64,000 nt of DNA from Planctomycetota bacterium (GTDB taxonomy: Bacteria > Planctomycetota > UBA1135 > GCA-002686595), in the NCBI GenBank assembly GCA_020847695.1, contig JADLBP010000323.1, forward strand, positions 1 to 64,000. The letters are read 5' to 3'. Within the stretch, counting starts at the first letter, position 1, and each line of letters opens with the position of its first letter. Under the pieces are notes generated by a model. It saw nothing but the letters and a program-made list of their open reading frames with translations, ran no database searches and was not told where the DNA came from. The translations under genes and the position numbers were made by a program. Shown here in pieces: positions 1-64,000 of the stretch.

Positions 1-584
1 ACCGCGAGCATCGCGAGCAACGCACCGCCGCCGGCGAGCGCCATGTCCTTCTGCGCGTCCCACTCGTCTCCTTGCGTGCCGACGTACGCCGCGCCGGTGC
101 CTTCGCCGAAGCTGACCGCGGCGAGCCATTCGACGAGCTCGTACAACGCCGACCACGAGAGCGTCATCTGGATCGGAAGCATGTAGCTGATGAGCCCGCG
201 CGCATCGACCAGCCGCAGGAAGATCTCGCGCATCGGCGGCGCGAGCAGCAACCCGAACGCGAAGTGCACCAGCCGGTCGTAGTGGTTGCGCTCCCAACCG
301 AAGAAGGAGTTCAGCGTGCGTCCGCACAACGCCTCGCACCAGCGGTCGTACGGCACCTGCGTGTACGTGTAGTGCGCGCCGATCGCGTGCAGCACGCTGA
401 AGACGAAGATCAACGTGTACGCGGTGTCCGTGAAGCGCAGCTTCTTGCGCGTCAGCACGAGCCCGACGACGCCGGCGATCATCAGCGAGCTCTCCAGCGC
501 CCACGTCAGCCGATCGGGCGTGCCGAAGGCGAGCGCAGCGAAGACGAGCGCGAGCAGCGCGAGCAGGATCGCCGGGTACCGCAT
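1..584 (-). CDS. DUF2238 (YjdF-like) integral membrane protein, 3' end outside window
   Basis: Reading the minus strand from the ATG at 584 gives an uninterrupted frame that leaves the window at base 1, so the C-terminus is missing. The protein is strongly hydrophobic with several membrane segments. It contains the family hallmark GTQGDEWDAQKDM near residue 180 and a WERNHYDRLVHF stretch near residue 105, both typical of DUF2238/YjdF inner-membrane proteins. The biochemical role of this family is not established. There is no clear Shine-Dalgarno, but the Met is followed at once by a hydrophobic segment, which supports this start. Confidence 0.88.
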   Translation of the reverse strand, partial: MRYPAILLALLALVFAALAFGTPDRLTWALESSLMIAGVVGLVLTRKKLRFTDTAYTLIFVFSVLHAIGAHYTYTQVPYDRWCEALCGRTLNSFFGWERNHYDRLVHFAFGLLLAPPMREIFLRLVDARGLISYMLPIQMTLSWSALYELVEWLAAVSFGEGTGAAYVGTQGDEWDAQKDMALAGGGALLAMLA

Positions 585-773
585 CGCGCGTAAACGTACT
601 CCTTCGCTGCGCGGGATCCACCCGCGCGGTGGTTCGAACGCTCCGGAGTGCGGCGTGCTCGCGCGCCGTCCGAATCGATGAAACGCGCGCGAGGCTGACC
701 GCCCCCTCGAGCAGCCAGCCCCGCACGACTCGGATCAGAGGCCCGTCGACGGCGCTTGACCGGTCCGTGCCTA

Positions 774-2408
774 TCAGGGGCAGAAGACCACGCGCAGTCC
801 GTCGGTCAAGTCGTAGCCCGCGCCGACGCCGGGGTCGCGGTACCAGCACTGGAAGTACCATGTCGAGCCCGGCGCGATCGTGCCGGGACCGCTACCCGCC
901 GGCGCGACGGTGAAGTCGACGTGCCGCGAGAGATGCCCGTTGGTGTCGGCGGGCGCGGACGGGTTCAGGCGGAAGACGCCGATCGAGCCGCCGAGCACAC
1001 AGGCCCAGCCGTTGCCGAACGGTACTTGCGCGCTCACCGGCCCGTAAAAGAACACGCCCTGCTTGTTGGGCGGCAGGTTCTGCGCGTGCAGCGTGAAAGT
1101 GTTGGCGCCGGTCGACAGCGAGCCCGTGTACGTGATCTCCGCGGCGACACCGGTCGAATTCGGTTCGCTGACGCAGGTGTTGGTAGCCTCGCCGCCGATC
1201 TCGAACACGTAATCTGCGCCGGATTGGATGCCCCACGTGGCGTCCCGGACTGCGCTGAGCGCCACGGTGCCGCCGTCGAGCGCGACCCAGTGTCCGAACT
1301 GGTGGTCCGCTTGCGGATCGGGCGCAGTGAAGCGCGCGCTCTGCTCCCAACCGCCGGTGCCCTTCACGAAGAGGTAGCCGGCGCCCGCGGTCATCGCGCC
1401 ATCGTCGTCCCACGGTGCGCCGATCACGGCGAGGTCGCCCTGGAGCCCGACGCTCGCGCCGAATAGGTCGCCCTGCTGCGCGTCGCTCGCCACCAGCTTG
1501 GTCGATTGTTGCCACGCGCCGCCCGCGTAGTCGAAGACGTAGACCGAGCCCGACTGCACGCCGTTCTCGTCGTTGCCGGTCGCGCCGCACAGGATCCGAT
1601 CGCCGTCGAGCGCGACGCTGCGCGCGAAGCCATCGAAACTCTCCGGATCCTGCGCGCCGAGCTGCGCGGTTTGGGTCCAGACGCCGCCGACGAACTCGAA
1701 CACGTAGGCCGCGCCGGTCCAGAGCTCGCCCGACGGAGCCGACGCCGGCGCGCCGACGACGATGCGGTCGTCGTCGATGTCGACCGCTTCGCCGAAGTGA
1801 CGAGCGACCGTCGGATCGCCGGGGGCGAGCTCCTGTTTCTCGATCCACGCGCCGTTCTCGAAGCGGAACACCCAGACCTTGCCGAGGTCGAATGCGTCGC
1901 CGAGGTCCGTGGCGCCGATCACGACCCAGTCGCGATCGGCCGCGACCGCGTACCCGGCGTACTCGAACGCCGACGCGCTGCTGCCGACCAGCTTCTGGTG
2001 GTAGACGAAACCACTCGGACCGCGTTCGAAGGCGTGGACGGCACCCGCGATGGTGCCAGCGTCGTTGTCGGCATACGCGCCGACGAGCAAGTGGTCGCCC
2101 GCGAGCGCGACGCCCCAGCCGAACTGAGTGTTGCTGGTGTTCTGGTTCGCGTGGATCGTCTCGGTGAGCGTCCACGTGCCGCCGCTTCGGACCCAGCGCA
2201 GCACCGCGCCTTGCTGCACGCCGAACGGACCGTCGTGGTTCGGCGCGCCGGCGAAGAGTTCGTCGCCAGCGAGTACGAAGCGATCGCCGAAATGCTCGGC
2301 GAAGCCGCCGATCGGATCGACGAGCTTCTGGACGGTGCATTGCGCCGCGACCGGCGAGGCGAGGAAGGCGAGCGGGGTGAGCAGGACGAGTGAGCGAATC
2401 ACGGTCAT
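774..2408 (-). CDS. Secreted FG-GAP repeat (beta-propeller) protein
   Basis: A 544-residue exported protein. The chosen ATG at 2408 has AGGAG six bases upstream and opens a clean signal peptide (MTVIRSLVLLTPLAFLASPVAAQ); the frame is open further upstream but without a signal. After the signal come about six to seven repeats of roughly 55 residues with the pattern FG-x-x-V/A-ALDGD-x-x-x-VGA typical of FG-GAP/integrin-alpha-like propellers. The last ~110 residues form a separate Cys-containing beta domain ending in VVFCP. That domain is, from memory, frequent at the C-terminus of secreted proteins of Poly30-like Planctomycetota. A role in adhesion or surface binding is inferred from the fold only. 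Confidence 0.85.
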   Translation of the reverse strand: MTVIRSLVLLTPLAFLASPVAAQCTVQKLVDPIGGFAEHFGDRFVLAGDELFAGAPNHDGPFGVQQGAVLRWVRSGGTWTLTETIHANQNTSNTQFGWGVALAGDHLLVGAYADNDAGTIAGAVHAFERGPSGFVYHQKLVGSSASAFEYAGYAVAADRDWVVIGATDLGDAFDLGKVWVFRFENGAWIEKQELAPGDPTVARHFGEAVDIDDDRIVVGAPASAPSGELWTGAAYVFEFVGGVWTQTAQLGAQDPESFDGFARSVALDGDRILCGATGNDENGVQSGSVYVFDYAGGAWQQSTKLVASDAQQGDLFGASVGLQGDLAVIGAPWDDDGAMTAGAGYLFVKGTGGWEQSARFTAPDPQADHQFGHWVALDGGTVALSAVRDATWGIQSGADYVFEIGGEATNTCVSEPNSTGVAAEITYTGSLSTGANTFTLHAQNLPPNKQGVFFYGPVSAQVPFGNGWACVLGGSIGVFRLNPSAPADTNGHLSRHVDFTVAPAGSGPGTIAPGSTWYFQCWYRDPGVGAGYDLTDGLRVVFCP

Positions 2409-2883
2409 GGTGGGCTCCTGGGTGGGGACGACGAAACGAGTCTGACAGCCAGCACGCCACGCGGGCGCCAGAGCGTTCAAGAAGCCGAACGAATCCGTCG
2501 ACGCGCGCTCCGGGGACGCCCACCGAACCGCGGACTTCCAGCGGCCGACGACGCCTTTCACGTGGCGCCGCGAGCTCGGGGCGCGCGCGTGCTCGCGTCG
2601 CGACGGCCCCGGATCGGGCGCGCTGGAGCGCCGGAAGGACCTTCCTTGCTCGTTCGCGGCCGGGCCGGCTCTAGAATGCCGCGCCCTTTTTTCGACAGAG
2701 CCCCTCCCGAAACCCCCGTTCGGGCCGCTCGCTCCCGGGTCGTCGACCCGGCGTGCGCGGTTCGCGCGGCGCCCCGCGGAAGTCCCGAGCTCCTGGATCG
2801 TCCCACGACGACTCCACGGCGACCGGGCCGACCCTTCGGGCGGACGGGTGCGGTCGTGGTTCGACGAGCGTCAAGGAGACCGA
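2409..2883. promoter_or_regulatory. Divergent intergenic region with a possible structured leader
   Basis: 475 bases between the divergent FG-GAP gene and the nucleotide-sugar dehydrogenase gene. No convincing coding frame is present. A TAGAAT box at 2672-2677 is a possible -10 for the rightward operon, but no matching -35 was found. Several short hairpins lie downstream, for example CGGGTC-GTC-GACCCG at 2736-2750, so the rightward transcript may have a structured leader of about 200 bases. No known riboswitch was recognised. Confidence 0.3.
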
Positions 2884-4359
2884 GTGAAGTTCGAAGAGAT
2901 CAAGGAACGCGCCGCGAAGGCGAAGCAAGACGGCCAGGAGATCATCGTGGTCCTCGGCCTCGGATTCGTCGGCACCGCGGTGGTCGCCAACCTGGCGCGG
3001 ACGATGGCGAACGCGAAGCGGATGTTCTTCGTCGTCGGCCTCGATCGCGACGACGCACCCGGTCGCGAGAAGGTCGCGCGGCTCGACGCCGGCCGTTCAC
3101 CGACGTACGCGAACGATCCTAGCCTGGAGACCGTGATCGGCGCCGCGGCGAAGGAGCCGCGCAACGCGATCGGCACGACCGATCCGCGCGTGATCTCGCT
3201 CGCCGATGTCGTGATCTCGTGCATCAACCTCGACCTCGTGCGCGAGCCCGGCCAGACCGAGGTTCTCGACTGCCCGACCGCCGGCTACGCCGCGGCGATG
3301 AAAATGGTCGGCGAGCACATGCAGCCGGGCACGCTGGTCACGGTCGAGAGCACGCTCCCGCTCGGTTGCTCCGATCGCGTGCTCTATCCCGCGCTCTGCG
3401 AAGGCCAGAAGAAGCGCGGCGTCGACGTCGTCAAGGACCCGCCGATGCTCGCGTACTGCTACGAGCGCGTGATGCCCGGTCCCGATTACCTCGACTCGGT
3501 CAACAACTTCTGGCGCGCGTTCGCCGGCATCGACAAGCGGAGCTCCGACCGCGCCGAGGCGTTCCTCGCGAAGTACGTCAACGTCGAGAAGTACCCGCTC
3601 TGGCGACACAAGACGATCCGCGCGGCGGAGATGGGCAAGTTGCTCGAGAACAGCTACCGCGCGACCAACATCGCGTTCATCGAGGAGTGGGCGAAGATGG
3701 CCGAGCGCGTCGGCGTCGATCTCTTCGACGTCGTGCGCTCGATCCGGCTGCGCAAGGGCACGCACGACAACATGATGTTCCCCGGCCTCGGCGTCGGCGG
3801 TTACTGCCTGACCAAGGACGCGCTGCTCGCGGCGTTCGGCGCGGAGAAGTTGCTCGGCGTCGAAGCCGAGCTCCCGTTCTCGCGCCGTGCGATCCTGACC
3901 AACGAGAAGATGCCGTTGCGCGCCGTCGAGGCGATCGAGAAGCACTTCAAGGCCGGGCTCGCCGGCAAGCGCGCCGCGTTGATCGGCGTCACGTACCGCC
4001 CGGGCGTCGCCGATACGCGTAGCTCGCCCTCGGAGATCGTCGCGCGCGAGCTCGTGAAGCGCGGCGTCGAAGTGCGCGCGTACGACCCGTTGATCGACCT
4101 CTGGGAGGAGTTCCCGGAGATCGCGATGTCCAAGGACGCCGCGAGCGCGCTGACCGGCGCCGACATCGTCGTGATCTGTCTGCCGGACGCGCACTACAAG
4201 AACTACCTGCCCGAGCTCCTGAAGCAGAAGCTCGCGCGCGGCTCGATCGTGGTCGACGCGTGGAGCTTGATCACCGACGCGCTCGGCGCGCACTGCGCGG
4301 AGAACGGGATCAAGCTGGTCGTCTACGGGCGCGGTGACGTGCCGGCGCTGAAGGCCTGA
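2884..4359 (+). CDS. Nucleotide-sugar (UDP-glucose/UDP-ManNAc type) dehydrogenase
   Basis: A 491-residue NAD-dependent dehydrogenase that oxidises a nucleotide sugar to the uronic acid, as in UDP-glucose or UDP-N-acetylmannosamine 6-dehydrogenases. The Rossmann motif GLGFVG is at residues 25-30. The active-site segment GVGGYCLTKD carries Cys308 in the position of the catalytic Cys of the family. The C-terminal third has the UDP-binding fold (GVTYRPGVADTRSSPS). GTG at 2884 is chosen because AAGGAG lies five bases upstream; an in-frame ATG at 2848 has no such site. The epimerase gene begins seven bases after the stop, so the two probably supply one sugar for envelope polysaccharide. Confidence 0.9.
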   Translation: MKFEEIKERAAKAKQDGQEIIVVLGLGFVGTAVVANLARTMANAKRMFFVVGLDRDDAPGREKVARLDAGRSPTYANDPSLETVIGAAAKEPRNAIGTTDPRVISLADVVISCINLDLVREPGQTEVLDCPTAGYAAAMKMVGEHMQPGTLVTVESTLPLGCSDRVLYPALCEGQKKRGVDVVKDPPMLAYCYERVMPGPDYLDSVNNFWRAFAGIDKRSSDRAEAFLAKYVNVEKYPLWRHKTIRAAEMGKLLENSYRATNIAFIEEWAKMAERVGVDLFDVVRSIRLRKGTHDNMMFPGLGVGGYCLTKDALLAAFGAEKLLGVEAELPFSRRAILTNEKMPLRAVEAIEKHFKAGLAGKRAALIGVTYRPGVADTRSSPSEIVARELVKRGVEVRAYDPLIDLWEEFPEIAMSKDAASALTGADIVVICLPDAHYKNYLPELLKQKLARGSIVVDAWSLITDALGAHCAENGIKLVVYGRGDVPALKA

Positions 4360-4366
4360 GGCGGCG

Positions 4367-5317
4367 ATGGGCGCACGCATCCTGGTCACCGGCGCCGCGG
4401 GCGTGATCGGTTTCGAGCTCGCGCGGCAGATCGCCGAGCGTGGCGACGAGCTCGTCGCGATCGATTGCGGCAAGAAGGGCGGGCTCGAGGACCTCGATGC
4501 GCTCGCCGCGAAGCACGGGAAGCGCGTCAAGGTGCTCCACGACGACCTCGCGCTCGCGCCGCTCGAGCTCGACGGACGGTTCGACGCGATCTTCCACCTC
4601 GCGGCGATCGTCGGCGTGAAGTACGTGACCGACCATCCCTACGAGACGATGGTCGTCAACATGCGGAGCACGCTCGAGGTGCTCGACTTCGCGCTTCGTT
4701 CGAAGTCCGGTCCGTTCTTCTTCGCGTCCTCGAGCGAGAACTACGCTTCCGGCGTCGACGCGGGCTTCGTCAAGGTGCCGACGCCCGAGGACGTGATCCT
4801 CTCGATCGATCGCATCGCGTTGCCGCGCTGGTCCTACGCGGCGAGCAAGCTCGCCGGCGAGAGCGCGGTGTTCGGCGCCGCGAGCGAGCACGGGCTCCAT
4901 CCGATCGTCGTGCGCTTCCACAACGTCTACGGACCGCGCATGGGGCAGACGCACGTGATCCCCGAGATGCTCCAGCGCGTGCGCGAGCGCGTCGATCCGT
5001 TCCCGATCTACGGCGCGGACCAGACGCGCTCGTTCCTCTACGTCGAGGACGCCGGGCGAGCGCTGTTGACCGTGCTCGACGCGGCGCTCGCGGGCGCGTC
5101 GGGGCTCTACAACATCGGTTCGCCGCACGAGAAGCGCATCGACGAGCTCGCGCGCACGATCTTCGACGTCACCGGCTTCCATCCGAAGCTCGATCCGCAT
5201 CCCGCGCCTCCAGGCTCGGTCGCGCGCCGGGCGCCGGACCTCGCCAAGCTCTCCGCCCTCGGCTTCGCGCCGCGCTTCGGGCTCGAAGAGGGGCTGCGAG
5301 CCTGCTGGAAGCGCTGA
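4367..5317 (+). CDS. NAD-dependent epimerase/dehydratase (extended SDR)
   Basis: A 316-residue extended short-chain dehydrogenase/reductase acting on nucleotide sugars. The N-terminal NAD motif is TGAAGVIG (residues 8-15). The catalytic Tyr-Lys pair appears as SYAASK near residue 160, and the RFHNVYGPRMG segment is typical of GalE/RfbB-like enzymes. It follows the dehydrogenase gene after seven bases and is almost certainly co-transcribed. The pair suggests dehydrogenation followed by epimerisation or decarboxylation of a UDP- or GDP-sugar. The exact substrate cannot be read from sequence. Confidence 0.88.
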   Translation: MGARILVTGAAGVIGFELARQIAERGDELVAIDCGKKGGLEDLDALAAKHGKRVKVLHDDLALAPLELDGRFDAIFHLAAIVGVKYVTDHPYETMVVNMRSTLEVLDFALRSKSGPFFFASSSENYASGVDAGFVKVPTPEDVILSIDRIALPRWSYAASKLAGESAVFGAASEHGLHPIVVRFHNVYGPRMGQTHVIPEMLQRVRERVDPFPIYGADQTRSFLYVEDAGRALLTVLDAALAGASGLYNIGSPHEKRIDELARTIFDVTGFHPKLDPHPAPPGSVARRAPDLAKLSALGFAPRFGLEEGLRACWKR

Positions 5318-5465
5318 ATCGGTTGGCCGCGAGCTCGTGCTCGCCGTCGTCGCAGCGGAAGGCTTTTCCCGACCGCCCGTCGAAACGGCGCGTTCTGGGA
5401 CGCGCGGGGTCGCGTGCTAGCATGACCGCTCGGCTCGCGCTCGAAAGGCGCGCCGGATCCCATTC

Positions 5466-7487
5466 ATGACGCACGCCCGCCAACGACTCCGTCGCGCTCT
5501 TTCGATCGCTCCGTTCGTGCTCGTCGCAGGTTTCTTCCTGCCGGCGTGCGAGGACTACTTCGACATCGTCAAGAACGAGATCGAAGACATCTTCCTCGGC
5601 GAGGACGACGACGGTACGACCGCGTTCGAGCCGCACACGACCAAGCTCGCGACGCTGTCGAGCTCCAAGATCGTGTTCGCGAACCACCGCTTCGTCTACC
5701 TCGCGAACGAGGCCGCGTCCGGCAAGAACTTCAACGCGAAGAACGGCGACGCGTCGTTCACCGACAACTGCGCGGTCGTCGTCAACATGAAGACGCGGCG
5801 CGAGCTCCCGCTCAACGTCGACACGAAGAGCGCCGAGTTCGTCGGGCGGCACCTCTATCTCGCCGTCAGCGAACGCGACGACTCCTGGGATTGGAACCAG
5901 GACGGCGACGTCACCGACACGGTGCTGTTGCACTACCCCGGCAAAGGCGGCGGCAGCCCGTCCGCGCCCGACGTCGAATACCTCGACGACCTCGACGCCT
6001 CGGCGACGACGCCGTTCCTGCTCGCGTCCGATCGGCTCTACTACGCCGCCGATCGACTGCAACCGCTCGCGGGCGGCGAGACCAACCTCAAGTGGTTGGA
6101 TCGCGACGCGCCGACGACGCCGACGCGCGTCCTGCACAACGTGACGGCGAGCTCCGGCGGCGGGTGCCACGTCCGGCTGTCGGAGGTCGACGAAGAGCTC
6201 CTGTTCCTGGTGATCTCCGAGTTCGTCGAGGCCGTCGACCACAACAACGACGGCGATACGGACGACCCGGCGGTGCTCGCGTTGCTCGATTCGACCGATG
6301 TCGCGGCCGAGGTCCTCAGCACCGAGCTCTGCATGGAGAACGTCGCGAGCCCGGTGCGCGCTCGCACGCTCGGCGCGGGTGATTGGCTCGTCGCGTTCCT
6401 GGTCAGCGAGGGCCAACAGGCCGATTTCACGACCGGCCTGAACGACGCGGTCGGCCTCGGGTTCCCCGCGGGTTGGGAGCCGACCAGCTGCGGCGGTTAC
6501 GACGACACCGACACGGCCGACGAAGTGCTGCACTTCCTGACCTTCGCCGCGTGGGCTGCCGATCCGATCGCGAGCCCGGTGCAGAACACCGGACTCGCCG
6601 GCATCAATCGCGTGCTCGCGGTGCCGGGGTTCGTCGGCACGACGGTGCTCGAGTCCGCCGACGGCTCCGACATGGGTGCCGGCGGCTGCGACGCGAATGG
6701 CGACGGCGACGTCAACGACGCGATCTTCCGTTGGACGAGCACGGCGACGCCGCTGCAGCCGTTCAACGATCCGGCGGAGCTGGTCGCGATGACCGTCGTC
6801 GGCGGCAACTCCGACGGCATCAGCGACCTCGACGATCGCTTCCTCTGCATCGTCGACGAGAACGCCGACAGCCGCAACCACGACAACGACTCGAACGTCG
6901 ACAACCTGCTGCTCGCCTGGATGGATCCGACGCTCGGCGTCAACACCGTCTGGAACTTCGACCGCGAGCCCAGCAAGGCGGGGATCCAGAGCGCGATCGT
7001 CACCTGGATGTCGGACCGAGAGAAGCGCGATCGCGTGCTCGTCGACATTGCCGAGCAGTCCTTCGGCAAGACGCAGAACAAGTCGTGGAAGGACAAGGAC
7101 GTCCTCGACGAGGTCCCGGCGTTCGCGTACTTCCCGAACTCCGATCCCGATCGCTTCGTCTTCCCGCGCGGGCCGGCCGCTCTCTCGGCGGGCAACGGCG
7201 GTCTCGTCCAAGCCAAGAACAGCGTCTTCTTCCGCGTCTCCGAAGCGTCCGACACGCGCGACTGGAACCGCGACAACATCGGGTCGTTCATGCTGGTGCG
7301 CACGACGCTGTCGCACCAAGGGCTCGACTACGTCAGCCCGCTGAACAACCTCGCGCAGCCGAGCGTCTCCACCGACGGCCGGTACGGCGCCGCGTTCCTC
7401 GTCCAGGAGCAGTTGGTCAACACCGACTACAACCACGACGGCGACAAGGCCGATTTCGTGGTCCGGTGGATCCGGATCAACCCGTAG
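5466..7487 (+). CDS. Large secreted lipoprotein with D-x-N-x-D-G-D repeats
   Basis: A 673-residue protein with an N-terminal signal ending in the lipobox FLPAC (Cys28), so it is predicted to be lipid-anchored. The mature part has repeated acidic loops such as DWNQDGDVTD, DHNNDGDTDD, DANGDGDVND, DHDNDSNVDN, DWNRDNIG and DYNHDGDKAD. These resemble calcium-binding dockerin/EF-like loops and are spaced as if in a repeated beta-propeller or beta-sheet unit. I do not recognise a named family. A TAGCAT box at 5418-5423 is a possible -10, 42 bases before the ATG. Function unknown; surface calcium binding is an inference. Confidence 0.75.
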   Translation: MTHARQRLRRALSIAPFVLVAGFFLPACEDYFDIVKNEIEDIFLGEDDDGTTAFEPHTTKLATLSSSKIVFANHRFVYLANEAASGKNFNAKNGDASFTDNCAVVVNMKTRRELPLNVDTKSAEFVGRHLYLAVSERDDSWDWNQDGDVTDTVLLHYPGKGGGSPSAPDVEYLDDLDASATTPFLLASDRLYYAADRLQPLAGGETNLKWLDRDAPTTPTRVLHNVTASSGGGCHVRLSEVDEELLFLVISEFVEAVDHNNDGDTDDPAVLALLDSTDVAAEVLSTELCMENVASPVRARTLGAGDWLVAFLVSEGQQADFTTGLNDAVGLGFPAGWEPTSCGGYDDTDTADEVLHFLTFAAWAADPIASPVQNTGLAGINRVLAVPGFVGTTVLESADGSDMGAGGCDANGDGDVNDAIFRWTSTATPLQPFNDPAELVAMTVVGGNSDGISDLDDRFLCIVDENADSRNHDNDSNVDNLLLAWMDPTLGVNTVWNFDREPSKAGIQSAIVTWMSDREKRDRVLVDIAEQSFGKTQNKSWKDKDVLDEVPAFAYFPNSDPDRFVFPRGPAALSAGNGGLVQAKNSVFFRVSEASDTRDWNRDNIGSFMLVRTTLSHQGLDYVSPLNNLAQPSVSTDGRYGAAFLVQEQLVNTDYNHDGDKADFVVRWIRINP

Positions 7488-7490
7488 AGC

Positions 7491-7889
7491 TCACCGCGCG
7501 GGCAGCTCGCCATCGACGCGATGGCCCGCGCTCTCGAGCGCGCGCCGCGCCTCACCGAACTTGTCCGCGCTGACCAGCAACCAGTCGGTGTCGTAGGTCG
7601 AGATCACGAAGACCGGCACGCGCGCTTCTGCGAGCGCGCCGCACAGCGCCGCGAGCACGCCGATCGTCGTCATCGGCACGGTGCCGACGATTCCGAACGC
7701 GATCTTCCCGCGCTCGTGTCGCACGTCGCCCGGCACGTGCGCTTCCGGGCAGACGATCGAGAGCTCGTCGGGCGTCCGCGCGAAGTTGACGAAGCGTCCC
7801 CGCGCCCAATCCGGCAAGTTGGCTCCGTGCGCGAGCCGTGCGATAGCGAGCCGCTCGTCGTGGATGCGGAAGTGGAAGCCGGTGCTCAT
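7491..7889 (-). CDS. ACT domain protein (CASTOR-type ACT)
   Basis: A 132-residue small cytoplasmic protein. The C-terminal half (GIVGTVPMTTIGVLAALCGA ... PVFVISTYDTDWLLV) matches the tandem ACT-type fold of small amino-acid-sensing proteins of the CASTOR/ACT_7 group. Such proteins bind amino acids or act as allosteric sensors, but the ligand here is unknown. The ATG overlaps the stop codon of the upstream pseudouridine-synthase-like gene in an ATGA arrangement, so translation is coupled. Confidence 0.8.
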   Translation of the reverse strand: MSTGFHFRIHDERLAIARLAHGANLPDWARGRFVNFARTPDELSIVCPEAHVPGDVRHERGKIAFGIVGTVPMTTIGVLAALCGALAEARVPVFVISTYDTDWLLVSADKFGEARRALESAGHRVDGELPAR

Positions 7890-8803
7890 CGCGCGAGCTT
7901 ACCCGCGGCGTCGCGCGTGACCCAGCTCGGCAACGAATGCCGCTTCACCCACGCGTCGGTCACCGGATGGCGGAACGCGAGCGCCGAGGAGTGCAGCAGG
8001 TAGCCGCCCGCTCCCGGCGGCGCGTCGCTCTTCGGCGTGCCGCCCGGTCCGAACAGCGGGTCGCCGACGATCGGCGCGCCGGCGGCCGCGAGATGGATGC
8101 GGATCTGATCGGGGCGTCCGGTGATCGGTTGCGCTGCGACCAGGCTGCGCGCGCCCGAGCGAGCGAGCACACGCACGCGGGTCAGCGAGGGCTTGCCGCG
8201 CGAGGCCGCGACGTGGATCTCGAGCGGTCCGTGCGCGACACGCGCGATCGGTTGGCGCGCGGCGAACGACGTCGGGAGCTCGCGACCCTCGACCCACGCG
8301 AGGTAGGTCTTGCGCGGCGCGAACTCGCGGAACTGGCGCGCGAGCGAGGAACGCGCGAGCGCGCTCTTGCCGAAGACGATCAAGCCGGACGTGCCGCGTC
8401 CGAGTCGGTGCGCGGGTGCTGCCTCCGCGCGCGACGGCGCGCTCGCGCGGACGAGCTCGAGCAACGTGCGTGCGAGGAACGGGCCGGCGGGGAGCACCTG
8501 CAGTCCCGCGGGCTTCGAGACGACGAGCACGTGCTCGTCCTCGAGCTCGACCGCGAACTCAGCGGGCGCGTCGGGCTCGTCCCACGGCGGGCGGTGGAAC
8601 TCGAGCTCGTCGCCGGCGCGCAGGCGCGCGTCGACGGTGGTCGGTCGGCCGTTGACGAGCACGCGACCGAGCTCGATCGACTCGCGCCATGCGCCTTCGT
8701 TCGAATGGCGAAAGCGCGCGACGTGGTACGCGAGCACCTCGAGCCCGTGGGCTTCCGGGCCGACTTGGGCTCGGTAGATCCAACCTCGATTCGCCACGTC
8801 CAT
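7886..8803 (-). CDS. RluA-family pseudouridine synthase with Gly at the catalytic Asp position
   Basis: A 305-residue protein with an N-terminal S4-like RNA-binding segment (LGRVLVNGRPTTVDARLRAGDELEFHRP) and a C-terminal RluA catalytic domain (LVVSKPAGLQV, KTYLAWVEG, TGRPDQIRIHLAAAGAPIVGDPLFG). In active family members the motif is HRLDxxTSG, in which Asp is the nucleophile. Here it reads HRLGRGTSG, with Gly135 (codon GGA at 8399-8401) instead of Asp. Some bacterial and plant relatives may share this change, but I cannot check that. The start at 8803 is the first Met before the conserved region; the frame is open to 9094. It is coupled to the ACT gene. Confidence 0.8.
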   Translation of the reverse strand: MDVANRGWIYRAQVGPEAHGLEVLAYHVARFRHSNEGAWRESIELGRVLVNGRPTTVDARLRAGDELEFHRPPWDEPDAPAEFAVELEDEHVLVVSKPAGLQVLPAGPFLARTLLELVRASAPSRAEAAPAHRLGRGTSGLIVFGKSALARSSLARQFREFAPRKTYLAWVEGRELPTSFAARQPIARVAHGPLEIHVAASRGKPSLTRVRVLARSGARSLVAAQPITGRPDQIRIHLAAAGAPIVGDPLFGPGGTPKSDAPPGAGGYLLHSSALAFRHPVTDAWVKRHSLPSWVTRDAAGKLAR

Positions 8804-8954
8804 GCGGTGCGCACATCGTAGGCGACGGGCTCGATCGGGCGACGCCGCGCGGCGCGTGCGCCACCTGGAATTCCGTTCCGGCGCGAACCCTGGCGACCCC
8901 GCCGTGACTCTCCTCCGACACAGACGCGCCTCGCGCGCACCACGGAGAACGGAA

Positions 8955-9164
8955 ATGCTGTCCAAGCTGCTGCCCACCAACGAACACCCGATCGAACGCC
9001 TGGTTCGTGTCGCCCTCGGCGCGACGCTGCTCGCGATGGTGTTCGTGGGCCCGAAGACGCCGTGGGGTTGGATCGGCGTCGTTCCGCTGCTCACCGGATT
9101 GATCGGGAGCTGCCCGCTTTACACGCTGTTCGGATGGCGCACCTGCCCGCTGAAGGCGCAGTGA
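8955..9164 (+). CDS. DUF2892 (YgaP-like) small membrane protein
   Basis: A 69-residue protein with two predicted membrane helices and the typical C-terminal segment GLIGSCPLYTLFGWRTC, which matches the YgaP-type DUF2892 membrane domain. In YgaP this domain is joined to a rhodanese; here it stands alone. The ATG at 8955 has GGAG about seven bases upstream. The stop codon overlaps the GTG start of the ECF sigma gene (GTGA), so it is the first gene of a likely three-gene operon. Confidence 0.85.
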   Translation: MLSKLLPTNEHPIERLVRVALGATLLAMVFVGPKTPWGWIGVVPLLTGLIGSCPLYTLFGWRTCPLKAQ

Positions 9165-9718
9165 ACGGAGACGTCGAGTTGCTCTCGGCTGCGGCGCGCG
9201 GCGATCGCGCTGCGTTCGAGCGCTTCGTCGAACGCCACGAGTTCGCGGTCTGGCGCGTGATCAAGACGCTCGAGGTCGACGTCGCCCGGGCCGAGGATGC
9301 GCTCCAGGAGACGTTCCTCGCCGCGTGGCGCTCGGCGGCGGGCTTTCGCGGCGACGAATCCGCGCGAGCGTGGCTGCTCTCGATCGCGCGACACGCGGTC
9401 TATCGCCAACATCGCAAGCGCTCCGGCGAGCCTGCGGAGATGGGCTCGCTGGTCGAGCTCGGAAGAGCCGCCGGCCTCGGCGCGGAGCCGACCACCGATC
9501 CGATGAACACCTTCGAGCAACGCGACGAGATCCTGCGCGCGTTCGAGAGCCTCAGCGCCGCGGACCGCGAAGCGATCGTGCTGCGCGACGTCGCCGAGCT
9601 CTCCGCGGAGGAGGCCGCGCGCATCGCCGGCACCAGCGTGCCCGCGCACAAGAGCCGCTTGCACCGCGCGCGCCTGAAGTTCGCGGCCTTCGTGAGGGGA
9701 GTCGACCATGTTGCCTGA
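9161..9718 (+). CDS. ECF-type RNA polymerase sigma factor
   Basis: A 185-residue sigma-70 family factor of the extracytoplasmic-function class. Region 2 (DALQETFLAAWRSAAGFRG ... WLLSIARHAVYRQHRKR) and region 4 (SLSAADREAIVLRDVAELSAEEAARIAGTSVPAHKSRLHRARLKF) are complete. GTG at 9161 overlaps the previous stop by four bases and is preferred over the upstream in-frame ATG at 9134, which would add non-conserved residues. The zinc-finger anti-sigma gene overlaps its 3' end by 11 bases. The signal and regulon are not visible. Confidence 0.92.
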   Translation: MNGDVELLSAAARGDRAAFERFVERHEFAVWRVIKTLEVDVARAEDALQETFLAAWRSAAGFRGDESARAWLLSIARHAVYRQHRKRSGEPAEMGSLVELGRAAGLGAEPTTDPMNTFEQRDEILRAFESLSAADREAIVLRDVAELSAEEAARIAGTSVPAHKSRLHRARLKFAAFVRGVDHVA

Positions 9719-9965
9719 TCGCGAAGTCGGCGGGATGCGCTGCAGTGAGGTGCTCACCGACCTCTCCAGCTACTTCGACGGCGAACTCGACGCGGCCCGT
9801 CGCGCGCAGATCGAGTCGCACGTCACCGGCTGCGACGTGTGCGCGCGCTTCGGCGGTCGTTTCGCGGAAGCGGTCAAGGCGCTGCAACGCGAGCTCAACT
9901 CGCGCGCGCCGGCGGACGCCGAGGTCCTCGCGCGGCTGCGCACTCGGTTGACGCGCGAGCTCTGA
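9708..9965 (+). CDS. Zinc-finger anti-sigma factor (zf-HC2/ZAS type)
   Basis: An 85-residue protein with the ZAS motif H-x3-C-x2-C (HVTGCDVC, residues 38-45) after an amphipathic helix beginning CSEVLTDLSSYFDGEL. Such proteins bind Zn and hold the cognate ECF sigma factor inactive, often releasing it under redox stress. It overlaps the sigma gene by 11 bases and clearly belongs with it. No membrane segment follows the zinc finger, so it should be a soluble cytoplasmic anti-sigma. Confidence 0.88.
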   Translation: MLPDREVGGMRCSEVLTDLSSYFDGELDAARRAQIESHVTGCDVCARFGGRFAEAVKALQRELNSRAPADAEVLARLRTRLTREL

Positions 9966-10171
9966 GCTCGTGTGAACGAATCGATCGCTCGGCCCCACGC
10001 GCGCAAGCGAGCTCGTGTGGCCGCGATCGGTGCCCAGCCGACCACGCGCAGCACGTTCCGCCGCCGCGGACCGCGTGGCGCCGGCTCGCGTCGGCTTCGT
10101 GTCGCCGCGCACGGCCGGCGTCCGTCGCTCGGGCGCATCTGGTAAGCTCGCTCGCCGAGGGAATCGCGCGC

Positions 10172-11143
10172 ATGAGCCAGAAACGACCCGACGAGGCCGC
10201 CGCCGGCGCGTCCGTGAACCCGGCCTGGAGCTCCGAGAAGCCCGCCGGCATCCCGGTGCGCACGCCGAAGCCGGCGTGGTTGAAGGTGCCGCTGCCCGGC
10301 GGCGAGGGCTACGCGAAGCTGAAGGCGCTGACCGAGTCGCTGAAGCTGAACACCGTCTGCCAGGAGGCGCGCTGCCCGAACGTCGGCGAGTGTTGGAAGG
10401 GCGAGCACGCGACGATGACGCTGATGGTGCTCGGCGACGAGTGCACGCGGCGTTGTCGCTTCTGCGCGGTCAAGACCGTCGATCGCGCGGCGCCGCCGGA
10501 TCCCGACGAGCCGTTGCACGTCGGGCAGGCGGTCGCGGCGATGAAGCTCGCCTACGTGGTGATCACCAGCGTCGATCGCGACGACCTCGCCGACGGCGGC
10601 TCCGCGCACTACGCGGAGTGCATCCGCCGTGTGCGCGAGCTCGCGCCCCAGACGATCGTCGAGACGCTGATCCCGGACTACCAGGGCGATTCGCTCGCGA
10701 CGCTGATGGCCGCGGCGCCCGACGTGCTCGCGCACAACGTCGAAGTCGTCGATCGGCTCCAGCGCAAGATCCGCGATCCGCGTTGCTCGTTCGAGCGCTC
10801 GCTGTCGACGTTGCGCGGCGCGAAACGGCTCGACGGCAAGGTCTTCACGAAGTCGTCGCTGATGCTCGGCCTCGGCGAGACGCACGAGGAGGTCGTCGAG
10901 AGCCTCGAACGACTGCGCGCGGCGGAAGTCGACTTCCTGACGCTCGGCCAGTACCTGCGGCCGACCGAGAACCACGCGCCGGTGCGCGAGTACGTGCACC
11001 CCGATCGCTTCCTCGCGTACCAGAAGCTCGGCGAGCAACTGGGCTTCCGCTACGTCGCGTCCGGCCCGTTGGTGCGCTCGAGCTACAAGGCGGGCGAGTT
11101 CTTCGCCGCCCGCCTCGTGCGCGAGCGTCGCGCGGAACGCTGA
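10172..11143 (+). CDS. lipA: Lipoyl synthase
   Basis: A 323-residue radical SAM enzyme that inserts two sulfurs into octanoyl-lysine of lipoyl domains. Both clusters are visible: the auxiliary cluster cysteines CQEARCPNVGEC (C-x4-C-x5-C) and the radical SAM CTRRCRFC (C-x3-C-x2-C). The C-terminal RSSYKAGE motif contains the Ser that ligates the auxiliary cluster. It stands alone, about 200 bases after the anti-sigma gene. No lipB is adjacent. The pyruvate dehydrogenase E2 at 30.5 kb, with two lipoyl domains, is a likely client in this genome. Confidence 0.96.
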   Translation: MSQKRPDEAAAGASVNPAWSSEKPAGIPVRTPKPAWLKVPLPGGEGYAKLKALTESLKLNTVCQEARCPNVGECWKGEHATMTLMVLGDECTRRCRFCAVKTVDRAAPPDPDEPLHVGQAVAAMKLAYVVITSVDRDDLADGGSAHYAECIRRVRELAPQTIVETLIPDYQGDSLATLMAAAPDVLAHNVEVVDRLQRKIRDPRCSFERSLSTLRGAKRLDGKVFTKSSLMLGLGETHEEVVESLERLRAAEVDFLTLGQYLRPTENHAPVREYVHPDRFLAYQKLGEQLGFRYVASGPLVRSSYKAGEFFAARLVRERRAER

Positions 11144-11164
11144 ACTCGTCCGGTCGCGTTGGCC

Positions 11165-11773
11165 ATGACGCTCGGAGGCCTCCTCTCGGACGTGCCGCAG
11201 TGGGTGTACGACACGTCGGGCTCGGTGTGCGTCGTCGTCTCGCTCGTCCATCTGTTCGAGAAGCGCGTCACGTACTGGCACTGGTCGAACGCCAGCCTGA
11301 TCCCGTACTTCCTGCTGTTCGCGGGCACGCGTCAGTACATGCTCGCCGGGCTCCAGGTCAGCTACCTGATCTTCGGCATCCACGGTTGGTGGTTGTGGAA
11401 GCTCGAAGCGCGGCGCGATCGTCACGGCACCCGTTTCGCCGAGGGCTTCTGGTACAACCTCGGTTGGGTCCTCACGCTCGCGATCTTCGCGTACACCGCG
11501 GCGATCACCGAGTTGGTGGGGGTGTGGGCGTGGCTGCAGTTCGCGATCACGAGCCTCGCGCTGATCGCCAACTGGGGCACGACGCGCAAGTGGCGCTGGA
11601 GCTGGTTCGTCTGGATGGCGGTCAACGTCGCGAGCGCGATCTACTTCGCACGCCAGGGCTTCTGGGCGCAGTTCGCGCTGCAGTTCGTCCTTTTCGCGAT
11701 GTCGGTCCAAGGCGCCCGCGCTTGGCGTCGGAAGAGCTCGACGAGCACCTCACCGCATGCCGTCGTCATTTGA
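11165..11773 (+). CDS. pnuC: PnuC-type nicotinamide riboside transporter
   Basis: A 202-residue integral membrane protein with about seven helices. Segments such as YWHWSNASLIPYFLLF, YLIFGIHGWWLWKLE and WFVWMAVNVASAIYFARQG match the PnuC family. ATG at 11165 is the first Met before the conserved region. Its 3' end overlaps the NadR-like gene by 17 bases. Together the two genes form an NAD salvage unit: uptake of nicotinamide riboside, then phosphorylation and adenylylation. Confidence 0.9.
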   Translation: MTLGGLLSDVPQWVYDTSGSVCVVVSLVHLFEKRVTYWHWSNASLIPYFLLFAGTRQYMLAGLQVSYLIFGIHGWWLWKLEARRDRHGTRFAEGFWYNLGWVLTLAIFAYTAAITELVGVWAWLQFAITSLALIANWGTTRKWRWSWFVWMAVNVASAIYFARQGFWAQFALQFVLFAMSVQGARAWRRKSSTSTSPHAVVI

Positions 11774-12803
11774 GCACGCGCTGATCGTCGGCAAGTTCGC
11801 GCCTCCGCACCGCGGACATCAGCTCCTGATCGAAACGGCGCTCGCGGAAGCCGCCCGAGTCACCGTGCTCGTGTGGTCGAACCCCGACTTCCCTTCGATG
11901 CCGAGCGCGCGCCGCGCCGAGTGGCTGCGCGAGCTGTACTCGAACGAAGGCCCGTCGCGCTTGACGGTCCACGTCCCGACGCAGCCGCCGCTCGACGACG
12001 CGCCGGACGAAGTCCAACAGTCCTTCACGCGCGCCTGGTTGCTGGAGCACGGGCTCCGTCCGGACGTCGTGTACACGAGCGAAGCGTACGGAGAGCCTCT
12101 CGCGGCTCGACTCGGAGCGCGCCACCGCGAAGTCGATCGCGCCCGGGTGCGCGTGCCGGTGTCCGGCACGCTGCTGCGCGAGGACGTTCACGCTCACCGG
12201 CGCTTCTTGGATCCGCGCGTGTATCGACACTTCGTCGAGCGCGTCGTGTTGCTGGGCGCGGAGTCGACGGGCAAGACGACGCTTGCGGCTCGACTCGCCG
12301 CCGACTTCGGGACCGTTTGGGTGCCCGAGTACGGTCGCGAGCACTACGAGCAGCGCGGTGGGCGGCTCGAGTTCGAGGACTACCTCGAGATCGCGCGCCG
12401 GCATCGGGAGCTCGAGGACGAAGCCGCGTTGCGCGCGACGCGCTACGTCTTCGTCGACACCAACGCGCTGACCACGCTCTTCTTCAGCCACTACTACGGC
12501 CGGGACAGCCTGCCGGCTCTGCGCGAGCTCGCCGACGAGTGCTCCAGCCGCTACTCGCGCACGTTCGTCTGCGGAGACGACATCCCCTTCGTGCAGGATG
12601 GTTGGCGCGACAACGCGGTGTGGCGCGCGCGGATGCAGGGCATGGTGCTCCACGACCTGATCGTGCGCGGGATCCGCTACGAGGTCGTCGAGGGCAGCCT
12701 CGACCAGCGGGTCGCGCGGGTCCGCGAGGCGCTCCTGCGACCGGTCGAGACGCCGCCGCCGTCGCGCCGCGGATGGAACCTCGGCCCGCGTCCCGGCGCG
12801 TGA
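11757..12803 (+). CDS. nadR: NadR-like bifunctional NMN adenylyltransferase / ribosylnicotinamide kinase
   Basis: A 348-residue two-domain enzyme. The N-terminal nucleotidyltransferase has GKFAPPHRGH (residues 12-21, the GxFxPxHxGH nucleotide-binding motif) and VSGTLLRED, equivalent to the ISGTxIR motif. The C-terminal kinase has a P-loop GAESTGKTT near residue 165. There is no N-terminal helix-turn-helix, so unlike the enterobacterial protein it is probably not a repressor. The 17-base overlap with pnuC supports trapping of imported nicotinamide riboside as NMN and then NAD. Confidence 0.92.
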   Translation: MPSSFEHALIVGKFAPPHRGHQLLIETALAEAARVTVLVWSNPDFPSMPSARRAEWLRELYSNEGPSRLTVHVPTQPPLDDAPDEVQQSFTRAWLLEHGLRPDVVYTSEAYGEPLAARLGARHREVDRARVRVPVSGTLLREDVHAHRRFLDPRVYRHFVERVVLLGAESTGKTTLAARLAADFGTVWVPEYGREHYEQRGGRLEFEDYLEIARRHRELEDEAALRATRYVFVDTNALTTLFFSHYYGRDSLPALRELADECSSRYSRTFVCGDDIPFVQDGWRDNAVWRARMQGMVLHDLIVRGIRYEVVEGSLDQRVARVREALLRPVETPPPSRRGWNLGPRPGA

Positions 12804-12827
12804 CCGAGGTCCCGGCGGACGGGTCAC
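12800..12827. terminator. Bidirectional hairpin between convergent nadR and doxX genes
   Basis: GTGACC at 12800-12805 pairs with GGTCAC at 12822-12827, with an inner GTCC/GGAC stem and a CGGC loop. It sits exactly between the convergent stop codons of the NadR-like and DoxX genes. There is no U-tract, so it would be a weak intrinsic terminator at best. Confidence 0.4.
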
Positions 12828-13321
12828 CGCGCGTCGCGCTCGAACGAGCGGTCGACCGAGAAGCGCCCGCCGCCGCGCAGCACGAGCACCGCGGCGAGGC
12901 CGATCACCAAGAGGTGGTACTCGAAGCCCTCGCCTTGCTGCGCGCCGAACCAGTTCATGAAGAAGCCGTGCTGGGCGTGCACGGTGGTGATCGCGCCGAG
13001 CATCAGTCCGACCACGCCGAGCGCGACCGGGCGGGTGAGGAACCCGAACAGCAGGAAGAGCGGTCCGAAGAACTCGAGCAGGATCAGACCGGCGGCCAGC
13101 GGAGTCGGCACGCCGATCGTGTCGGTGAAGTAGCCCATCGTTCCGCTCCAACCGTAGCCGCCGAACCACCCGAGCAGCTTCTGCGCGCCATGCGGCCACA
13201 GCACGACGGCGAGAGCGAGGCGCGCGACCGGCAGGCCGAGGTCGTCGTGGGTGGCGAAGACCTTCGAGAGCAGCGAGGTCGTCGGACGGGTTGCTTGTCG
13301 TGTCAGTGCTTGACTAGTCAT
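12824..13321 (-). CDS. DoxX family membrane protein
   Basis: A 165-residue protein with four membrane helices typical of DoxX/DoxD-like proteins (VARLALAVVLWPHGAQKLLGWFGG, LAAGLILLEFFGPLFLLFGFLTRP, ALGVVGLMLGAITTVHAQHGFF, LVIGLAAVLVLRGGGRFSVDR). DoxX proteins are linked to redox stress and thiosulfate/quinone metabolism, but most have no proven role. The ATG at 13321 lies inside the palindrome TGACTAGTCA, which also occurs at the marR promoter upstream. The gene is therefore probably repressed by that MarR protein. Confidence 0.9.
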   Translation of the reverse strand: MTSQALTRQATRPTTSLLSKVFATHDDLGLPVARLALAVVLWPHGAQKLLGWFGGYGWSGTMGYFTDTIGVPTPLAAGLILLEFFGPLFLLFGFLTRPVALGVVGLMLGAITTVHAQHGFFMNWFGAQQGEGFEYHLLVIGLAAVLVLRGGGRFSVDRSFERDAR

Positions 13322-13322
13322 G
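13310..13322 (-). promoter_or_regulatory. Candidate MarR operator over the doxX start codon
   Basis: The minus strand reads CATGACTAGTCAA, containing the perfect 10-bp palindrome TGACTAGTCA (13311-13320). The ATG of doxX lies within it. The same 13 bases occur on the plus strand at 13929-13941 in front of the adjacent MarR gene. A repeated AT-rich palindrome is conspicuous in this GC-rich region. Confidence 0.65.
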
Positions 13323-13389
13323 TGTTCTACCTGGGGTCGTGAGTCGGTCGTTTCGTCGATCGCGCGGACGACGTGCCCGCGCGGCGGTC

Positions 13390-13905
13390 TCAGGGGTACA
13401 GCGCGCGGAGCGCGTCGAGCATGCGGATCAGCTCGCGCAGCTCGGCGTCGTCGAACGCGCTGTCGGGCAAGTCGTCGAACTCGTCGACGACCGCGTCGAG
13501 CTTCGCGAGCAGCGCGAGGCCGGAACGGCTGACTTTGCAGCGCACCTGACGGCGGTCCTCCGCGGAGCGCTGGCGCTCGATCCAGCCCTTGAGCTCGAGC
13601 CGATCGAGCAAGCGGGTGACCCCCGGCGTGCGCTCGATCATGCGCTCCGCGATCTCCAGCGTCGGCAGTCCCTCCGCACCGGCGCCGCGCAGGATGCGCA
13701 GCACGTTGTACTGCTGGCGGGTGATGTCGCCGGCGGCGGCGAGCTCGCGATCGAGCCGCGAAGCCAGCCGATCGCTGGTGACCATCACCGCGAGCAGCGC
13801 CTCCTGCGCGAGCGACCGGAACGGTCTGGATTGCTTCAGCTCCTCGGCCACGCTGCGGGCGACGGGTGCGGCGGACTTGCGGCGGGAGCGAGCTTGGGCG
13901 GACAT
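13390..13905 (-). CDS. MarR family transcriptional regulator
   Basis: A 171-residue winged-helix repressor. The recognition region (TRQQYNVLRILRGAGAEGLPTLEIAERMIERTPGVTRLLDRLELKGWIERQRSAEDRRQVRCKVSRSG) is a textbook MarR fold including the basic DRRQ wing. The ATG at 13905 is preferred; the longer frame begins with a TTG at 13941 that is itself part of a promoter-like -35. The gene is upstream of doxX in the same direction with a 68-base gap, and both have the same palindrome at their starts. Autoregulation and control of doxX are therefore likely. Confidence 0.9.
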   Translation of the reverse strand: MSAQARSRRKSAAPVARSVAEELKQSRPFRSLAQEALLAVMVTSDRLASRLDRELAAAGDITRQQYNVLRILRGAGAEGLPTLEIAERMIERTPGVTRLLDRLELKGWIERQRSAEDRRQVRCKVSRSGLALLAKLDAVVDEFDDLPDSAFDDAELRELIRMLDALRALYP

Positions 13906-13912
13906 GCAGGGC

Positions 13913-13941
13913 AGTATCGGCGCGATTGCATGACTAGTCAA
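13913..13941 (-). promoter_or_regulatory. marR promoter with overlapping palindromic operator
   Basis: On the minus strand a -35-like TTGACT (13941-13936) and a -10-like GATACT (13918-13913) are separated by 17 bases. The palindrome TGACTAGTCA (13931-13940) overlaps the -35. A transcript would start close to the ATG at 13905, so the mRNA may be leaderless or nearly so. Binding of the MarR dimer here would block RNA polymerase. Confidence 0.5.
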
Positions 13942-14046
13942 CTATTTGTCCGAAAAACTCCCGGCTCCGACCGGCGGGGCGGTTCTGCGCCGGCGGGCGG
14001 CCTCCGCGCGGCTGGAGATCCCGGCCTGCGCCCGTATCGTGGAGCG

Positions 14047-15006
14047 ATGCGCTCCTTCGCCGCGTGTCTCCTGCTCTGGATCGCGAGCTGCGCCGCCGTC
14101 GACGGGTCGGCCGCGCGCGCGACGGTCACCGATCGCGCCACGGCGCGCGGACCGCGCGTGCTCGTCGTGATCGCCCACCCCGACGACGAAACCGCGTTCG
14201 CCGGCGCGCTCTACAAGGTGACGACGCACCTCGACGGCGTGTGCGACGTGCTGGTGATCACCAATGGCGAAGGCGGCTTCAAGTACGCGACGCTCGCCGA
14301 GCGGATCTATGGCGTCGAGCTGACCGACGAGCGAGTCGGTCGCGCCGAGCTGCCCGCGATCCGGCGCCGAGAGCTGATCGAAGGCGCGCGCGTGCTCGGC
14401 GTGCGGCGGATCGAGTTCCTCGCGGAGCGCGATCATCGCTACACCACCGACCTCGCGGAGGTGCTCGGACCGGACGCTCGCGTGTGGGACCTCGCGCGGA
14501 TCCGCGCGGCGCTCGCGCGCGCGCTCGCCGACGAGCCCTACGACTTCGTCTTCGCGCTGCGGCCGACCGCGACGACGCACGCGCACCACCAGGCGGCGAC
14601 TCGGCTCGCCCGCGAGGCGGTGCTGGCGACGCCCGCGTCGCGGCGACCGGCGCTCCTGATCGGCTCGGTCAGCTCGCCGAGCCAGCCCAGCGAGTCGCCG
14701 ACCTCACCCGATGGCGTCGATCTGCCCGCGCCGACGTTCCACTTCGATCGGCTGCAGAGCTTTGGCTTCCAATCCAAGCTCGACTACCGCGTCGTCGTCA
14801 ACTGGGAGATCGCCGCGCACAAATCGCAGGGCACGATGCAGCTCGCGATGAACCGCGGCGAGCGCGAGGACTTCGCGTTGTGGGGGACCGAGAGCGAAGC
14901 GGACGTCGCCGCGGCGACCGAGCTCTTCCGACGCCTCGCCGAACCGCAGTTCGAGTCGAAGACGTACGGCGCGTCCGCCGGCACCAACGCGGAAGCGAAG
15001 CGATGA
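14047..15006 (+). CDS. PIG-L family deacetylase, probable lipoprotein
   Basis: A 319-residue protein of the PIG-L/LmbE Zn-dependent N-acetylglucosaminide deacetylase family. The metal-binding motif AHPDDE is at residues 43-48, and a second His-rich motif THAHHQAA lies near residue 180. A short signal with lipobox IASC (Cys15) suggests export and lipid anchoring, which is less usual for the family. The stop overlaps the start of the acyltransferase-like membrane gene (ATGA). The pair could remove and add acetyl groups on amino sugars; that link is inferred. Confidence 0.87.
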   Translation: MRSFAACLLLWIASCAAVDGSAARATVTDRATARGPRVLVVIAHPDDETAFAGALYKVTTHLDGVCDVLVITNGEGGFKYATLAERIYGVELTDERVGRAELPAIRRRELIEGARVLGVRRIEFLAERDHRYTTDLAEVLGPDARVWDLARIRAALARALADEPYDFVFALRPTATTHAHHQAATRLAREAVLATPASRRPALLIGSVSSPSQPSESPTSPDGVDLPAPTFHFDRLQSFGFQSKLDYRVVVNWEIAAHKSQGTMQLAMNRGEREDFALWGTESEADVAAATELFRRLAEPQFESKTYGASAGTNAEAKR

Positions 15007-16097
15007 ACGCGGCGAGCGGTCGCCTGCGCTCGCTCGACGCGTTGCGCGGCTTCGACATGCTCTGGATCATCGGCGGCGGCGCGATCGTCGGCGCGTGGGC
15101 GGATGCGAACGACTGGGCATGGCTCGACGCCGCGAAGGCGCAGACCGAGCACGTCGAGTGGCACGGCTTCCACCTCTGGGACCTGATCTTCCCGTTGTTC
15201 CTGTTCGTCGCCGGTGCGTCGCTGCCGCTTTCGTTCGCGAAGCGGCGGGAGCTCGGCGCGAGCGACCGGACATTGGCGCTGCACGCGCTGCGCCGCGGGC
15301 TGGTGCTCGTGCTACTCGGGCTCGTCTACAACGGGCTGTTGAAGTTCGACTTCGCGACGCTGCGCTGCGCGAGCGTGCTCGGACGGATCGGGCTCGCGTG
15401 GATGTGCGCCGCGTGGATCGTGCTCGGCACGCGCACGGTGCGCGCGAGGCTCGCTTGGGTCGGCGCGCTGCTGATCGGGTATTGGCTCGCGCTGAAGCTC
15501 GTGCCCGTGCCGGGGTTCGGCGCCGGGAACCTCGAGCCGGGCGCGACGTTGACCGACTGGCTCGATCGCGAGTTCCTGCCGGGGCGACTCCATCGCGAGG
15601 TGCGCGATCCCGAGGGGCTGCTGGCGACGCTGCCGGCGATCGGCACCGCGTTGCTCGGCACGGTCGCGGGGGAGGAGCTCCGCGACGGTGTGCGTTCGGG
15701 CACCGCGCGTGTCGGGCGGCTCGCGCTGTGGGCGGTCGCGTGCTTCGCCCTCGGTTGGCTATGGTCGCTCGACTTCCCGCTGAACAAGAACCTGTGGACG
15801 AGCTCGTTCACGTTGTGGTGCGCGGGTTGGAGCTTCGCGTTGGTCGCGGGATTCCATCTCGTGTTCGACGTGTGGCGCGTCGAGCGCGGCGCGTTCTTCC
15901 TCGAAGTGATCGGTGCGAACGCGATCACGATCTATCTGCTGCAGGCGTTCGTCGACTTCGACGCGCTGGCGAGCCTCCTGCTCGGCGGTCGCGGCGCGCT
16001 GAAGCTGCATCCCGCGCTGGTCGCGAGCGGCGGGCTCGCGCTGCGCTGGCTCTTGCTCTGGCTGCTGTACCGCGCGCGGATCTTCCTGCGCGTCTGA
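15003..16097 (+). CDS. Heparan-alpha-glucosaminide N-acetyltransferase-like membrane protein (DUF5009/NagX type)
   Basis: A 364-residue integral membrane protein with about ten helices. The N-terminus R-x-x-SLDALRGFDMLWIIGG and the segment HGFHLWDLIFPLFLFVAGASLPLS match the COG4299 family, which includes lysosomal HGSNAT and bacterial NagX. These proteins move acetyl groups across a membrane onto glucosamine. Translation is coupled to the preceding deacetylase by a four-base overlap, supporting a joint role in amino-sugar modification or salvage. Confidence 0.88.
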   Translation: MNAASGRLRSLDALRGFDMLWIIGGGAIVGAWADANDWAWLDAAKAQTEHVEWHGFHLWDLIFPLFLFVAGASLPLSFAKRRELGASDRTLALHALRRGLVLVLLGLVYNGLLKFDFATLRCASVLGRIGLAWMCAAWIVLGTRTVRARLAWVGALLIGYWLALKLVPVPGFGAGNLEPGATLTDWLDREFLPGRLHREVRDPEGLLATLPAIGTALLGTVAGEELRDGVRSGTARVGRLALWAVACFALGWLWSLDFPLNKNLWTSSFTLWCAGWSFALVAGFHLVFDVWRVERGAFFLEVIGANAITIYLLQAFVDFDALASLLLGGRGALKLHPALVASGGLALRWLLLWLLYRARIFLRV

Positions 16098-16103
16098 ACC
16101 CGT

Positions 16104-17447
16104 TCACGCCTTCGTGCGGGCGTCGATGCGGCGTGTGACGACGACGAACACGGTCATCGCGACGAGCGACAACGCGCCGACTCCCGTGAACGCGTACCAG
16201 ACCCAGTGCGCGTGCGCGTACGCCGTCGGCATGGCGCCTTGCCCCGCGATCCACGCGGCGTGTTGCGATCGCTCGGCTTCGGCGAGCGACGACGGATCCG
16301 GGCAGAACGCCTTCAGCAGGTAGCCCGCGAACACGAAGCCGAAGAGCCACGCGAAGAACGTGTTCATGTGCGCATAGCCGAGATACAGACCCTCGCGGCC
16401 CGGCGGCGCCTGCTTCGACGCGAACTCCAGGTACTTCGGGCTCAGGAAGCACTCTGCGATGCCCTGGATCGCGATGCCGATCACCATCATCAAGGTGATC
16501 GGGTGCACCACGGCGCCGAGGATGTCGAAGTTGCGAGTGAAGAGGCTCGAGCACGCCATCGTCAGCGCGGAGAACGGGATCAGCACCATCGCGACCGTGA
16601 TCGCGTTCTCGGGCTTCCACTTGGCGACCAGCTGCGTGACCCACACGACGCACAGCACGACCACGAGCGGGTTGACGTTCGCGTACCACTCCGGCTTGTA
16701 GGTTTCGCCCGCCATGCGGATCACGTAGTCGGGCATCGAGGCGTAGAGCTGTCCCTGGATCGCCCAGAAGCCCGCCGTGATCAGGATCAGCGCAGTGAAA
16801 CGCGCGTTGCGTATCACCGTCCACATCCCGGCGAACGTGTCGCCGATGCTCCGTGGTCGCGCGACCGCGTCCTCCTTCGGCCGGAAGAAGAGGGCGACGA
16901 TCACCAGGGCGACGAGCGACGCGGCCGACGAGAAGTACGGCACGTTGTTCACGCCGAGCTCGATACGGATCGGAGCGACGATCGTCTTGCCGGTGAACGA
17001 GCCGATGTTCACCACCATGTAGAAGATGCTGAAGGCGCGCGCGCGGTTGGTGTCGTCGGAGCTCTTGCTCGCCGTTCCGGTGATCACCGGCTTGACGAAC
17101 GACCCGCCGACGACGACCAGGAACAACGCGCCGAGCACCGGCACGAGGTCGTGGGAGAGCCCGAGTCCTCCGTAACCGAGCGTGAGCAACGCGAACGCGA
17201 GGATCAGCGAACCGCGGAACCCGAGTCGGTCGGCGATCGCGCCGGTGAAGAACGGGAAGAGGTAGATCAGCGCTCCGAACAGGCCTGCGATGAAACCCGC
17301 TTCGACGTCGTCGAGCCCGACGACCCGAAGGAGGTACGTGCGCAGCGCGATGAACGTGCCGTAGTACGCCGCCCGCTCGCAGAGTTCCGAGGCGTTGGCG
17401 ACCCAGAACGCGCGCGGGAACTTCCAAGTGCTCTTGGTGTCGGCCAT
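16104..17447 (-). CDS. POT/PTR-family proton-coupled (oligo)peptide transporter
   Basis: A 447-residue major-facilitator protein with 12 predicted helices. The N-terminal ELCERAAYYG matches the ExxERxxYYG proton-coupling motif of the POT family of di/tripeptide and nitrate symporters. The frame is open to 17738, but the Met at 17447 directly precedes the conserved start (MADTKSTWKFPRAFW) and is chosen. The gene ends six bases from the convergent NagX-like gene. The substrate is unknown; peptides are the usual cargo. Confidence 0.88.
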   Translation of the reverse strand: MADTKSTWKFPRAFWVANASELCERAAYYGTFIALRTYLLRVVGLDDVEAGFIAGLFGALIYLFPFFTGAIADRLGFRGSLILAFALLTLGYGGLGLSHDLVPVLGALFLVVVGGSFVKPVITGTASKSSDDTNRARAFSIFYMVVNIGSFTGKTIVAPIRIELGVNNVPYFSSAASLVALVIVALFFRPKEDAVARPRSIGDTFAGMWTVIRNARFTALILITAGFWAIQGQLYASMPDYVIRMAGETYKPEWYANVNPLVVVLCVVWVTQLVAKWKPENAITVAMVLIPFSALTMACSSLFTRNFDILGAVVHPITLMMVIGIAIQGIAECFLSPKYLEFASKQAPPGREGLYLGYAHMNTFFAWLFGFVFAGYLLKAFCPDPSSLAEAERSQHAAWIAGQGAMPTAYAHAHWVWYAFTGVGALSLVAMTVFVVVTRRIDARTKA

Positions 17448-17769
17448 GGAGCGCGAGTCGAGCACCCGGGCTCGCGGAGCGCCAGCGCGAACTCGCCCGT
17501 GACCCGGCGCGAACGTCGGCCGCGGCGCGCGAGCAGCCGCGTCGAGAGCATCCGATGCTGCTGTTCGGTCTCGATCGCCTTCGCGGGCGGGGTGAACTCC
17601 TTGCGGACCGACTTCCAGTCGATCGACGTCGTCGCGAAGCGAGGAGCCGCACTGCTGCTCGAGCTCGCCGAGTGCGTACGCGACGTCGCGTTCGTAGGGC
17701 GACCGTGCGCGCGATCGGTGCGGCGAACGCCAGTGCAAGCGACAACCAGAACAGGATCAGCCGGCGCAT
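17448..17769 (-). pseudogene. Possible frameshifted small secreted protein
   Basis: On the minus strand an ATG at 17769 opens a good signal peptide (MRRLILFWLSLALAFAAP), but the frame then becomes Arg-rich and implausible. Protein-like sequence continues in the next frame (YERDVAYALGELEQQCGSSLR) and then in the third (DWKSVRKEFTPPAKAIETEQQHRML). Two single-base shifts in the same direction would join them. This could be a decayed gene, sequencing error or coincidence; no homologue is recognised. Confidence 0.28.
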
Positions 17770-18037
17770 CGCACGCCGAGCGAAGCGAGGTCACGCGAGC
17801 GCGCCAGAGCGGAAGCGCACGGCGTTCGCGTTCGCTCGATGTCGGCGCAGACACCGAAGTGGAACGAATTGCCGCGCGTGTCGCTCGACCCAGCGAGCGC
17901 GCTCGTCGCGTGACGCGTTCGATACGTACACGGCGCGTTCAAAGACATCGCATTTCGTCGAAGTCGGGCGCGGGTCCGGTAGGCTTCCGGACGAAGGCGG
18001 ATACAAGCAGCGCTCGCGCGCACGATCGCCACCGAAA

Positions 18038-18631
18038 ATGTCCGCCCTCGACCCAAGCAATCCGCGCGTGTCCGTGAACGCTCTGCATCCGCTCGCGCCT
18101 CGCGCGCTCCGACTCCGCCTCGCCGCTCTGGCGGCGGCGTGCTTCTGCTCGGTCGCGCTCGCGTTCGACGACGACTTGGTCGGCTACGGCGCGCTGCCCG
18201 AGCCCGAGGCGGTCGGCTTCTACGAACGCGCGACCGGCCGGTACCACGCCGACCTGCGTTCGGTCGACGAGACGCTGGCGTCGGTCTGCACGTTCGCGCG
18301 CGGCCGTAACGTCGACCTCGATTGGGAGCGCTCGCGCCACTTCGGTCGCCGCGGCCCGATCGCGAGCCTGCACCGTTCGGCCTCCGACGGACCGGCGCGC
18401 CGGCCGGCGGCCGTCGCGAACGCGTTCGCGCCGGGCGCCGAGGGCCTGGCCGCTGCCGAGCTCGAATGGCTGAACCTCGACGCCGCGCCGGAGGGCTCGC
18501 TCGGCTCGACGTGGGACGCGCCGCGCGCCGGCTGCCACTGGTTCGGCGGCTATCCGACCAACCCGTTCGCGGCGATGTGGATGCGCGCCGACGCGCTCGC
18601 GCCCGATCACGGCGACGCGCGCGGCAACTAG
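18038..18631 (+). CDS. Hypothetical secreted protein
   Basis: A 197-residue protein of unknown family. After a basic N-terminus it has a signal peptide-like segment (LRLAALAAACFCSVALAF), then an acidic mature part rich in Gly/Ala and aromatic residues (GYGALPEPEAVGFYERATGRYHADL ... GCHWFGGYPTNPFAAMWMRAD). ATG at 18038 is chosen; GTG codons at 18068 and 18074 are alternatives closer to the signal. A TAGGCT box about 65 bases upstream is a possible -10. The gene converges with, and overlaps by four bases, the WYL regulator gene. Confidence 0.6.
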   Translation: MSALDPSNPRVSVNALHPLAPRALRLRLAALAAACFCSVALAFDDDLVGYGALPEPEAVGFYERATGRYHADLRSVDETLASVCTFARGRNVDLDWERSRHFGRRGPIASLHRSASDGPARRPAAVANAFAPGAEGLAAAELEWLNLDAAPEGSLGSTWDAPRAGCHWFGGYPTNPFAAMWMRADALAPDHGDARGN

Positions 18632-19836
18632 CGCCGGCGGCTCGCCGCCGAAACGCGCCCGCGAGCATCCGCGAGCTCGGTCGGAAGCGTCCCGGGTGGC
18701 TTGCCGCGCAACGGCGTCCAACGGTGCCACTCGCGCCACGGCGGCGGGAGGTCGGGGTGCTCGGCCTGCGCGATCGCGCAACGCAGCACGTCCTCGACGC
18801 ACGGATCCTGGTTCGAGTGCGTCAGCTTGCAGAGTCGCGTGAAGAGCTCGCGCGGATCGCCGCCGACCAGGTCGTCGACGCGCCGGAACCCGAGCAGCAC
18901 CAAGTCGCGCGCGGACTCGAGGCCGATCGAGCCGAGCCGTTGGAACCCGGCGAGCGCGACCAGCTCGGCGCAGCGCGCGAGCTCGATCGCCCCGCCGGTG
19001 CGCGCGGCCAGCTCGTCGGCGGACAGCGCCGCGAGCTCGGCGACGCGGACCTTCGCGCGCGCGAACGCGCGGCGCTCGGCGGCGCTCAGCGCGAGCTTCG
19101 GCGGCTTGACCGCGCGCGGAGTCGGATTCGTCGGCGCGCGATCCGCGGGCGGGGGCTCCTCGCTCGCCAAGCGCGCCAGGTAGTCCTCGAACGTTCGCCC
19201 GGGCTCGTCCTCGAAGCGCCGCGCGAGCGCGGTCGTCGCTCCGATGCGGTCGAGCCGGAAGCTGCGGAAGTCGCGGCGCAGCTCGCACCACGCGGTCAGC
19301 GTCCACGTGCGACCCCAGAACGAGAGCGCGAGCGGCCGCACCTCGCGCCGACTCGCGCGCGAATGCTCGTCGCGGTACTCGAGACGCAACACACGTTGCT
19401 CGTCGAGCGCGCCGCGGATCGTCGTCATCGCCGCGAGCGACTCCTTGGGCACGAAGAAGCCGGGCGCGTAGAGGCGGTTCTTCGCGCTCTGCGCGGCGAG
19501 CTTGGCCGGCAGCACGTGCTCGACCTTCGCGAGCGCGCTCCTCGCCGCGCGCGCCAGCCGTTCGTCCGACCAGCTCTCGACCATGCGCGCGCCGAGCACG
19601 AGCGCCTGGACCTCCTCGCGATCGAACATCAGCGGCGGCAGGTCGAACGAAGCCGGCAGCGCGTAGCCTACTCCGGCTTCGCCTTGGATCGGCACGCCGG
19701 AGAGCACGAGGTCCTGCACGTCGCGATAGATCGTGCGCTCGGAGACCTCGAGCTCGCGCGCGAGCGACGCCGCGGTGACCGCGCGCTCGCGCCGAAGGTA
19801 CTGGACGATCTGGAACAGTCGATCGGCGCGGCGCAC
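18628..19836 (-). CDS. YafY-like HTH-WYL regulator fused to a Cdd1 (pathogenicity locus) domain
   Basis: A 402-residue protein. Residues 1-60 are an HTH_11 domain (LFQIVQYLRRERAVTAASLARELEVSERTIYRDV). Residues ~130-220 are a WYL ligand-sensing domain (LRLEYRDEHSRASRREVRPLALSFWGRTWTLTAWCELR). Residues ~240-390 resemble the helix-hairpin-helix Cdd1/pathogenicity-locus domain (LARCAELVALAGFQRLGSIGLESARDLVLLGFR ... DDLVGGDPRELFTRLCKLT ... QDPCVEDVLRCAIAQAEH). Cdd1 normally occurs as a small separate protein, so this fusion is unusual. The gene starts ten bases after the VOC gene stop and is probably co-transcribed with it. Confidence 0.88.
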   Translation of the reverse strand: MRRADRLFQIVQYLRRERAVTAASLARELEVSERTIYRDVQDLVLSGVPIQGEAGVGYALPASFDLPPLMFDREEVQALVLGARMVESWSDERLARAARSALAKVEHVLPAKLAAQSAKNRLYAPGFFVPKESLAAMTTIRGALDEQRVLRLEYRDEHSRASRREVRPLALSFWGRTWTLTAWCELRRDFRSFRLDRIGATTALARRFEDEPGRTFEDYLARLASEEPPPADRAPTNPTPRAVKPPKLALSAAERRAFARAKVRVAELAALSADELAARTGGAIELARCAELVALAGFQRLGSIGLESARDLVLLGFRRVDDLVGGDPRELFTRLCKLTHSNQDPCVEDVLRCAIAQAEHPDLPPPWREWHRWTPLRGKPPGTLPTELADARGRVSAASRRR

Positions 19837-19846
19837 GGCACTCCTC

Positions 19847-20245
19847 CTACCGGATGCAGGCCTGGAACTCCACCGCGGCCGGGATCGGATGCGACACGAA
19901 GAGCACGATCCCGTTGGGATCGAGCGCGACGAAGCCGCGAGAGCCCCACGGCTGGTCCTTCGGCTCGGCGACGATCGGGACGCCGAGCGCGCGCAGTCGC
20001 TCGCACTCGCGATCCGCGTCCTCGACCTCGATCGAGAAGCTCGCGCCGCGGCCGTCGAACGCGTCGGGCCATTCCGCGTCGGGGCGCATGAACGCGATCT
20101 CGGGCGCGCCTTTCGCTCCGGCGCGCAGGCCGAGGTAGTGGTCGTGGTCGAAGGAGACTTGGAAGCCGAGCTTGTCCACCCAGAACTCGCGCGCCTCGCG
20201 AATGCGGTCGGTGGTGAAGATCGGGACGATCGATTGGACGTTCAT
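19847..20245 (-). CDS. VOC/glyoxalase-fold protein
   Basis: A 132-residue protein of the vicinal oxygen chelate superfamily. It has the paired beta-alpha-beta-beta-beta units (VPIFTTDRIREAREFWVDKLGF ... YLGLRAGAKGAPEIAFM; FSIEVEDADRECERLRALGVPIV ... GSRGFVALDPNGIVLFV). Such proteins include glyoxalases, bleomycin-resistance and dioxygenase-like proteins; the substrate is not predictable. VOC genes next to YafY-type WYL regulators are common. The upstream region contains an inverted repeat that may be the operator. Confidence 0.88.
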   Translation of the reverse strand: MNVQSIVPIFTTDRIREAREFWVDKLGFQVSFDHDHYLGLRAGAKGAPEIAFMRPDAEWPDAFDGRGASFSIEVEDADRECERLRALGVPIVAEPKDQPWGSRGFVALDPNGIVLFVSHPIPAAVEFQACIR

Positions 20246-20305
20246 GCGGTGCTTTCCGCTTCGAGCACCCTTGCCCGAGAGCTGTGCGCATCGTCCAGAC
20301 CCCTC

Positions 20306-20323
20306 CTGACAACGTCCTGTCAG
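20306..20323. promoter_or_regulatory. Inverted repeat CTGACA-N6-TGTCAG upstream of VOC-WYL operon
   Basis: A perfect six-base inverted repeat, CTGACA (20306-20311) and TGTCAG (20318-20323) separated by six bases, lies about 60 bases before the VOC start codon on the minus strand. The position suits an operator for the WYL-family regulator encoded in the same operon. Confidence 0.45.
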
Positions 20324-20358
20324 CAGTCTCGCGCGAACTTCGCGAAACCGCGCGCGCC

Positions 20359-21774
20359 TCACGGCTTGCGGCCGGTGATCAGGCGCGCTCCGCGCTGGTA
20401 CGTGAAGTACGCCCACGCCCATTCGAGGAGCACCACCACGCGATTGCGGAAGCCGATCAAGAAGTAGATGTGGATGAACAGCCACGCGATCCAGGCGGGC
20501 CAGCCGCTGAGCTCGAGTCGGCCGAGCTTCGCCACCGCGGCCGAGCGTCCGATCGTCGCCAGCGTGCCGCGGTCGGTGTAGCGAAACGGCGAGCTCGCAC
20601 CACCCGCGAGGCGCGCGCGAATGCAGCGCGCGGCGTGTCGGCCCATCTGCATCGCCACTGGGCTGACGCCGGGCAGCGCGGTTCCACCTTGATGGAGGAA
20701 GGCCGCCATGTCGCCGATCGCGAAGACCTCCGGATGCCCGGGCAGCGAGAGGTCGGGCTCGACGAGCACGCGCCCCGCGCGGTCGAGCGGCACGCCGAGC
20801 GAGGCGGCGAGAGGACTGCCGCCGACACCCGCCGCCCAGATCACGGTGTCCGCGTCGATGCGATCGCTCGACGTCTGCACTCCGCTCGCATCGATCGACG
20901 TCACGCGCGTGTCGAGTCGGACCTTGACGCCGAGGCGGGCGAGCTGTCGTGCCGCGCGCTCCGACAACTTGGGCGAGAACGTCGGAAGGACGCGCGGCCC
21001 GCCCTCGAGCAACAGCACGCACGCCGCGCTCGGATCGATCGACCGGAAATCGCGCGCTAGCGCGAAGCGCGCCAGCTCGGCGATCGCGCCGGCGAGCTCC
21101 ACGCCGGTCGGGCCGGCGCCGACCACGACGAACGTCAATTGAGCGCGTCGTCGCGCTGGATCGAGCTCCTTCTCGGCGCGCTCGAACCCCATCAACACGC
21201 GACGCCGGATGTCGAGCGCGTCGTCGAGGTCCTTGAGACCCGGCGCGACCGCCGCCCATTCGTCGTGTCCGAAGTAGCTCGTCCGTCCGCCGGCGGCGAG
21301 CACCAGGAAGTCGTACTCGAGCTCGGCGCCCGTGACGCGCAGCCGGCGCCGCTCGAAGTCGACACCGACGACCTCCGCCAACATCACCGACACGTTGGGC
21401 TGGCGTCGCAGGATCGAACGGATCGGCGCGGCGATCTCGGACGGCGAAAGGCCGGCGATCGCGACTTGGTACAGCAGCGGTTGGAAGAGGTGGTGATTCG
21501 TGCGATCGACGAGCGTGATGTCGACATCGGACCGCGCGAGCGTCCGCGCGGTCGCCAAGCCGCCGAAACCTCCGCCGACGATCACCACGCGCGGTCGACG
21601 GGGCGCATCCGAGCGCTTCGACGCGTCCGGGCTGCCGCGCGGGAGCTCGCGCTCGCCGACGGTGTCCGCGCGCGTCGAGAGCAGTCGATCCAAGCCGCGC
21701 GAGCCAGCAGCGGCCCGTGGACGCGTGGCCTCGAGCGCTTGGCCGGCCGGCGTGGTCGCGGCGCTCGTGTTCAT
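20359..21774 (-). CDS. ndh: Type II NADH:quinone oxidoreductase (NDH-2-like)
   Basis: A 471-residue FAD/NAD(P)-binding oxidoreductase. The FAD Rossmann motif VVIVGGGFGGLATARTL lies after a ~60-residue disordered N-terminus. The NADH motif FVVVGAGPTGVELAGAIAE follows, then the second FAD motif VFAIGDMAAF. The C-terminus (WLFIHIYFLIGFRNRVVVLLEWAWAYFTY) is the membrane-association segment typical of NDH-2. It moves electrons from NADH to quinone without proton pumping and could feed the quinone-oxidising cytochrome complex further right. Start at 21774 is the last Met before the motif; the frame is open upstream. Confidence 0.9.
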   Translation of the reverse strand: MNTSAATTPAGQALEATRPRAAAGSRGLDRLLSTRADTVGERELPRGSPDASKRSDAPRRPRVVIVGGGFGGLATARTLARSDVDITLVDRTNHHLFQPLLYQVAIAGLSPSEIAAPIRSILRRQPNVSVMLAEVVGVDFERRRLRVTGAELEYDFLVLAAGGRTSYFGHDEWAAVAPGLKDLDDALDIRRRVLMGFERAEKELDPARRRAQLTFVVVGAGPTGVELAGAIAELARFALARDFRSIDPSAACVLLLEGGPRVLPTFSPKLSERAARQLARLGVKVRLDTRVTSIDASGVQTSSDRIDADTVIWAAGVGGSPLAASLGVPLDRAGRVLVEPDLSLPGHPEVFAIGDMAAFLHQGGTALPGVSPVAMQMGRHAARCIRARLAGGASSPFRYTDRGTLATIGRSAAVAKLGRLELSGWPAWIAWLFIHIYFLIGFRNRVVVLLEWAWAYFTYQRGARLITGRKP

Positions 21775-22105
21775 CGAGTGCCAGGGTAGCGCGGCGACGA
21801 TGTCCTCGGACGCGAGGATACGCTCGATCCGTGGGCGCTCGATCGCTGGGTCGAGCGCGCTCGTAACGATCACGCATCGCGCGTCCGCGGAGCGCTCGCG
21901 GCGCGGTCGGTTCGAGCGCGGCGCTACCTGGATCCGCTCGCGCGAATACGCAGTTTCGGACGCGCGGAGAGCGCTTGCCGCTACGCGCGAACGCCGCTCA
22001 ACGGACGGATCGAAGCGCCCGAAACAGCCCCCGGTGCTCGACTCGCGGCGCGCGGACGCGAACACTCGCTCGGCGCACGCGCGTGCGAAGCACCGGTGAG
22101 CGTTC
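21775..22105. other. Gene-free interval upstream of NDH-2
   Basis: 331 bases between the NDH-2 start and the end of the beta-helix protein gene. The NDH-2 frame stays open through most of it, but the translation is Arg/Ser-rich and has no family character. No clear promoter, hairpin or repeat was found. Confidence 0.4.
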
Positions 22106-23386
22106 TCAGCGTTGAGCGGCGGTCTTCCAGCCCGGGAAGAGCTCGTCGAGGTCGTGTTTCTCGATCACCGGCTGACCGCGCTCGTCGCGTTCCGCGAGCG
22201 TGAACGTGCAGCCGCTCAAGACGACGCCGTTGGGAGGATCCGTGAAGAAACCCTCGGGTTCGCGCGTGCCTGGGAAGCTGCAACGATCGAACACGAGCGT
22301 CGCGCGCTCCTGCAGATGTCGACTGGGGACGTCCAGGTTCGCGAGGACACAGTTCTCGAAGCGCGCGAGCAGCGCCGAGGTCCGCACGTCGAAGAGCGAG
22401 CCGCTGCTCGGGTGCCTTCCGTAACCGACCTCGATCCGCGAGTCGCGAACGAGCCACGCGCTGCCGCGCGTGTCGAACGCGGACGAGCTGCCTGCGCCGC
22501 AGTCGAACCCGACGACGCGCACGCGCTCGAGCACGACGGTCGCCGGGTTGGTGCGCAGGTCGAAGACGTTGTCGGCGTAGATCGTCGCGTCGCTGATCTC
22601 GATGCGTTCGAGCACATCGCGCGCGTGCAGCGCTTCCCAGACGAGCAGTGTGCGATCCATTCCCGCGCCGCGCAGCGCGAGACAGCGCGGGAACCGTCTG
22701 CCGCCGTTCACGTTCGACAGCGCAACGCGATGGACGCCCGCGCCCCAGCGCAACTCGGCACCGTCCGGCACGGGCGTGTCGCGGTTGGCGGCGAGCGTCG
22801 CACCCTCGAGCACTTCGCCGCTGACGCCGCTCTTGCAATCGAAGAGCTTGGCGAAGCGCTCGGCGTCGCCGACGAGCTCGACGAACGGACCGACTTCGTC
22901 GCGCTCCATGCATTCGAGCAGCGTGAACGCATCCGCGGAGGCGAGCGCGTTCGCGAGCGCTTCCGCCTGAGTCGCCGCCTCGGCGAGGCGTGTGCCGATC
23001 GCGTCGGGCAGGGCGAGCACCTCGGCCCGGAATTGCTGCCAGCCCGCGTCGAGCGTCGCCTGGGGAATCGGCTGCGAGCGCAGCTTGCGCCACGCGGCTT
23101 CGATGCCGTCGCGCGCGTAGCGCTCGAGCGCTGCGGAGAAGAGCGGGTCGGCGCTCGACGACGCCGACGAGCCGCGAGCAGCGGGCGCATCCGCGGTTTC
23201 GCGCTGAGCTTCCGTCGTCGCGACGACCAGTTCGGTCGGCGGCGGGGTGCGCGCAACGGGAGCGCCGTCTGCGTCGAGCGAGCCCTCGTCCGACGAACTC
23301 GCCGGACCTGAGCGAAGCCCGAAGAACGCCGCGGCGGATCCGAAGCCCACGGCGAGTCCGACGACGAGTGCGAGCGGAGACTTCAT
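22106..23386 (-). CDS. Membrane-anchored or secreted protein with beta-helix-like C-terminal half
   Basis: A 426-residue protein of unrecognised family. It starts with a hydrophobic anchor or signal (LALVVGLAVGFGSAAAFFGLRSG), followed by a low-complexity Ser/Ala/Pro segment and a helical region (residues ~80-180). From about residue 200 it has short repeating beta-strand units with buried Val/Leu and polar turns (RIEISDATIYADN, RVRVVGFDCGAGS, DSRIEVGYG, NCVLANLDV, RCSFPGTREP, GCTFTLAERD), which suggests a right-handed parallel beta-helix. Start at 23386 gives the hydrophobic N-terminus. Function unknown. Confidence 0.7.
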   Translation of the reverse strand: MKSPLALVVGLAVGFGSAAAFFGLRSGPASSSDEGSLDADGAPVARTPPPTELVVATTEAQRETADAPAARGSSASSSADPLFSAALERYARDGIEAAWRKLRSQPIPQATLDAGWQQFRAEVLALPDAIGTRLAEAATQAEALANALASADAFTLLECMERDEVGPFVELVGDAERFAKLFDCKSGVSGEVLEGATLAANRDTPVPDGAELRWGAGVHRVALSNVNGGRRFPRCLALRGAGMDRTLLVWEALHARDVLERIEISDATIYADNVFDLRTNPATVVLERVRVVGFDCGAGSSSAFDTRGSAWLVRDSRIEVGYGRHPSSGSLFDVRTSALLARFENCVLANLDVPSRHLQERATLVFDRCSFPGTREPEGFFTDPPNGVVLSGCTFTLAERDERGQPVIEKHDLDELFPGWKTAAQR

Positions 23387-23639
23387 TCGCCCAGCGTGCC
23401 GCGCCGCGCCGCGCCTGTCGAGTCTTCGAGGCCGGTCGAACGGATCGAACGCGCTTCGACCCTCGTTCGGCGAGTCGGCCGCGTCGTCGGGGACGCGAGT
23501 CCGCTCTGCCGAGCAGATGAATCGCACGTGCTCATGGTCGGACAACCGCTCGCGTCGACGTGCTCTCGACTCGGACCCGCGTCCTTTCGCGGCGACGGTT
23601 CGCAGCGGCCGACGGAGACGCGGCGCGCCGAGGATCCGC

Positions 23640-24167
23640 TCAGATCGAGCCGTCGGGCATCACGCGGCCGTCGGCGCCCCACTTGTCGCAGTCCGCGTCT
23701 TTGCCCGGAACTCGACCGCACAGAGAGTCCCCGTGGTACGTCGTGAAGCCGTCCTTCGATCCGGAGACCATGCCGCAGTCCGAATCGGTGTTGGACTTGC
23801 CCTCGGGAGTGAACGACGCGCAATCGTCGTCGGACGAGACCTCGAGCTGAGCGCTGAAGCTCAAGGGCATCGCGCAGTCGTAGTCGCCGGGCGATTGCTG
23901 GTAGTTGCACTCCGCGTCGATCAGCAGCACGCCGTTCTCGTTGTACTTGCCGCAGCCGTCGTGCGGCGGCGGGAAGTCGAGCCCGCAGTCGTACCATTCG
24001 CACGACTTGTCGTTGAAGGCCCTCGCCAGCCGAGTGCCGCCGAAGAGGAACACGAAGTTCGTCAGAGCGAGCCGGCGCAACAGTTCGCGTCGGTCGCGGG
24101 GCTCTCCGTCCTGAGCTGCTTCGTTCGGTTCGGGTCGCTGCTGTTCGTTGGGCTGTTCGGCGTTCAT
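23640..24167 (-). CDS. Cys/Asp-rich small protein coupled to a radical SAM maturase (candidate modified-peptide precursor)
   Basis: A 175-residue protein. Residues 1-50 look like a leader: an acidic/Gln-rich stretch, then DRRELLRRLALTNFVFLFGG with a twin-arginine-like and hydrophobic segment ending in GG (43-44). The remainder contains nine cysteines at 56, 61, 72, 87, 98, 116, 131, 150 and 160. Seven are in D-x-x-C (DKSC, DAEC, DYDC, DDDC, DSDC, DSLC, DADC); the other two have Asp at -1 or -2. The ATG overlaps the stop of the radical SAM gene (ATGA). By analogy with the QhpC/QhpD system, where a radical SAM enzyme forms Cys-to-Asp/Glu thioethers, this may be the substrate. That is inference; a metal-binding secreted protein is the alternative. 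Confidence 0.72.
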   Translation of the reverse strand: MNAEQPNEQQRPEPNEAAQDGEPRDRRELLRRLALTNFVFLFGGTRLARAFNDKSCEWYDCGLDFPPPHDGCGKYNENGVLLIDAECNYQQSPGDYDCAMPLSFSAQLEVSSDDDCASFTPEGKSNTDSDCGMVSGSKDGFTTYHGDSLCGRVPGKDADCDKWGADGRVMPDGSI

Positions 24168-25699
24168 GGCTTGCTGTCTCCGTGTGCAGGGGGCGCACTC
24201 CGCTCGCCGGCCGGAGTCGACGTGGACTCAGCCTCGATCGCTGCGAGCCAGAGCAGTCGTTCGGTGCCGCGTCGGATCTCGTCGCAGCTCGCGTCGTCGG
24301 GAGTTCCCACATGACCGTCGGGGCGCGACAGGTACCACGGGCACTGGCCGCCGCAGATCGCGCGGGCCCAGCAGGCGGAGCAGTGCCGGTCGTATCCGTC
24401 GAAGATCTCGGCGAAGTAGCGGCCGAGGCGTTCGCGGTCGATACCGGTGCTCAGAGTCCCGATCCGGTAGCTCTCCTCGCCTGCGTAGCGGTGGCAGGGA
24501 TACAGATCGCCGTGCTCGGTTACCGCGGTGGTGTTTCGACCCGTGCCGCACATCGGAGTGCGACGTACTTGCAGCCCCGACGCGAGACCGTCGCGCACGC
24601 GCTTCAGCCCTGCGCTGAAATCGAATCCGAGCGGAGGGCGAACCGTATCGTCTCTGCGCGACTCGAGATACTGGTCGAGCGCACGTTCGACATCGGCGTT
24701 CGCAGAGGCGGTCTCGCTGCCTCCGAAGTCGGTCCAGCGTTTCTCGTGCGCGCGGCCATCGCTCGAACCGATCATCGTGCGCTGGAAGTCATTCTCGGCG
24801 AAATACCCTGCGACGGCTTCGCGTGATGGATTCTGCTGTGTCAACGTCGCACGGATCATCGCTTCGCGCATTCCGGCTGCCCGCTGCGCGGCGATCAGCC
24901 TGCGAGCATTGGCGACCGCTTTGGCGGTCGTTCCCCGTCCGGCGTGATCGATACGTTGCCGATCGGCGAACTCAGGCGGCCCGTCGATGCTCACCATCAC
25001 GGCAAATCGGTGCTCGACGAGGAAGGCAATCTTCTCGTCGTCGAGCAGCGTTCCGTTGGTGGTCATTCGGAAGCCCACCGTCTTGCCGAGCTCTTCGGCT
25101 CGCACGTACGCCCGAGCGACCAGCTGCCGCACGAGCGCGAAGTTGAGCAGTGGCTCGCCTCCGAAGAACGTGATGTCGAGGTGCTTGCGCTTGCCAAGAC
25201 GCTGGAAGAGGAGCTCGAGCGACTGGAGCCCCGCGTCCAAGGACATCGACTTGCCGGTGTCGTGGAACTTGGCTGCGACTTCGTAGCAGTAGGTGCACTT
25301 CAGGTTGCAGGAGGTCTGGACGAGAACCTGTCCCGAGCGCGTCGGCAGCTCGATGTGTCGGCGGATCGAGTCGTCGCGTTCCTCGGGCGTTTCCAGTCGT
25401 TCGAGGACGAACAGGCCGAGATCGGCGAGCATCGTCACCTCCGCGAGGACGCTCTCGAGCGTCACGCCGCCGAAGTCACGCGTCAACCGGTCGGCGAGCA
25501 GCTCCGTCAGCTCGGCGTGCTCGAAGCCGCGGAGGAGCTCGAACGCCGCGGGGCTCGGTTGGAGCAACGAGCCGCTGTAGAGGTCGTACAGGATCCGGCG
25601 CCCGCGGTACTCGAAAGCATGGAACGTCGGTCGCTCGGGCGCGATCCGTTGGCGCAGTTCGTCGAGAGCGAGGCACAACGATTCCAGCGTGGCTTGCAT
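24164..25699 (-). CDS. Radical SAM/SPASM peptide maturase
   Basis: A 511-residue radical SAM enzyme. An N-terminal ~110-residue segment precedes the core and could bind a substrate peptide. The SAM-binding cluster is C131-x3-C135-x2-C138 (CNLKCTYC). FFGGEPLLN and TTNGTLL follow as expected. The C-terminal SPASM region has Cys384, 402, 440, 443, 449, 453 and 472, including C-x2-C-x5-C-x3-C, enough for two auxiliary Fe-S clusters. The domain plan matches peptide maturases such as QhpD, PqqE and anSME-like enzymes. ATG at 25699 has AAGGAG four bases upstream. It is translationally coupled to the Cys/Asp-rich gene. Confidence 0.9.
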   Translation of the reverse strand: MQATLESLCLALDELRQRIAPERPTFHAFEYRGRRILYDLYSGSLLQPSPAAFELLRGFEHAELTELLADRLTRDFGGVTLESVLAEVTMLADLGLFVLERLETPEERDDSIRRHIELPTRSGQVLVQTSCNLKCTYCYEVAAKFHDTGKSMSLDAGLQSLELLFQRLGKRKHLDITFFGGEPLLNFALVRQLVARAYVRAEELGKTVGFRMTTNGTLLDDEKIAFLVEHRFAVMVSIDGPPEFADRQRIDHAGRGTTAKAVANARRLIAAQRAAGMREAMIRATLTQQNPSREAVAGYFAENDFQRTMIGSSDGRAHEKRWTDFGGSETASANADVERALDQYLESRRDDTVRPPLGFDFSAGLKRVRDGLASGLQVRRTPMCGTGRNTTAVTEHGDLYPCHRYAGEESYRIGTLSTGIDRERLGRYFAEIFDGYDRHCSACWARAICGGQCPWYLSRPDGHVGTPDDASCDEIRRGTERLLWLAAIEAESTSTPAGERSAPPAHGDSKP

Positions 25700-25854
25700 G
25701 ACGCTCCTTCGCGACGTCTCGGCCTCGTGCACGTGGAGCGCGGGATCGCTGTCGCGCACGACGACCTCGGGGAGTACGTCGGTGAGTGTCGGCTGCCCGC
25801 GAGTTGGTTTGCGGACCTCGAAAAATCGCTCGCGGTGCGGCCGAGAGAGCCGAC

Positions 25855-27699
25855 TCAGCGCTTCGGCAGCGCGGTCGGGGCGGGGAGTTCCTCGCCCGGG
25901 TTGACGAAGCGCTCGTGCTCGAAGGCGTACTGACGGTCGTGCAGCTCTTTGTAGCGGCCGGCTTTTGCCAGCAGCTCGGCGTGCGTGCCGCGTTCGACGA
26001 TCTTGCCGTGCTCGAGCACCAGGATCTGGTCGGCGGAACGGATCGTCGAGAGCCTGTGCGCGATCACGAACGTCGTCCGGCTGCGGCGCAGGTTCTGCAG
26101 CGCGTCCTGGATCTTGAACTCGCTCTCGGAGTCGAGGCTCGACGTCGCTTCGTCGAGGATCAGCACCCTCGGCCTCGCGAGCAACGCCCGCGCGATCGCG
26201 ACGCGTTGGCGCTGGCCGCCGGAGAGCTTGATGCCGCGCTCGCCGACGATCGTGTCGTAGCCCTTCTCGAACTGCGCGACGAAGTCGTCGCAGTGCGCGA
26301 GGCGACACGCTTCCTCGATCTCCGCGCGCGTCGCGTCCGGGCGCGAGAACGCGACGTTCTCCGCGATGGTGCCGTCGAAGAGGAAGTTGTCCTGCAGCAC
26401 GACGCCGAGGTGCGCGCGGAAGTCGGCGAGCTTGAGGCTCGCGAGGTCCTTGCCGTCGACGGTGATCCGGCCGGACTTCGGGCGATTGAACGCCATCACC
26501 AGGCTGACCAGCGTGCTCTTGCCGGAGCCGCTGGAGCCGACCAACGCCGTCGTCGAGCCCGCGGGCGCGGTCAGCGAAACGTGCTCGAGCACCGGCTTGC
26601 CTTCGTCGTACTCGAACGACACGTCCTCGAACGTGAAGTCGCCTCGCAAGTCGGGGCACGCCGCGCGTTCGGCGTCGTGCTCGTCCTCGCGCGCGACGCG
26701 CCGGATCTCGCGCAGGCGATCGAGACCGGCGAACGCCTCGCTGATCTGGGTGCTGATCGACGCGATCTGCACCAGCGGTCCGACGACGAGCCCGATGAAC
26801 ACCAGGTACATCACGAAATCGCCGAGCGACATCTCCCCGGCGAGGATCGCGCGGCCGCCGACCAACGTCAGGATCACGCCGACGACGCCGACGATCGCGG
26901 TCGACACCGACGTCGTCAGCGACACGCCCATCATCGAGCGCCGGATGTTGTCGAAGAGCTTGTCGACGCCCGCCGAGAACACGCGTTCCTCGTGCTCCTC
27001 CGCGACGTACGCCTTGACGACGCGCACGCCGCCGAGCGTCTGCGTCAACCGGCCGCTGATGTCCGCCTGGATCTTGCCGCGCTCGCGGAACAAGGGCCGC
27101 AGCGTCTTGAACGCCTGCGTCATCGCGAGCCCGAAGATCGACAGCACGACCAGGATGATCAGCGTCAGCTTCCAGTTCAGGTAGAACAGCACGCCGATGC
27201 CGAGCACCGCCGACAACACGCCGCCGACGAGCTGCACGATGCCCGTGCCGACGAGGTTCCGGATGCCTTCGGCGTCGTTCATGATCCGCGAGATCAGCAC
27301 GCCGGTCTGCGTCGAGTCGAAGTAGCGCACCGGCAAGCGACCGATGTGCGCCTGCACCGTCTTGCGCATGTCGTTGATCGCGCGCTGCGCGGCGACGCCG
27401 AGCACTTGGCTGAGCCCGTACCCGGTGACCGCTTGCACCAACGTCGCGACGCCGCCTGCGATCGCGATCGGCCACAAGAGCTCGGCCTTGCCCTTGCCGA
27501 CGACGTCGTCGATCAGGATCTTCGAAGTCGCGGGCAACACCAGGCCCGCGAGTCGGCTGATCAACATCAAGAACAGCCCGATCAGCAGACGCTGCTTGTG
27601 CGCCGCGACCAGCTCGCGCGTCTCGCGCCACGCGTCCGAGAGCTTCGGTTTCTTCTTCTCGCCCGCGATCTTCTGGGCGGCGGTCGACGGGGCGGCCAT
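25855..27699 (-). CDS. ABC exporter (fused membrane and ATPase domains, MsbA-like)
   Basis: A 614-residue half-transporter. The N-terminal ~330 residues carry six helices. The nucleotide-binding domain has Walker A GSSGSGKST, signature LSGGQ, Walker B VLILDEATSSLD and the His loop AHRLST. It could be an MsbA-like lipid flippase. Its position 155 bases upstream of the radical SAM gene on the same strand is also compatible with export of a modified peptide, as for QhpF in the quinohemoprotein system. It has no N-terminal C39 peptidase domain. Its ATG overlaps the upstream gene's stop (TGATG). Confidence 0.92.
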   Translation of the reverse strand: MAAPSTAAQKIAGEKKKPKLSDAWRETRELVAAHKQRLLIGLFLMLISRLAGLVLPATSKILIDDVVGKGKAELLWPIAIAGGVATLVQAVTGYGLSQVLGVAAQRAINDMRKTVQAHIGRLPVRYFDSTQTGVLISRIMNDAEGIRNLVGTGIVQLVGGVLSAVLGIGVLFYLNWKLTLIILVVLSIFGLAMTQAFKTLRPLFRERGKIQADISGRLTQTLGGVRVVKAYVAEEHEERVFSAGVDKLFDNIRRSMMGVSLTTSVSTAIVGVVGVILTLVGGRAILAGEMSLGDFVMYLVFIGLVVGPLVQIASISTQISEAFAGLDRLREIRRVAREDEHDAERAACPDLRGDFTFEDVSFEYDEGKPVLEHVSLTAPAGSTTALVGSSGSGKSTLVSLVMAFNRPKSGRITVDGKDLASLKLADFRAHLGVVLQDNFLFDGTIAENVAFSRPDATRAEIEEACRLAHCDDFVAQFEKGYDTIVGERGIKLSGGQRQRVAIARALLARPRVLILDEATSSLDSESEFKIQDALQNLRRSRTTFVIAHRLSTIRSADQILVLEHGKIVERGTHAELLAKAGRYKELHDRQYAFEHERFVNPGEELPAPTALPKR

Positions 27700-28145
27700 C
27701 AGACGCGCAGCCAATCCGCTTGCCAGCCCTGGATGCGCCGCTTGACGTCGTCGGGTCGCTCGAACTTGCCCGCGAGCACGTCGCCGAAGAGCCCGGGGAG
27801 CTCCGCGTCGCTCGCGAAGCGCAGCGCGACGAGCCACGGCACGCCGACGCGTTCGATGTCCGCGCGCCGCGCCGCACCGAGCACGCGCTCTAGCCTCAGC
27901 CGCATCTCGAGCCGGATCACGCGGTCCTGCACGATCTGCGCGCGACGACGGCTCGCCCACCACGTCACGATCAGCGCGATCGGCACCAGCACCTCGAAGC
28001 CGTTCCAGAAATCCGGCGCCTCTTTGAGCAGCCAGGCGCGACGGCCGAGCTCGATCACGAGCACCACCCCTGCGAGCGCGTAGCCGGTGCCCGGCCACGC
28101 TCGGTGATTCCCGAAGGACTGCGGACGCGCGGAAACGGTGCTCAT
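27699..28145 (-). CDS. DUF6526 family membrane protein
   Basis: A 148-residue protein with two membrane helices near the N-terminus (TGYALAGVVLVIELGRRAWLL; VLVPIALIVTWWASR). The soluble C-terminal part, QDRVIRLEMRLRLERVL ... LVALRFASDAELPGL ... RRIQGWQADWLRV, agrees with the DUF6526 family as I know it. Function is not established. It is the first gene of the operon running into the ABC exporter, with a one-base stop/start overlap. Confidence 0.8.
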   Translation of the reverse strand: MSTVSARPQSFGNHRAWPGTGYALAGVVLVIELGRRAWLLKEAPDFWNGFEVLVPIALIVTWWASRRRAQIVQDRVIRLEMRLRLERVLGAARRADIERVGVPWLVALRFASDAELPGLFGDVLAGKFERPDDVKRRIQGWQADWLRV

Positions 28146-28348
28146 GCGGGGCGGCTTTCTCGTGGGGGCGACGAGCGTGGACCCGAGCGAGCTCCCCTTC
28201 AAGGCCGGAAGCCCGTCCGCGGCCGTTCGGCGCGCCTCGGCGGCGTGCGCTGGGGCCTCGTTCGATCGCGCGCCCGACGCTAACATCTCCCGACTCTCAA
28301 ACCCCCGCGACGGCGCCGTCAAAGCCCGGTTCGGGAGGAGCCCCCAAC

Positions 28349-29467
28349 ATGACCTCCCAGCAACTGCTTTCGGTGATCGAGCCCGATGGCTCGACCAACG
28401 GCCACGAGTCCGGGCTCTCGAAGGACGAGCTCCTCCACTGCTACCGCACGATGCTGCGGGTGCGGGCCTTCGACGACACGTGCATGAAGCTGCAGCGGTC
28501 CGGCCGCATCGGCTTCTCGATCCCGAACAAGGGGGTGGAAGCCTGCCAGGTCGGCGCCGCGAGCGCGCTTCAGAAGACCGACTGGATCTTCCCGAGCTAC
28601 CGCGACTTCGGGATGGCCCTTTATCACGGCATCACGCCGCTGGACATGATGCACAACATGTTCGGCAACGCGAACGACAGCGCCCGCGGCCGGCAGATGC
28701 CGGTGCACTTCAGCTTCGTCAAGCCGATCCGTTTCGTCTCGATCAGCTCGCCGATCGGCACGCACCTGCCGCAGGCGGTCGGCGCGGCGTACGCGATGAA
28801 GTTGCGCGGCGAGAAGCACGCAGCTCTCGTGAGCTTCGGCGACGGCGGCACCTCGAGCCTCGGCTTCCACTCCGGCCTCAACTTCGCCGCGGTCTGGAAG
28901 GCGCCGGTGGTGTTCCTCTGCCAGAACAACGGCTGGGCGATCTCCTGCCCGTCGTCGGAGCAGACCGCGAGCGAGAGCTACGCGATCAAGGCGAAGGCGT
29001 ACGGCATGCCCGGCGTCCGGGTCGACGGCAACGACGTGCTCGCGATGCGCAAGGCGATGCTCGACGCGCTCGACCATGCGCGCGCCGGCCACGGACCGAC
29101 CCTGATCGAGGCGGTGACGTACCGGATGGGCGGCCACTCGACCTCCGACGATCCGACCCGCTACGTGCCGAAGCACGAAGTCGAGGAATGGACCAAGAAG
29201 GACCCGGTGGCGCGGTTCGAGCGCTTCCTCGCGACCCGCAAGCTCTGGACGAAGGAACTCGGCGAGAAGCTCTACGCCGAAGCGATGGAGGAGATCGGCG
29301 CCGCGGCGAAGCTCGCCGAAGCGACCGCACCGCCGCCGCTCGAGACGATCTTCAGCGACGTCTACGCGACCGTTCCGCAGCACATCCGCAAGCAAGGCGA
29401 GGCCTCGTTCGAGCTCGCGCGCCGCAAGGGCGACGCGTCCGCAGGCGACGGCAAGTTCCCGCTCTGA
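28349..29467 (+). CDS. pdhA: Pyruvate (2-oxoacid) dehydrogenase E1 component, alpha subunit
   Basis: A 372-residue thiamine-diphosphate enzyme subunit that decarboxylates pyruvate or a related 2-oxoacid and passes the acyl group to lipoyl E2. The ThDP motif runs from GDGG to CQNNGWAIS (near residues 168-200). The phosphorylation-loop-like segment YRMGGHSTSDDPTRY is conserved. A strong GGGAGGAG lies before the ATG, and a TAACAT box at 28281-28286 is a possible -10. The next genes encode E1 beta and E2. Branched-chain 2-oxoacid specificity cannot be excluded. Confidence 0.93.
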   Translation: MTSQQLLSVIEPDGSTNGHESGLSKDELLHCYRTMLRVRAFDDTCMKLQRSGRIGFSIPNKGVEACQVGAASALQKTDWIFPSYRDFGMALYHGITPLDMMHNMFGNANDSARGRQMPVHFSFVKPIRFVSISSPIGTHLPQAVGAAYAMKLRGEKHAALVSFGDGGTSSLGFHSGLNFAAVWKAPVVFLCQNNGWAISCPSSEQTASESYAIKAKAYGMPGVRVDGNDVLAMRKAMLDALDHARAGHGPTLIEAVTYRMGGHSTSDDPTRYVPKHEVEEWTKKDPVARFERFLATRKLWTKELGEKLYAEAMEEIGAAAKLAEATAPPPLETIFSDVYATVPQHIRKQGEASFELARRKGDASAGDGKFPL

Positions 29468-29496
29468 TCCCACACGAGTTCACGAAGAGACACGAC

Positions 29497-30471
<975 letters not shown>

Positions 30472-30490
30472 CCCGACTCTCTCCAAAGCT

Positions 30491-32203
30491 ATGGCCCTGC
30501 AATTCAAGCTGCCCGACATCGGCGAAGGCGTCGCCGAGGGCGAGATCGTCAAGTGGCTCGTCAAGGAAGGCGACGTCGTCGCCGAGCACCAAGCGGTCGT
30601 CGAGGTGATGACCGACAAAGCGACCGTCGAGATCCCGTCGCCCGCCGCCGGCAAGATCCTGAAGCGGCTCGCGAAGGACGGCGACGTCGTTCCGGTCGGC
30701 ACGGTGATCTTCGAGCTCGAAACCTCGGGCCCGGCGCCCGCGCAGAAGAGCCACGGCCACGTCGCGCCGGCCGCCGCGCCGGCCGCCGCGCCGGCCGCAG
30801 CGTCGGCCAAGCCCGCGGCACCCGCTCCCGCGAAGCCCGCTCCGACCGCCGCGCCCGCGCACGCGCCGGCCGCCGCGGTGCCCGCGACCGGCGGCGGACG
30901 CCTCGACTTCAAGCTCCCCGACATCGGCGAAGGCGTCGCGGAGGGCGAGATCGTCAAGTGGCTGGTCAAGGTCGGCGACGTCGTCGCCGAGCACCAAGCG
31001 GTCGTCGAGGTGATGACCGACAAGGCGACCGTCGAGATCCCGGCGCCCGCGCCGGGCAAGATCGTCGCGCTCGGCGCGCAGGCCGGCGAAGTCGTCGCGG
31101 TCGGCACGGTGATCTTCGTGCTCGAAACCGCGGGCGCGACGAACGTCAAGACCGGCCACGCGCCGGCTCACGCTCCGGCGCAGGCCGCCGGCGTCGCGGC
31201 CGCCGCTCCGGCGCGCGAACTCGTCACCGCGGGCGCCGCGGCGACGACCAGCGACAAGGTGCTCGCCGTGCCGAGCGCTCGCCGCCTCGCGCGCGAGCTG
31301 GGCGTCGACCTCGGCCGAGTGCGCGGCTCCGGCCGCAACGGCGTGGTGCGTCGCGCGGACGTCGAGACCTTCTCGCGCTCCGCGGCTCCGGCGACTCCGA
31401 CTGCGCCCGCGCCGACGCGCGCGACTCCGGCCGCTCAAACGGCCGCCGCCGCTCCGGTTCGTCCGGCCGCCGCGCCGGTCAGCTTCGCCGCGGGCGAGCG
31501 CGAGACGCGCATCCCGTTCCGCGGCGTGCGCCGGAAGATCAGCGAGGCGATGGTGCGCTCGAAGTTCACCGCGCCGCACTTCACGGTCGTCGAGGAAGTC
31601 GACGTCACCGAGCTCGTCAAGCTCCGCGAGACCGCGAAGGGCTTCGGCGCCGAGCAGGGCGTCAAGGTCACCTTCATGCCGTTCATCATGAAGGCGGTCG
31701 CGATCGCGCTCGCCAAGCACCCGATGCTCAACGCGCACCTCGACGAGGCGGCGCAGGAGCTCGTGCGCTACGGCTATGTCAACCTCGGCATCGCGATGGA
31801 CACCGACAACGGCCTGATCGTGCCTGTGGTCAAGGAGATCCAAGCGAAGGGGATCCTGCAGATCGCGGCGGAGCTCAACGAGCTCGCCGAGCGCACGCGC
31901 GCCGGGAAGGTCAAGCCGGACGAGCTCAAGGGCTCGACGTTCTCGATCACCAACGCGGGCAACATCGGCGGCATCCTCGCGACGCCGATCATCAACTTCC
32001 CCGACGTCGCGATCCTCGGCGTGCACCGGATCATGAAGCGCCCGGGCGTCGTCGAGACGCCGCAAGGCGACAAGATCGAAGTGCGCCAGTACATGAACTT
32101 CTCCTGCTCCGTCGACCACCGTCTCGCCGACGGCGCGGACGGCGCGCGCTTCCTCGTCTACCTGAAGAAGCTCCTGGAGAACCCGGGCTTGCTCGCGCTC
32201 TAG
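30491..32203 (+). CDS. pdhC: Dihydrolipoamide acyltransferase (E2) with two lipoyl domains
   Basis: A 570-residue E2. Two lipoyl domains (residues ~3-78 and ~138-213) carry the lipoylated Lys in DKATVE at K43 and K178. They are joined by Ala/Pro-rich linkers. An E1/E3-binding domain (VLAVPSARRLARELGVDLGRVRGSGRNGVVRRADVE) precedes the catalytic core, which ends with the active-site motif VDHRLADGADG. No E3 gene follows; the next gene looks foreign. LipA at 10.2 kb would supply the cofactor. Confidence 0.95.
   Translation: MALQFKLPDIGEGVAEGEIVKWLVKEGDVVAEHQAVVEVMTDKATVEIPSPAAGKILKRLAKDGDVVPVGTVIFELETSGPAPAQKSHGHVAPAAAPAAAPAAASAKPAAPAPAKPAPTAAPAHAPAAAVPATGGGRLDFKLPDIGEGVAEGEIVKWLVKVGDVVAEHQAVVEVMTDKATVEIPAPAPGKIVALGAQAGEVVAVGTVIFVLETAGATNVKTGHAPAHAPAQAAGVAAAAPARELVTAGAAATTSDKVLAVPSARRLARELGVDLGRVRGSGRNGVVRRADVETFSRSAAPATPTAPAPTRATPAAQTAAAAPVRPAAAPVSFAAGERETRIPFRGVRRKISEAMVRSKFTAPHFTVVEEVDVTELVKLRETAKGFGAEQGVKVTFMPFIMKAVAIALAKHPMLNAHLDEAAQELVRYGYVNLGIAMDTDNGLIVPVVKEIQAKGILQIAAELNELAERTRAGKVKPDELKGSTFSITNAGNIGGILATPIINFPDVAILGVHRIMKRPGVVETPQGDKIEVRQYMNFSCSVDHRLADGADGARFLVYLKKLLENPGLLAL
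30497..30723 (+). repeat. First copy of duplicated lipoyl-domain DNA in E2
   Basis: This segment and 30902-31128 are collinear (offset 405 bases, 135 codons) and nearly identical over their central ~130 bases, including at synonymous positions. This indicates a recent internal duplication or ongoing gene conversion. Confidence 0.8.
30902..31128 (+). repeat. Second copy of duplicated lipoyl-domain DNA in E2
   Basis: Partner of 30497-30723. The second lipoyl domain keeps the DKATVE lipoylation site at K178. Divergence rises toward the C-terminal end of the domain. Confidence 0.8.
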
Positions 32204-32282
32204 CGGATTCCTGCTCGTAGCCGAGTCGAGGCACCTCCCAACAGTTGCAGCAAGCGGGCACCAATCTCGACAACGCAGACTC

Positions 32283-33797
32283 ATGAAGAACCTCCGAGCG
32301 GTCGGTTCCTTTGGTGGCATTGACGCAGACACGGATGCGCTTCTCGACGACTGCTTTCAGGACCACGAGGCGTACGCTGCGGCCATCAAGCACGAGCGAC
32401 CGCTCGTGCTCGGACGGAAAGGCAGCGGGAAGACTGCAATCTATCGCCGCATCGTTGGCATCCACAGCCACAACGCTTTTGCGCTGGGCCACACCTTTCT
32501 CGAATATCCATGGCACCATCACAGACTGCAGGAGCTCGTGGGTGTGCCTGAGGAATCCCGATACATCCAGAGTTGGCAGTACCTGATTCTGCTCGGTCTC
32601 GCGCGCCTTCTCATCAATGATGACCAGAGTCAACCCTGGAGCACGTTCGCGCTGGAAGAGATTCAAACGCTTGAGCAGTTCGTCACCGACTCATACGGCA
32701 CGAAACGTCCAGAGCTTGGCGCCCTTTTCACGCCGGAGCGGCGATTGCGCATTGAACCACACTTTCGGTTCGGCACCGAGTTGATCGGCGGAGGCCTCAA
32801 CCTCGAGCGCCTGCCCGTGTCCGACCTACCCAAAGTGGTGCAAGAGGTCAATCGGCGTGTGCGCAACGCTGTGCTCGGCTGCCTGAACCCGGATATCGAC
32901 TACTATGTGTGTTTTGACGAGCTGGACCGAGGATTCAGCCCGTCGGATTCGTCATACCATCATATGCTGACGGGCTTGCTGCTGGCGGCGAAACTGATGA
33001 ACGACGAAGCAGCCCGAGTCGGAAAGCGCCTTTCGGTGATCGTCTTCCTTCGGGATGACATCTATCAGGTCTTGCGGTTCGAAGACAAGAACAAGATCAC
33101 GGAGGCCCGCGCGTCGGTCATTGAGTGGGATTCGCCGCGCACCCAATGGACCCTGCGTCAGCTCATGGAGCGCCGGTTCTCTGCGTTGCTTGGGGAGGGT
33201 GTTGCCGTGAACTGGTCAGATGTGTTTGACGAAAGCAAGGAGATGAGTGGCCGTCAGCGGAAGTATAAGCACATTCTCGACCGCACGTTCCGCCGCCCGC
33301 GAGATATCATCAAGATGTGCAACGAAGTTCTACTGGCGTACAAGGCTGACGAGCATTGCGACTCGGAGCTATTTCTCAATGGTCACGTCATCGCGGCCCG
33401 CCGTGGGTACTCGGAGTACTTGTTGAGGGAGCTCGTTGACGAAGTCCAGAAACACATGCCACGGCATGACAAGTACTTCGAGATCCTGAGGTCGGTTGGA
33501 TCTGGCGCGTTCACGCGAGAGCAATTCGATTCTGTCTGCTCTCTGAGGGCAGCGCTACTGGGCGATGGCGATACCGCCGAATCGATCCTCAGAGGCTTCT
33601 TCGACTTCTCTATCATCGGGTACCAGAAGACGGGTGGGGCGGGTGGTGGCTCAACGTTCGTCTGGCGGTACCTGGAGGCTGGTGCGCGTTTCGACGAGAC
33701 GGCGAGCACGTTGCGCGTGCATCCAGGGCTTGTTGAAGCCTTAGGACTCAAGAAGTGGGAGCATCGAGACGACGTCGACGACACAGAAGGAACGTGA
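32283..33797 (+). CDS. P-loop ATPase, Sll1717-like, in a lower-GC foreign segment
   Basis: A 504-residue ATPase. Walker A is GRKGSGKTA (residues ~44-52) and Walker B is YYVCFDELDRGF near residue 210. A FLRDDIYQVLRFEDKNKI segment follows near 255-272, as I recall for Sll1717-type P-loop ATPases found in accessory and defence-associated regions. Third codon positions are much richer in A/T than in neighbouring genes, and codons rare in the rest of the window are common here. The gene abuts a truncated sigma-factor remnant. It was probably acquired horizontally. A defence role is only suggested by family context; no partner nuclease is visible. Confidence 0.8.
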   Translation: MKNLRAVGSFGGIDADTDALLDDCFQDHEAYAAAIKHERPLVLGRKGSGKTAIYRRIVGIHSHNAFALGHTFLEYPWHHHRLQELVGVPEESRYIQSWQYLILLGLARLLINDDQSQPWSTFALEEIQTLEQFVTDSYGTKRPELGALFTPERRLRIEPHFRFGTELIGGGLNLERLPVSDLPKVVQEVNRRVRNAVLGCLNPDIDYYVCFDELDRGFSPSDSSYHHMLTGLLLAAKLMNDEAARVGKRLSVIVFLRDDIYQVLRFEDKNKITEARASVIEWDSPRTQWTLRQLMERRFSALLGEGVAVNWSDVFDESKEMSGRQRKYKHILDRTFRRPRDIIKMCNEVLLAYKADEHCDSELFLNGHVIAARRGYSEYLLRELVDEVQKHMPRHDKYFEILRSVGSGAFTREQFDSVCSLRAALLGDGDTAESILRGFFDFSIIGYQKTGGAGGGSTFVWRYLEAGARFDETASTLRVHPGLVEALGLKKWEHRDDVDDTEGT

Positions 33798-33799
33798 AG

Positions 33800-34295
33800 T
33801 GGTGCCACACCGCGCCGCGTGCGCGACGGCGGATAGCGAGCGTGTGTGGCTCGAAGCTCAGGGTCATTTGCTCTGGAATCGCGCGCAGATCGCGGAAAGC
33901 GTGCAGCTTCCATCCCTACACCGTTCAAGCCGCGACCGCCGCGATGCACGCGGAGGCGTCGAGCTCGGCAGCGACCGATTGGGAGGAGATCGTCGCGCTG
34001 TACGACGTGCTCCTGCGCCTGTCGCCATTACCCGTGATCGAGCTCAATCGCGCCGCCGCGGTCGCGTTTCACGCAGGCCCGGCCGTCGGCCTTGCGTCGA
34101 TCGATGCGTTGTGGGCACGCGGCGAGCTCGTCAACTACCACCGCGCGCACGCCCCTCGCGCCGACCTGTGTCGCCGCTTGGGTCTCACCGCCGAAGCGCG
34201 CGATGCCTACCAAACGCGCGCGTGCTTTGGCTCGGCAGAAACCGGAGCGGCGATTCGTGGAGCGGCGGTTGCGCGAGCTCTCGCCGCTCCTCTAG
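33800..34295 (+). pseudogene. 3' remnant of an ECF sigma factor (ECF42/DUF6596 type), frameshifted
   Basis: Three frame pieces together match the C-terminal half of the sigma-factor group with a TPR-like extension. ADSERVWLEAQGHLLWNRAQIAE is in the frame of 33799. After a shift near 33895 comes HPYTVQAATAAMHAEASSSAATDWEEIVALYDVLLRLSPLPVIELNRAAAV. After a second shift near 34212 comes RARALARQKPERRFVERRLRELSPLL, ending at the TAG at 34293-34295. The whole DNA-binding half is missing. The break falls directly at the end of the foreign ATPase gene, so insertion or deletion there probably destroyed it. Confidence 0.75.
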
Positions 34296-34355
34296 CGCGA
34301 TCGAGCCGCCTGGGCTGACGCGAGCTGAGTGGAATGCGAGCATTGGTGACCGGAC

Positions 34356-34664
34356 ATGAGACATGGTTCAGGGCAGCGCGGCGCCGACACTTCAGCCGCT
34401 GACACCGCTCGAGCGGAGCGGGTCGCGGTCGGCTCGACCGAGTTGCGGGTGCGGCTGACCGACGGCCGTTCGATCAGCGCGCCCCTCGAGTGGTTTCCGC
34501 GGTTGGCGAACGCGACGCGCGGCGAGCGCGCGGACTGGCGCCTGATCGGTGCAGGGGTCGGAATCCACTGGCCGCGCATCGACGAGGACATCAGCGTCGC
34601 AGGCTTGCTGGCCGGCGGACCGGCGCCGACTCGGAAGCGGCGCGCGACGAAGCGGAAACGCTGA
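34356..34664 (+). CDS. DUF2442 domain protein
   Basis: A 102-residue protein. After ~25 variable residues it has the DUF2442 pattern VRLTDGRSISAPLEWFPRLANATRGERADWRLIGAGVGIHWPRIDEDISVAGLLAG. Such proteins often occur with DUF4160 proteins in toxin-antitoxin-like pairs, but no DUF4160 gene is adjacent here. The C-terminus is strongly basic (RKRRATKRKR), which may bind nucleic acid. Function is not established. Confidence 0.88.
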   Translation: MRHGSGQRGADTSAADTARAERVAVGSTELRVRLTDGRSISAPLEWFPRLANATRGERADWRLIGAGVGIHWPRIDEDISVAGLLAGGPAPTRKRRATKRKR

Positions 34665-34802
34665 GCGGGGCCGAGCAAGGAATCGGTCGCGAGCCGTCTC
34701 GCCCGTGCCGAGACGCGACTTCGACAGCGCCGGAAAGTGCAGCGTGAGGCTTCGGGGGCGACGATTCGGCGCCCGAGCTCCCGCGTGCGACTCCCGACGG
34801 CG

Positions 34803-35462
34803 CTACGCCGCGCTGCGCGTCGAGTCGGAGGCGGCGAGCAAGCGCTCGAGCTCCTCGATGCGGCCCTCGACGGTCGCGAGGTGCTCGGGGACGATGAGCG
34901 AACGTCTGGTGCGCGCCGGGATCGTCCGCGCCGGCGCGGTCTTCGCGCCGTGCTTGGCGATCAGCGACTCGACCAGCGCGCCGCGTGCGTCTCGGACCTC
35001 GACCAGCGAGAAGTCGTCGTTCGGGAACTTCGCCGACGCGTGGAAGTCGCGGCCGCAGACGAACACGATCCGGCGCTCGTCGACCTGGAACGCGAAACAC
35101 GCGCCCTCGTCGTCGACTTCGGCGAGCTCGACGACCGCCGACGCGCGGATGTGGACGACGTGCGCTTCGTCGCGCGCGAGCACGTCCTCGAGCGCTCGGA
35201 TGGTCACGCCGAGCTCGCGGCGCGTGCTGATGTTCGACCACGCGGCGATCACCACGGCGATCACGGCCCACGCGAGCACCACGATCGGTGCGCGCACGCC
35301 CGACGCCCAAGACGTCAACACGCAGAGACCACCGCACAGCACGCCCGTCGCCCCGAGGCTGCGCAGCAGCGCGCTCGAGAGCTGCTTGCGGCGCGCCGTA
35401 AGCGTCGCTCGCAGCACGCGACGCTCGGATTCGGACAGCCTGCGGGTGGAGTGCTCCAGCAT
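34803..35462 (-). CDS. Hypothetical membrane protein with two helices and a cytoplasmic beta domain
   Basis: A 219-residue protein of unrecognised family. Residues ~30-75 form two membrane helices with a short turn (LLRSLGATGVLCGGLCVLTSWASG, APIVVLAWAVIAVVIAAW). The C-terminal soluble part (VVHIRASAVVELAEVDDEGACFAFQVDERRIVFVCGRDF ... DDFSLVEVRDARGALVESLI) resembles a small beta domain. Met at 35462 is chosen; a longer frame starts at 35522 with no family support. It has no obvious partner. Confidence 0.65.
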   Translation of the reverse strand: MLEHSTRRLSESERRVLRATLTARRKQLSSALLRSLGATGVLCGGLCVLTSWASGVRAPIVVLAWAVIAVVIAAWSNISTRRELGVTIRALEDVLARDEAHVVHIRASAVVELAEVDDEGACFAFQVDERRIVFVCGRDFHASAKFPNDDFSLVEVRDARGALVESLIAKHGAKTAPARTIPARTRRSLIVPEHLATVEGRIEELERLLAASDSTRSAA

Positions 35463-35666
35463 GACCCGTCGAGTATCGGCCGTCGGTCGCGGTCGGCTCG
35501 AATCGACCCAGTGGCTGGGCACGTCGGCCGTCCGGCCGGTGTGAACGGCGGTCGTCCGGGCCGCGCGGCCGGGCGCTCCGGCGTGCGGTCGCCGCGCGCG
35601 CCGAAAGGCGGAAGCCTGCGCTCAGGATTCCGCGGATCGGCGGTCGATAGGGCCGTTTCTTCCATC

Positions 35667-36917
35667 GTGTCCAGGACGCGCAACAAGAGACGGAAGCAGC
35701 GAGTGCAGCGTCCCACCGAAAACCCCGACCCCGTCGCCGCGTCCGTCGTCGCTTCCGCCTCCGCTCCGGTGGCGACGCAGGCGTGTGACTCCGCGCCGAC
35801 GCGGGCGCGTGAGCCCGATGCGGGCGGCGAACCGCTCGCCGCGCTGCCGAGCGAGCCCGCGGCATCCTCGGCGAGCTCGACCGAGCCGCAGGCGTTGCTC
35901 GAGATGCCGGTCGTCGCGACGCCGACCTCGAACGCGCCGAGCGAGACCGCCGACTCGAGTTCCGCAGCGCACGCCGAGCCGGGCGCGCGCGCGGCGCACG
36001 ACGTGTCGTCGAGCGCCGCGGCCGCGTCGCGCGATGCGAACGCGACCGACGCGTCGAGTGCGTCGACGGACACGAGCGTTGCGAGCGTGTCGAGCTCGTC
36101 GAGCTCGCCTGGGGCGCCGCACGACTCCAACGCGCCCGCACCGGCGCACGACGCGCGCGGTCCCGGCCGCTGGAGCTTCGCTTCGCGCGCGTTGCGCGCA
36201 GCCAAGAAGCTGCTGATCGAAGACGACATCTTCGGCGGGCAGGCAGAAGCGACGCTGTTGGTCGACGCCGAGCCGTCGCACGCGTCGGGAACCGCGCCCG
36301 CGGACGGCTCCGTCGACGCTTCGAACGACGCGTCCGCCGCCGCCGACCCTGCTGCTTGCGGGGAAGCCGCTCCGGTCGCCGCCGCCGCGCCCGCGTTGTG
36401 CGGACACTCGTCGGTGCTCGCGGTGCCGGAGGTGCTCGGGTTGCTCGCGAACCTGCACAAGAGCGGCATGTTCACCGTGTGGAACGAGCACGACGCGTTC
36501 CGCATCCGATTGCTGCGCGGCACCGTCGTGTCCGCGCAGGCGACGTCCTCGGAGCACCGGCTGCTGCTCGGGCGCATCCTGGTCGACCACGGCGCGCTGA
36601 CCGAGGAAGCTCTGCACGCGTTCGTCGAGCGCATGCCCGCGCCGAAAAGACGGCTCGGCGACGCGCTCGTCGAGGCAGGGCTGATCGAGCGCGCGACGCT
36701 CGAGAGCGCGATCCAGTTCCAAGCGCAGCGCGTGTTCCACTCCGCGTACGACCTGCGTGACGCGTGGTACCGGTTCGACGTCGAGCGCGACGAGCCGGCG
36801 CACGAGCGTGGGCTCTCGGTGACGCACCTCCTGCTCGAGAGCGCTCGCATGCGCGACGAGACCGAGCAGCGGCTCTCCGACGTGCTCGGCGATCCGTTCG
36901 ACGAACCGCAGCGTTGA
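35667..36917 (+). CDS. DUF4388 (PATAN-like) domain protein with long disordered N-terminus
   Basis: About 416 residues if started at GTG 35667; GTG 35703 and a later ATG are alternatives. The first ~160 residues are low-complexity Ser/Ala/Pro/Asp. A conserved helix with SFASRALRAAKKLLIEDD follows. The C-terminal ~190 residues (GHSSVLAVPEVLGLLANLHKSGMFTVWNEHDAFRIRLLRGTVVSAQA ... LLLGRILVDHGALTEEAL) match DUF4388. That domain is common in delta-proteobacterial and planctomycetal signalling proteins and is linked to gliding or second-messenger pathways. The role here is unknown. Confidence 0.72.
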   Translation: MSRTRNKRRKQRVQRPTENPDPVAASVVASASAPVATQACDSAPTRAREPDAGGEPLAALPSEPAASSASSTEPQALLEMPVVATPTSNAPSETADSSSAAHAEPGARAAHDVSSSAAAASRDANATDASSASTDTSVASVSSSSSSPGAPHDSNAPAPAHDARGPGRWSFASRALRAAKKLLIEDDIFGGQAEATLLVDAEPSHASGTAPADGSVDASNDASAAADPAACGEAAPVAAAAPALCGHSSVLAVPEVLGLLANLHKSGMFTVWNEHDAFRIRLLRGTVVSAQATSSEHRLLLGRILVDHGALTEEALHAFVERMPAPKRRLGDALVEAGLIERATLESAIQFQAQRVFHSAYDLRDAWYRFDVERDEPAHERGLSVTHLLLESARMRDETEQRLSDVLGDPFDEPQR

Positions 36918-37019
36918 CGCGGCGCGCACGGCGTTGCTGAGCCGAGCTCGGCGGCCGCCTACGTCGTCCGGCCGAGCCGCAGCGTGCTCGGGCGCCGCTA
37001 CGATCGCGGCAGGCTTCGA

Positions 37020-37472
37020 ATGAGCACGCCGAACCCGAGGCCGGTCGTCGAGCGCGAGCGACACGCGAACGTGCTCGTCGCCGCGGCGTTTTACTTCGGC
37101 GTCGTGTTCGCGACAGGGTTCGTGCTCGGCGCCGTGCGCGTGACGTGGATCGTGCCGCGGCTCGGCGAACGGTGGGCCGAGCTCCTCGAGCTGCCGCTGA
37201 TGGCGGTCGCGAGTGCGCTCGGCGCGCACGAAACGGTGCGGCGGTTTCGTCTCGCCGGCGAGCGCGGCCGTGCGGTCGCGGTCGGGCTGCTCGCGCTCGC
37301 GTGCCTGATCGCGGCGGAGCTCGGCGTCGTGCTAGCGACCAGCGACCGCAGCCTCCCCGAGTACGTCGCGTCGCGCGATCCGGTGTCCGGGAGCGTGTAC
37401 CTCGCGCTGTTGGTCGTGTTCGCCGGGTTGCCCGCGGCGTTCACGCGGCGGCGCGCGCCGCTCGACGGCTGA
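37020..37472 (+). CDS. Small four-helix membrane protein
   Basis: A 150-residue protein with four predicted membrane helices. The segment GFVLGAVRVTWIVPRLGERWAELLELPLMAVASALGAHETV resembles a family of uncharacterised bacterial membrane proteins. No catalytic residues stand out. It ends 68 bases before the convergent MsrBA gene, with a small hairpin between them. Function unknown. Confidence 0.72.
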   Translation: MSTPNPRPVVERERHANVLVAAAFYFGVVFATGFVLGAVRVTWIVPRLGERWAELLELPLMAVASALGAHETVRRFRLAGERGRAVAVGLLALACLIAAELGVVLATSDRSLPEYVASRDPVSGSVYLALLVVFAGLPAAFTRRRAPLDG

Positions 37473-37473
37473 A

Positions 37474-37491
37474 CGGCGCTTCGCTGCGCCG
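37474..37491. terminator. Hairpin between convergent genes
   Basis: CGGCGC (37474-37479) pairs with GCGCCG (37486-37491) around a TTCGCT loop, directly after the membrane-protein stop and before the end of the convergent MsrBA gene. No U-tract follows, so termination is uncertain. Confidence 0.3.
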
Positions 37492-37540
37492 CGATGGACC
37501 GCCGACCGGCGCGCTCGGCGCGATCCGGCGAACGAGCGCG

Positions 37541-38608
37541 TCAGTCGCGCAGGAAGTGGCAGGTGTAGCCGCGCGGGTTCTTGACCAGGTAGTCCTGGTG
37601 GTAGTCCTCGGCGGGCCAGAACTTGGCGGCGGGCTCGAGCGTCGTGACGATCGGCTTCTTCCACTTGCCCGACGCGTCGACCTTGCGGATCACTTCCTCG
37701 GCGATGCGCTTCTGCTCCGCGTCGGCGAAGAAGATCGCGGAGCGATACTGCGTGCCGCGGTCGTTGCCTTGGCGATTCAGCGTCGTCGGGTCGTGCATGC
37801 GGAAGAACCAGTGCTCGAGCAGGTCCGCGTACGTGAGCTTCGCCGGGTCGAACACGATCCGCACGGCTTCGGCGTGACCGCTCTTGCTGTCGTGCGTGTC
37901 CTCGTACGTCGGGTTCTCGAGCGTGCCGCCGGTGTAGCCGACCTCGGTCTCCAGCACGCCCGGGATCTTGCGCAGCAAGTCCTCCATGCCCCAGAAGCAG
38001 CCGCCGGCGAGCACCGCGGTCTCGGTCGCCACGGGGTTCGAGCTCGCGGCCTGTTGGCCGAACAGCGGCGCGAACTCGCCGTAGCCTTCCTTGACGAGCT
38101 GGTCCGCCGGCACGAAGCGCAGCGACGCCGAATTCATGCAGTAGCGCAATCCGGTCGGCTCGGGGCCGTCGTCGAACACGTGCCCGAGGTGCGAGTCGGC
38201 GCGCTTCGAGCGCACTTCGACGCGCAGCATGCCGAGCGTCACGTCGCGCTTCTCGACCACCGCATCCGACTTCAGCGGGCGGGTGAAGCTCGGCCAGCCG
38301 GTGCCCGAGTCGAACTTGTCGAGCGACGAGAAGAGCGGCTCGCCCGAAACGACGTCGACGTAGATCCCCGGCGCGTGGTTGTCCCAGTACGCGTTGCGGA
38401 ACGGACGCTCGGTCCCGTTCTCCTGCGTCACTTCGTACTGCTCCGCGGTCAGGCGCGCGCGCAGGTTGCTCTTGTCGATCGCGTCGGAGCTCGCGGAGCC
38501 GGCGTCGGGCTGTTTCGGCACGGGATCGGTCGAGCGCGCGCAACTGGTGACGGCGCACGAGCACGCGAGCAACGCGGCGAGCAGCGCGAGGGGGATCCAA
38601 TCTTGCAT
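37541..38608 (-). CDS. msrBA: Exported MsrB-MsrA peptide methionine sulfoxide reductase fusion
   Basis: A 355-residue protein that repairs both Met-R-SO and Met-S-SO. The N-terminus is a lipoprotein-like signal with cysteines at 16, 18 and 23. The MsrB domain comes first, with catalytic Cys157 in [13 protein letters not shown]; the zinc-binding CxxC pairs are absent ([22 protein letters not shown]). The MsrA domain follows, with catalytic Cys204 in [10 protein letters not shown] and the C-terminal region [18 protein letters not shown] order and export indicate repair of envelope proteins, fitting a periplasm full of redox cytochromes. Confidence 0.95.
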
Positions 38609-38891
38609 GGCCACGGTTCCTTCTCGGAGGCGAAGCGACGAACGCGCCGGCGGTGCGCCGGCGCGGGAAGCACGCTCATAGGGCTCCGGCCCGTTGCGTG
38701 CAACTGCGAGCTTCGATGCCGGACTCCGCCGGCGATTTCTCACGTTGCTCGACCTTACACCGGGCGCATTCGGCCGGGGGCTGCCGAATTCACGACGGCG
38801 CTCCAGGGCTCGTGCGCGGCCTGCTCGGCGCGCCGGCTCCGACCGCGGAACGCGAGCGACGCCCGCGCGTCGGCCGCGGGCTCCTGCTCGA

Positions 38892-40529
38892 CTAGAACGG
38901 GCTCGGCGGCGCCGCGCGCTCGTCGCGCGCGAGCGTCAGGCTCATCCGGAACACCGCACCCGGTTGGGTCCGCGGCAGCGCGACCAGGGTGCCGCCGTGC
39001 AGCTCGACGTTCTTGCGCGCGATCGGCAAGCCGAGGCCGGTGCCGCGGCTCTTTTGCGTCACGAAGGGCTCGAAGACGCGCTCGATGTCCGCCGCGGGGA
39101 TGCCCGGACCGGTGTCGATCACGTCGACTTCGACCCCGCGCCCGATCGTTCGCGCCTCGACTCGCACCTTGCCCGGCCCGGACAGCGCTTGCACCGCGTT
39201 GATCAGCAAGTTGTCGAACGCCTCGGCCATCATCCGCGCGTCGAGCGCGACGACGAGCCCCTCCTCGATCGCGACCTCGAACAACACGCCTTGCGACCCG
39301 AAGCGGCGCTTCAACGGCTCGATCAGGTCCTGCACGAACGTGCGCAGGTCGGTTGGCTGCGTGCGCGGCGGCAGCGGGCGCGCGAAGTGGAGCAGGTCGA
39401 GCACCGTGTCGTCGAGCCGGTGGATCTCCTCGCCGACCTCCGCGAAGACCTCGCGGCGCGGATCGTCGGGCGCGAGCTCGCTCGCGAGCACTTGCACCGA
39501 CGCATGGATGCCGGCGAGCGGATTCTTGATCGCGTGCGCGATCTTCGCGGCGAGCTCGCCGATCATCGCGAGCATGCGAGCCCGCTCCAGCGCGCTCTCG
39601 GTCTCGCGTTGCTCGGTGATGTCGCGCAGCTGCGCGGTCGAGCCGATGCTCGCGCCGTGGCTGTCGTGCAGCAGCGTGCGGGTCAGACTGACCCAGCGAA
39701 CGGTGCCGTCCTTGCGCATGCGCCGCGTGATGTAGTTGCGGACGAGCTCTCCGGCGGCGAGCTTCTTCTGGAGCATCCCGAGCTCGTCGTTCGCGAGCAG
39801 GTCGGGCGGCAGGATGAAGCCCGCCTTCCGACCGACCGACTCCGCGCGGGTGAACTGGAACATCTGCTCCGCGCCGCGGTTCCAGTAACGGACCATGTTG
39901 TCGTTGTCGAGCAGGATGATCGCGTCGGACGTGTTCTCGAGCAGGTCGGCGAGCGACAGGTCGAAGTCGCCCATCGAGCGGCCGAGCGTGCCGAGGAAGA
40001 AGCGCGCGCTGCCGGACGGCGCGGCGGGCGGCGGCTCCTGATCGAGTCGGTAGGAGTGGGCGGGCACGATCTCGAAGCCCGCGTCCGGCCGCGCGGGATC
40101 GATCGGCGCCGAAACCAGGTCGAGCCCGGTCGCCGCGGCGACGAAACCGGTCAGGAAACCGCGCGCGGCCGGCGGGGCGGCGTCGGAGCCTCTCGCGCCG
40201 GACTCGCCGGGCTCGCCGACGATCCGCGCGCGGACGCGGCAGTCGCGCTGGCTGGGATCGTGGCGCACGTCGTCGAGGAGCGCGGTGCCGAGCCCGAGCT
40301 CCTTCAGCCGCGACGCGCCGAGCTCCAGCCTGCGCGCCAAGGGCCCGGCGGGCTCGAGCTCGCTCGCGGCGGCGCGTCCCCAGCTCTGGCCGACGCGGAA
40401 GAGCACCTCCTCGGCGAGCTCGCGCCCCGCGACCGAGGCCACGGCGTCGATCACCGCGCCCAGCGTCTCGAGCCTAGGGGTGTTCGGACGCATGGCGCCG
40501 CGGGTCGGCTCGTTGGAAGGTCGCTTCAT
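38892..40529 (-). CDS. PAS-containing sensor histidine kinase
   Basis: A 545-residue kinase with no membrane helix. Residues ~20-160 form a sensor region resembling a V4R domain (tentative). A PAS domain covers ~190-305 ([29 protein letters not shown]). The phospho-acceptor is His332 in [13 protein letters not shown], with ATP-binding N, G1 and G2 boxes ([27 protein letters not shown]). It is divergent from, and probably paired with, the NtrC-type regulator gene 182 bases away. The cytochrome genes lie beyond the regulator, so respiratory control is a reasonable guess. Confidence 0.9.
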
Positions 40530-40598
40530 GTCGCAAACCTAATGGGCACATTGCGGTCAGCGCACGGGCACGAGTCCGTAGAGTTCTGGAGCATCGAA

Positions 40599-40614
40599 TG
40601 GCATACCCTGTGCC
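40599..40614 (+). promoter_or_regulatory. Possible sigma-54 (-24/-12) promoter before the regulator gene
   Basis: TGGCATACCCTGTGCC has GG and GC ten bases apart, with CA after GG and a purine in the expected place, so it approximates the -24/-12 consensus. It is about 100 bases before the ATG of the sigma-54-dependent regulator and could allow autoregulation. The -12 side is weak (TGTGC rather than TTGC). Confidence 0.28.
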
Positions 40615-40711
40615 TGGTTGCGATCGCGGCGCCTGGAGGCGACCGGCGAGCCGCCGGGTCCGGGCATTTTCCCCGACGGTGGGGATTCTCGCGCGCGATC
40701 GCCTCCACGCC

Positions 40712-42148
<1,437 letters not shown>

Positions 42149-42278
42149 ACGACGCACTACTCGGAACTCCGAGCGGGGCGAAGTGCGTACCCGGTTGCGC
42201 GGGGGATTCGTTCGATAGACTGCGGCACCTCCGCGACGGCGCATGCTGCGCCGGCGAACGAGCGTGAGGCCATCCCCG

Positions 42279-43769
42279 ATGTCGACCGCCGACAGATCCA
42301 CCCCCCTCCGTCGAAACGAGAGAGCCCGCGTCTCCCGCTTCGCGGGTTTGTCGACGCTCGCGATCGCGGCGACGGCCGCGTGCGTCGCTCCTGCCACGCA
42401 AACGCCGCCACCGAAGTCCACCGACGCCGGGCTCGAGAACGATCGAGTCGCAGGGGACCAAGATGGGCCGAGCGCATCGACACAGACGTCGAACGCCGTC
42501 GCGGAACCCAAAACACCGACGAAGAGCGAGAAGCCGTTCGTCACCGGCAGCAGCACGACGCGCGTGATCGCGCGCTCGAGCGACGACGCCGACGACGTCG
42601 ACCTGCGCGAGAGCTTGGTGCTCGACTTCGGCGATTCGAAGACCAGCCGCGTCACCGGCCACGTGTTCGGCGTGTTGACCGCCGATCTCGACGGCGGCAG
42701 CGACCGCGCCGATCAGTTCGCGTTCACCAGCCTCGCCGACACGTTCGACGGCGCGGTCGACGCCTGGCTCTACCAGGCCTACGTCGACGTCGAGCGCACC
42801 AGTGGCCTCGATCGCCTGCGGATCGGCCGTCAAATCGACTACGAGACGCCCGAGTTCGCGTTCTTCGACGGCGTCGCGGTCTCGACCGCCGAGCGCGGCG
42901 AGAAGCGCGCGCGGTTCGGGCTCTACGGCGGTATCCCGGTGCACCTCTACGAGTCGTCGCGCTCTGGCGACGTGCTCTTCGGCGCGTTCGGCGAGTGCGT
43001 GCCCTGGACCAAAGGGCGCGCGCGGGTCGACTGGATGCACCTCGAGGACGAGACGCGGCTCGCGCAGCACGAGGACGACCTGCTCGGCCTCAGCCTCTGG
43101 CAGCGCGTCGGCGAGAAGCTCCGCTTCGACGGCCGCTACTCGCGCCTCGAAGGCGAGGATCGCGACGTCGAGCTCGGCACGTCGTGGAACGACTCGCGCC
43201 GTGACTTCGTCGTGCGCGCGACGTGGCGGCGCTTGCTGTCGACGCAGAAGGACCTGGTGCTCGAGCTCGATCCGTTCTACGGCTCGCTCCAGAGTCTCTA
43301 CCCGTACGATCAACTCGGCCTTTCTCTCGAGAAGGGCCTCGGCGAGCGAGCGACGCTGCGCGGTGGTTTCGACCTGCGCCGCGTCGAGGACGACGGCGAC
43401 ATCGGCACGTTCAACCGCGATTACGATCGCGCGTACGCCGGTGCGACGCTGCACGATCTGTTCGTCCACGGGCTGGAGCTCGAGCTCGACGCCGACGCGT
43501 GGGACGCCGACGGCCGTGAAGTCAACGGCTGGGGCGTGTCGCTGTCACGCGCGTTCGCGTCGGGGCTCCAGGCCTCGCTCGGCACCTACTACTCGCTCTA
43601 CAAGTTCGACTTGCTCTCCAGCAACGAACGTGAAGACGTGCGCACGTGGTTCGTCAAGGTGTCGCGCACGTGGAGCAAGTCGCTGCGCGGTGAGATCGGC
43701 TACGATCTCGACGACGAGGAGGACGACACGTTTCACACTTTGCGCGTGGGGTTCACATGGCGCTTCTGA
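42279..43769 (+). CDS. Outer-membrane beta-barrel of a porin-cytochrome conduit
   Basis: A 496-residue protein. A signal-like N-terminus (FAGLSTLAIAATAAC) is followed by a low-complexity linker to about residue 100. The rest shows alternating amphipathic strands with aromatic girdles and ends in VGFTWRF, the terminal Phe signature of outer-membrane barrels. Its stop overlaps a 13-heme cytochrome gene by 13 bases, and an OmcA/MtrC-like gene follows. That order matches porin-cytochrome conduits of the MtrB/PioB/PCC kind, although sequence similarity to MtrB is not evident by eye. ATG at 42279 is preferred over 42243. Confidence 0.8.
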   Translation: MSTADRSTPLRRNERARVSRFAGLSTLAIAATAACVAPATQTPPPKSTDAGLENDRVAGDQDGPSASTQTSNAVAEPKTPTKSEKPFVTGSSTTRVIARSSDDADDVDLRESLVLDFGDSKTSRVTGHVFGVLTADLDGGSDRADQFAFTSLADTFDGAVDAWLYQAYVDVERTSGLDRLRIGRQIDYETPEFAFFDGVAVSTAERGEKRARFGLYGGIPVHLYESSRSGDVLFGAFGECVPWTKGRARVDWMHLEDETRLAQHEDDLLGLSLWQRVGEKLRFDGRYSRLEGEDRDVELGTSWNDSRRDFVVRATWRRLLSTQKDLVLELDPFYGSLQSLYPYDQLGLSLEKGLGERATLRGGFDLRRVEDDGDIGTFNRDYDRAYAGATLHDLFVHGLELELDADAWDADGREVNGWGVSLSRAFASGLQASLGTYYSLYKFDLLSSNEREDVRTWFVKVSRTWSKSLRGEIGYDLDDEEDDTFHTLRVGFTWRF

Positions 43770-44785
43770 GTCGCTTCCCCGGCAAGCTCGCGCTCGCCGC
43801 GCTGATCTCCGCGCTCGCGGGCTGCGCGATCTTCGAGGCCTGGGGTGACGGCGCGCGCGAGTGGGGGTTCAACCACCGCGTGCACGTCGTCGACGAAGGG
43901 CTCGACTGCAGCGACTGCCACGCGATCCCCGAAGGCGAATCGGCCTCCGGAGTCTCCGACGTGCCGGGCCTGCCCGCGCAAGCCGCGTGCAATCTCTGCC
44001 ACGCCGAGCTCGACGCCGAGAAACCGGCCGAAAAGCAGGTTTCCGCGCTGTTCCAGAACGGTTCGTTCCGCGCGGCGCACGTGAGTGCGCTGTCGGACGA
44101 GCTGCGCTTTCCACACGGCCGCCACGTGGCGTCCGGCGTGGAGTGCGCCGCGTGCCACGTCGGCATCGACACCAACGAGCGCGTGAGCGAGCTCCCGCCG
44201 CCGTCGATGTCCGCGTGCACGAACTGCCACGACGAACGCAACGTGGCGAACGAGTGCTCGACCTGCCACACGCAGCTCTCGCCGGAGAAGGCGCCGAGCT
44301 CGCACGAAGGCAACTGGTTGCGTGGCCACGGCGGGTGCGTGCGCGCGAAGAGCGGTGCGACCGCGGACCGCTGCGACCTCTGCCACACGGAATCGAGCTG
44401 CAGCTCGTGCCACTTCGAGCAAGCACCGGAGAACCACGGCGGACACTGGCGACTGCGCGGCCACGGCATCGTCGCCAGCATGGATCGTCAGAGCTGCGCG
44501 ACGTGTCACGACAGCGACTCCTGCGACAGCTGTCACGCGACGATGCAGCCGAAGAATCACTCCGCGACGTGGGGTGCGCCGCTCGATCGGCACTGCACGA
44601 CTTGCCACTTCCCGTTGCGTGACGAAGGTTGCGCGACGTGTCACGGCGGGACGCCGAGCCATGCGCTCGCAACCCCAAAACCACCTACGCACAATTCCGC
44701 GATGAACTGTCGGATGTGCCACGGAAACGGTCAGCCGCTGCCGCACGTCGACAACGGCGACGACTGCAACTACTGCCACCAGTGA
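43757..44785 (+). CDS. 13-heme c-type cytochrome lipoprotein (conduit partner of the barrel)
   Basis: A 342-residue lipoprotein with lipobox ALAGC (Cys23) and thirteen CXXCH motifs: CSDCH, CNLCH, CAACH, CTNCH, CSTCH, CDLCH, CSSCH, CATCH, CDSCH, CTTCH, CATCH, CRMCH and CNYCH. Many distal His residues are present for bis-His ligation. It overlaps the barrel gene by 13 bases. It is therefore a good candidate for the cytochrome inside or below the barrel, carrying electrons through the outer membrane as MtrA does with MtrB. Confidence 0.92.
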   Translation: MALLSRFPGKLALAALISALAGCAIFEAWGDGAREWGFNHRVHVVDEGLDCSDCHAIPEGESASGVSDVPGLPAQAACNLCHAELDAEKPAEKQVSALFQNGSFRAAHVSALSDELRFPHGRHVASGVECAACHVGIDTNERVSELPPPSMSACTNCHDERNVANECSTCHTQLSPEKAPSSHEGNWLRGHGGCVRAKSGATADRCDLCHTESSCSSCHFEQAPENHGGHWRLRGHGIVASMDRQSCATCHDSDSCDSCHATMQPKNHSATWGAPLDRHCTTCHFPLRDEGCATCHGGTPSHALATPKPPTHNSAMNCRMCHGNGQPLPHVDNGDDCNYCHQ

Positions 44786-44984
44786 GCGCTCGGCGCGCGC
44801 GCGCCGAGGAGATTCCAAAGCGCCGCGCGTCGCGTACGCGGTTCCGGGAACGGTCGGCCGCGGAGTCTCGAAGTCGTTTCCCGGGAAGAAGAGCGTATTG
44901 GTCGCGCGCGCGCGAACGTCGACAAACGGGCACGGCTCTGTTCAGCGCTTGGATAGGCTGCCGCATCCAGAGGAAGCTCCCCAC

Positions 44985-47891
44985 ATGAAATCCATCGCCA
45001 CCACTTCGTTCGCGTCGCTCCGCTCGTTCGCATCGGCACTCTGCCTCTCTTCGTTGCTCGTGATCGTCGGTTGCGACGGGAGCGACGGCGACACCGGACC
45101 CGCCGGGCCCCCGGGGGATTCCGGCGATACGGTGACCGACAACGAGCTCGAGCCCTCGGAGGATTCTCCGGGCGTCGTGCTCGAGATCCTCGGGCTGAGC
45201 GGCGGCAGTGGCGCGGGCGGCGCGTTCGAGCCGGGCGACACGGTGTCGGTGCACTTCACCGTCGAGAAGGACGATGGCAGCACGTGGAATCTCTCCGAGC
45301 TCGGGCTCGGACGCACGCTGATCAGCGGCCCGACGTTCAACTACCAACGCGTGTTGCCGGAAGTCACCGACGTGCTGACGCGCGCGACGCAGAACGACGA
45401 CGACTCGTACACGTACGTCTACGCTTCGCCGATCCCGGCGACGTACGCGGCTCCGTACAACGACACTGCGTCGTTCGACGAGGACGACGGCGAGCTGACC
45501 GGCCAAGCGCTGCTCTCCGGGACCTACACGGTCGGCATGTACGTGCGCTGGAACTACACCGTCGACGGTGAGACGTTCCGCGACGTCGACAACGCGACGT
45601 ACGACTTCGCGCTCGGCACGGTCGGATCGCTACAGCCGCGCGAGGTCGTCACCGACGCGAACTGCAACGCGTGTCACGACGAGCTCCAAGCGCACGGCGG
45701 TAGCCGGCGTGACGTGGTGCTCTGCTTGATGTGCCACACCTCGGGTTCGGAAGACCGGAACACCAACACCGTGGCGAACGGCACGCCCGGCGTGTCGATC
45801 GACTTCAAGGTGATGATCCACAAGATCCACAGCGCCGCCCACCTGCCCTCGGTGCTCGGCGTGTCGACCAACGTCGACGGCACGCGCAACTACGCCGCGA
45901 CGCCGCAGCCGTACGAGATGATCGGGTTCCAGGACTCCCTGATCGACTTCTCGGCGTTCACGTTCCCGGTGTGGCCGGGCCTGAACATCGCGATGCCGCG
46001 CGACCAGGGCTACACGGCGCTCTCGTCGGGCAACCAGACGCTCGAGAACACGATGCGCACCACCGGCATCGTCGCATGCGACAAGTGCCACGGCGACCCC
46101 GATGGCGCGGGCCCGCTGGCGGCGCCGGCGCAAGGCGACCTGATCAACACCCAGCCGACCGAGCGCGCGTGCGGCTCCTGTCACGACGACATCGTGTGGG
46201 GCGAGCTCTACACCTCGAACGGCCAGACGATGCCCGAGACCGCGGACGACTCGAACTGCACGCTCTGCCACGCGGCGTCCGGCGATTCGCTCGCCGTGGT
46301 CGACGCGCACACGCACCCGCTGCTCGATCCGACGTTCAACGGCGGCATCAACATCGCGGTCACGTCGGTCGACGAAGGCACGGGCGCGGACGACGACGGC
46401 ACGATCGATCCGGGCGAGAAGGTCGAGCTGACCTTCACGATCCAGGACGACGCGGGCACCGATGTCGCCGCGAGCGCGCTGGCGTCGATGAGCATCGTGC
46501 TCGCCGGCCCGACCAGCAACCAACAGATCCTGCTGAACACCAGCGTCCCGGTCGCGGCCGTCACCGGCGCGCAGCCGTACACGATCGCGGTGCCGCAGCC
46601 GGTCACTTGGGAAGTCGTCGGCGAGTCGACGGGCTCGAACGGCGACGTGTTCACGACCTCGCGCACGCCTCACTGGAACGTGTCGGGCGGGACCACCTCG
46701 GTCTTCGTGCGCACGGGCTTCGGCGTCGGCAACACGACGCTCGCCGAGGACGCGGCGGCGGTGCAGAACTACATCGACGTCGCCGACGCGACGGGCTTCG
46801 CGCGCGACGACTACGTCGTGATCGACGACGACGTCGCGAACACCGAGGAGTACCTCAAGATCCAATACGTCGACGGCACGCGCTTGTGGTTCGGCTCGCT
46901 CGCGAGCACGAGCTACCAACCGAGCCTGCGCGTCGCCCACTCCGCCGGAGCGGCCGTGCGGGAAGTGACGCTTTCGAGCGCGAAGACGGTCAACACCGAC
47001 TACGCGCTCGACGCGGCGGCCGGTGAGATCACCGAGCTCGTCGAGTTCGGCTCGGGCAACGACATCCTCGTGTCGTACACGAGCGACTACGTGATGCCGA
47101 GCGTGTTCCCGAACGCGATCAACGACTCGCCGGACCTCGACGAGACCGACGGTGACTGGTCGGGCAAGCCGATCGCCGACGGCACGTACGTCGCGACGCT
47201 CTGGGGCTACAAGTCGCTGTCGCTGGTCGCGTACGGCGAGACCAACAGCTATCGCGCGGTGTCCGACGAACCGGGCGCGGAGTTCCTGGTCGGCGACGCG
47301 AGCTCGCTCGAGTCGTGGAGCCTGATCGACGATGCGTCGAGTTGCTACGCGTGCCACAACGATCTGTACCTGCACGGCGCCGGTCGTCGCGGCTTCGATC
47401 AGTGCATCGCTTGCCACGGCGCCGCGGGCGCAGAAGATCGTCCGCCGTACGTCGCGGGCAACGCTCCGGACACGTCGCGCACTTCGGTGTCGTTCCGCGA
47501 GATGCTGCACAAGATCCACATGGGCAAGGAGCTCGCGAACGCTTCTTCCTACGAGGTCGTGGGCTTCAGCTCGACGGCGTGGCCGAACAACTACAGCGTC
47601 GCGCTCTACGACGAGGTCGGCTTCCCGACGATGCCGCGCGGCGTGCAGAAGTGCTCGACCTGCCACGGTGCCGACGACGAGTCGTGGTTCACTCCGAGTG
47701 ACCGCGATCACCCGACGACGCAGACGCTGCCGGCGCGCGAGTGGCGCACGGTCTGCAGTGCGTGTCACGACGCCGACTACGCGCTCGCCCACATCGACGT
47801 GCAGACGTCGCTCGGCGGCGCCGAGTCGTGTGAAACGTGTCACGGCCCGGACGACGAGCTCTCGATCGAGCTCGTCCACAAGGTGCGCTGA
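44985..47891 (+). CDS. OmcA/MtrC-like decaheme surface lipoprotein
   Basis: A 968-residue lipoprotein (lipobox VIVGC, Cys30) with a short collagen-like stretch GDTGPAGPPGDSGD behind it. It has ten CXXCH motifs in two groups of five (CNACH, CLMCH, CDKCH, CGSCH, CTLCH; CYACH, CIACH, CSTCH, CSACH, CETCH), separated by a ~400-residue beta-rich region. The VxxFKVMIHKIH and REMLHKIHMGKEL segments after heme pairs are typical of the OmcA/MtrC decaheme family. These proteins sit on the cell surface and pass electrons to minerals, electrodes or partner cells. ATG at 44985 follows an AGAGGAAG site. Confidence 0.93.
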   Translation: MKSIATTSFASLRSFASALCLSSLLVIVGCDGSDGDTGPAGPPGDSGDTVTDNELEPSEDSPGVVLEILGLSGGSGAGGAFEPGDTVSVHFTVEKDDGSTWNLSELGLGRTLISGPTFNYQRVLPEVTDVLTRATQNDDDSYTYVYASPIPATYAAPYNDTASFDEDDGELTGQALLSGTYTVGMYVRWNYTVDGETFRDVDNATYDFALGTVGSLQPREVVTDANCNACHDELQAHGGSRRDVVLCLMCHTSGSEDRNTNTVANGTPGVSIDFKVMIHKIHSAAHLPSVLGVSTNVDGTRNYAATPQPYEMIGFQDSLIDFSAFTFPVWPGLNIAMPRDQGYTALSSGNQTLENTMRTTGIVACDKCHGDPDGAGPLAAPAQGDLINTQPTERACGSCHDDIVWGELYTSNGQTMPETADDSNCTLCHAASGDSLAVVDAHTHPLLDPTFNGGINIAVTSVDEGTGADDDGTIDPGEKVELTFTIQDDAGTDVAASALASMSIVLAGPTSNQQILLNTSVPVAAVTGAQPYTIAVPQPVTWEVVGESTGSNGDVFTTSRTPHWNVSGGTTSVFVRTGFGVGNTTLAEDAAAVQNYIDVADATGFARDDYVVIDDDVANTEEYLKIQYVDGTRLWFGSLASTSYQPSLRVAHSAGAAVREVTLSSAKTVNTDYALDAAAGEITELVEFGSGNDILVSYTSDYVMPSVFPNAINDSPDLDETDGDWSGKPIADGTYVATLWGYKSLSLVAYGETNSYRAVSDEPGAEFLVGDASSLESWSLIDDASSCYACHNDLYLHGAGRRGFDQCIACHGAAGAEDRPPYVAGNAPDTSRTSVSFREMLHKIHMGKELANASSYEVVGFSSTAWPNNYSVALYDEVGFPTMPRGVQKCSTCHGADDESWFTPSDRDHPTTQTLPAREWRTVCSACHDADYALAHIDVQTSLGGAESCETCHGPDDELSIELVHKVR

Positions 47892-47905
47892 ACCGCATCG
47901 GCCGG

Positions 47906-48754
47906 ATGGTGCAGCGACGCACCTCTGAAGGGCACGCGGGGACGTGGATCGTCCTCGCGTGCTTCGTTGTCGGCGCGGTCGCGGCGACGTGGTACGTCCG
48001 TGGGTCCGAGCCGGAGGCGGTCGAGCCCGCGGCGAGAGCCGCGAGCGACGCGGCGCGGCCGGCGAGCGCGGAGCCCGGTTCGCCCGGCCCGTCCGAGGCG
48101 CGCGCGGCGCGCTCCGGCGCCGCCGCGGGGTCGGGGAGCCTCGAGCCAGACGAGCTGGAGCTCTCTCCCACCGATCCACGCCCCGGCGACCGCGCCGCCA
48201 CGCACGAGCGCGCGGCGTACCTCGCCTTCCTCGCCGACGAGGCGCGCGCTCCGGGCAGCCTCGACGCGCGCGCCGCGGAGCTCCTGAGCGGTCCCGAGCC
48301 CGCGGCGGTCAAGCTCGCGTTCCTGCGCGCTCGCCTCGAACGTCGGACGCCCGGCCGTCTGGACGGTTTCCTCGACGTCGTGCGCTCGAAGACCCAGCTG
48401 ACTACGCCCATGGGCGAATCGCTTGCGGAGGCCGCCGTGCGTTTCCTGGGGGAGACCGCGAAAGAAGACCCAGGGGCCCGCGACATGATCCGCCGAATCG
48501 CCTTCGAAGAGCAACCGATCGCCAGCCAAGTGCGTGTGCGCGCCGCGCAGGCGTTCGCTCGCTGCGCGACCGGTTCCGATCTCTCGGCGCTCGAGCGACA
48601 CCTCGCTTCGGAGACCGATTCGCGACTGCTCGCGGGTGCGCTGCACGGTCTCGCGGAGAACCCGGACGCGGACCAAGCGCGCCGCGTCGCCGAGCAGCTC
48701 GGCCTCTCGCTCTCCGACTTCGCCCCGGCCGCCGACGAGGATCGCGAACCGTGA
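47906..48754 (+). CDS. Membrane-anchored helical (HEAT-like) protein
   Basis: A 282-residue protein with one N-terminal membrane helix (WIVLACFVVGAVAATWYV) and a disordered Ala/Ser/Glu linker. Residues ~115-280 form a helical domain with repeated Ala/Leu-rich pairs (LLSGPEPAAVKLAFLRARLERR, ALERHLASETDSRLLAGALHGLAENP), reminiscent of HEAT repeats. It lacks heme motifs. It lies between the decaheme and tetraheme genes in the same direction and may be an assembly or scaffold factor; that is only context. Confidence 0.68.
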   Translation: MVQRRTSEGHAGTWIVLACFVVGAVAATWYVRGSEPEAVEPAARAASDAARPASAEPGSPGPSEARAARSGAAAGSGSLEPDELELSPTDPRPGDRAATHERAAYLAFLADEARAPGSLDARAAELLSGPEPAAVKLAFLRARLERRTPGRLDGFLDVVRSKTQLTTPMGESLAEAAVRFLGETAKEDPGARDMIRRIAFEEQPIASQVRVRAAQAFARCATGSDLSALERHLASETDSRLLAGALHGLAENPDADQARRVAEQLGLSLSDFAPAADEDREP

Positions 48755-49005
48755 TCTCGCTAGGGTCGGGAGCTCGTGTAGCAGACACTGACGCGGGCGC
48801 GGAGCCTGCGACCGCGGTGCTCGAGCCACACGGCTGTCGGCGCTGCGGCCGGAGCCCGAATGCGGGAAACGCGAGCGGACGGTCGCTGCGTTGCCTGCGC
48901 TGCAAGTTCAAGATGTTCACTCGTTCGGCGGCGGGAGCGGAGAGACTTCGCGTTCCCGGCCGTGTCCAACCAGGATCGGAGTCTCCAGGAGACGTTCAGC
49001 GATGA
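48751..49005 (+). CDS. Small zinc-ribbon-like protein
   Basis: An 84-residue frame starting at GTG 48751, which overlaps the previous stop (GTGA) and ends four bases inside the start of the tetraheme gene. It contains a four-cysteine knuckle, CRRC followed by CLRC about 22 residues later, with a basic FKMFTRSA segment. Both overlaps suggest real coupled translation. No named family is recognised. Confidence 0.45.
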   Translation: MISLGSGARVADTDAGAEPATAVLEPHGCRRCGRSPNAGNASGRSLRCLRCKFKMFTRSAAGAERLRVPGRVQPGSESPGDVQR

Positions 49006-49697
49006 AACTGCATTCGAAGAAGGGCGCCATTGCCACGGCGTTCGCGTTGGGTCTGGCTCTCGCGGCGATGGCCGCGCTTCCGTTCACGACCTCGAGCTCG
49101 AGCTCTTCCGCCGCCGATGCCAAGTACATCGGCTCCGGCAAGTGCAAGAACTGCCACAAGGTCGACGAGAACGGCAATCAGTTCGCGCACTGGGAGAAGA
49201 GCGGTCACGCGAAGGCATTCGCGACGCTTGCCTCCGACGAAGCCAAGCGCATCGCGAAGGAAAAGGGCATCGAGGACCCGCAGAAGGCCGACGCGTGCAT
49301 CAAGTGCCACACGACGGCCTTCGGCGTCGCCGCCGATCAGATCAAGAAGGGCTTCGAGCAGAAGGACGGCGTGCAGTGCGAGACGTGCCACGGCCCGGGC
49401 GAGAACCACATGAAGACTCGCATGGCCGAAGCCGCCAAGAACGAAGGCAAGAAGGAACGCGTTCAGATCCCTGAAGGCGAGATGATCATGAAGGTGGAGG
49501 CGAAGGTCTGCACCGCTTGCCACAACAGCGAGAGCCCGACGTTCAAGCCGTTCTGCGCGCACGAGCGCGGCGCCAAGATCCGCCACCTCGATCCGCGCTA
49601 CGACCATGCCGGCAAGACGCTGGTGTGCGGCTGCGACGCCAAGGAAGGCTGCAAGCACAAGTGCGACGACAAGTGCGGCGGAACGCCCGCGAAGTAG
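49002..49697 (+). CDS. Tetraheme cytochrome c554-like protein with Cys-rich tail
   Basis: A 231-residue exported protein with a signal peptide (AIATAFALGLALAAMAALPF) and four CXXCH motifs (CKNCH, CIKCH, CETCH, CTACH). The arrangement YIGSGKCKNCHK ... HAKAF ... CIKCHTTAFG ... GVQCETCHGPG matches the cytochrome c554 family. After the hemes comes an unusual tail with CGC, C and CDDKC groups (about residues 207-227) that could bind another metal. Probably a periplasmic shuttle between the Rieske/b complex and the outer-membrane conduit. Confidence 0.9.
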   Translation: MKLHSKKGAIATAFALGLALAAMAALPFTTSSSSSSAADAKYIGSGKCKNCHKVDENGNQFAHWEKSGHAKAFATLASDEAKRIAKEKGIEDPQKADACIKCHTTAFGVAADQIKKGFEQKDGVQCETCHGPGENHMKTRMAEAAKNEGKKERVQIPEGEMIMKVEAKVCTACHNSESPTFKPFCAHERGAKIRHLDPRYDHAGKTLVCGCDAKEGCKHKCDDKCGGTPAK

Positions 49698-49849
49698 CCT
49701 GAACGCGAGCCCTCGCCGATCCGTAGGGCTCGAAACCAAGTCCGCTCGCACCGGACGCGTCGCCTACGCGACGCTCGTGATCCGGAGCGAGCGGACGATC
49801 GCTTCTCCCCGTCCCACTGGAATCACCCCGAACCTGCGCGGTCCTGCCG

Positions 49850-50500
49850 ATGCTGCTGATCCTCGCGAGCGACACCCCTGACGCGAAGCTGGACGAGATC
49901 GTCGCCGAGGTCGTCAAGCGCGGCTGGCGCTGTGAGGTCTCGCGCGGCGCCGAGCAGATCGTGCTGGGCCTGACGGGCACCGGCGACGTCGCCGCGCTCG
50001 AGACCGCGCTCTCCGCGCGCGCCGACATCGACGTGCTGCCGCTGCTCTCGCACCGCGAGTACTCGCTGTTGCGTTCACGGCGGCGCATGCTGACCGGGCT
50101 GGTCGCGGGCTTCGGCGCGCTGACCGCCGCGGCGGCTTCGCTGCCGGTCGTCGGCTTCCTGCTGCCGCCGAAAGGCACGCTCTCCGATCGCAGCCTGGTG
50201 CGCGCCGCCGCGAAGTCCGAGCTCGCGGAGCGCACCGCGAAGAAGGTGACGGTGATCGGCAAGCCGATCTTGCTCGTACGCCTCGAAGGCGAGCGCTTCT
50301 TCGCGCTGAGCGCCGTGTGCACGCACATGGACATCTGCCACCTCGACTGGAACGAAGCGCGCCGCGAGTTCGTGTGCCCGTGCCACGGCGGCGCGTTCGA
50401 CGTGTACGGCAACGTGGTGAAGGGGCCGCCTTCCGTGCCGCTGAAGTCGTACGACATCGAGCAGCTCGGCGACGAGCTCTACATCCGCCGCGAGGGCTGA
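49850..50500 (+). CDS. Rieske iron-sulfur protein with an N-terminal DAHP-synthase-like domain
   Basis: A 216-residue protein. The Rieske cluster ligands are C157-T-H159 and C176-x2-H179; C163 and C178 probably form the disulfide, with one residue more than usual between H159 and C163. A single membrane helix (~80-105) precedes it. Residues 1-67, MLLILASDTPDAKLDEIVAEV ... EVSRGAEQIVLGLTG, resemble the ferredoxin-like N-terminal (FXD) domain of DAHP synthase, which is unexpected in a Rieske protein. The cytochrome b6 gene starts three bases after the stop. It is part of a quinol-oxidising bc-type complex. Confidence 0.92.
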   Translation: MLLILASDTPDAKLDEIVAEVVKRGWRCEVSRGAEQIVLGLTGTGDVAALETALSARADIDVLPLLSHREYSLLRSRRRMLTGLVAGFGALTAAAASLPVVGFLLPPKGTLSDRSLVRAAAKSELAERTAKKVTVIGKPILLVRLEGERFFALSAVCTHMDICHLDWNEARREFVCPCHGGAFDVYGNVVKGPPSVPLKSYDIEQLGDELYIRREG

Positions 50501-50503
50501 GCG

Positions 50504-51142
50504 ATGCAGAGCGGCGAGCAAGGCGTGCTGAAGGCGATCTGGAGCGCATTGCGCACTCCGGTCGCTCCCGAGCACCGAGGCGACCTCGCATTCGGTTGGC
50601 TGATCCTCGGGCTGTTCTTCCTGCAGGTGTTCACGGGCATCCTGCTCTCGCTCTACTACCAACCGTCGCCGCCGATGGTCGCGGAGAGCGTTCAGTACAT
50701 CATGCGCGACGTCGATTGGGGCTGGCTGGTGCGCGGCGTGCACCACTGGACCTCGCACGCGATGATCGTCGTCTGCGCGTTGCACCTCTTGCGCGCGGTG
50801 ATCACCGGCTCGTACCGCGGCGCGGGCACGCCGAACTGGTACGCGGGGACGTTGGTGATGGCGGTCGTGCTGGTCGCGACGTACACCGGCGACCTGCTGA
50901 CCTGGGACCAGTCCTCGTACTGGCGCCTGACCGGCGCGCTCGCGCGCATCGAGTCCTTCGGCAGCGTCGGTGCGTTCTTCGCGGACGTCGCGCGCGGCGG
51001 GAGCGAGGTCAACGCGACGACGCTGAGCCGCACGTACTCCGCGCACAGCTTGCTGTTGCCCTGGATGATCTGGGTGCTGCTGGTCGCCAACCTCTGGTTC
51101 CTCGGACGTCGGCTCGGCATGCGCCGCGGAGGTACGCGATGA
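50504..51142 (+). CDS. Cytochrome b6-like subunit of a bc-type complex, one heme ligand changed
   Basis: A 212-residue four-helix subunit. The segment YYQPSPPMVAESVQYIMRDVDWGWLVRGVHHW is highly typical of b6. The first His pair is H80 and H94. In the second pair H181 (TYSAH) is present, but the partner position 15 residues later is Asn196 (LLVANLW) instead of His. The N-terminal Cys used for heme c-n in b6f complexes is also absent. One heme may therefore be differently ligated or missing. The stop overlaps the subunit IV start (ATGA). Confidence 0.93.
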   Translation: MQSGEQGVLKAIWSALRTPVAPEHRGDLAFGWLILGLFFLQVFTGILLSLYYQPSPPMVAESVQYIMRDVDWGWLVRGVHHWTSHAMIVVCALHLLRAVITGSYRGAGTPNWYAGTLVMAVVLVATYTGDLLTWDQSSYWRLTGALARIESFGSVGAFFADVARGGSEVNATTLSRTYSAHSLLLPWMIWVLLVANLWFLGRRLGMRRGGTR

Positions 51143-51717
51143 TCGTCGTCTTGCGTCTCGGCGCGACGCCGCCCGAGGTCGAGGAAGTCGAGCGCGAGCT
51201 CGCTCGCCGCGGGCTCGAGACCCGTAAGGTCGAATCCGGCGGCCGGATGCTGCTGCACATCATCGCGGGCCCGACGCGCCGCGCCCGGCCGGTCGTCAAG
51301 CTCGAGCAAGTCGAAGCGCTGGTGCCGACGTCCGGTCCGCGCGTGCGACGCGAGGGGCGGCGCTTCTACCCGTACCACTTCGTGAATTGGAGCGCGTTCA
51401 GCGTCGCCCTGCTCGGCGTGCTCGTGTTCCTCGCCGGCATGTTCCCGACCGGGATCGGCCAGGAGATCGATCCGCGTTCGGCGCCCGCCGAGCTGCCGAC
51501 TCCGTGGTACCTGCGCGCGCCGCTGATGTTCGTCGCGCTGTTCCCCGAGTCGCTCGCGTGGCTCGGCTGGTCGATCTTCGCGTTGGGCGGCGTGTTCCTG
51601 TTCGCGCTGCCGTTCATCGATCGCAGCACCGGCGCGAACGCTCGCGTGTTCCGCGTGATCGTGGCGTTGCTGCTCGCGATCTTCTTGCTCGCCTCGCTGA
51701 AGGGAGCGTTCGCATGA
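51139..51717 (+). CDS. Subunit IV-like cytochrome b C-terminal subunit with an N-terminal DAHP-synthase-like domain
   Basis: A 192-residue protein. Residues ~1-65 (MIVVLRLGATPPEVEEVEREL ... GLETRKVESGGRMLLHIIAG) again resemble the DAHP-synthase FXD domain. The membrane part has three helices as in subunit IV. The quinol-site motif PEWY appears as TPWY (121-124), so the usual Glu is replaced. It overlaps the b6 gene before it and the 9-heme gene after it by four bases each. Confidence 0.88.
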   Translation: MIVVLRLGATPPEVEEVERELARRGLETRKVESGGRMLLHIIAGPTRRARPVVKLEQVEALVPTSGPRVRREGRRFYPYHFVNWSAFSVALLGVLVFLAGMFPTGIGQEIDPRSAPAELPTPWYLRAPLMFVALFPESLAWLGWSIFALGGVFLFALPFIDRSTGANARVFRVIVALLLAIFLLASLKGAFA

Positions 51718-52964
51718 GCGCCTGGCTTTTCGCAGCGTGGCTCGCGCTCGCCCCCCTCGTCAGCGGTCAGGACGAGCCCGCGCCCGCCTCGAACTGCGCG
51801 ACTTGCCACGGCAAGGAAGCGCGCGTGTTCTCCGAGAGCATCCACCGCGTCGCCGGCGTGACGTGCATCACGTGTCACGGCGGTTCGCCGGACTCGGTCG
51901 ACGTCGCGGGAGCTCACGGAGCCGATCTCAAGAGCCTGCGCGATCCTCGCGCGGCGGTCGAGTCGTGCGGCGGTTGCCACTCCGACGTCGAACGGATGCG
52001 CGCGTTCGGGCTGCGCACCGATCAGCTCTCGCTCTACTGGACGAGCGGCCACGGCCAACAGCTCGCGAAGGGCGAGAACGCCGACGTCGCGACGTGTGTC
52101 AGTTGCCACTCGAGCCACGCGGTGCTCTCGGTCAAGGATCCGCTCTCGCCGGCCCACCCGACGAAGCAAGTCGAGACCTGCGGGGGCTGTCACTCCGACG
52201 CCCAGCGCATGGGCAAGTACGGATTGCCCGCGGACCAGGCCGACGAGTACCGCAAGTCGGTGCACGGACGCGCGCTGCTCGAACTCGGCCACCGCGCCGC
52301 GCCCGCGTGCGCCGATTGCCACGGTTCGCACGGTGCGTTGCCGCCGCGGGTCGATCAGGTCGAGTTCGTCTGCGGCAATTGCCACTCGACGGTCGACGGC
52401 TTCTTCAAGCAGAGCCCGCACGCGAAGCGCTCCGGCTCGCCCGCGACGATCGAGTGCGTGTCGTGCCACGACAACCATGGCGTGCAGAAGCCGAGCCCGC
52501 AGATGTTCCTCGGCGACGACGCCGGCCACTGCGGTGCGTGCCACGCCGACGCGGCCGATCCGGCGCGGGCGGTCGGGCAGAAGCTCTTCGACGACGTCGA
52601 GCAACTCGCCGCGACGATCGAAGCGGCGACGCTCGAAGTGCGCACCGCCGGCGAGCGCGGCCTCTTCCTCGGCGAAGAGCGCGGGTACCTCGACGACGCA
52701 CGCGGACTGCTGGTGCGCGCTCGTGCGATGACCCATGCGCTGTCGCCCGCGTTGCTCGACGACGTGCTCGAGCGCGGCAAGGGCATGGTCGCGCAGACGC
52801 GCGACAGCCTCGCGACCAAGAACCGGATGTTCCGCGACCGGCGGATCTTCACCGGGATCTTCTTCGGACTCGCGCTGCTGTTCGCCGTCATGCTCTGGAT
52901 GTACGGCCTCGAGGTACGCGGTCGGGCGCGGCAGGCGTCCGCGGCGCGTGGGGGCGGTGCCTGA
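51714..52964 (+). CDS. Nine-heme membrane-anchored c-type cytochrome
   Basis: A 416-residue protein with an N-terminal signal and nine CXXCH motifs in the first ~290 residues (CATCH, CITCH, CGGCH, CVSCH, CGGCH, CADCH, CGNCH, CVSCH, CGACH). A coiled helical segment and a C-terminal membrane helix follow (IFTGIFFGLALLFAVMLWMYG). Overlap with subunit IV marks it as the likely cytochrome c partner of the Rieske/b complex, replacing a monoheme cytochrome c1/f. The next gene starts one base before its stop ends (TGATG). Confidence 0.92.
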   Translation: MSAWLFAAWLALAPLVSGQDEPAPASNCATCHGKEARVFSESIHRVAGVTCITCHGGSPDSVDVAGAHGADLKSLRDPRAAVESCGGCHSDVERMRAFGLRTDQLSLYWTSGHGQQLAKGENADVATCVSCHSSHAVLSVKDPLSPAHPTKQVETCGGCHSDAQRMGKYGLPADQADEYRKSVHGRALLELGHRAAPACADCHGSHGALPPRVDQVEFVCGNCHSTVDGFFKQSPHAKRSGSPATIECVSCHDNHGVQKPSPQMFLGDDAGHCGACHADAADPARAVGQKLFDDVEQLAATIEAATLEVRTAGERGLFLGEERGYLDDARGLLVRARAMTHALSPALLDDVLERGKGMVAQTRDSLATKNRMFRDRRIFTGIFFGLALLFAVMLWMYGLEVRGRARQASAARGGGA

Positions 52965-55036
52965 TGCTCCCCGGCTTCGGCAGGCGGCTCGTCGATCGCA
53001 GCAGGAACCTGCTCGGTCTCGTTTTCGTGGTCGGGCTCTTCAGCGCGGCCGCGTTCGGCATCGTGATGTACGCGACGGTGCACCACACCGCGCAGCCGGA
53101 GTTCTGCAACTCCTGCCACATCATGGAGCCCTACTACGAGTCGTGGCAGAACTCCGAGCACAAGAACGTCGCGTGCATCGAGTGCCACTACGAACCGGGC
53201 TCGCTCGAGACGCTCGAAGGCAAGTTCAAGGCGCTCTCGCAGCTCGCCAAGTACGTCACGCGCACGCAGGGCACCAAGCCGTGGGCGGAGGTCAGCGATG
53301 CGAGCTGCATGCGCTCGGGCTGCCACTCGGTGCGCATGCTCGACGGCCCGGTGATGTTCGGCAACATCAGCTTCGATCACCGCCAGCACCTGCTCGAGAC
53401 GCGTCGCGGCCGGCGACTGCGCTGCACGTCGTGCCACTCGCAGATCGTCCAAGGCCAGCACGTCGCCGTGACGCCGACGGTCTGCGTCACCTGCCACTTC
53501 ATGCCCGGCGACGACGGCCATCCGCCGGCGGAGACCAGCGACTGCCTGCTCTGCCACGGACCTCCCACGCAGCCCGTCGAAGTCGAAGGTCGGCCGTTCG
53601 TGCACGCCGACTACGTCGAGCGCGGCGTCGGTTGCCGCGAATGCCACAACCCGGTCGTCGAGGGCGACGGCGTCGTCCGCAAGGATCGCTGCCACGCCTG
53701 CCACGCCGAGCAAGGCCACGTCGAACGCATCGGCGAGACCGCGTTCCTCCACGAGAAGCACGTCACCGATCACAAGGTCGAGTGCTTCGAGTGCCACGAC
53801 GAGATCCGCCACGGGCTGCTGCCCCTGAAGAAGCCCGAAGCGACCAAGCGCGAGGGCTGTGGCGTCTGCCACGAGAGCGCGCACGATGCGGCGAGTCTCG
53901 TCTACTCCGGCACCGGCGCCGTCGGCGTGCCCGACGATCCGAGTCGGATGTACCAGACGCGCGTGGTGTGCGAGGCGTGTCACACCGGCCGTTCGGGGCA
54001 GACCGTGATCGACGACGGCGACATGGGCGAGCTCGTGATCGCGCCCGACGATTCGACCGGCGCGAGCTCGAACCCCGCGCATCACTCCTCGCACGCGTCG
54101 ATGGTCGCGGCGGCCGGCAACGTCGATTGCATCCATTGCCACGGTCCGGAGTTCAACGGCATGCTCGACCAGTGGCAGTCCGCGGTCGGCGAGCAGCTCG
54201 ATCGCCTGAAGCCGATGCTCGCCGACCTCGAGAAGCGCATGCCGAAGGCGAGCCCGGCGGCCGCGCCGCTCGCGGACGCGCAGCGCAACCTCTCGCTCGT
54301 CGCGCTCGACGGCTCACGCGGCGTCCACAATCCGACGTACGCGCTCGCGGCGCTCAAGGTCAGCGCGGAGCGTCTCGATCAAGCCGCGGCGACGCTGGGC
54401 GTCGAGCTCGGCACTCGCGCCGCCGACGGCTTCCCGTTCGTGTCGAAGGACGGTTGCAGCGAATGCCACCCCGGCGCGGGTCGTCCCGCGAGCGTCTGGA
54501 AGGGCGAAGCGGCGTTCCCGCACGCGAAGCACCTCGGCCAGGGCTTCGAATGCTCGCAATGCCACAGCACCACCGAGCACGGCAAGCCCGCCTTCCCGCG
54601 CAGCGACTGCGCGAGCTGCCACCACCAGGAGACGGACAAGTTCGACGTCTCCGATTGCTCGCGCTGTCACGGCGCGCAGCTCGGGATGCTCGGCGGCGCG
54701 CTTAGCGGCTTCGCGGAGCTCAAGGGACCGATGTCCGAGATGGATTGCGGCGATTGCCACGGCGAGGCGCCGGACATCCTGCGCCCGAAGCCGTCGAGCT
54801 GCGTGATCTGCCACTCCGAGGGCTTCGATCAGAAGGCGATCGACTGGAAGAAGGAGCTCGACGGCCTGACCGCGGAGCTCGAGCGCGAGCTCGGCGCCTC
54901 CAAGGCCGACGCGACCGTTCGCGAAGCCGCTCGCGCAGCGCTCGACGCCGTCCTCCGCGACGGCAGCAACGGCGCGCACAACTTCGAGTACGCGAAGAAG
55001 CTGCTGGTCGACGCCCTGGCCGCCCTGCGCGGCTGA
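52964..55036 (+). CDS. 18-heme membrane-anchored cytochrome with NapC/NirT-like N-terminus
   Basis: A 690-residue protein. One N-terminal membrane helix (LLGLVFVVGLFSAAAFGIVMY) is followed by a NapC/NirT-like start (PEFCNSCHIMEPYYESWQNSEHKNVACIECHYEPG). Seventeen CXXCH motifs are present plus one CX4CH (CMRSGCH, near residue 110). A heme-free helical region around residues 400-480 and another at the C-terminus break the heme array. NapC-like proteins usually take electrons from quinol, so this protein may connect the quinone pool to the periplasmic hemes. Confidence 0.92.
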   Translation: MLPGFGRRLVDRSRNLLGLVFVVGLFSAAAFGIVMYATVHHTAQPEFCNSCHIMEPYYESWQNSEHKNVACIECHYEPGSLETLEGKFKALSQLAKYVTRTQGTKPWAEVSDASCMRSGCHSVRMLDGPVMFGNISFDHRQHLLETRRGRRLRCTSCHSQIVQGQHVAVTPTVCVTCHFMPGDDGHPPAETSDCLLCHGPPTQPVEVEGRPFVHADYVERGVGCRECHNPVVEGDGVVRKDRCHACHAEQGHVERIGETAFLHEKHVTDHKVECFECHDEIRHGLLPLKKPEATKREGCGVCHESAHDAASLVYSGTGAVGVPDDPSRMYQTRVVCEACHTGRSGQTVIDDGDMGELVIAPDDSTGASSNPAHHSSHASMVAAAGNVDCIHCHGPEFNGMLDQWQSAVGEQLDRLKPMLADLEKRMPKASPAAAPLADAQRNLSLVALDGSRGVHNPTYALAALKVSAERLDQAAATLGVELGTRAADGFPFVSKDGCSECHPGAGRPASVWKGEAAFPHAKHLGQGFECSQCHSTTEHGKPAFPRSDCASCHHQETDKFDVSDCSRCHGAQLGMLGGALSGFAELKGPMSEMDCGDCHGEAPDILRPKPSSCVICHSEGFDQKAIDWKKELDGLTAELERELGASKADATVREAARAALDAVLRDGSNGAHNFEYAKKLLVDALAALRG

Positions 55037-55041
55037 TCGCC

Positions 55042-55389
55042 ATGGCGTTCCTGCTGCTCGCACCGACGGTGCTGAGCTTCTTGATCTTCAGCGCGCACCT
55101 CTTCCGAGCCGGCGCGTTGATCTTCATCCCGCCGCTGATCTTCTCGCTCGCGCTGCTCGCGGTGCGACGGCCATGGGTCGCGCGCTTCTTCCAGCTGCTG
55201 CTCGTCGGCATCGCGTTCCTGTGGATCCTGCAAGCGTTGCTGACCGCGGGCTCGCGGATCGCGGACGGCCAGCCGTGGGTCCGCATGGCGGTGATCTTGA
55301 CCGGCGTGGCGGTGTTCGCGCTGATCTCGGCGCTGTTGTTCGAGGCGCGCCCGCTGCGCCGCCGCTATCCGCGTCGCTCGTTGATGTGA
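55042..55389 (+). CDS. Small four-helix membrane protein in the cytochrome operon
   Basis: A 115-residue hydrophobic protein starting five bases after the 18-heme gene. It has four helices and the pattern GQPWVRMAVILTGVAVFALISALLFEARPLRRRY at the end. Similar small proteins accompany multiheme loci, but no function is known. A diverged copy of its C-terminal ~40 residues occurs at 57412-57531 fused behind a kinase fragment. Confidence 0.78.
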   Translation: MAFLLLAPTVLSFLIFSAHLFRAGALIFIPPLIFSLALLAVRRPWVARFFQLLLVGIAFLWILQALLTAGSRIADGQPWVRMAVILTGVAVFALISALLFEARPLRRRYPRRSLM

Positions 55390-55571
55390 GCGCGCGATCG
55401 CCGGGGCTCTTGGGCGTAGCCCAGGCGTAGCCGCGATGGTCGTTGTTGCAGAGCGATCGGTCGAAGTTGCTCGCGCGCTTCGGCGACTCGCGCGCCCGCG
55501 ACGCACAGCAGCGGTTCGGCCGCGTCGGAACGGGCTTTGCCAAGCGCGGGGCTCCGCCGCTCTTCACACGC

Positions 55572-56141
55572 ATGGCCGCTCGCTTCATCGGACTCCGAAT
55601 CCTGCCGTCGGCGGCGATCTTCGTCGCGCTGGTCGCGAGCGCGGTCGCCGTCGACTTCGGGCTCCACGCGGCGGAGCTCGCGGAGATCGGCCGTTGGCTC
55701 GGCCCGGTGGGCGCGGGGCTGCTGCTGGTCTCGTTCGTCTATTCGCTGCGCAAGCGCAAGTGGATCTCGAGCGGCTCGCCCAAGCGCCTGCTCCAGTTCC
55801 ACGAGACGCTCGGTTGGCTCGGAGCGTTGGTGCTGCTCGTCCACGGCGGCATCCACCTGAACGCGTGGGTGCCGTGGCTCGCGCTCGCGGTGCTGTTGGT
55901 CGTCGTGATCAGCGGCTTGACGGGCAAGTACCTGCTCGCGCAGGCGAAGGAGACGCTCGCGGGCAAACGCGCCGAGCTCGCGCAGCGCGGAGTCGTCGGC
56001 GACGAGCTCGAGCGCGAGCTACTCGGTCTCGCGTTGCTCGTCGGCACGATGCAGAAGTGGCGGAGCGTCCACATGCCGTTGACGATGGTTTTCCTCGGGC
56101 TGTCGTTGGTCCACGTGGTCGTCACGTTGGTGCTGTGGTGA
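55572..56141 (+). CDS. Membrane b-type cytochrome-like protein
   Basis: A 189-residue protein with about five helices. Histidines are placed as in diheme membrane cytochromes of the cytochrome b561/ferric-reductase-like kind: FHETLGWLGALVLLVHGGIHLNAW and WRSVHMPLTMVFLGLSLVHVV. It probably transfers electrons across or within the membrane to the ten-heme protein, whose gene starts four bases later. The start at 55572 is the Met before the first helix; upstream sequence in the same frame is not conserved in character. Confidence 0.78.
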   Translation: MAARFIGLRILPSAAIFVALVASAVAVDFGLHAAELAEIGRWLGPVGAGLLLVSFVYSLRKRKWISSGSPKRLLQFHETLGWLGALVLLVHGGIHLNAWVPWLALAVLLVVVISGLTGKYLLAQAKETLAGKRAELAQRGVVGDELERELLGLALLVGTMQKWRSVHMPLTMVFLGLSLVHVVVTLVLW

Positions 56142-56145
56142 GCGC

Positions 56146-57090
56146 ATGAACCGCTCGGTCGCCTTCCTGCTCGCGACCCTCGCGGTCACAGGTGTGCTCG
56201 CATGGCTCGCGCCGTCCGCCGCGGTGCAGCCCGGCCGCGTCCAGACCGCGCACATGGGCTTCGCGGACGACTGCCTGGCGTGCCACACCGCCTTTTCCGG
56301 CGTCCGCGAGCAGAAATGCGCCGCGTGTCACCACGTCGACGACATCGGCAAGCTGCGCGTCGACGGCACCGCGCTCGCGACGCCGCGGCCGGCGCTCGAG
56401 CGGCTGCACGCCGGCGCGCGCAGCGCGGGCGCGGAGTGCAGCGCTTGCCACGCCGAACACGCCGGGCGACTCGGCGCCGGCAAGGCGACGCGTTTCGAGC
56501 ACGCGGCGCTGCCCGCGGACCTGCGCGCGAGCTGTCACGCGTGCCACGCCGATCGCGTGCCCGCGGACGAGCTCCACCGACAAGTCGAGGTCGCCGCGGA
56601 CGGTGCGTGCGCGGCGTGTCACGGCACCGAGGGCTGGAAGCCCGCGACATTCGCTCACGAGCGTTTGCCCGCCGATCGCCGCGCCGCGTGCGCCGCGTGC
56701 CACCGGGAGAGCGCGCCGAAGGACGAGCTGCACGGCGCGTCCGCCGACGATTGCGCCGCGTGCCACGGCACGACCGCGTGGAAGCCGTCGACCTTCGATC
56801 ACTCGCGCTTCTTCCGCTTCGACGCCGATCACCCAGCGCGCTGCGCCGACTGCCACCTGCCCGGCAAGCCGCTGTCGGAGTACACGTGCTACGGCTGCCA
56901 CGAGCACACGCCCGCGAACCTCGCCGAGGAACACCGCGAGGAGGGCATCCGCGACTTCACGAACTGCGTCGAGTGCCACCGCAGCGCCGACGAGCACGGC
57001 GGCGAAGGCCGGGGCGATCGCGGGCGCAACGGAGGCAACGAGGGAGACGGGGGCGGCGAGCACGGCGGCAGCGAGCGCGACGACGACTGA
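56146..57090 (+). CDS. Ten-heme periplasmic c-type cytochrome
   Basis: A 314-residue protein with an N-terminal signal or anchor and ten CXXCH motifs (CLACH, CAACH, CSACH, CHACH, CAACH, CAACH, CAACH, CADCH, CYGCH, CVECH). Repeated units of the form ACHGTEGWKPATFAHERLP / ACHGTTAWKPSTFDHSRFF match the class III (c7-like) repeat, where the His after F-x is the distal ligand. The C-terminal ~35 residues are a Gly/Asp/Glu/Arg-rich tail. It closes the run that starts with the Rieske gene. Confidence 0.92.
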   Translation: MNRSVAFLLATLAVTGVLAWLAPSAAVQPGRVQTAHMGFADDCLACHTAFSGVREQKCAACHHVDDIGKLRVDGTALATPRPALERLHAGARSAGAECSACHAEHAGRLGAGKATRFEHAALPADLRASCHACHADRVPADELHRQVEVAADGACAACHGTEGWKPATFAHERLPADRRAACAACHRESAPKDELHGASADDCAACHGTTAWKPSTFDHSRFFRFDADHPARCADCHLPGKPLSEYTCYGCHEHTPANLAEEHREEGIRDFTNCVECHRSADEHGGEGRGDRGRNGGNEGDGGGEHGGSERDDD

Positions 57091-57203
57091 CCGAGCTCGG
57101 GCGCCCTGCCGCCGCGATCACGCGACTCCGGAGTCGACGCGGAGCTCCACGGCTCGACCGGTGCAGCGCGATCCGCCGCCGCGTGCCGCTACGATTCGGC
57201 GCG

Positions 57204-57531
57204 ATGGCGAGCGAACGGTCGATTCGGCTCCTCGTGTTCGGCAACTCGGGGTCGGGGAAGAGCACCTTCGCGCGGGCGGCGGCGGCGAAGCATGCGCTCG
57301 CGCACCTCGATCTCGACTCGATCGTCTGGGAAGCGGGTCAGTTTGCGGTCGAGCAGGCGCGTGCGGACGTCCTGCGCTCGCTCGCCGGCGTGCGTGCGCA
57401 ACTCCGCGGGCGAGGCGTGGATCCGCTTGGCCGTGATCCTGGCGAGCATTGCCTCGTTCGCGATCGTCGCAGCGCTGCGGTTCGAAGCGGGCCCGCTGCG
57501 CCGTCGCAATCCGCGTAGCGCGTTGGCGTGA
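57204..57531 (+). pseudogene. Chimeric remnant: P-loop kinase N-terminus joined to membrane-protein C-terminus
   Basis: Residues from the ATG at 57204 (RLLVFGNSGSGKSTFARAAAAKHALAHLDLDSIVWEAG) are almost identical to the intact kinase-like gene at 58515, but similarity stops near 57384. From 57412, in a different frame, the sequence reads AWIRLAVILASIASFAIVAALRFEAGPLRRRNPRSALA and stops at 57531. This resembles the end of the small membrane protein at 55042-55389. Two gene fragments were thus joined by recombination. The in-frame product (104 residues, ending at 57518) is unlikely to be functional. Confidence 0.75.
57227..57384 (+). repeat. Direct repeat, truncated copy of kinase 5' region
   Basis: Collinear with 58520-58677 (offset 1293 bases) and nearly identical over the first ~110 bases. 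The direct repeat brackets the toxin-antitoxin-like pair at 57613-58475. Confidence 0.88.
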
Positions 57532-57612
57532 GATTGCCCGGGCCACGGAGCTCGGCGCGTCGGCGTCGATCCCCGGTTGCCAGCGTGCGCCGCCGCCGCT
57601 TACAGTTGCCGC

Positions 57613-57939
57613 ATGGACGCGCACGTGTTGGCCGAAGCCCGGAGTCTCGCGCTCCATCGCGAAGTTCTCGCGCGCATCCAGCACCAGCCCGCGTTGCTCG
57701 ATCGCGTGCGCGATCGGCTGCGTCGATGGCGAGAGGATCCCTCCAAGCCGCAAGCGTATGTGATCGCCTGGTGCGAGCTCATCGATGGTCCATTCGAGGT
57801 GCTGAGCAGCACGATGACCTCCGATGACGAGCGCGCGAAGTCCTTGCGGCAAGCGACACCGTTCGCCGGAATCGTCGATGCACGTACACGCTGGCGCATC
57901 TGGGCGGCGGTGCGCGAGCAACTCCTTCGTTCCGCATGA
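57613..57939 (+). CDS. Putative antitoxin-like partner of the DUF6036 nucleotidyltransferase
   Basis: A 108-residue protein. The C-terminal half (YVIAWCELIDGPFEVLSSTMTSDDERAKSLRQATPFAGIVDARTRWRIW) resembles the region that, as I recall, follows an HTH domain in proteins encoded before DUF6036 genes. Here no HTH is present; the N-terminus is only a helical segment with RVRDRLRRWRED. Its stop overlaps the start of the nucleotidyltransferase gene (ATGA). The unit looks like a toxin-antitoxin module, but activity is unproven. Confidence 0.65.
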   Translation: MDAHVLAEARSLALHREVLARIQHQPALLDRVRDRLRRWREDPSKPQAYVIAWCELIDGPFEVLSSTMTSDDERAKSLRQATPFAGIVDARTRWRIWAAVREQLLRSA

Positions 57940-58475
57940 ACCGCCGTCAGCTAGAACACCTGATCCGTGCCGCGACCACGATCGCCGCCGACGACGAACT
58001 GATCGTGATCGGCAGCCAGGCGATCCTCGGGCAGTACCCGAATGCCCCGAGCGAGCTGCTGCGATCCATGGAGGCCGATGTCTATCCCCGCAACAAGCCC
58101 GAGCGAGCAGACCTGATCGACGGAAGCATCGGCGAAGGCTCGCCATTCCACGAGATGTTCGGCTACTACGCGCAAGGTGTTGGGCCCGAAACGGCTGTCC
58201 TCGCGCCAGGGTGGCGCGATCGACTGGTGCCGATTCGAAGTGAAGCCACGCGCGGCGCGACGGGCTGGTGTCTCGAAGCCCACGATCTCGTGCTCTCCAA
58301 ACTCGTGGCGGGGCGAGCGAAGGACCTCGACTTCGCCGCGTGCGCGGCGCGCGCGGGGATGGTCGACGCGGAGGAGCTGCGGCGTCGTCTCCACGAGCTC
58401 GAGATCGACCCTCGCTTGCGCGACGCGGCCGCGGCGAGAATCGAACGCACCGTCGCTCGCTCGCGCGACGGCTGA
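57936..58475 (+). CDS. DUF6036 family nucleotidyltransferase-like protein (candidate toxin)
   Basis: A 179-residue protein. The pattern LIVIGSQAILGQYPNAP ... SMEADVYPRNKPERADLIDGSIGEGSPFHEMFGYYAQGVGPETAVLAPGW ... CLEAHDLVLSKLVAGRAKDLDF is characteristic of DUF6036, which belongs to the minimal nucleotidyltransferase superfamily (GS ... D motif). Related proteins are toxins that modify tRNA or proteins, paired with a small upstream protein as here. The four-base overlap supports co-expression. Specificity cannot be inferred. Confidence 0.85.
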   Translation: MNRRQLEHLIRAATTIAADDELIVIGSQAILGQYPNAPSELLRSMEADVYPRNKPERADLIDGSIGEGSPFHEMFGYYAQGVGPETAVLAPGWRDRLVPIRSEATRGATGWCLEAHDLVLSKLVAGRAKDLDFAACAARAGMVDAEELRRRLHELEIDPRLRDAAAARIERTVARSRDG

Positions 58476-58514
58476 CGCGGCCGCTCCACTGCACACGTGG
58501 GTCGGGTTCGTCCG

Positions 58515-59000
58515 ATGAAGCTCCTCGTGTTCGGCAACTCGGGGTCGGGGAAGAGCACCTTCGCGCGGGCTGCGGCGGCGAAGCATGCGCTCGCGCACCT
58601 CGATCTCGACTCGATCGTCTGGGAGCCCGGCAAGATCGCGGTCGAACGGCCGCGCGACGAGGTCTTGCGCTCGCTCGGCGAGTTCCTCGACGCGCACGAG
58701 CGCTGGGTGATCGAAGGCTGCTATGGCGAGCTCGTCGAAGCGGCGGCTCCGCGTTGCACCGAGCTCGTGTTCCTCGACCCCGGGCTCGACGCGTGCCTCG
58801 CGAACAACCGCCGGCGCCCGTGGGAGCCTCACAAGTACGCGTCGCTCGAAGCGCAGAACGCGATGCTCGCGAACTTGCAGGCGTGGGTGACCAGCTACTA
58901 CACCCGCGACGATGCCTGGTCGCACCGCGCGCATCGCCGCATCTTCGACGCGCACCGCGGCGCGAAGAGCGTGCACCGCGGCCCGCCGCCGATGCCATGA
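58515..59000 (+). CDS. Adenylate-kinase-like P-loop nucleotide kinase
   Basis: A 161-residue P-loop protein. Walker A is GNSGSGKST (residues 7-15), then LDLDSIVWEPG resembles the nucleotide-binding region of AAA-type/topology-modulation (FlaR-like) kinases. ERWVIEGCYGELVEAAAPRCTELVFLDPG contains the Walker B-like strand. The substrate is unknown. A truncated second copy of its first ~55 codons is at 57227-57384. ATG at 58515 gives the compact N-terminus expected. Confidence 0.8.
   Translation: MKLLVFGNSGSGKSTFARAAAAKHALAHLDLDSIVWEPGKIAVERPRDEVLRSLGEFLDAHERWVIEGCYGELVEAAAPRCTELVFLDPGLDACLANNRRRPWEPHKYASLEAQNAMLANLQAWVTSYYTRDDAWSHRAHRRIFDAHRGAKSVHRGPPPMP
58520..58677 (+). repeat. Direct repeat, intact-gene copy of kinase 5' region
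   Basis: Partner of 57227-57384. Identity is highest over the Walker A segment and falls after the VWE codons. Confidence 0.88.
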
Positions 59001-59072
59001 ACCGGCAGGATCGGACTCCGGACTCGCGGCGCCACCCGTCCTCGGAGCCGGCGGCCGGCCGTGGAAACGCGA

Positions 59073-59099
59073 ACGGCGCCGAGTCGAGCTCGGCGCCGT
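59073..59099. terminator. Strong bidirectional hairpin between convergent genes
   Basis: ACGGCGCCGAG (59073-59083) pairs perfectly over 11 bases with CTCGGCGCCGT (59089-59099) around a TCGAG loop. It lies between the kinase gene on the plus strand and the multiheme fusion operon on the minus strand. On the minus strand it is followed by TCGCGTTTCC, a weak T-rich stretch. It is the clearest terminator-like element in the window. Confidence 0.62.
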
Positions 59100-59133
59100 C
59101 GCTTCGGGAGAACTTCGAGAGAGTGTGCGAGGC

Positions 59134-62007
59134 TCAGATCGCGGCGATCATCGCCCACGCGATCAGCACCGCGAGCGACAGGCCGACGACCAACGCCGTC
59201 AGACCGAACACGCGCGCGGCCTTCGACAGCGCGGCGGTCGGCGGCGGAACCAGGTGCTGCTCGAGCTCGCCGGTCGCCACCAGGCGGTCGTAGAGCGCCG
59301 GGCGGTCGTGCTGCAGCTCGGAGAGGCCCATCGAGCCGGTGAAGATCACCGGGTCCATCGGGAACTTCTCGGGGCGGAAGTGCGTGTTGAAGAAGTGGAT
59401 CGTGAAGATGAAGCCGGTCGCGAGCAGGGCCTCGTCGCTGTGGATGATCGTCGCGACGTTGATCGACCAGCCCGGCAGGAAGAGCGTGAAGAACTCGGGG
59501 AACCACAGGCTCAGGCCGGTGGTGCCGATCACGACGACGCCCCAGAACACCGCGAGGTAGTCGAACTTCTCCCAGTACGTCCAACGGCCGTAGCGCGGCG
59601 CCGGACCGCGGCCCAGGAACCACTTGATCGTCGCGACGAGCTCCTTCGCGTCGCTCCACTTCGGCATCAGCGAGTCTTCGCCAAAGAAGAACTCCTTGAC
59701 GCTCTTCTTCGTCTTGCGGAAGCGCGTGAAGACGTCCCAGACGTGCGCGCCCATGTAGCCGAACGTCGCGATCGCGCACACCCGGTGCACCCAGCCCGCG
59801 CCGTCGATGCCTCCGAAGATGTTCGAGACCGCGTGCGCCCACTGCGTGTTCGAGAACTTCAGCATCATCCCCGTGATCGCGAGCCCGAAGAAGCTCAGGA
59901 TCACGGTCAGGTGCAGCGCACGCTGGTAGGGAGTGAAGCGAGCGAAGTGCTTCTCTCCCTCGGCCTTCGCGACGTGCTGGCGATAGACGTCGCGCAGCTT
60001 CCAAGAGCGCGGCAACCAGATCGCGGTGTGCAGCCAGAAGAACGCGAACGTGCCCACCAGCAGCACCGTCATCGAGACGAACACCCAGTAGAGCGTCGGG
60101 TAGCGCTCTTTGTCGCGGTGGGTCGCGTGGGTGAGGAAGCCCGCGAACTGCTCGTGCGAGTCCTCGTGGCACTTGCCGCACGTCCCGACGATGTTCGCCT
60201 TGGACAGGTGCGACTTCGGATCGTCGCGGCCGCGGATGTCGTGCGCGCCGTGACAGTCGTAGCACTTGGCGCGCGTGGTGTCGCCGAGCGCCGTCGCCTT
60301 GCCGTGGTAGGTCTCGAAGTATGACTCGGTGATGTCGTCGTGGCACTTGCCGCACTGCTCCATCACGCCGAGCTTGAACGCGGCGCCGTCGGTGCGGGTC
60401 ATCGTGTGAGACGAGTGGCAGTCGTTGCACTCGGGCAGCGGCGGCATGTCGCGCAGCTGCACGTAGTCGGGGTTGCCGGTCTTCGAGTGGACGCTCTGCT
60501 GGAACTGCTCGTAGATGCCGTCGTGGCATTGGCCGCACGTCTTCGCGATGTTGCCCGGGTGCACCGTCGACTCGGGATCGTTGGACGGGAGCTCCTTGTG
60601 CGGCGTGTGGCAATCGGTGCAGACCGCGGTCACGACCAGGCCCGACTGGATCAGACCTTGCCCGTGGATCGACACCGAGTACTTCTCGATGATGCCGGTC
60701 TCGGGGCCCATGTAGCGTTGCGCGGCCGGCGCACCGTCGCGGTGGCAGCGAGCGCAGAGCTCGGGCACGTTGCGGCTGTACGTCGGCGACGTGCGGACGA
60801 GGTCCTTGAGCTCGCTGGTCGCGTCCTCGGCGATCGAGCTCTCGAGGATGCCGTGCTTGCCGTGGCAGTCGATGCACATCGGCGCGTTCGCGTCGCCCGC
60901 GGCGTGCAGCGCGCCGTGACGGCCTCGCTTGTAGTCGACCGACGGTGCTTCGTGGCAGACGGAGCAGTCGACCTTCGACGTGATCGTCGCGCACGAGCGT
61001 TCCAGCGACGGCGTCGCGCCCGTGTGGCACTGCGCGCAGGAGACGCTCTTGCGGCCGTGGATCGAGCGCTCGTGCTCCGCGGTGTCGACGAAGAGCGAAC
61101 GTCCGTCCGACGTCGCCTTGATGTCCTGCGCGGAGTGGCAACGCAGGCAATCCGCGTTCGCCATGTTGGTGTTGTAGAAGACCTTGCGGACCTCGTGCGG
61201 CGAGTGGCACTCGACGCACAGCGGCACCATGCCCTCCTTCTCCCAGAGCTCGCCGCCGATCACCTTGCGGTGCACTTGCTCGATCTGGCCGTGGCACTTC
61301 TCGCAGGTCGCGACGACGTTGTCCTTGTGGATCGTCGACTTCGGATCGCCGTGGGGGAGCACGTTGTGGCCGGTGTGGCAGCTCGTGCAGACCGCGGTGA
61401 CGCTCAGGCCTTGCTTGTAGAGGCCTTCGCCGTGGATCGAGTCCTTGTAGCGTTGGAAGACCTGCTCTTCCGGGATGTCGTACGCGCGCTCGACCGCGGC
61501 GCCTTCGGCGTGGCACTGCGCGCACATGCCGGGCACGTTGAACGGCGAGATCGACGAGTTCGGGTCCTTGAGCTTCAGGACGTAGTGGTTGCCGTGGCAG
61601 TCCTGGCAGAGCGGCGCGAGCGCGTTCCCCTCCGCCGCCTTCTTGCCGTGCGTGCTCTCGCGGTACGCCGTGATCGGGCCTTCCTCGTCGTCGTGGCACT
61701 CGGTGCAGTCGACGCGAGCGAGCCCCTTCGCATGCGGGTAATCCTCGACGCCGTCGAGGTCGGTGTGGCACGCGATGCAGTCGAACGCCTTGTGCACGCT
61801 CGTGCCGAAGCGCTCGGCGTCGACGTGCAGCGAGACCGTCCGTCCGTCGCGCTCCATCGACAGCTTCGTGACGCCGTGACACTCGAGGCACTTCGCGTTG
61901 TCCTGCGCGCTCGCTTCGGCCGCCCACAGCACGAGGACGACCACCAGGAAGATGACGACGCGCATGACCTTTTGGGACTCGCGCGCGGGATTGCGGTAGT
62001 TCGACAT
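59134..62007 (-). CDS. 19-heme c-type cytochrome fused to a membrane b-type cytochrome
   Basis: A 957-residue fusion. An N-terminal signal or anchor (VMRVVIFLVVVLVLWAAEASAQ) precedes nineteen CXXCH motifs spread over residues ~40-640. The C-terminal ~310 residues hold about five helices with membrane His ligands (FFWLHTAIW, RALHLTVILSFFGLAITGMMLKF, GWVHRVCAIATFGYMGAHVWD, IIHSDEALLATGFIFTIHFFNTHFRP), as in formate dehydrogenase gamma/hydrogenase b-type subunits. It could carry electrons from the quinone pool directly into a periplasmic heme wire. The paralogous fusion gene lies 13 bases upstream in the same operon. Confidence 0.92.
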   Translation of the reverse strand: MSNYRNPARESQKVMRVVIFLVVVLVLWAAEASAQDNAKCLECHGVTKLSMERDGRTVSLHVDAERFGTSVHKAFDCIACHTDLDGVEDYPHAKGLARVDCTECHDDEEGPITAYRESTHGKKAAEGNALAPLCQDCHGNHYVLKLKDPNSSISPFNVPGMCAQCHAEGAAVERAYDIPEEQVFQRYKDSIHGEGLYKQGLSVTAVCTSCHTGHNVLPHGDPKSTIHKDNVVATCEKCHGQIEQVHRKVIGGELWEKEGMVPLCVECHSPHEVRKVFYNTNMANADCLRCHSAQDIKATSDGRSLFVDTAEHERSIHGRKSVSCAQCHTGATPSLERSCATITSKVDCSVCHEAPSVDYKRGRHGALHAAGDANAPMCIDCHGKHGILESSIAEDATSELKDLVRTSPTYSRNVPELCARCHRDGAPAAQRYMGPETGIIEKYSVSIHGQGLIQSGLVVTAVCTDCHTPHKELPSNDPESTVHPGNIAKTCGQCHDGIYEQFQQSVHSKTGNPDYVQLRDMPPLPECNDCHSSHTMTRTDGAAFKLGVMEQCGKCHDDITESYFETYHGKATALGDTTRAKCYDCHGAHDIRGRDDPKSHLSKANIVGTCGKCHEDSHEQFAGFLTHATHRDKERYPTLYWVFVSMTVLLVGTFAFFWLHTAIWLPRSWKLRDVYRQHVAKAEGEKHFARFTPYQRALHLTVILSFFGLAITGMMLKFSNTQWAHAVSNIFGGIDGAGWVHRVCAIATFGYMGAHVWDVFTRFRKTKKSVKEFFFGEDSLMPKWSDAKELVATIKWFLGRGPAPRYGRWTYWEKFDYLAVFWGVVVIGTTGLSLWFPEFFTLFLPGWSINVATIIHSDEALLATGFIFTIHFFNTHFRPEKFPMDPVIFTGSMGLSELQHDRPALYDRLVATGELEQHLVPPPTAALSKAARVFGLTALVVGLSLAVLIAWAMIAAI

Positions 62008-62020
62008 CTCGACGTTGCCT

Positions 62021-64000
62021 CTACAGGGGCTCGTGTTCCGACGAACGTCGGCGCTCGAGGATCCGAAGGTACTCCTCCGGATGGTGGTGACGCAGCTCCT
62101 TGCGCGAGATGCGTCCGTTCAGCCACACCCAGCTCATCGGGAAGTTCCCGGGGCGCAGGTGGACGTGATACATGTGCCAGATGATGATCGCGAGGAAGGC
62201 GAGCGTCGCTTCGAAGCCGTGCACCACGCGGCACACGTCGAACGTCCAGCTCGGCATCCAATCGAGGAACCAATCGGGGCGCCAGAGGATCGCGCCGCTC
62301 GCGATCATCACGAAGTTGCCCCACACGACCGCGCCGTACTCGAGCTTCTCGACCAGCCCGTAGCGGCCGAGCGCAGGACGCTCGTCGAACTTCAGCCAAG
62401 GCCAGCGCTCGAAGAGCTTCTTGAACCAGCCGCGCCGCGCCATCCACGCGGTTAGGCCGAGATTGAACATCACCTCGCCGATGAAGTCGGTGATGTCGCG
62501 CGGCGTGAAGATCATCAGCTTGAGCCACTTGCGCATGCGGCTCGAGATCAGGATCGCGGCGACGTGCCAGAGCGAGAGCCCGATCAGCCCGTACGCGGCG
62601 ATGCGGTGCAGCTGGCTGCGCAGCTTGAAGCCACCCTCGAGGTCGATGATGCGCTGCATCCACTCGGAGTCGTGCAGGAACACCGGCAGTCCGGTCAGCA
62701 CGAGCAGCGAGAACGAGGTGACGAGGATCGCGTGCTGGATCCGGCCGTGGAACGTCATCCGCTCGAACGCTTCGTGCGGCGACACCAGACGATCCTCGTC
62801 CGGCCACGCGCGCGGGTCGACGTGCTCGGTCTCCTTCGGGCCCCAACCCATCCGCAAGCGTAGGCGACCGAAAAGGTCGATGACGACCAGCAGGATGAAC
62901 GCGCCGATCACGCCGCCGAGCAGCACCGCGTAGATCCGCTTGACCCACCACGGCACCGGGTTCTCCTTCTCGCCTTCGACGGAGTGCACCGGGACCTGCG
63001 AGAACGCCGCGCCCGCGTTCGGGTGGCAGTTGCCGCAGGTTTGATCGAGGTTCGCCGCGTGGACCGACGAGCGCGGATCGGTCGACGGGAAGATGTCGTG
63101 GAAGCCGTGGCACGACGCGCAGTTCGCGGCGCCTTGCTCGCCGAACGCGGCGGCGATGCCGTGGTAGGAGCTGCCCCACGAGCTGCGCGCGCTCTGCTTG
63201 AAGCCGTAGCGAGTCGCGAGCTCGCTGTCGTTGTGGCAACGCGCGCAGGTGTCGGCGACCAGGCTCGGCGAAACGCTCGAGTTCGCTTGAGATGGACCCT
63301 GGACGGCGTGCTCGCGGTGGCAGTCGGTGCACACCGGCACGTCCTTGCCGCCCTTCTCGAAGTCCTCTCCGTGCACACCGGCGAGGTAGCTCTTCAAGAT
63401 CCCCATGTGGCACGACCCGCAGGTGTGCGGGATCTGCATCCGCGAGGTCGGCGCGGTCGGATCCGCGACCTTCTTGACGTCGTGGCCGCCGTGGCACGAC
63501 GCGCAGGTCGCGGTGACGATCAAGCCGTCGTTGCGCAGCGCGAGCCCGTGCGCGCTGGTCTCGTACTGCGAGACCTTCGCGCCGCCAGGAGCCGGGTGTT
63601 CCGCGCTCGGGTTCGGCTTGTGGCACGACTCGCAGGTGTCGGGCAGGTTGAGCGGATGGGTCCGCGAATCCGGGTTCTTCGCGCTCTGCGCCTCGTGCGC
63701 GCCGTGGCAGTTCACGCAGGTCGCCGCGGGACTGCCGTTGCCCGGATCGCCGGCGTGCACGCTCTGTTGCCAGTGCTTCGCCGAGTCGCCGTGGCAGGTC
63801 GCGCAACCGACCGGCTTCGCGTCAGCGAGCCCGATGTCGTGCGGCGTGTGGCAGTTCGCGCACCGATCGGAATTCTCCGCGTGGGCGCTCTTCGCGAACG
63901 CGAGCTCCTGGTCGGCGTGACATGCGACACAGGACGCGGGCGGCACCGGACGCGCGTGCTCGTCTTCGGTCGGATCGTAGGTCGCGAGCGCGGTGTGGCA
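62021..64000 (-). CDS. Multiheme cytochrome fused to a membrane b-type cytochrome, 5' end outside window
   Basis: The minus-strand frame is open to base 64000, where it begins with Cys-His, the end of a probable heme motif, so the N-terminus is missing. The GTG at 63946 is internal. Eleven complete CXXCH motifs are visible (CVACH, CANCH, CATCH, CVNCH, CESCH, CASCH, CGSCH, CTDCH, CARCH, CASCH, CGNCH). A membrane part of ~340 residues follows with a hinge helix (IYAVLLGGVIGAFILLVVIDLFG) and four more helices carrying His (RIQHAILVTSFSLLVLTG, QLHRIAAYGLIGLSLWHVAAI, VVHGFEATLAFLAIIIWHMYHVHL). Same architecture as the downstream gene; probably one complex. Confidence 0.92.
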   Translation of the reverse strand, partial: CHTALATYDPTEDEHARPVPPASCVACHADQELAFAKSAHAENSDRCANCHTPHDIGLADAKPVGCATCHGDSAKHWQQSVHAGDPGNGSPAATCVNCHGAHEAQSAKNPDSRTHPLNLPDTCESCHKPNPSAEHPAPGGAKVSQYETSAHGLALRNDGLIVTATCASCHGGHDVKKVADPTAPTSRMQIPHTCGSCHMGILKSYLAGVHGEDFEKGGKDVPVCTDCHREHAVQGPSQANSSVSPSLVADTCARCHNDSELATRYGFKQSARSSWGSSYHGIAAAFGEQGAANCASCHGFHDIFPSTDPRSSVHAANLDQTCGNCHPNAGAAFSQVPVHSVEGEKENPVPWWVKRIYAVLLGGVIGAFILLVVIDLFGRLRLRMGWGPKETEHVDPRAWPDEDRLVSPHEAFERMTFHGRIQHAILVTSFSLLVLTGLPVFLHDSEWMQRIIDLEGGFKLRSQLHRIAAYGLIGLSLWHVAAILISSRMRKWLKLMIFTPRDITDFIGEVMFNLGLTAWMARRGWFKKLFERWPWLKFDERPALGRYGLVEKLEYGAVVWGNFVMIASGAILWRPDWFLDWMPSWTFDVCRVVHGFEATLAFLAIIIWHMYHVHLRPGNFPMSWVWLNGRISRKELRHHHPEEYLRILERRRSSEHEPL

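Follow-up and report, generated by a model that had tools for sequence, protein, structure and literature searches.

Background

PapB, the maturase of the ranthipeptide freyrasin, modifies C-X3-D motifs of its precursor PapA by linking Cys to the Asp beta carbon (PMC9413430), and the carboxylate of the acceptor is required for this reaction (PMC8172795). PapA is a short peptide which receives six such links. In QhpC, the gamma subunit of quinohemoprotein amine dehydrogenase, three Cys-Asp/Glu links are made by QhpD (PMC7876137). Here, the modified molecule is a whole exported protein, which also contains the CTQ cofactor and exits via the ABC transporter QhpF after removal of its leader. In both of these characterized substrates, Cys is N-terminal to the acid acceptor. 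In the streptococcal NxxcA/NxxcB system, NxxcB forms a bond between Cys23 and the Asn20 beta carbon (PMC8326336), i.e., the acceptor is located three residues before Cys and a single small ring is formed in a short peptide. CteB acts on CteA, a SCIFF peptide (thermocellin) of ~45 residues from Clostridia, in which the acceptor is Thr.

Here, we analyzed a locus in a 64,000-nucleotide stretch of planctomycete DNA (the window), which encodes a Cys-rich protein with D-x-x-C motifs next to a radical SAM/SPASM maturase; this protein and its homologs are referred to below as the DxxC family. PapB is the nearest maturase by NCBIfam score, and the family resembles freyrasin, in which an acid acceptor is required, in having many Cys-Asp pairs with fixed spacing. 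However, its motifs are D-x-x-C rather than Cys-first, up to 18 of them occur per protein, the proteins are 171–352 aa long and have a twin-arginine signal, and the maturase scores below the PapB cut-off. The QhpC/QhpD system is similar in that thioethers are placed in a whole exported protein by a related maturase, but the order of acid and Cys is opposite to that of D-x-x-C, and no dehydrogenase subunits were among the common neighbors of DxxC genes. The Cys23-Asn20 spacing of NxxcA is that of the D-x-x-C motif, although the acceptor, ring number and peptide length differ. Similarly, CteB provides the nearest solved structure, whereas its substrate differs in acceptor, size and host. No account of a DxxC family was found in the titles and abstracts of open-licence papers on planctomycete ranthipeptides, Tat-exported RiPPs and DxxC radical SAM substrates.

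Results

A Cys-rich precursor and its N-terminal segment

The features of the locus are listed in Table 1. Cys residues of the precursor occupy positions 56, 61, 72, 87, 98, 116, 131, 150 and 160, spanning 105 residues. Asp is found three residues upstream, designated Asp(-3), of Cys 56, 87, 98, 116, 131, 150 and 160; the two exceptions are C61, with Asp at -1, and C72, with Asp at -2. These positions agree exactly with a preliminary description of the protein, which reported nine Cys over about 105 residues, seven with Asp(-3) and the others with Asp at -1 or -2. Its coordinates (23640–24018) had to be corrected, as the gene starts at 24167 and the N-terminal 50 residues had been omitted. When the 125-residue core was shuffled, at least seven D-x-x-C motifs appeared in 3.5e-5 of the shuffles, and at least seven Asp-Cys pairs at any fixed offset from -9 to +9 in 3e-4. 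The terminal half repeat, MPDGSI, retains Asp without Cys.

Table 1. Positions of the precursor, the maturase and adjacent features in the window
Feature	Position	Strand	Remarks
DxxC precursor (putative substrate) protein	23640..24167	minus	175 aa, 9 Cys, 7 with Asp at -3
Core with D-x-x-C repeats	23640..24017	minus	residues 51-175; ends in half repeat MPDGSI
Twin-arginine signal-like segment RRELLRRLALTNFVFLFGGTRLARA	24018..24092	minus	residues 26-50
Radical SAM/SPASM maturase	24164..25762	minus	ATG at ~25699; ATGA overlap with precursor start
MsbA-like ABC transporter	25855..27750	minus	upstream of maturase

This ORF is a real gene: homologs with the same architecture exist, and its start codon overlaps the stop codon of the preceding maturase gene (ATGA within CCATGA). 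The precursor matched no family in Pfam and NCBIfam, and a PDB search with it yielded nothing real. Its AlphaFold model (mean pLDDT 55.7, pTM 0.20) had no ordered core, and the protein is predicted to be disordered outside of the signal helix.

This helix, which corresponds to residues 26–50 in the model, lies in the N-terminal region that had been overlooked. Hydropathy analysis revealed a hydrophobic stretch and an AxA site in this region, and the twin arginines were invariant in all 14 precursor homologs. TatC is encoded in the window's genome; the precursor has the features expected of a Tat substrate, namely twin arginines preceding a hydrophobic stretch in an organism with a Tat system. 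The segment is probably a Tat signal, and it is possible that it also serves as a recognition element for the maturase.

The partner radical SAM/SPASM maturase

The maturase contains the radical SAM motif CxxxCxxC (residues 152–159) and SPASM Cys residues at positions 405, 423, 461, 464, 470, 474 and 493, all of which were invariant across six aligned homologs. The top NCBIfam models were PapB (NF047865; 225 bits, cut-off 340), QhpD (TIGR03906; 223 bits, cut-off 453), nif11-like peptide maturase (215 bits) and SCIFF maturase (TIGR03974; 202–203 bits, cut-off 425). The enzyme scored below the curated cut-offs of all four models and was therefore not filed as PapB, QhpD or SCIFF. By sequence, the closest solved structure was CteB (1.3e-81 with the family profile and 9e-50 with the protein alone), which was also the closest by fold (Foldseek 7e-23 with the AlphaFold model, pLDDT 77). 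In this model, residues 47–114 form an N-terminal beta-beta-beta-alpha-alpha-alpha domain, a three-strand, three-helix layout which we take to be that of the RiPP recognition element (RRE). In PADLOC, the maturase matched nothing more specific than viperin-like radical SAM entries.

Distribution and linkage of the two genes

In 1,553 genome searches with the precursor and the maturase, in which some genomes were counted more than once, 14 maturases of the clade were found in 12 Planctomycetota genomes, with a scattered occurrence among several families; none was detected in the other examined species of the window's own genus. Next to each of the 14 lies the gene for a protein that has 6–18 D-x-x-C motifs and begins with a twin-arginine segment. 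The precursor profile matched nine of the 154 genomes of the window's class, exactly the nine that possess a clade maturase. This co-occurrence test is not entirely independent, as the neighborhood of the maturase was where most precursors were initially identified. Phylogenetic analysis placed the 14 maturases in one clade (SH-aLRT 97) and 21 QhpD proteins of the same phylum in a separate clade (100). True QhpD/QhpC pairs also occur in the window's class, apart from the DxxC pairs: at L036, L074, L075 and other QhpD loci of its planctomycetes, QhpD adjoins QhpC-like gamma subunits. Many rows of QhpD-like relatives had one internal TGA, but selenocysteine was dismissed as an explanation, since the profile overruns each gene's own stop codon.

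No other neighboring gene was common to all loci of the family. The MsbA-like ABC transporter was rejected as a part of the module because none was present at any other locus, and kinase, sulfatase and FG-GAP genes were each found at only 2–4 loci and were also rejected. The gene following the precursor (22106–23401, minus strand; 431 aa as scanned) has no counterpart among Pfam and NCBIfam families and is absent from the neighbor groups common to several loci. Pfam and NCBIfam searches with the 14 precursors gave no convincing match. There was no peptidase, immunity or dedicated exporter gene common to the loci, and we therefore judge a bacteriocin less likely.

The maturase ORF of G024 (L064:4700-5740; 346 aa) is without profile positions 112–178, including the CxxxCxxC segment, and the adjacent precursor is intact; this gap is either a real deletion or an assembly error. 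In Pla86, an intact DxxC gene is followed by a second one (L007:8494-9462), which starts without the twin arginines, is interrupted by an in-frame stop and reads DLDRG where one Cys has been lost; it resembles a duplicate in decay.

Conservation of Asp-Cys pairs

Across the family, Asp(-3) is present at 161 of 178 core Cys residues (90%, versus 14% Asp overall) and missing at 17. The next most constant positions are Gly at +1 (49%) and Asp at -1 (45%), and nearly half of the motifs read D-x-D-C. The distance between successive Cys ranges from 1 to 27, and the core Cys number is odd in 9 of the 14 members. In six pairs of homologs, identity was 65/66 at Asp(-3) and 61/64 at Cys, compared with 16/66 at -2, 40/64 (62%) at -1 and 239/725 at other core positions. 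The contrast with Asp(-3) is not an artifact of alignment anchoring, as the anchored block includes position -2 as well. Thus, the expectation of the preliminary description that Asp(-3) and Cys would be conserved together despite variation of the intervening sequence was borne out. Its proposal of a bond between each Cys and a nearby acidic residue gains support from this conservation together with the adjacent maturase, whose closest models are PapB and QhpD; the maturase, which the preliminary description had not noticed, is the strongest evidence. As in ranthipeptide systems, a radical SAM/SPASM maturase is encoded beside a Cys-rich precursor in which Cys-acceptor pairs are conserved at a fixed spacing.

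Related loci with other spacings

The sister of the DxxC clade in the maturase tree (support 92) is the enzyme of G299, whose neighbor (L060:1-466) is a twin-arginine protein of near-identical tandem repeats. Asp is located at -2 (D-x-C) in 12 of 12 Cys, a count that refers to the sequenced part, since the precursor is cut by the contig end. Comparison of G299 with the DxxC clade indicates that the Asp-Cys pair persists while its spacing changes with the enzyme. G643 (L070:2030-2893) was considered as a D-x-C relative. Its twin-arginine, Cys-rich protein has 27 Cys, 22 of which show the forward spacing C-x-x-D, and its maturase is related but falls outside the DxxC clade. It was therefore rejected as such a relative and appears to represent a separate PapA-like system. 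In G410 (L071:5849-6283), a related SPASM maturase is found beside a precursor with an NHLP/nitrile-hydratase-like leader; this locus was set aside, as an NHLP-type precursor denotes a different system.

Discussion

We consider it likely, judging from the sequences, that the two genes form a crosslinking module, in which the precursor receives Asp-Cys thioethers from the maturase while still cytoplasmic and the product is exported, probably by Tat. The maturase would bind the N-terminal region of the precursor, probably via its RRE-like domain, and generate a 5'-deoxyadenosyl radical. Each motif Asp would lose a hydrogen from a carbon of its side chain, most likely C-beta, and a Cys thiol bound at an auxiliary Fe-S cluster would be joined to this carbon. 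The result would be one S-C(beta) thioether per D-x-x-C motif, i.e., ~7–9 in the window protein and up to 18 in its relatives. The twin-arginine signal would then direct export, most likely via Tat, which takes pre-folded or pre-crosslinked chains. Outside the cytoplasm, the product may have a rigid, acidic, extracellular or periplasmic role, as a redox-stable, disulfide-free scaffold or ligand-binding protein. Several points weigh against this reading: the maturase scores below the PapB and QhpD cut-offs, Cys precedes its acid acceptor in QhpC and PapA, 17 of the 178 core Cys have no Asp(-3), and the G024 precursor is intact beside a maturase ORF that has lost its CxxxCxxC segment.

Several other explanations were weighed. 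The D-x-x-C repeats might bind metal or calcium, with free Cys thiolates and Asp carboxylates coordinating periplasmic ions and the radical SAM enzyme doing something else. The strongly acidic cores, the frequency of D-x-D-C and a weak match of one family member to Pfam PF11617 MopE (E = 0.048) are consistent with this idea, but it leaves unexplained why a thioether-type SPASM maturase is invariably found alongside and the fact that Asp(-3) alone is invariant, whereas -1 is only 62% conserved. The preliminary description had seen no His or CxxC pattern suggestive of metal sites, and indeed there is none. We regard this explanation as improbable; crosslinked motifs could still bind ions, and ion binding is therefore better seen as one possible function than as a complete alternative. 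Still less probable, in our view very unlikely, is an ordinary disulfide-bonded secreted protein in which D-x-x-C reflects local turn geometry. A signal-like N-terminus and a Cys-rich core would fit such a protein. However, core Cys numbers are mostly odd, Cys-Cys spacing is variable, Asp pairing is strict and a SPASM maturase is present at every locus. The preliminary description had named a confident disulfide model as an argument against Asp-Cys links, and the low-confidence AlphaFold prediction, without a confident fold, provides none. It is also conceivable that the enzyme forms S-to-C(alpha) links, as in sactipeptides, or makes another radical modification, and that Asp serves only in recognition. 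Sactisynthases are among the SPASM maturases, and models of sactipeptide maturases such as RumMC also matched the enzyme, with lower scores. However, the best matches (PapB, QhpD and CteB) make links at carbons other than alpha, and PapB, which requires the carboxylate, is characterized by just such an invariant acid acceptor. Accordingly, we find this possibility unlikely, though slightly less so than ion binding.

A more serious question concerns bond polarity within the same thioether chemistry. Each Cys could be linked to the next Asp downstream, in which case the protein would consist of tiled C...D loops and D-x-x-C would be a fixed two-residue linker between them. The known Cys-first order in QhpC (C7-E16, C27-D33, C41-D49) and PapA (C-X3-D) agrees with this arrangement. 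Moreover, the first Cys is without Asp(-3) in 7 of 14 members (in six of these, the stretch from the signal to the first Cys is devoid of Asp), and Asp follows the last Cys in all 14 tails, several of which resemble half repeats (MPDGSI, HSDDSI, HIDNG); several proteins have both half repeats. Heads without Asp and tails with Asp are what tiled loops would leave at both ends. In the window protein, all nine Cys have an Asp downstream before the next Cys, and C-G-D-C is conserved in G252 and G503. However, the chance probability of Asp in all 14 tails is 0.08, and this is therefore weak evidence. The constant distance in the family is that from Asp to the following Cys (161/178), whereas Cys and the next motif Asp are separated by a variable distance (4 to 24, peaking at 12), and the ring inside the motif is therefore favored. 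In addition, the more distant relative G643 has fixed the forward C-x-x-D spacing, which suggests that constant spacing marks the linked pair, and NxxcA is a precedent for an acceptor at -3. On balance, we modestly favor a ring inside D-x-x-C over loops to the downstream Asp, which are a real but lesser possibility.

The comparative data support the view that DxxC proteins are an undescribed, unnamed family of radical-SAM-crosslinked exported proteins of the ranthipeptide/QhpC-like kind. Since the DxxC protein is always found beside a radical enzyme of the Cys-Asp type, it is probably exported with up to ~18 unbreakable sulfur links. We more tentatively suggest a new class, in which a Tat-exported chain has up to 18 four-residue D-x-x-C rings with the acid upstream of Cys, opposite to PapB and QhpD, and covalent rings alone hold its shape; this fuller description is somewhat less likely than not.

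If true, the proposed chemistry would mean that radical thioethers occur not just in short peptides and a single dehydrogenase subunit but also across a family of exported proteins (171–352 aa), with more crosslinks than in the characterized cases compared (six in freyrasin and three in QhpC). The D-x-x-C, D-x-C and C-x-x-D spacings beside related maturases constitute a natural series on how the enzyme chooses ring size and direction. The maturase would also be an enzymatic tool for producing protein scaffolds that are redox-stable and free of disulfides, and the family would be a case where crosslinking in the cytoplasm may ready a chain for Tat, the exporter of folded proteins.
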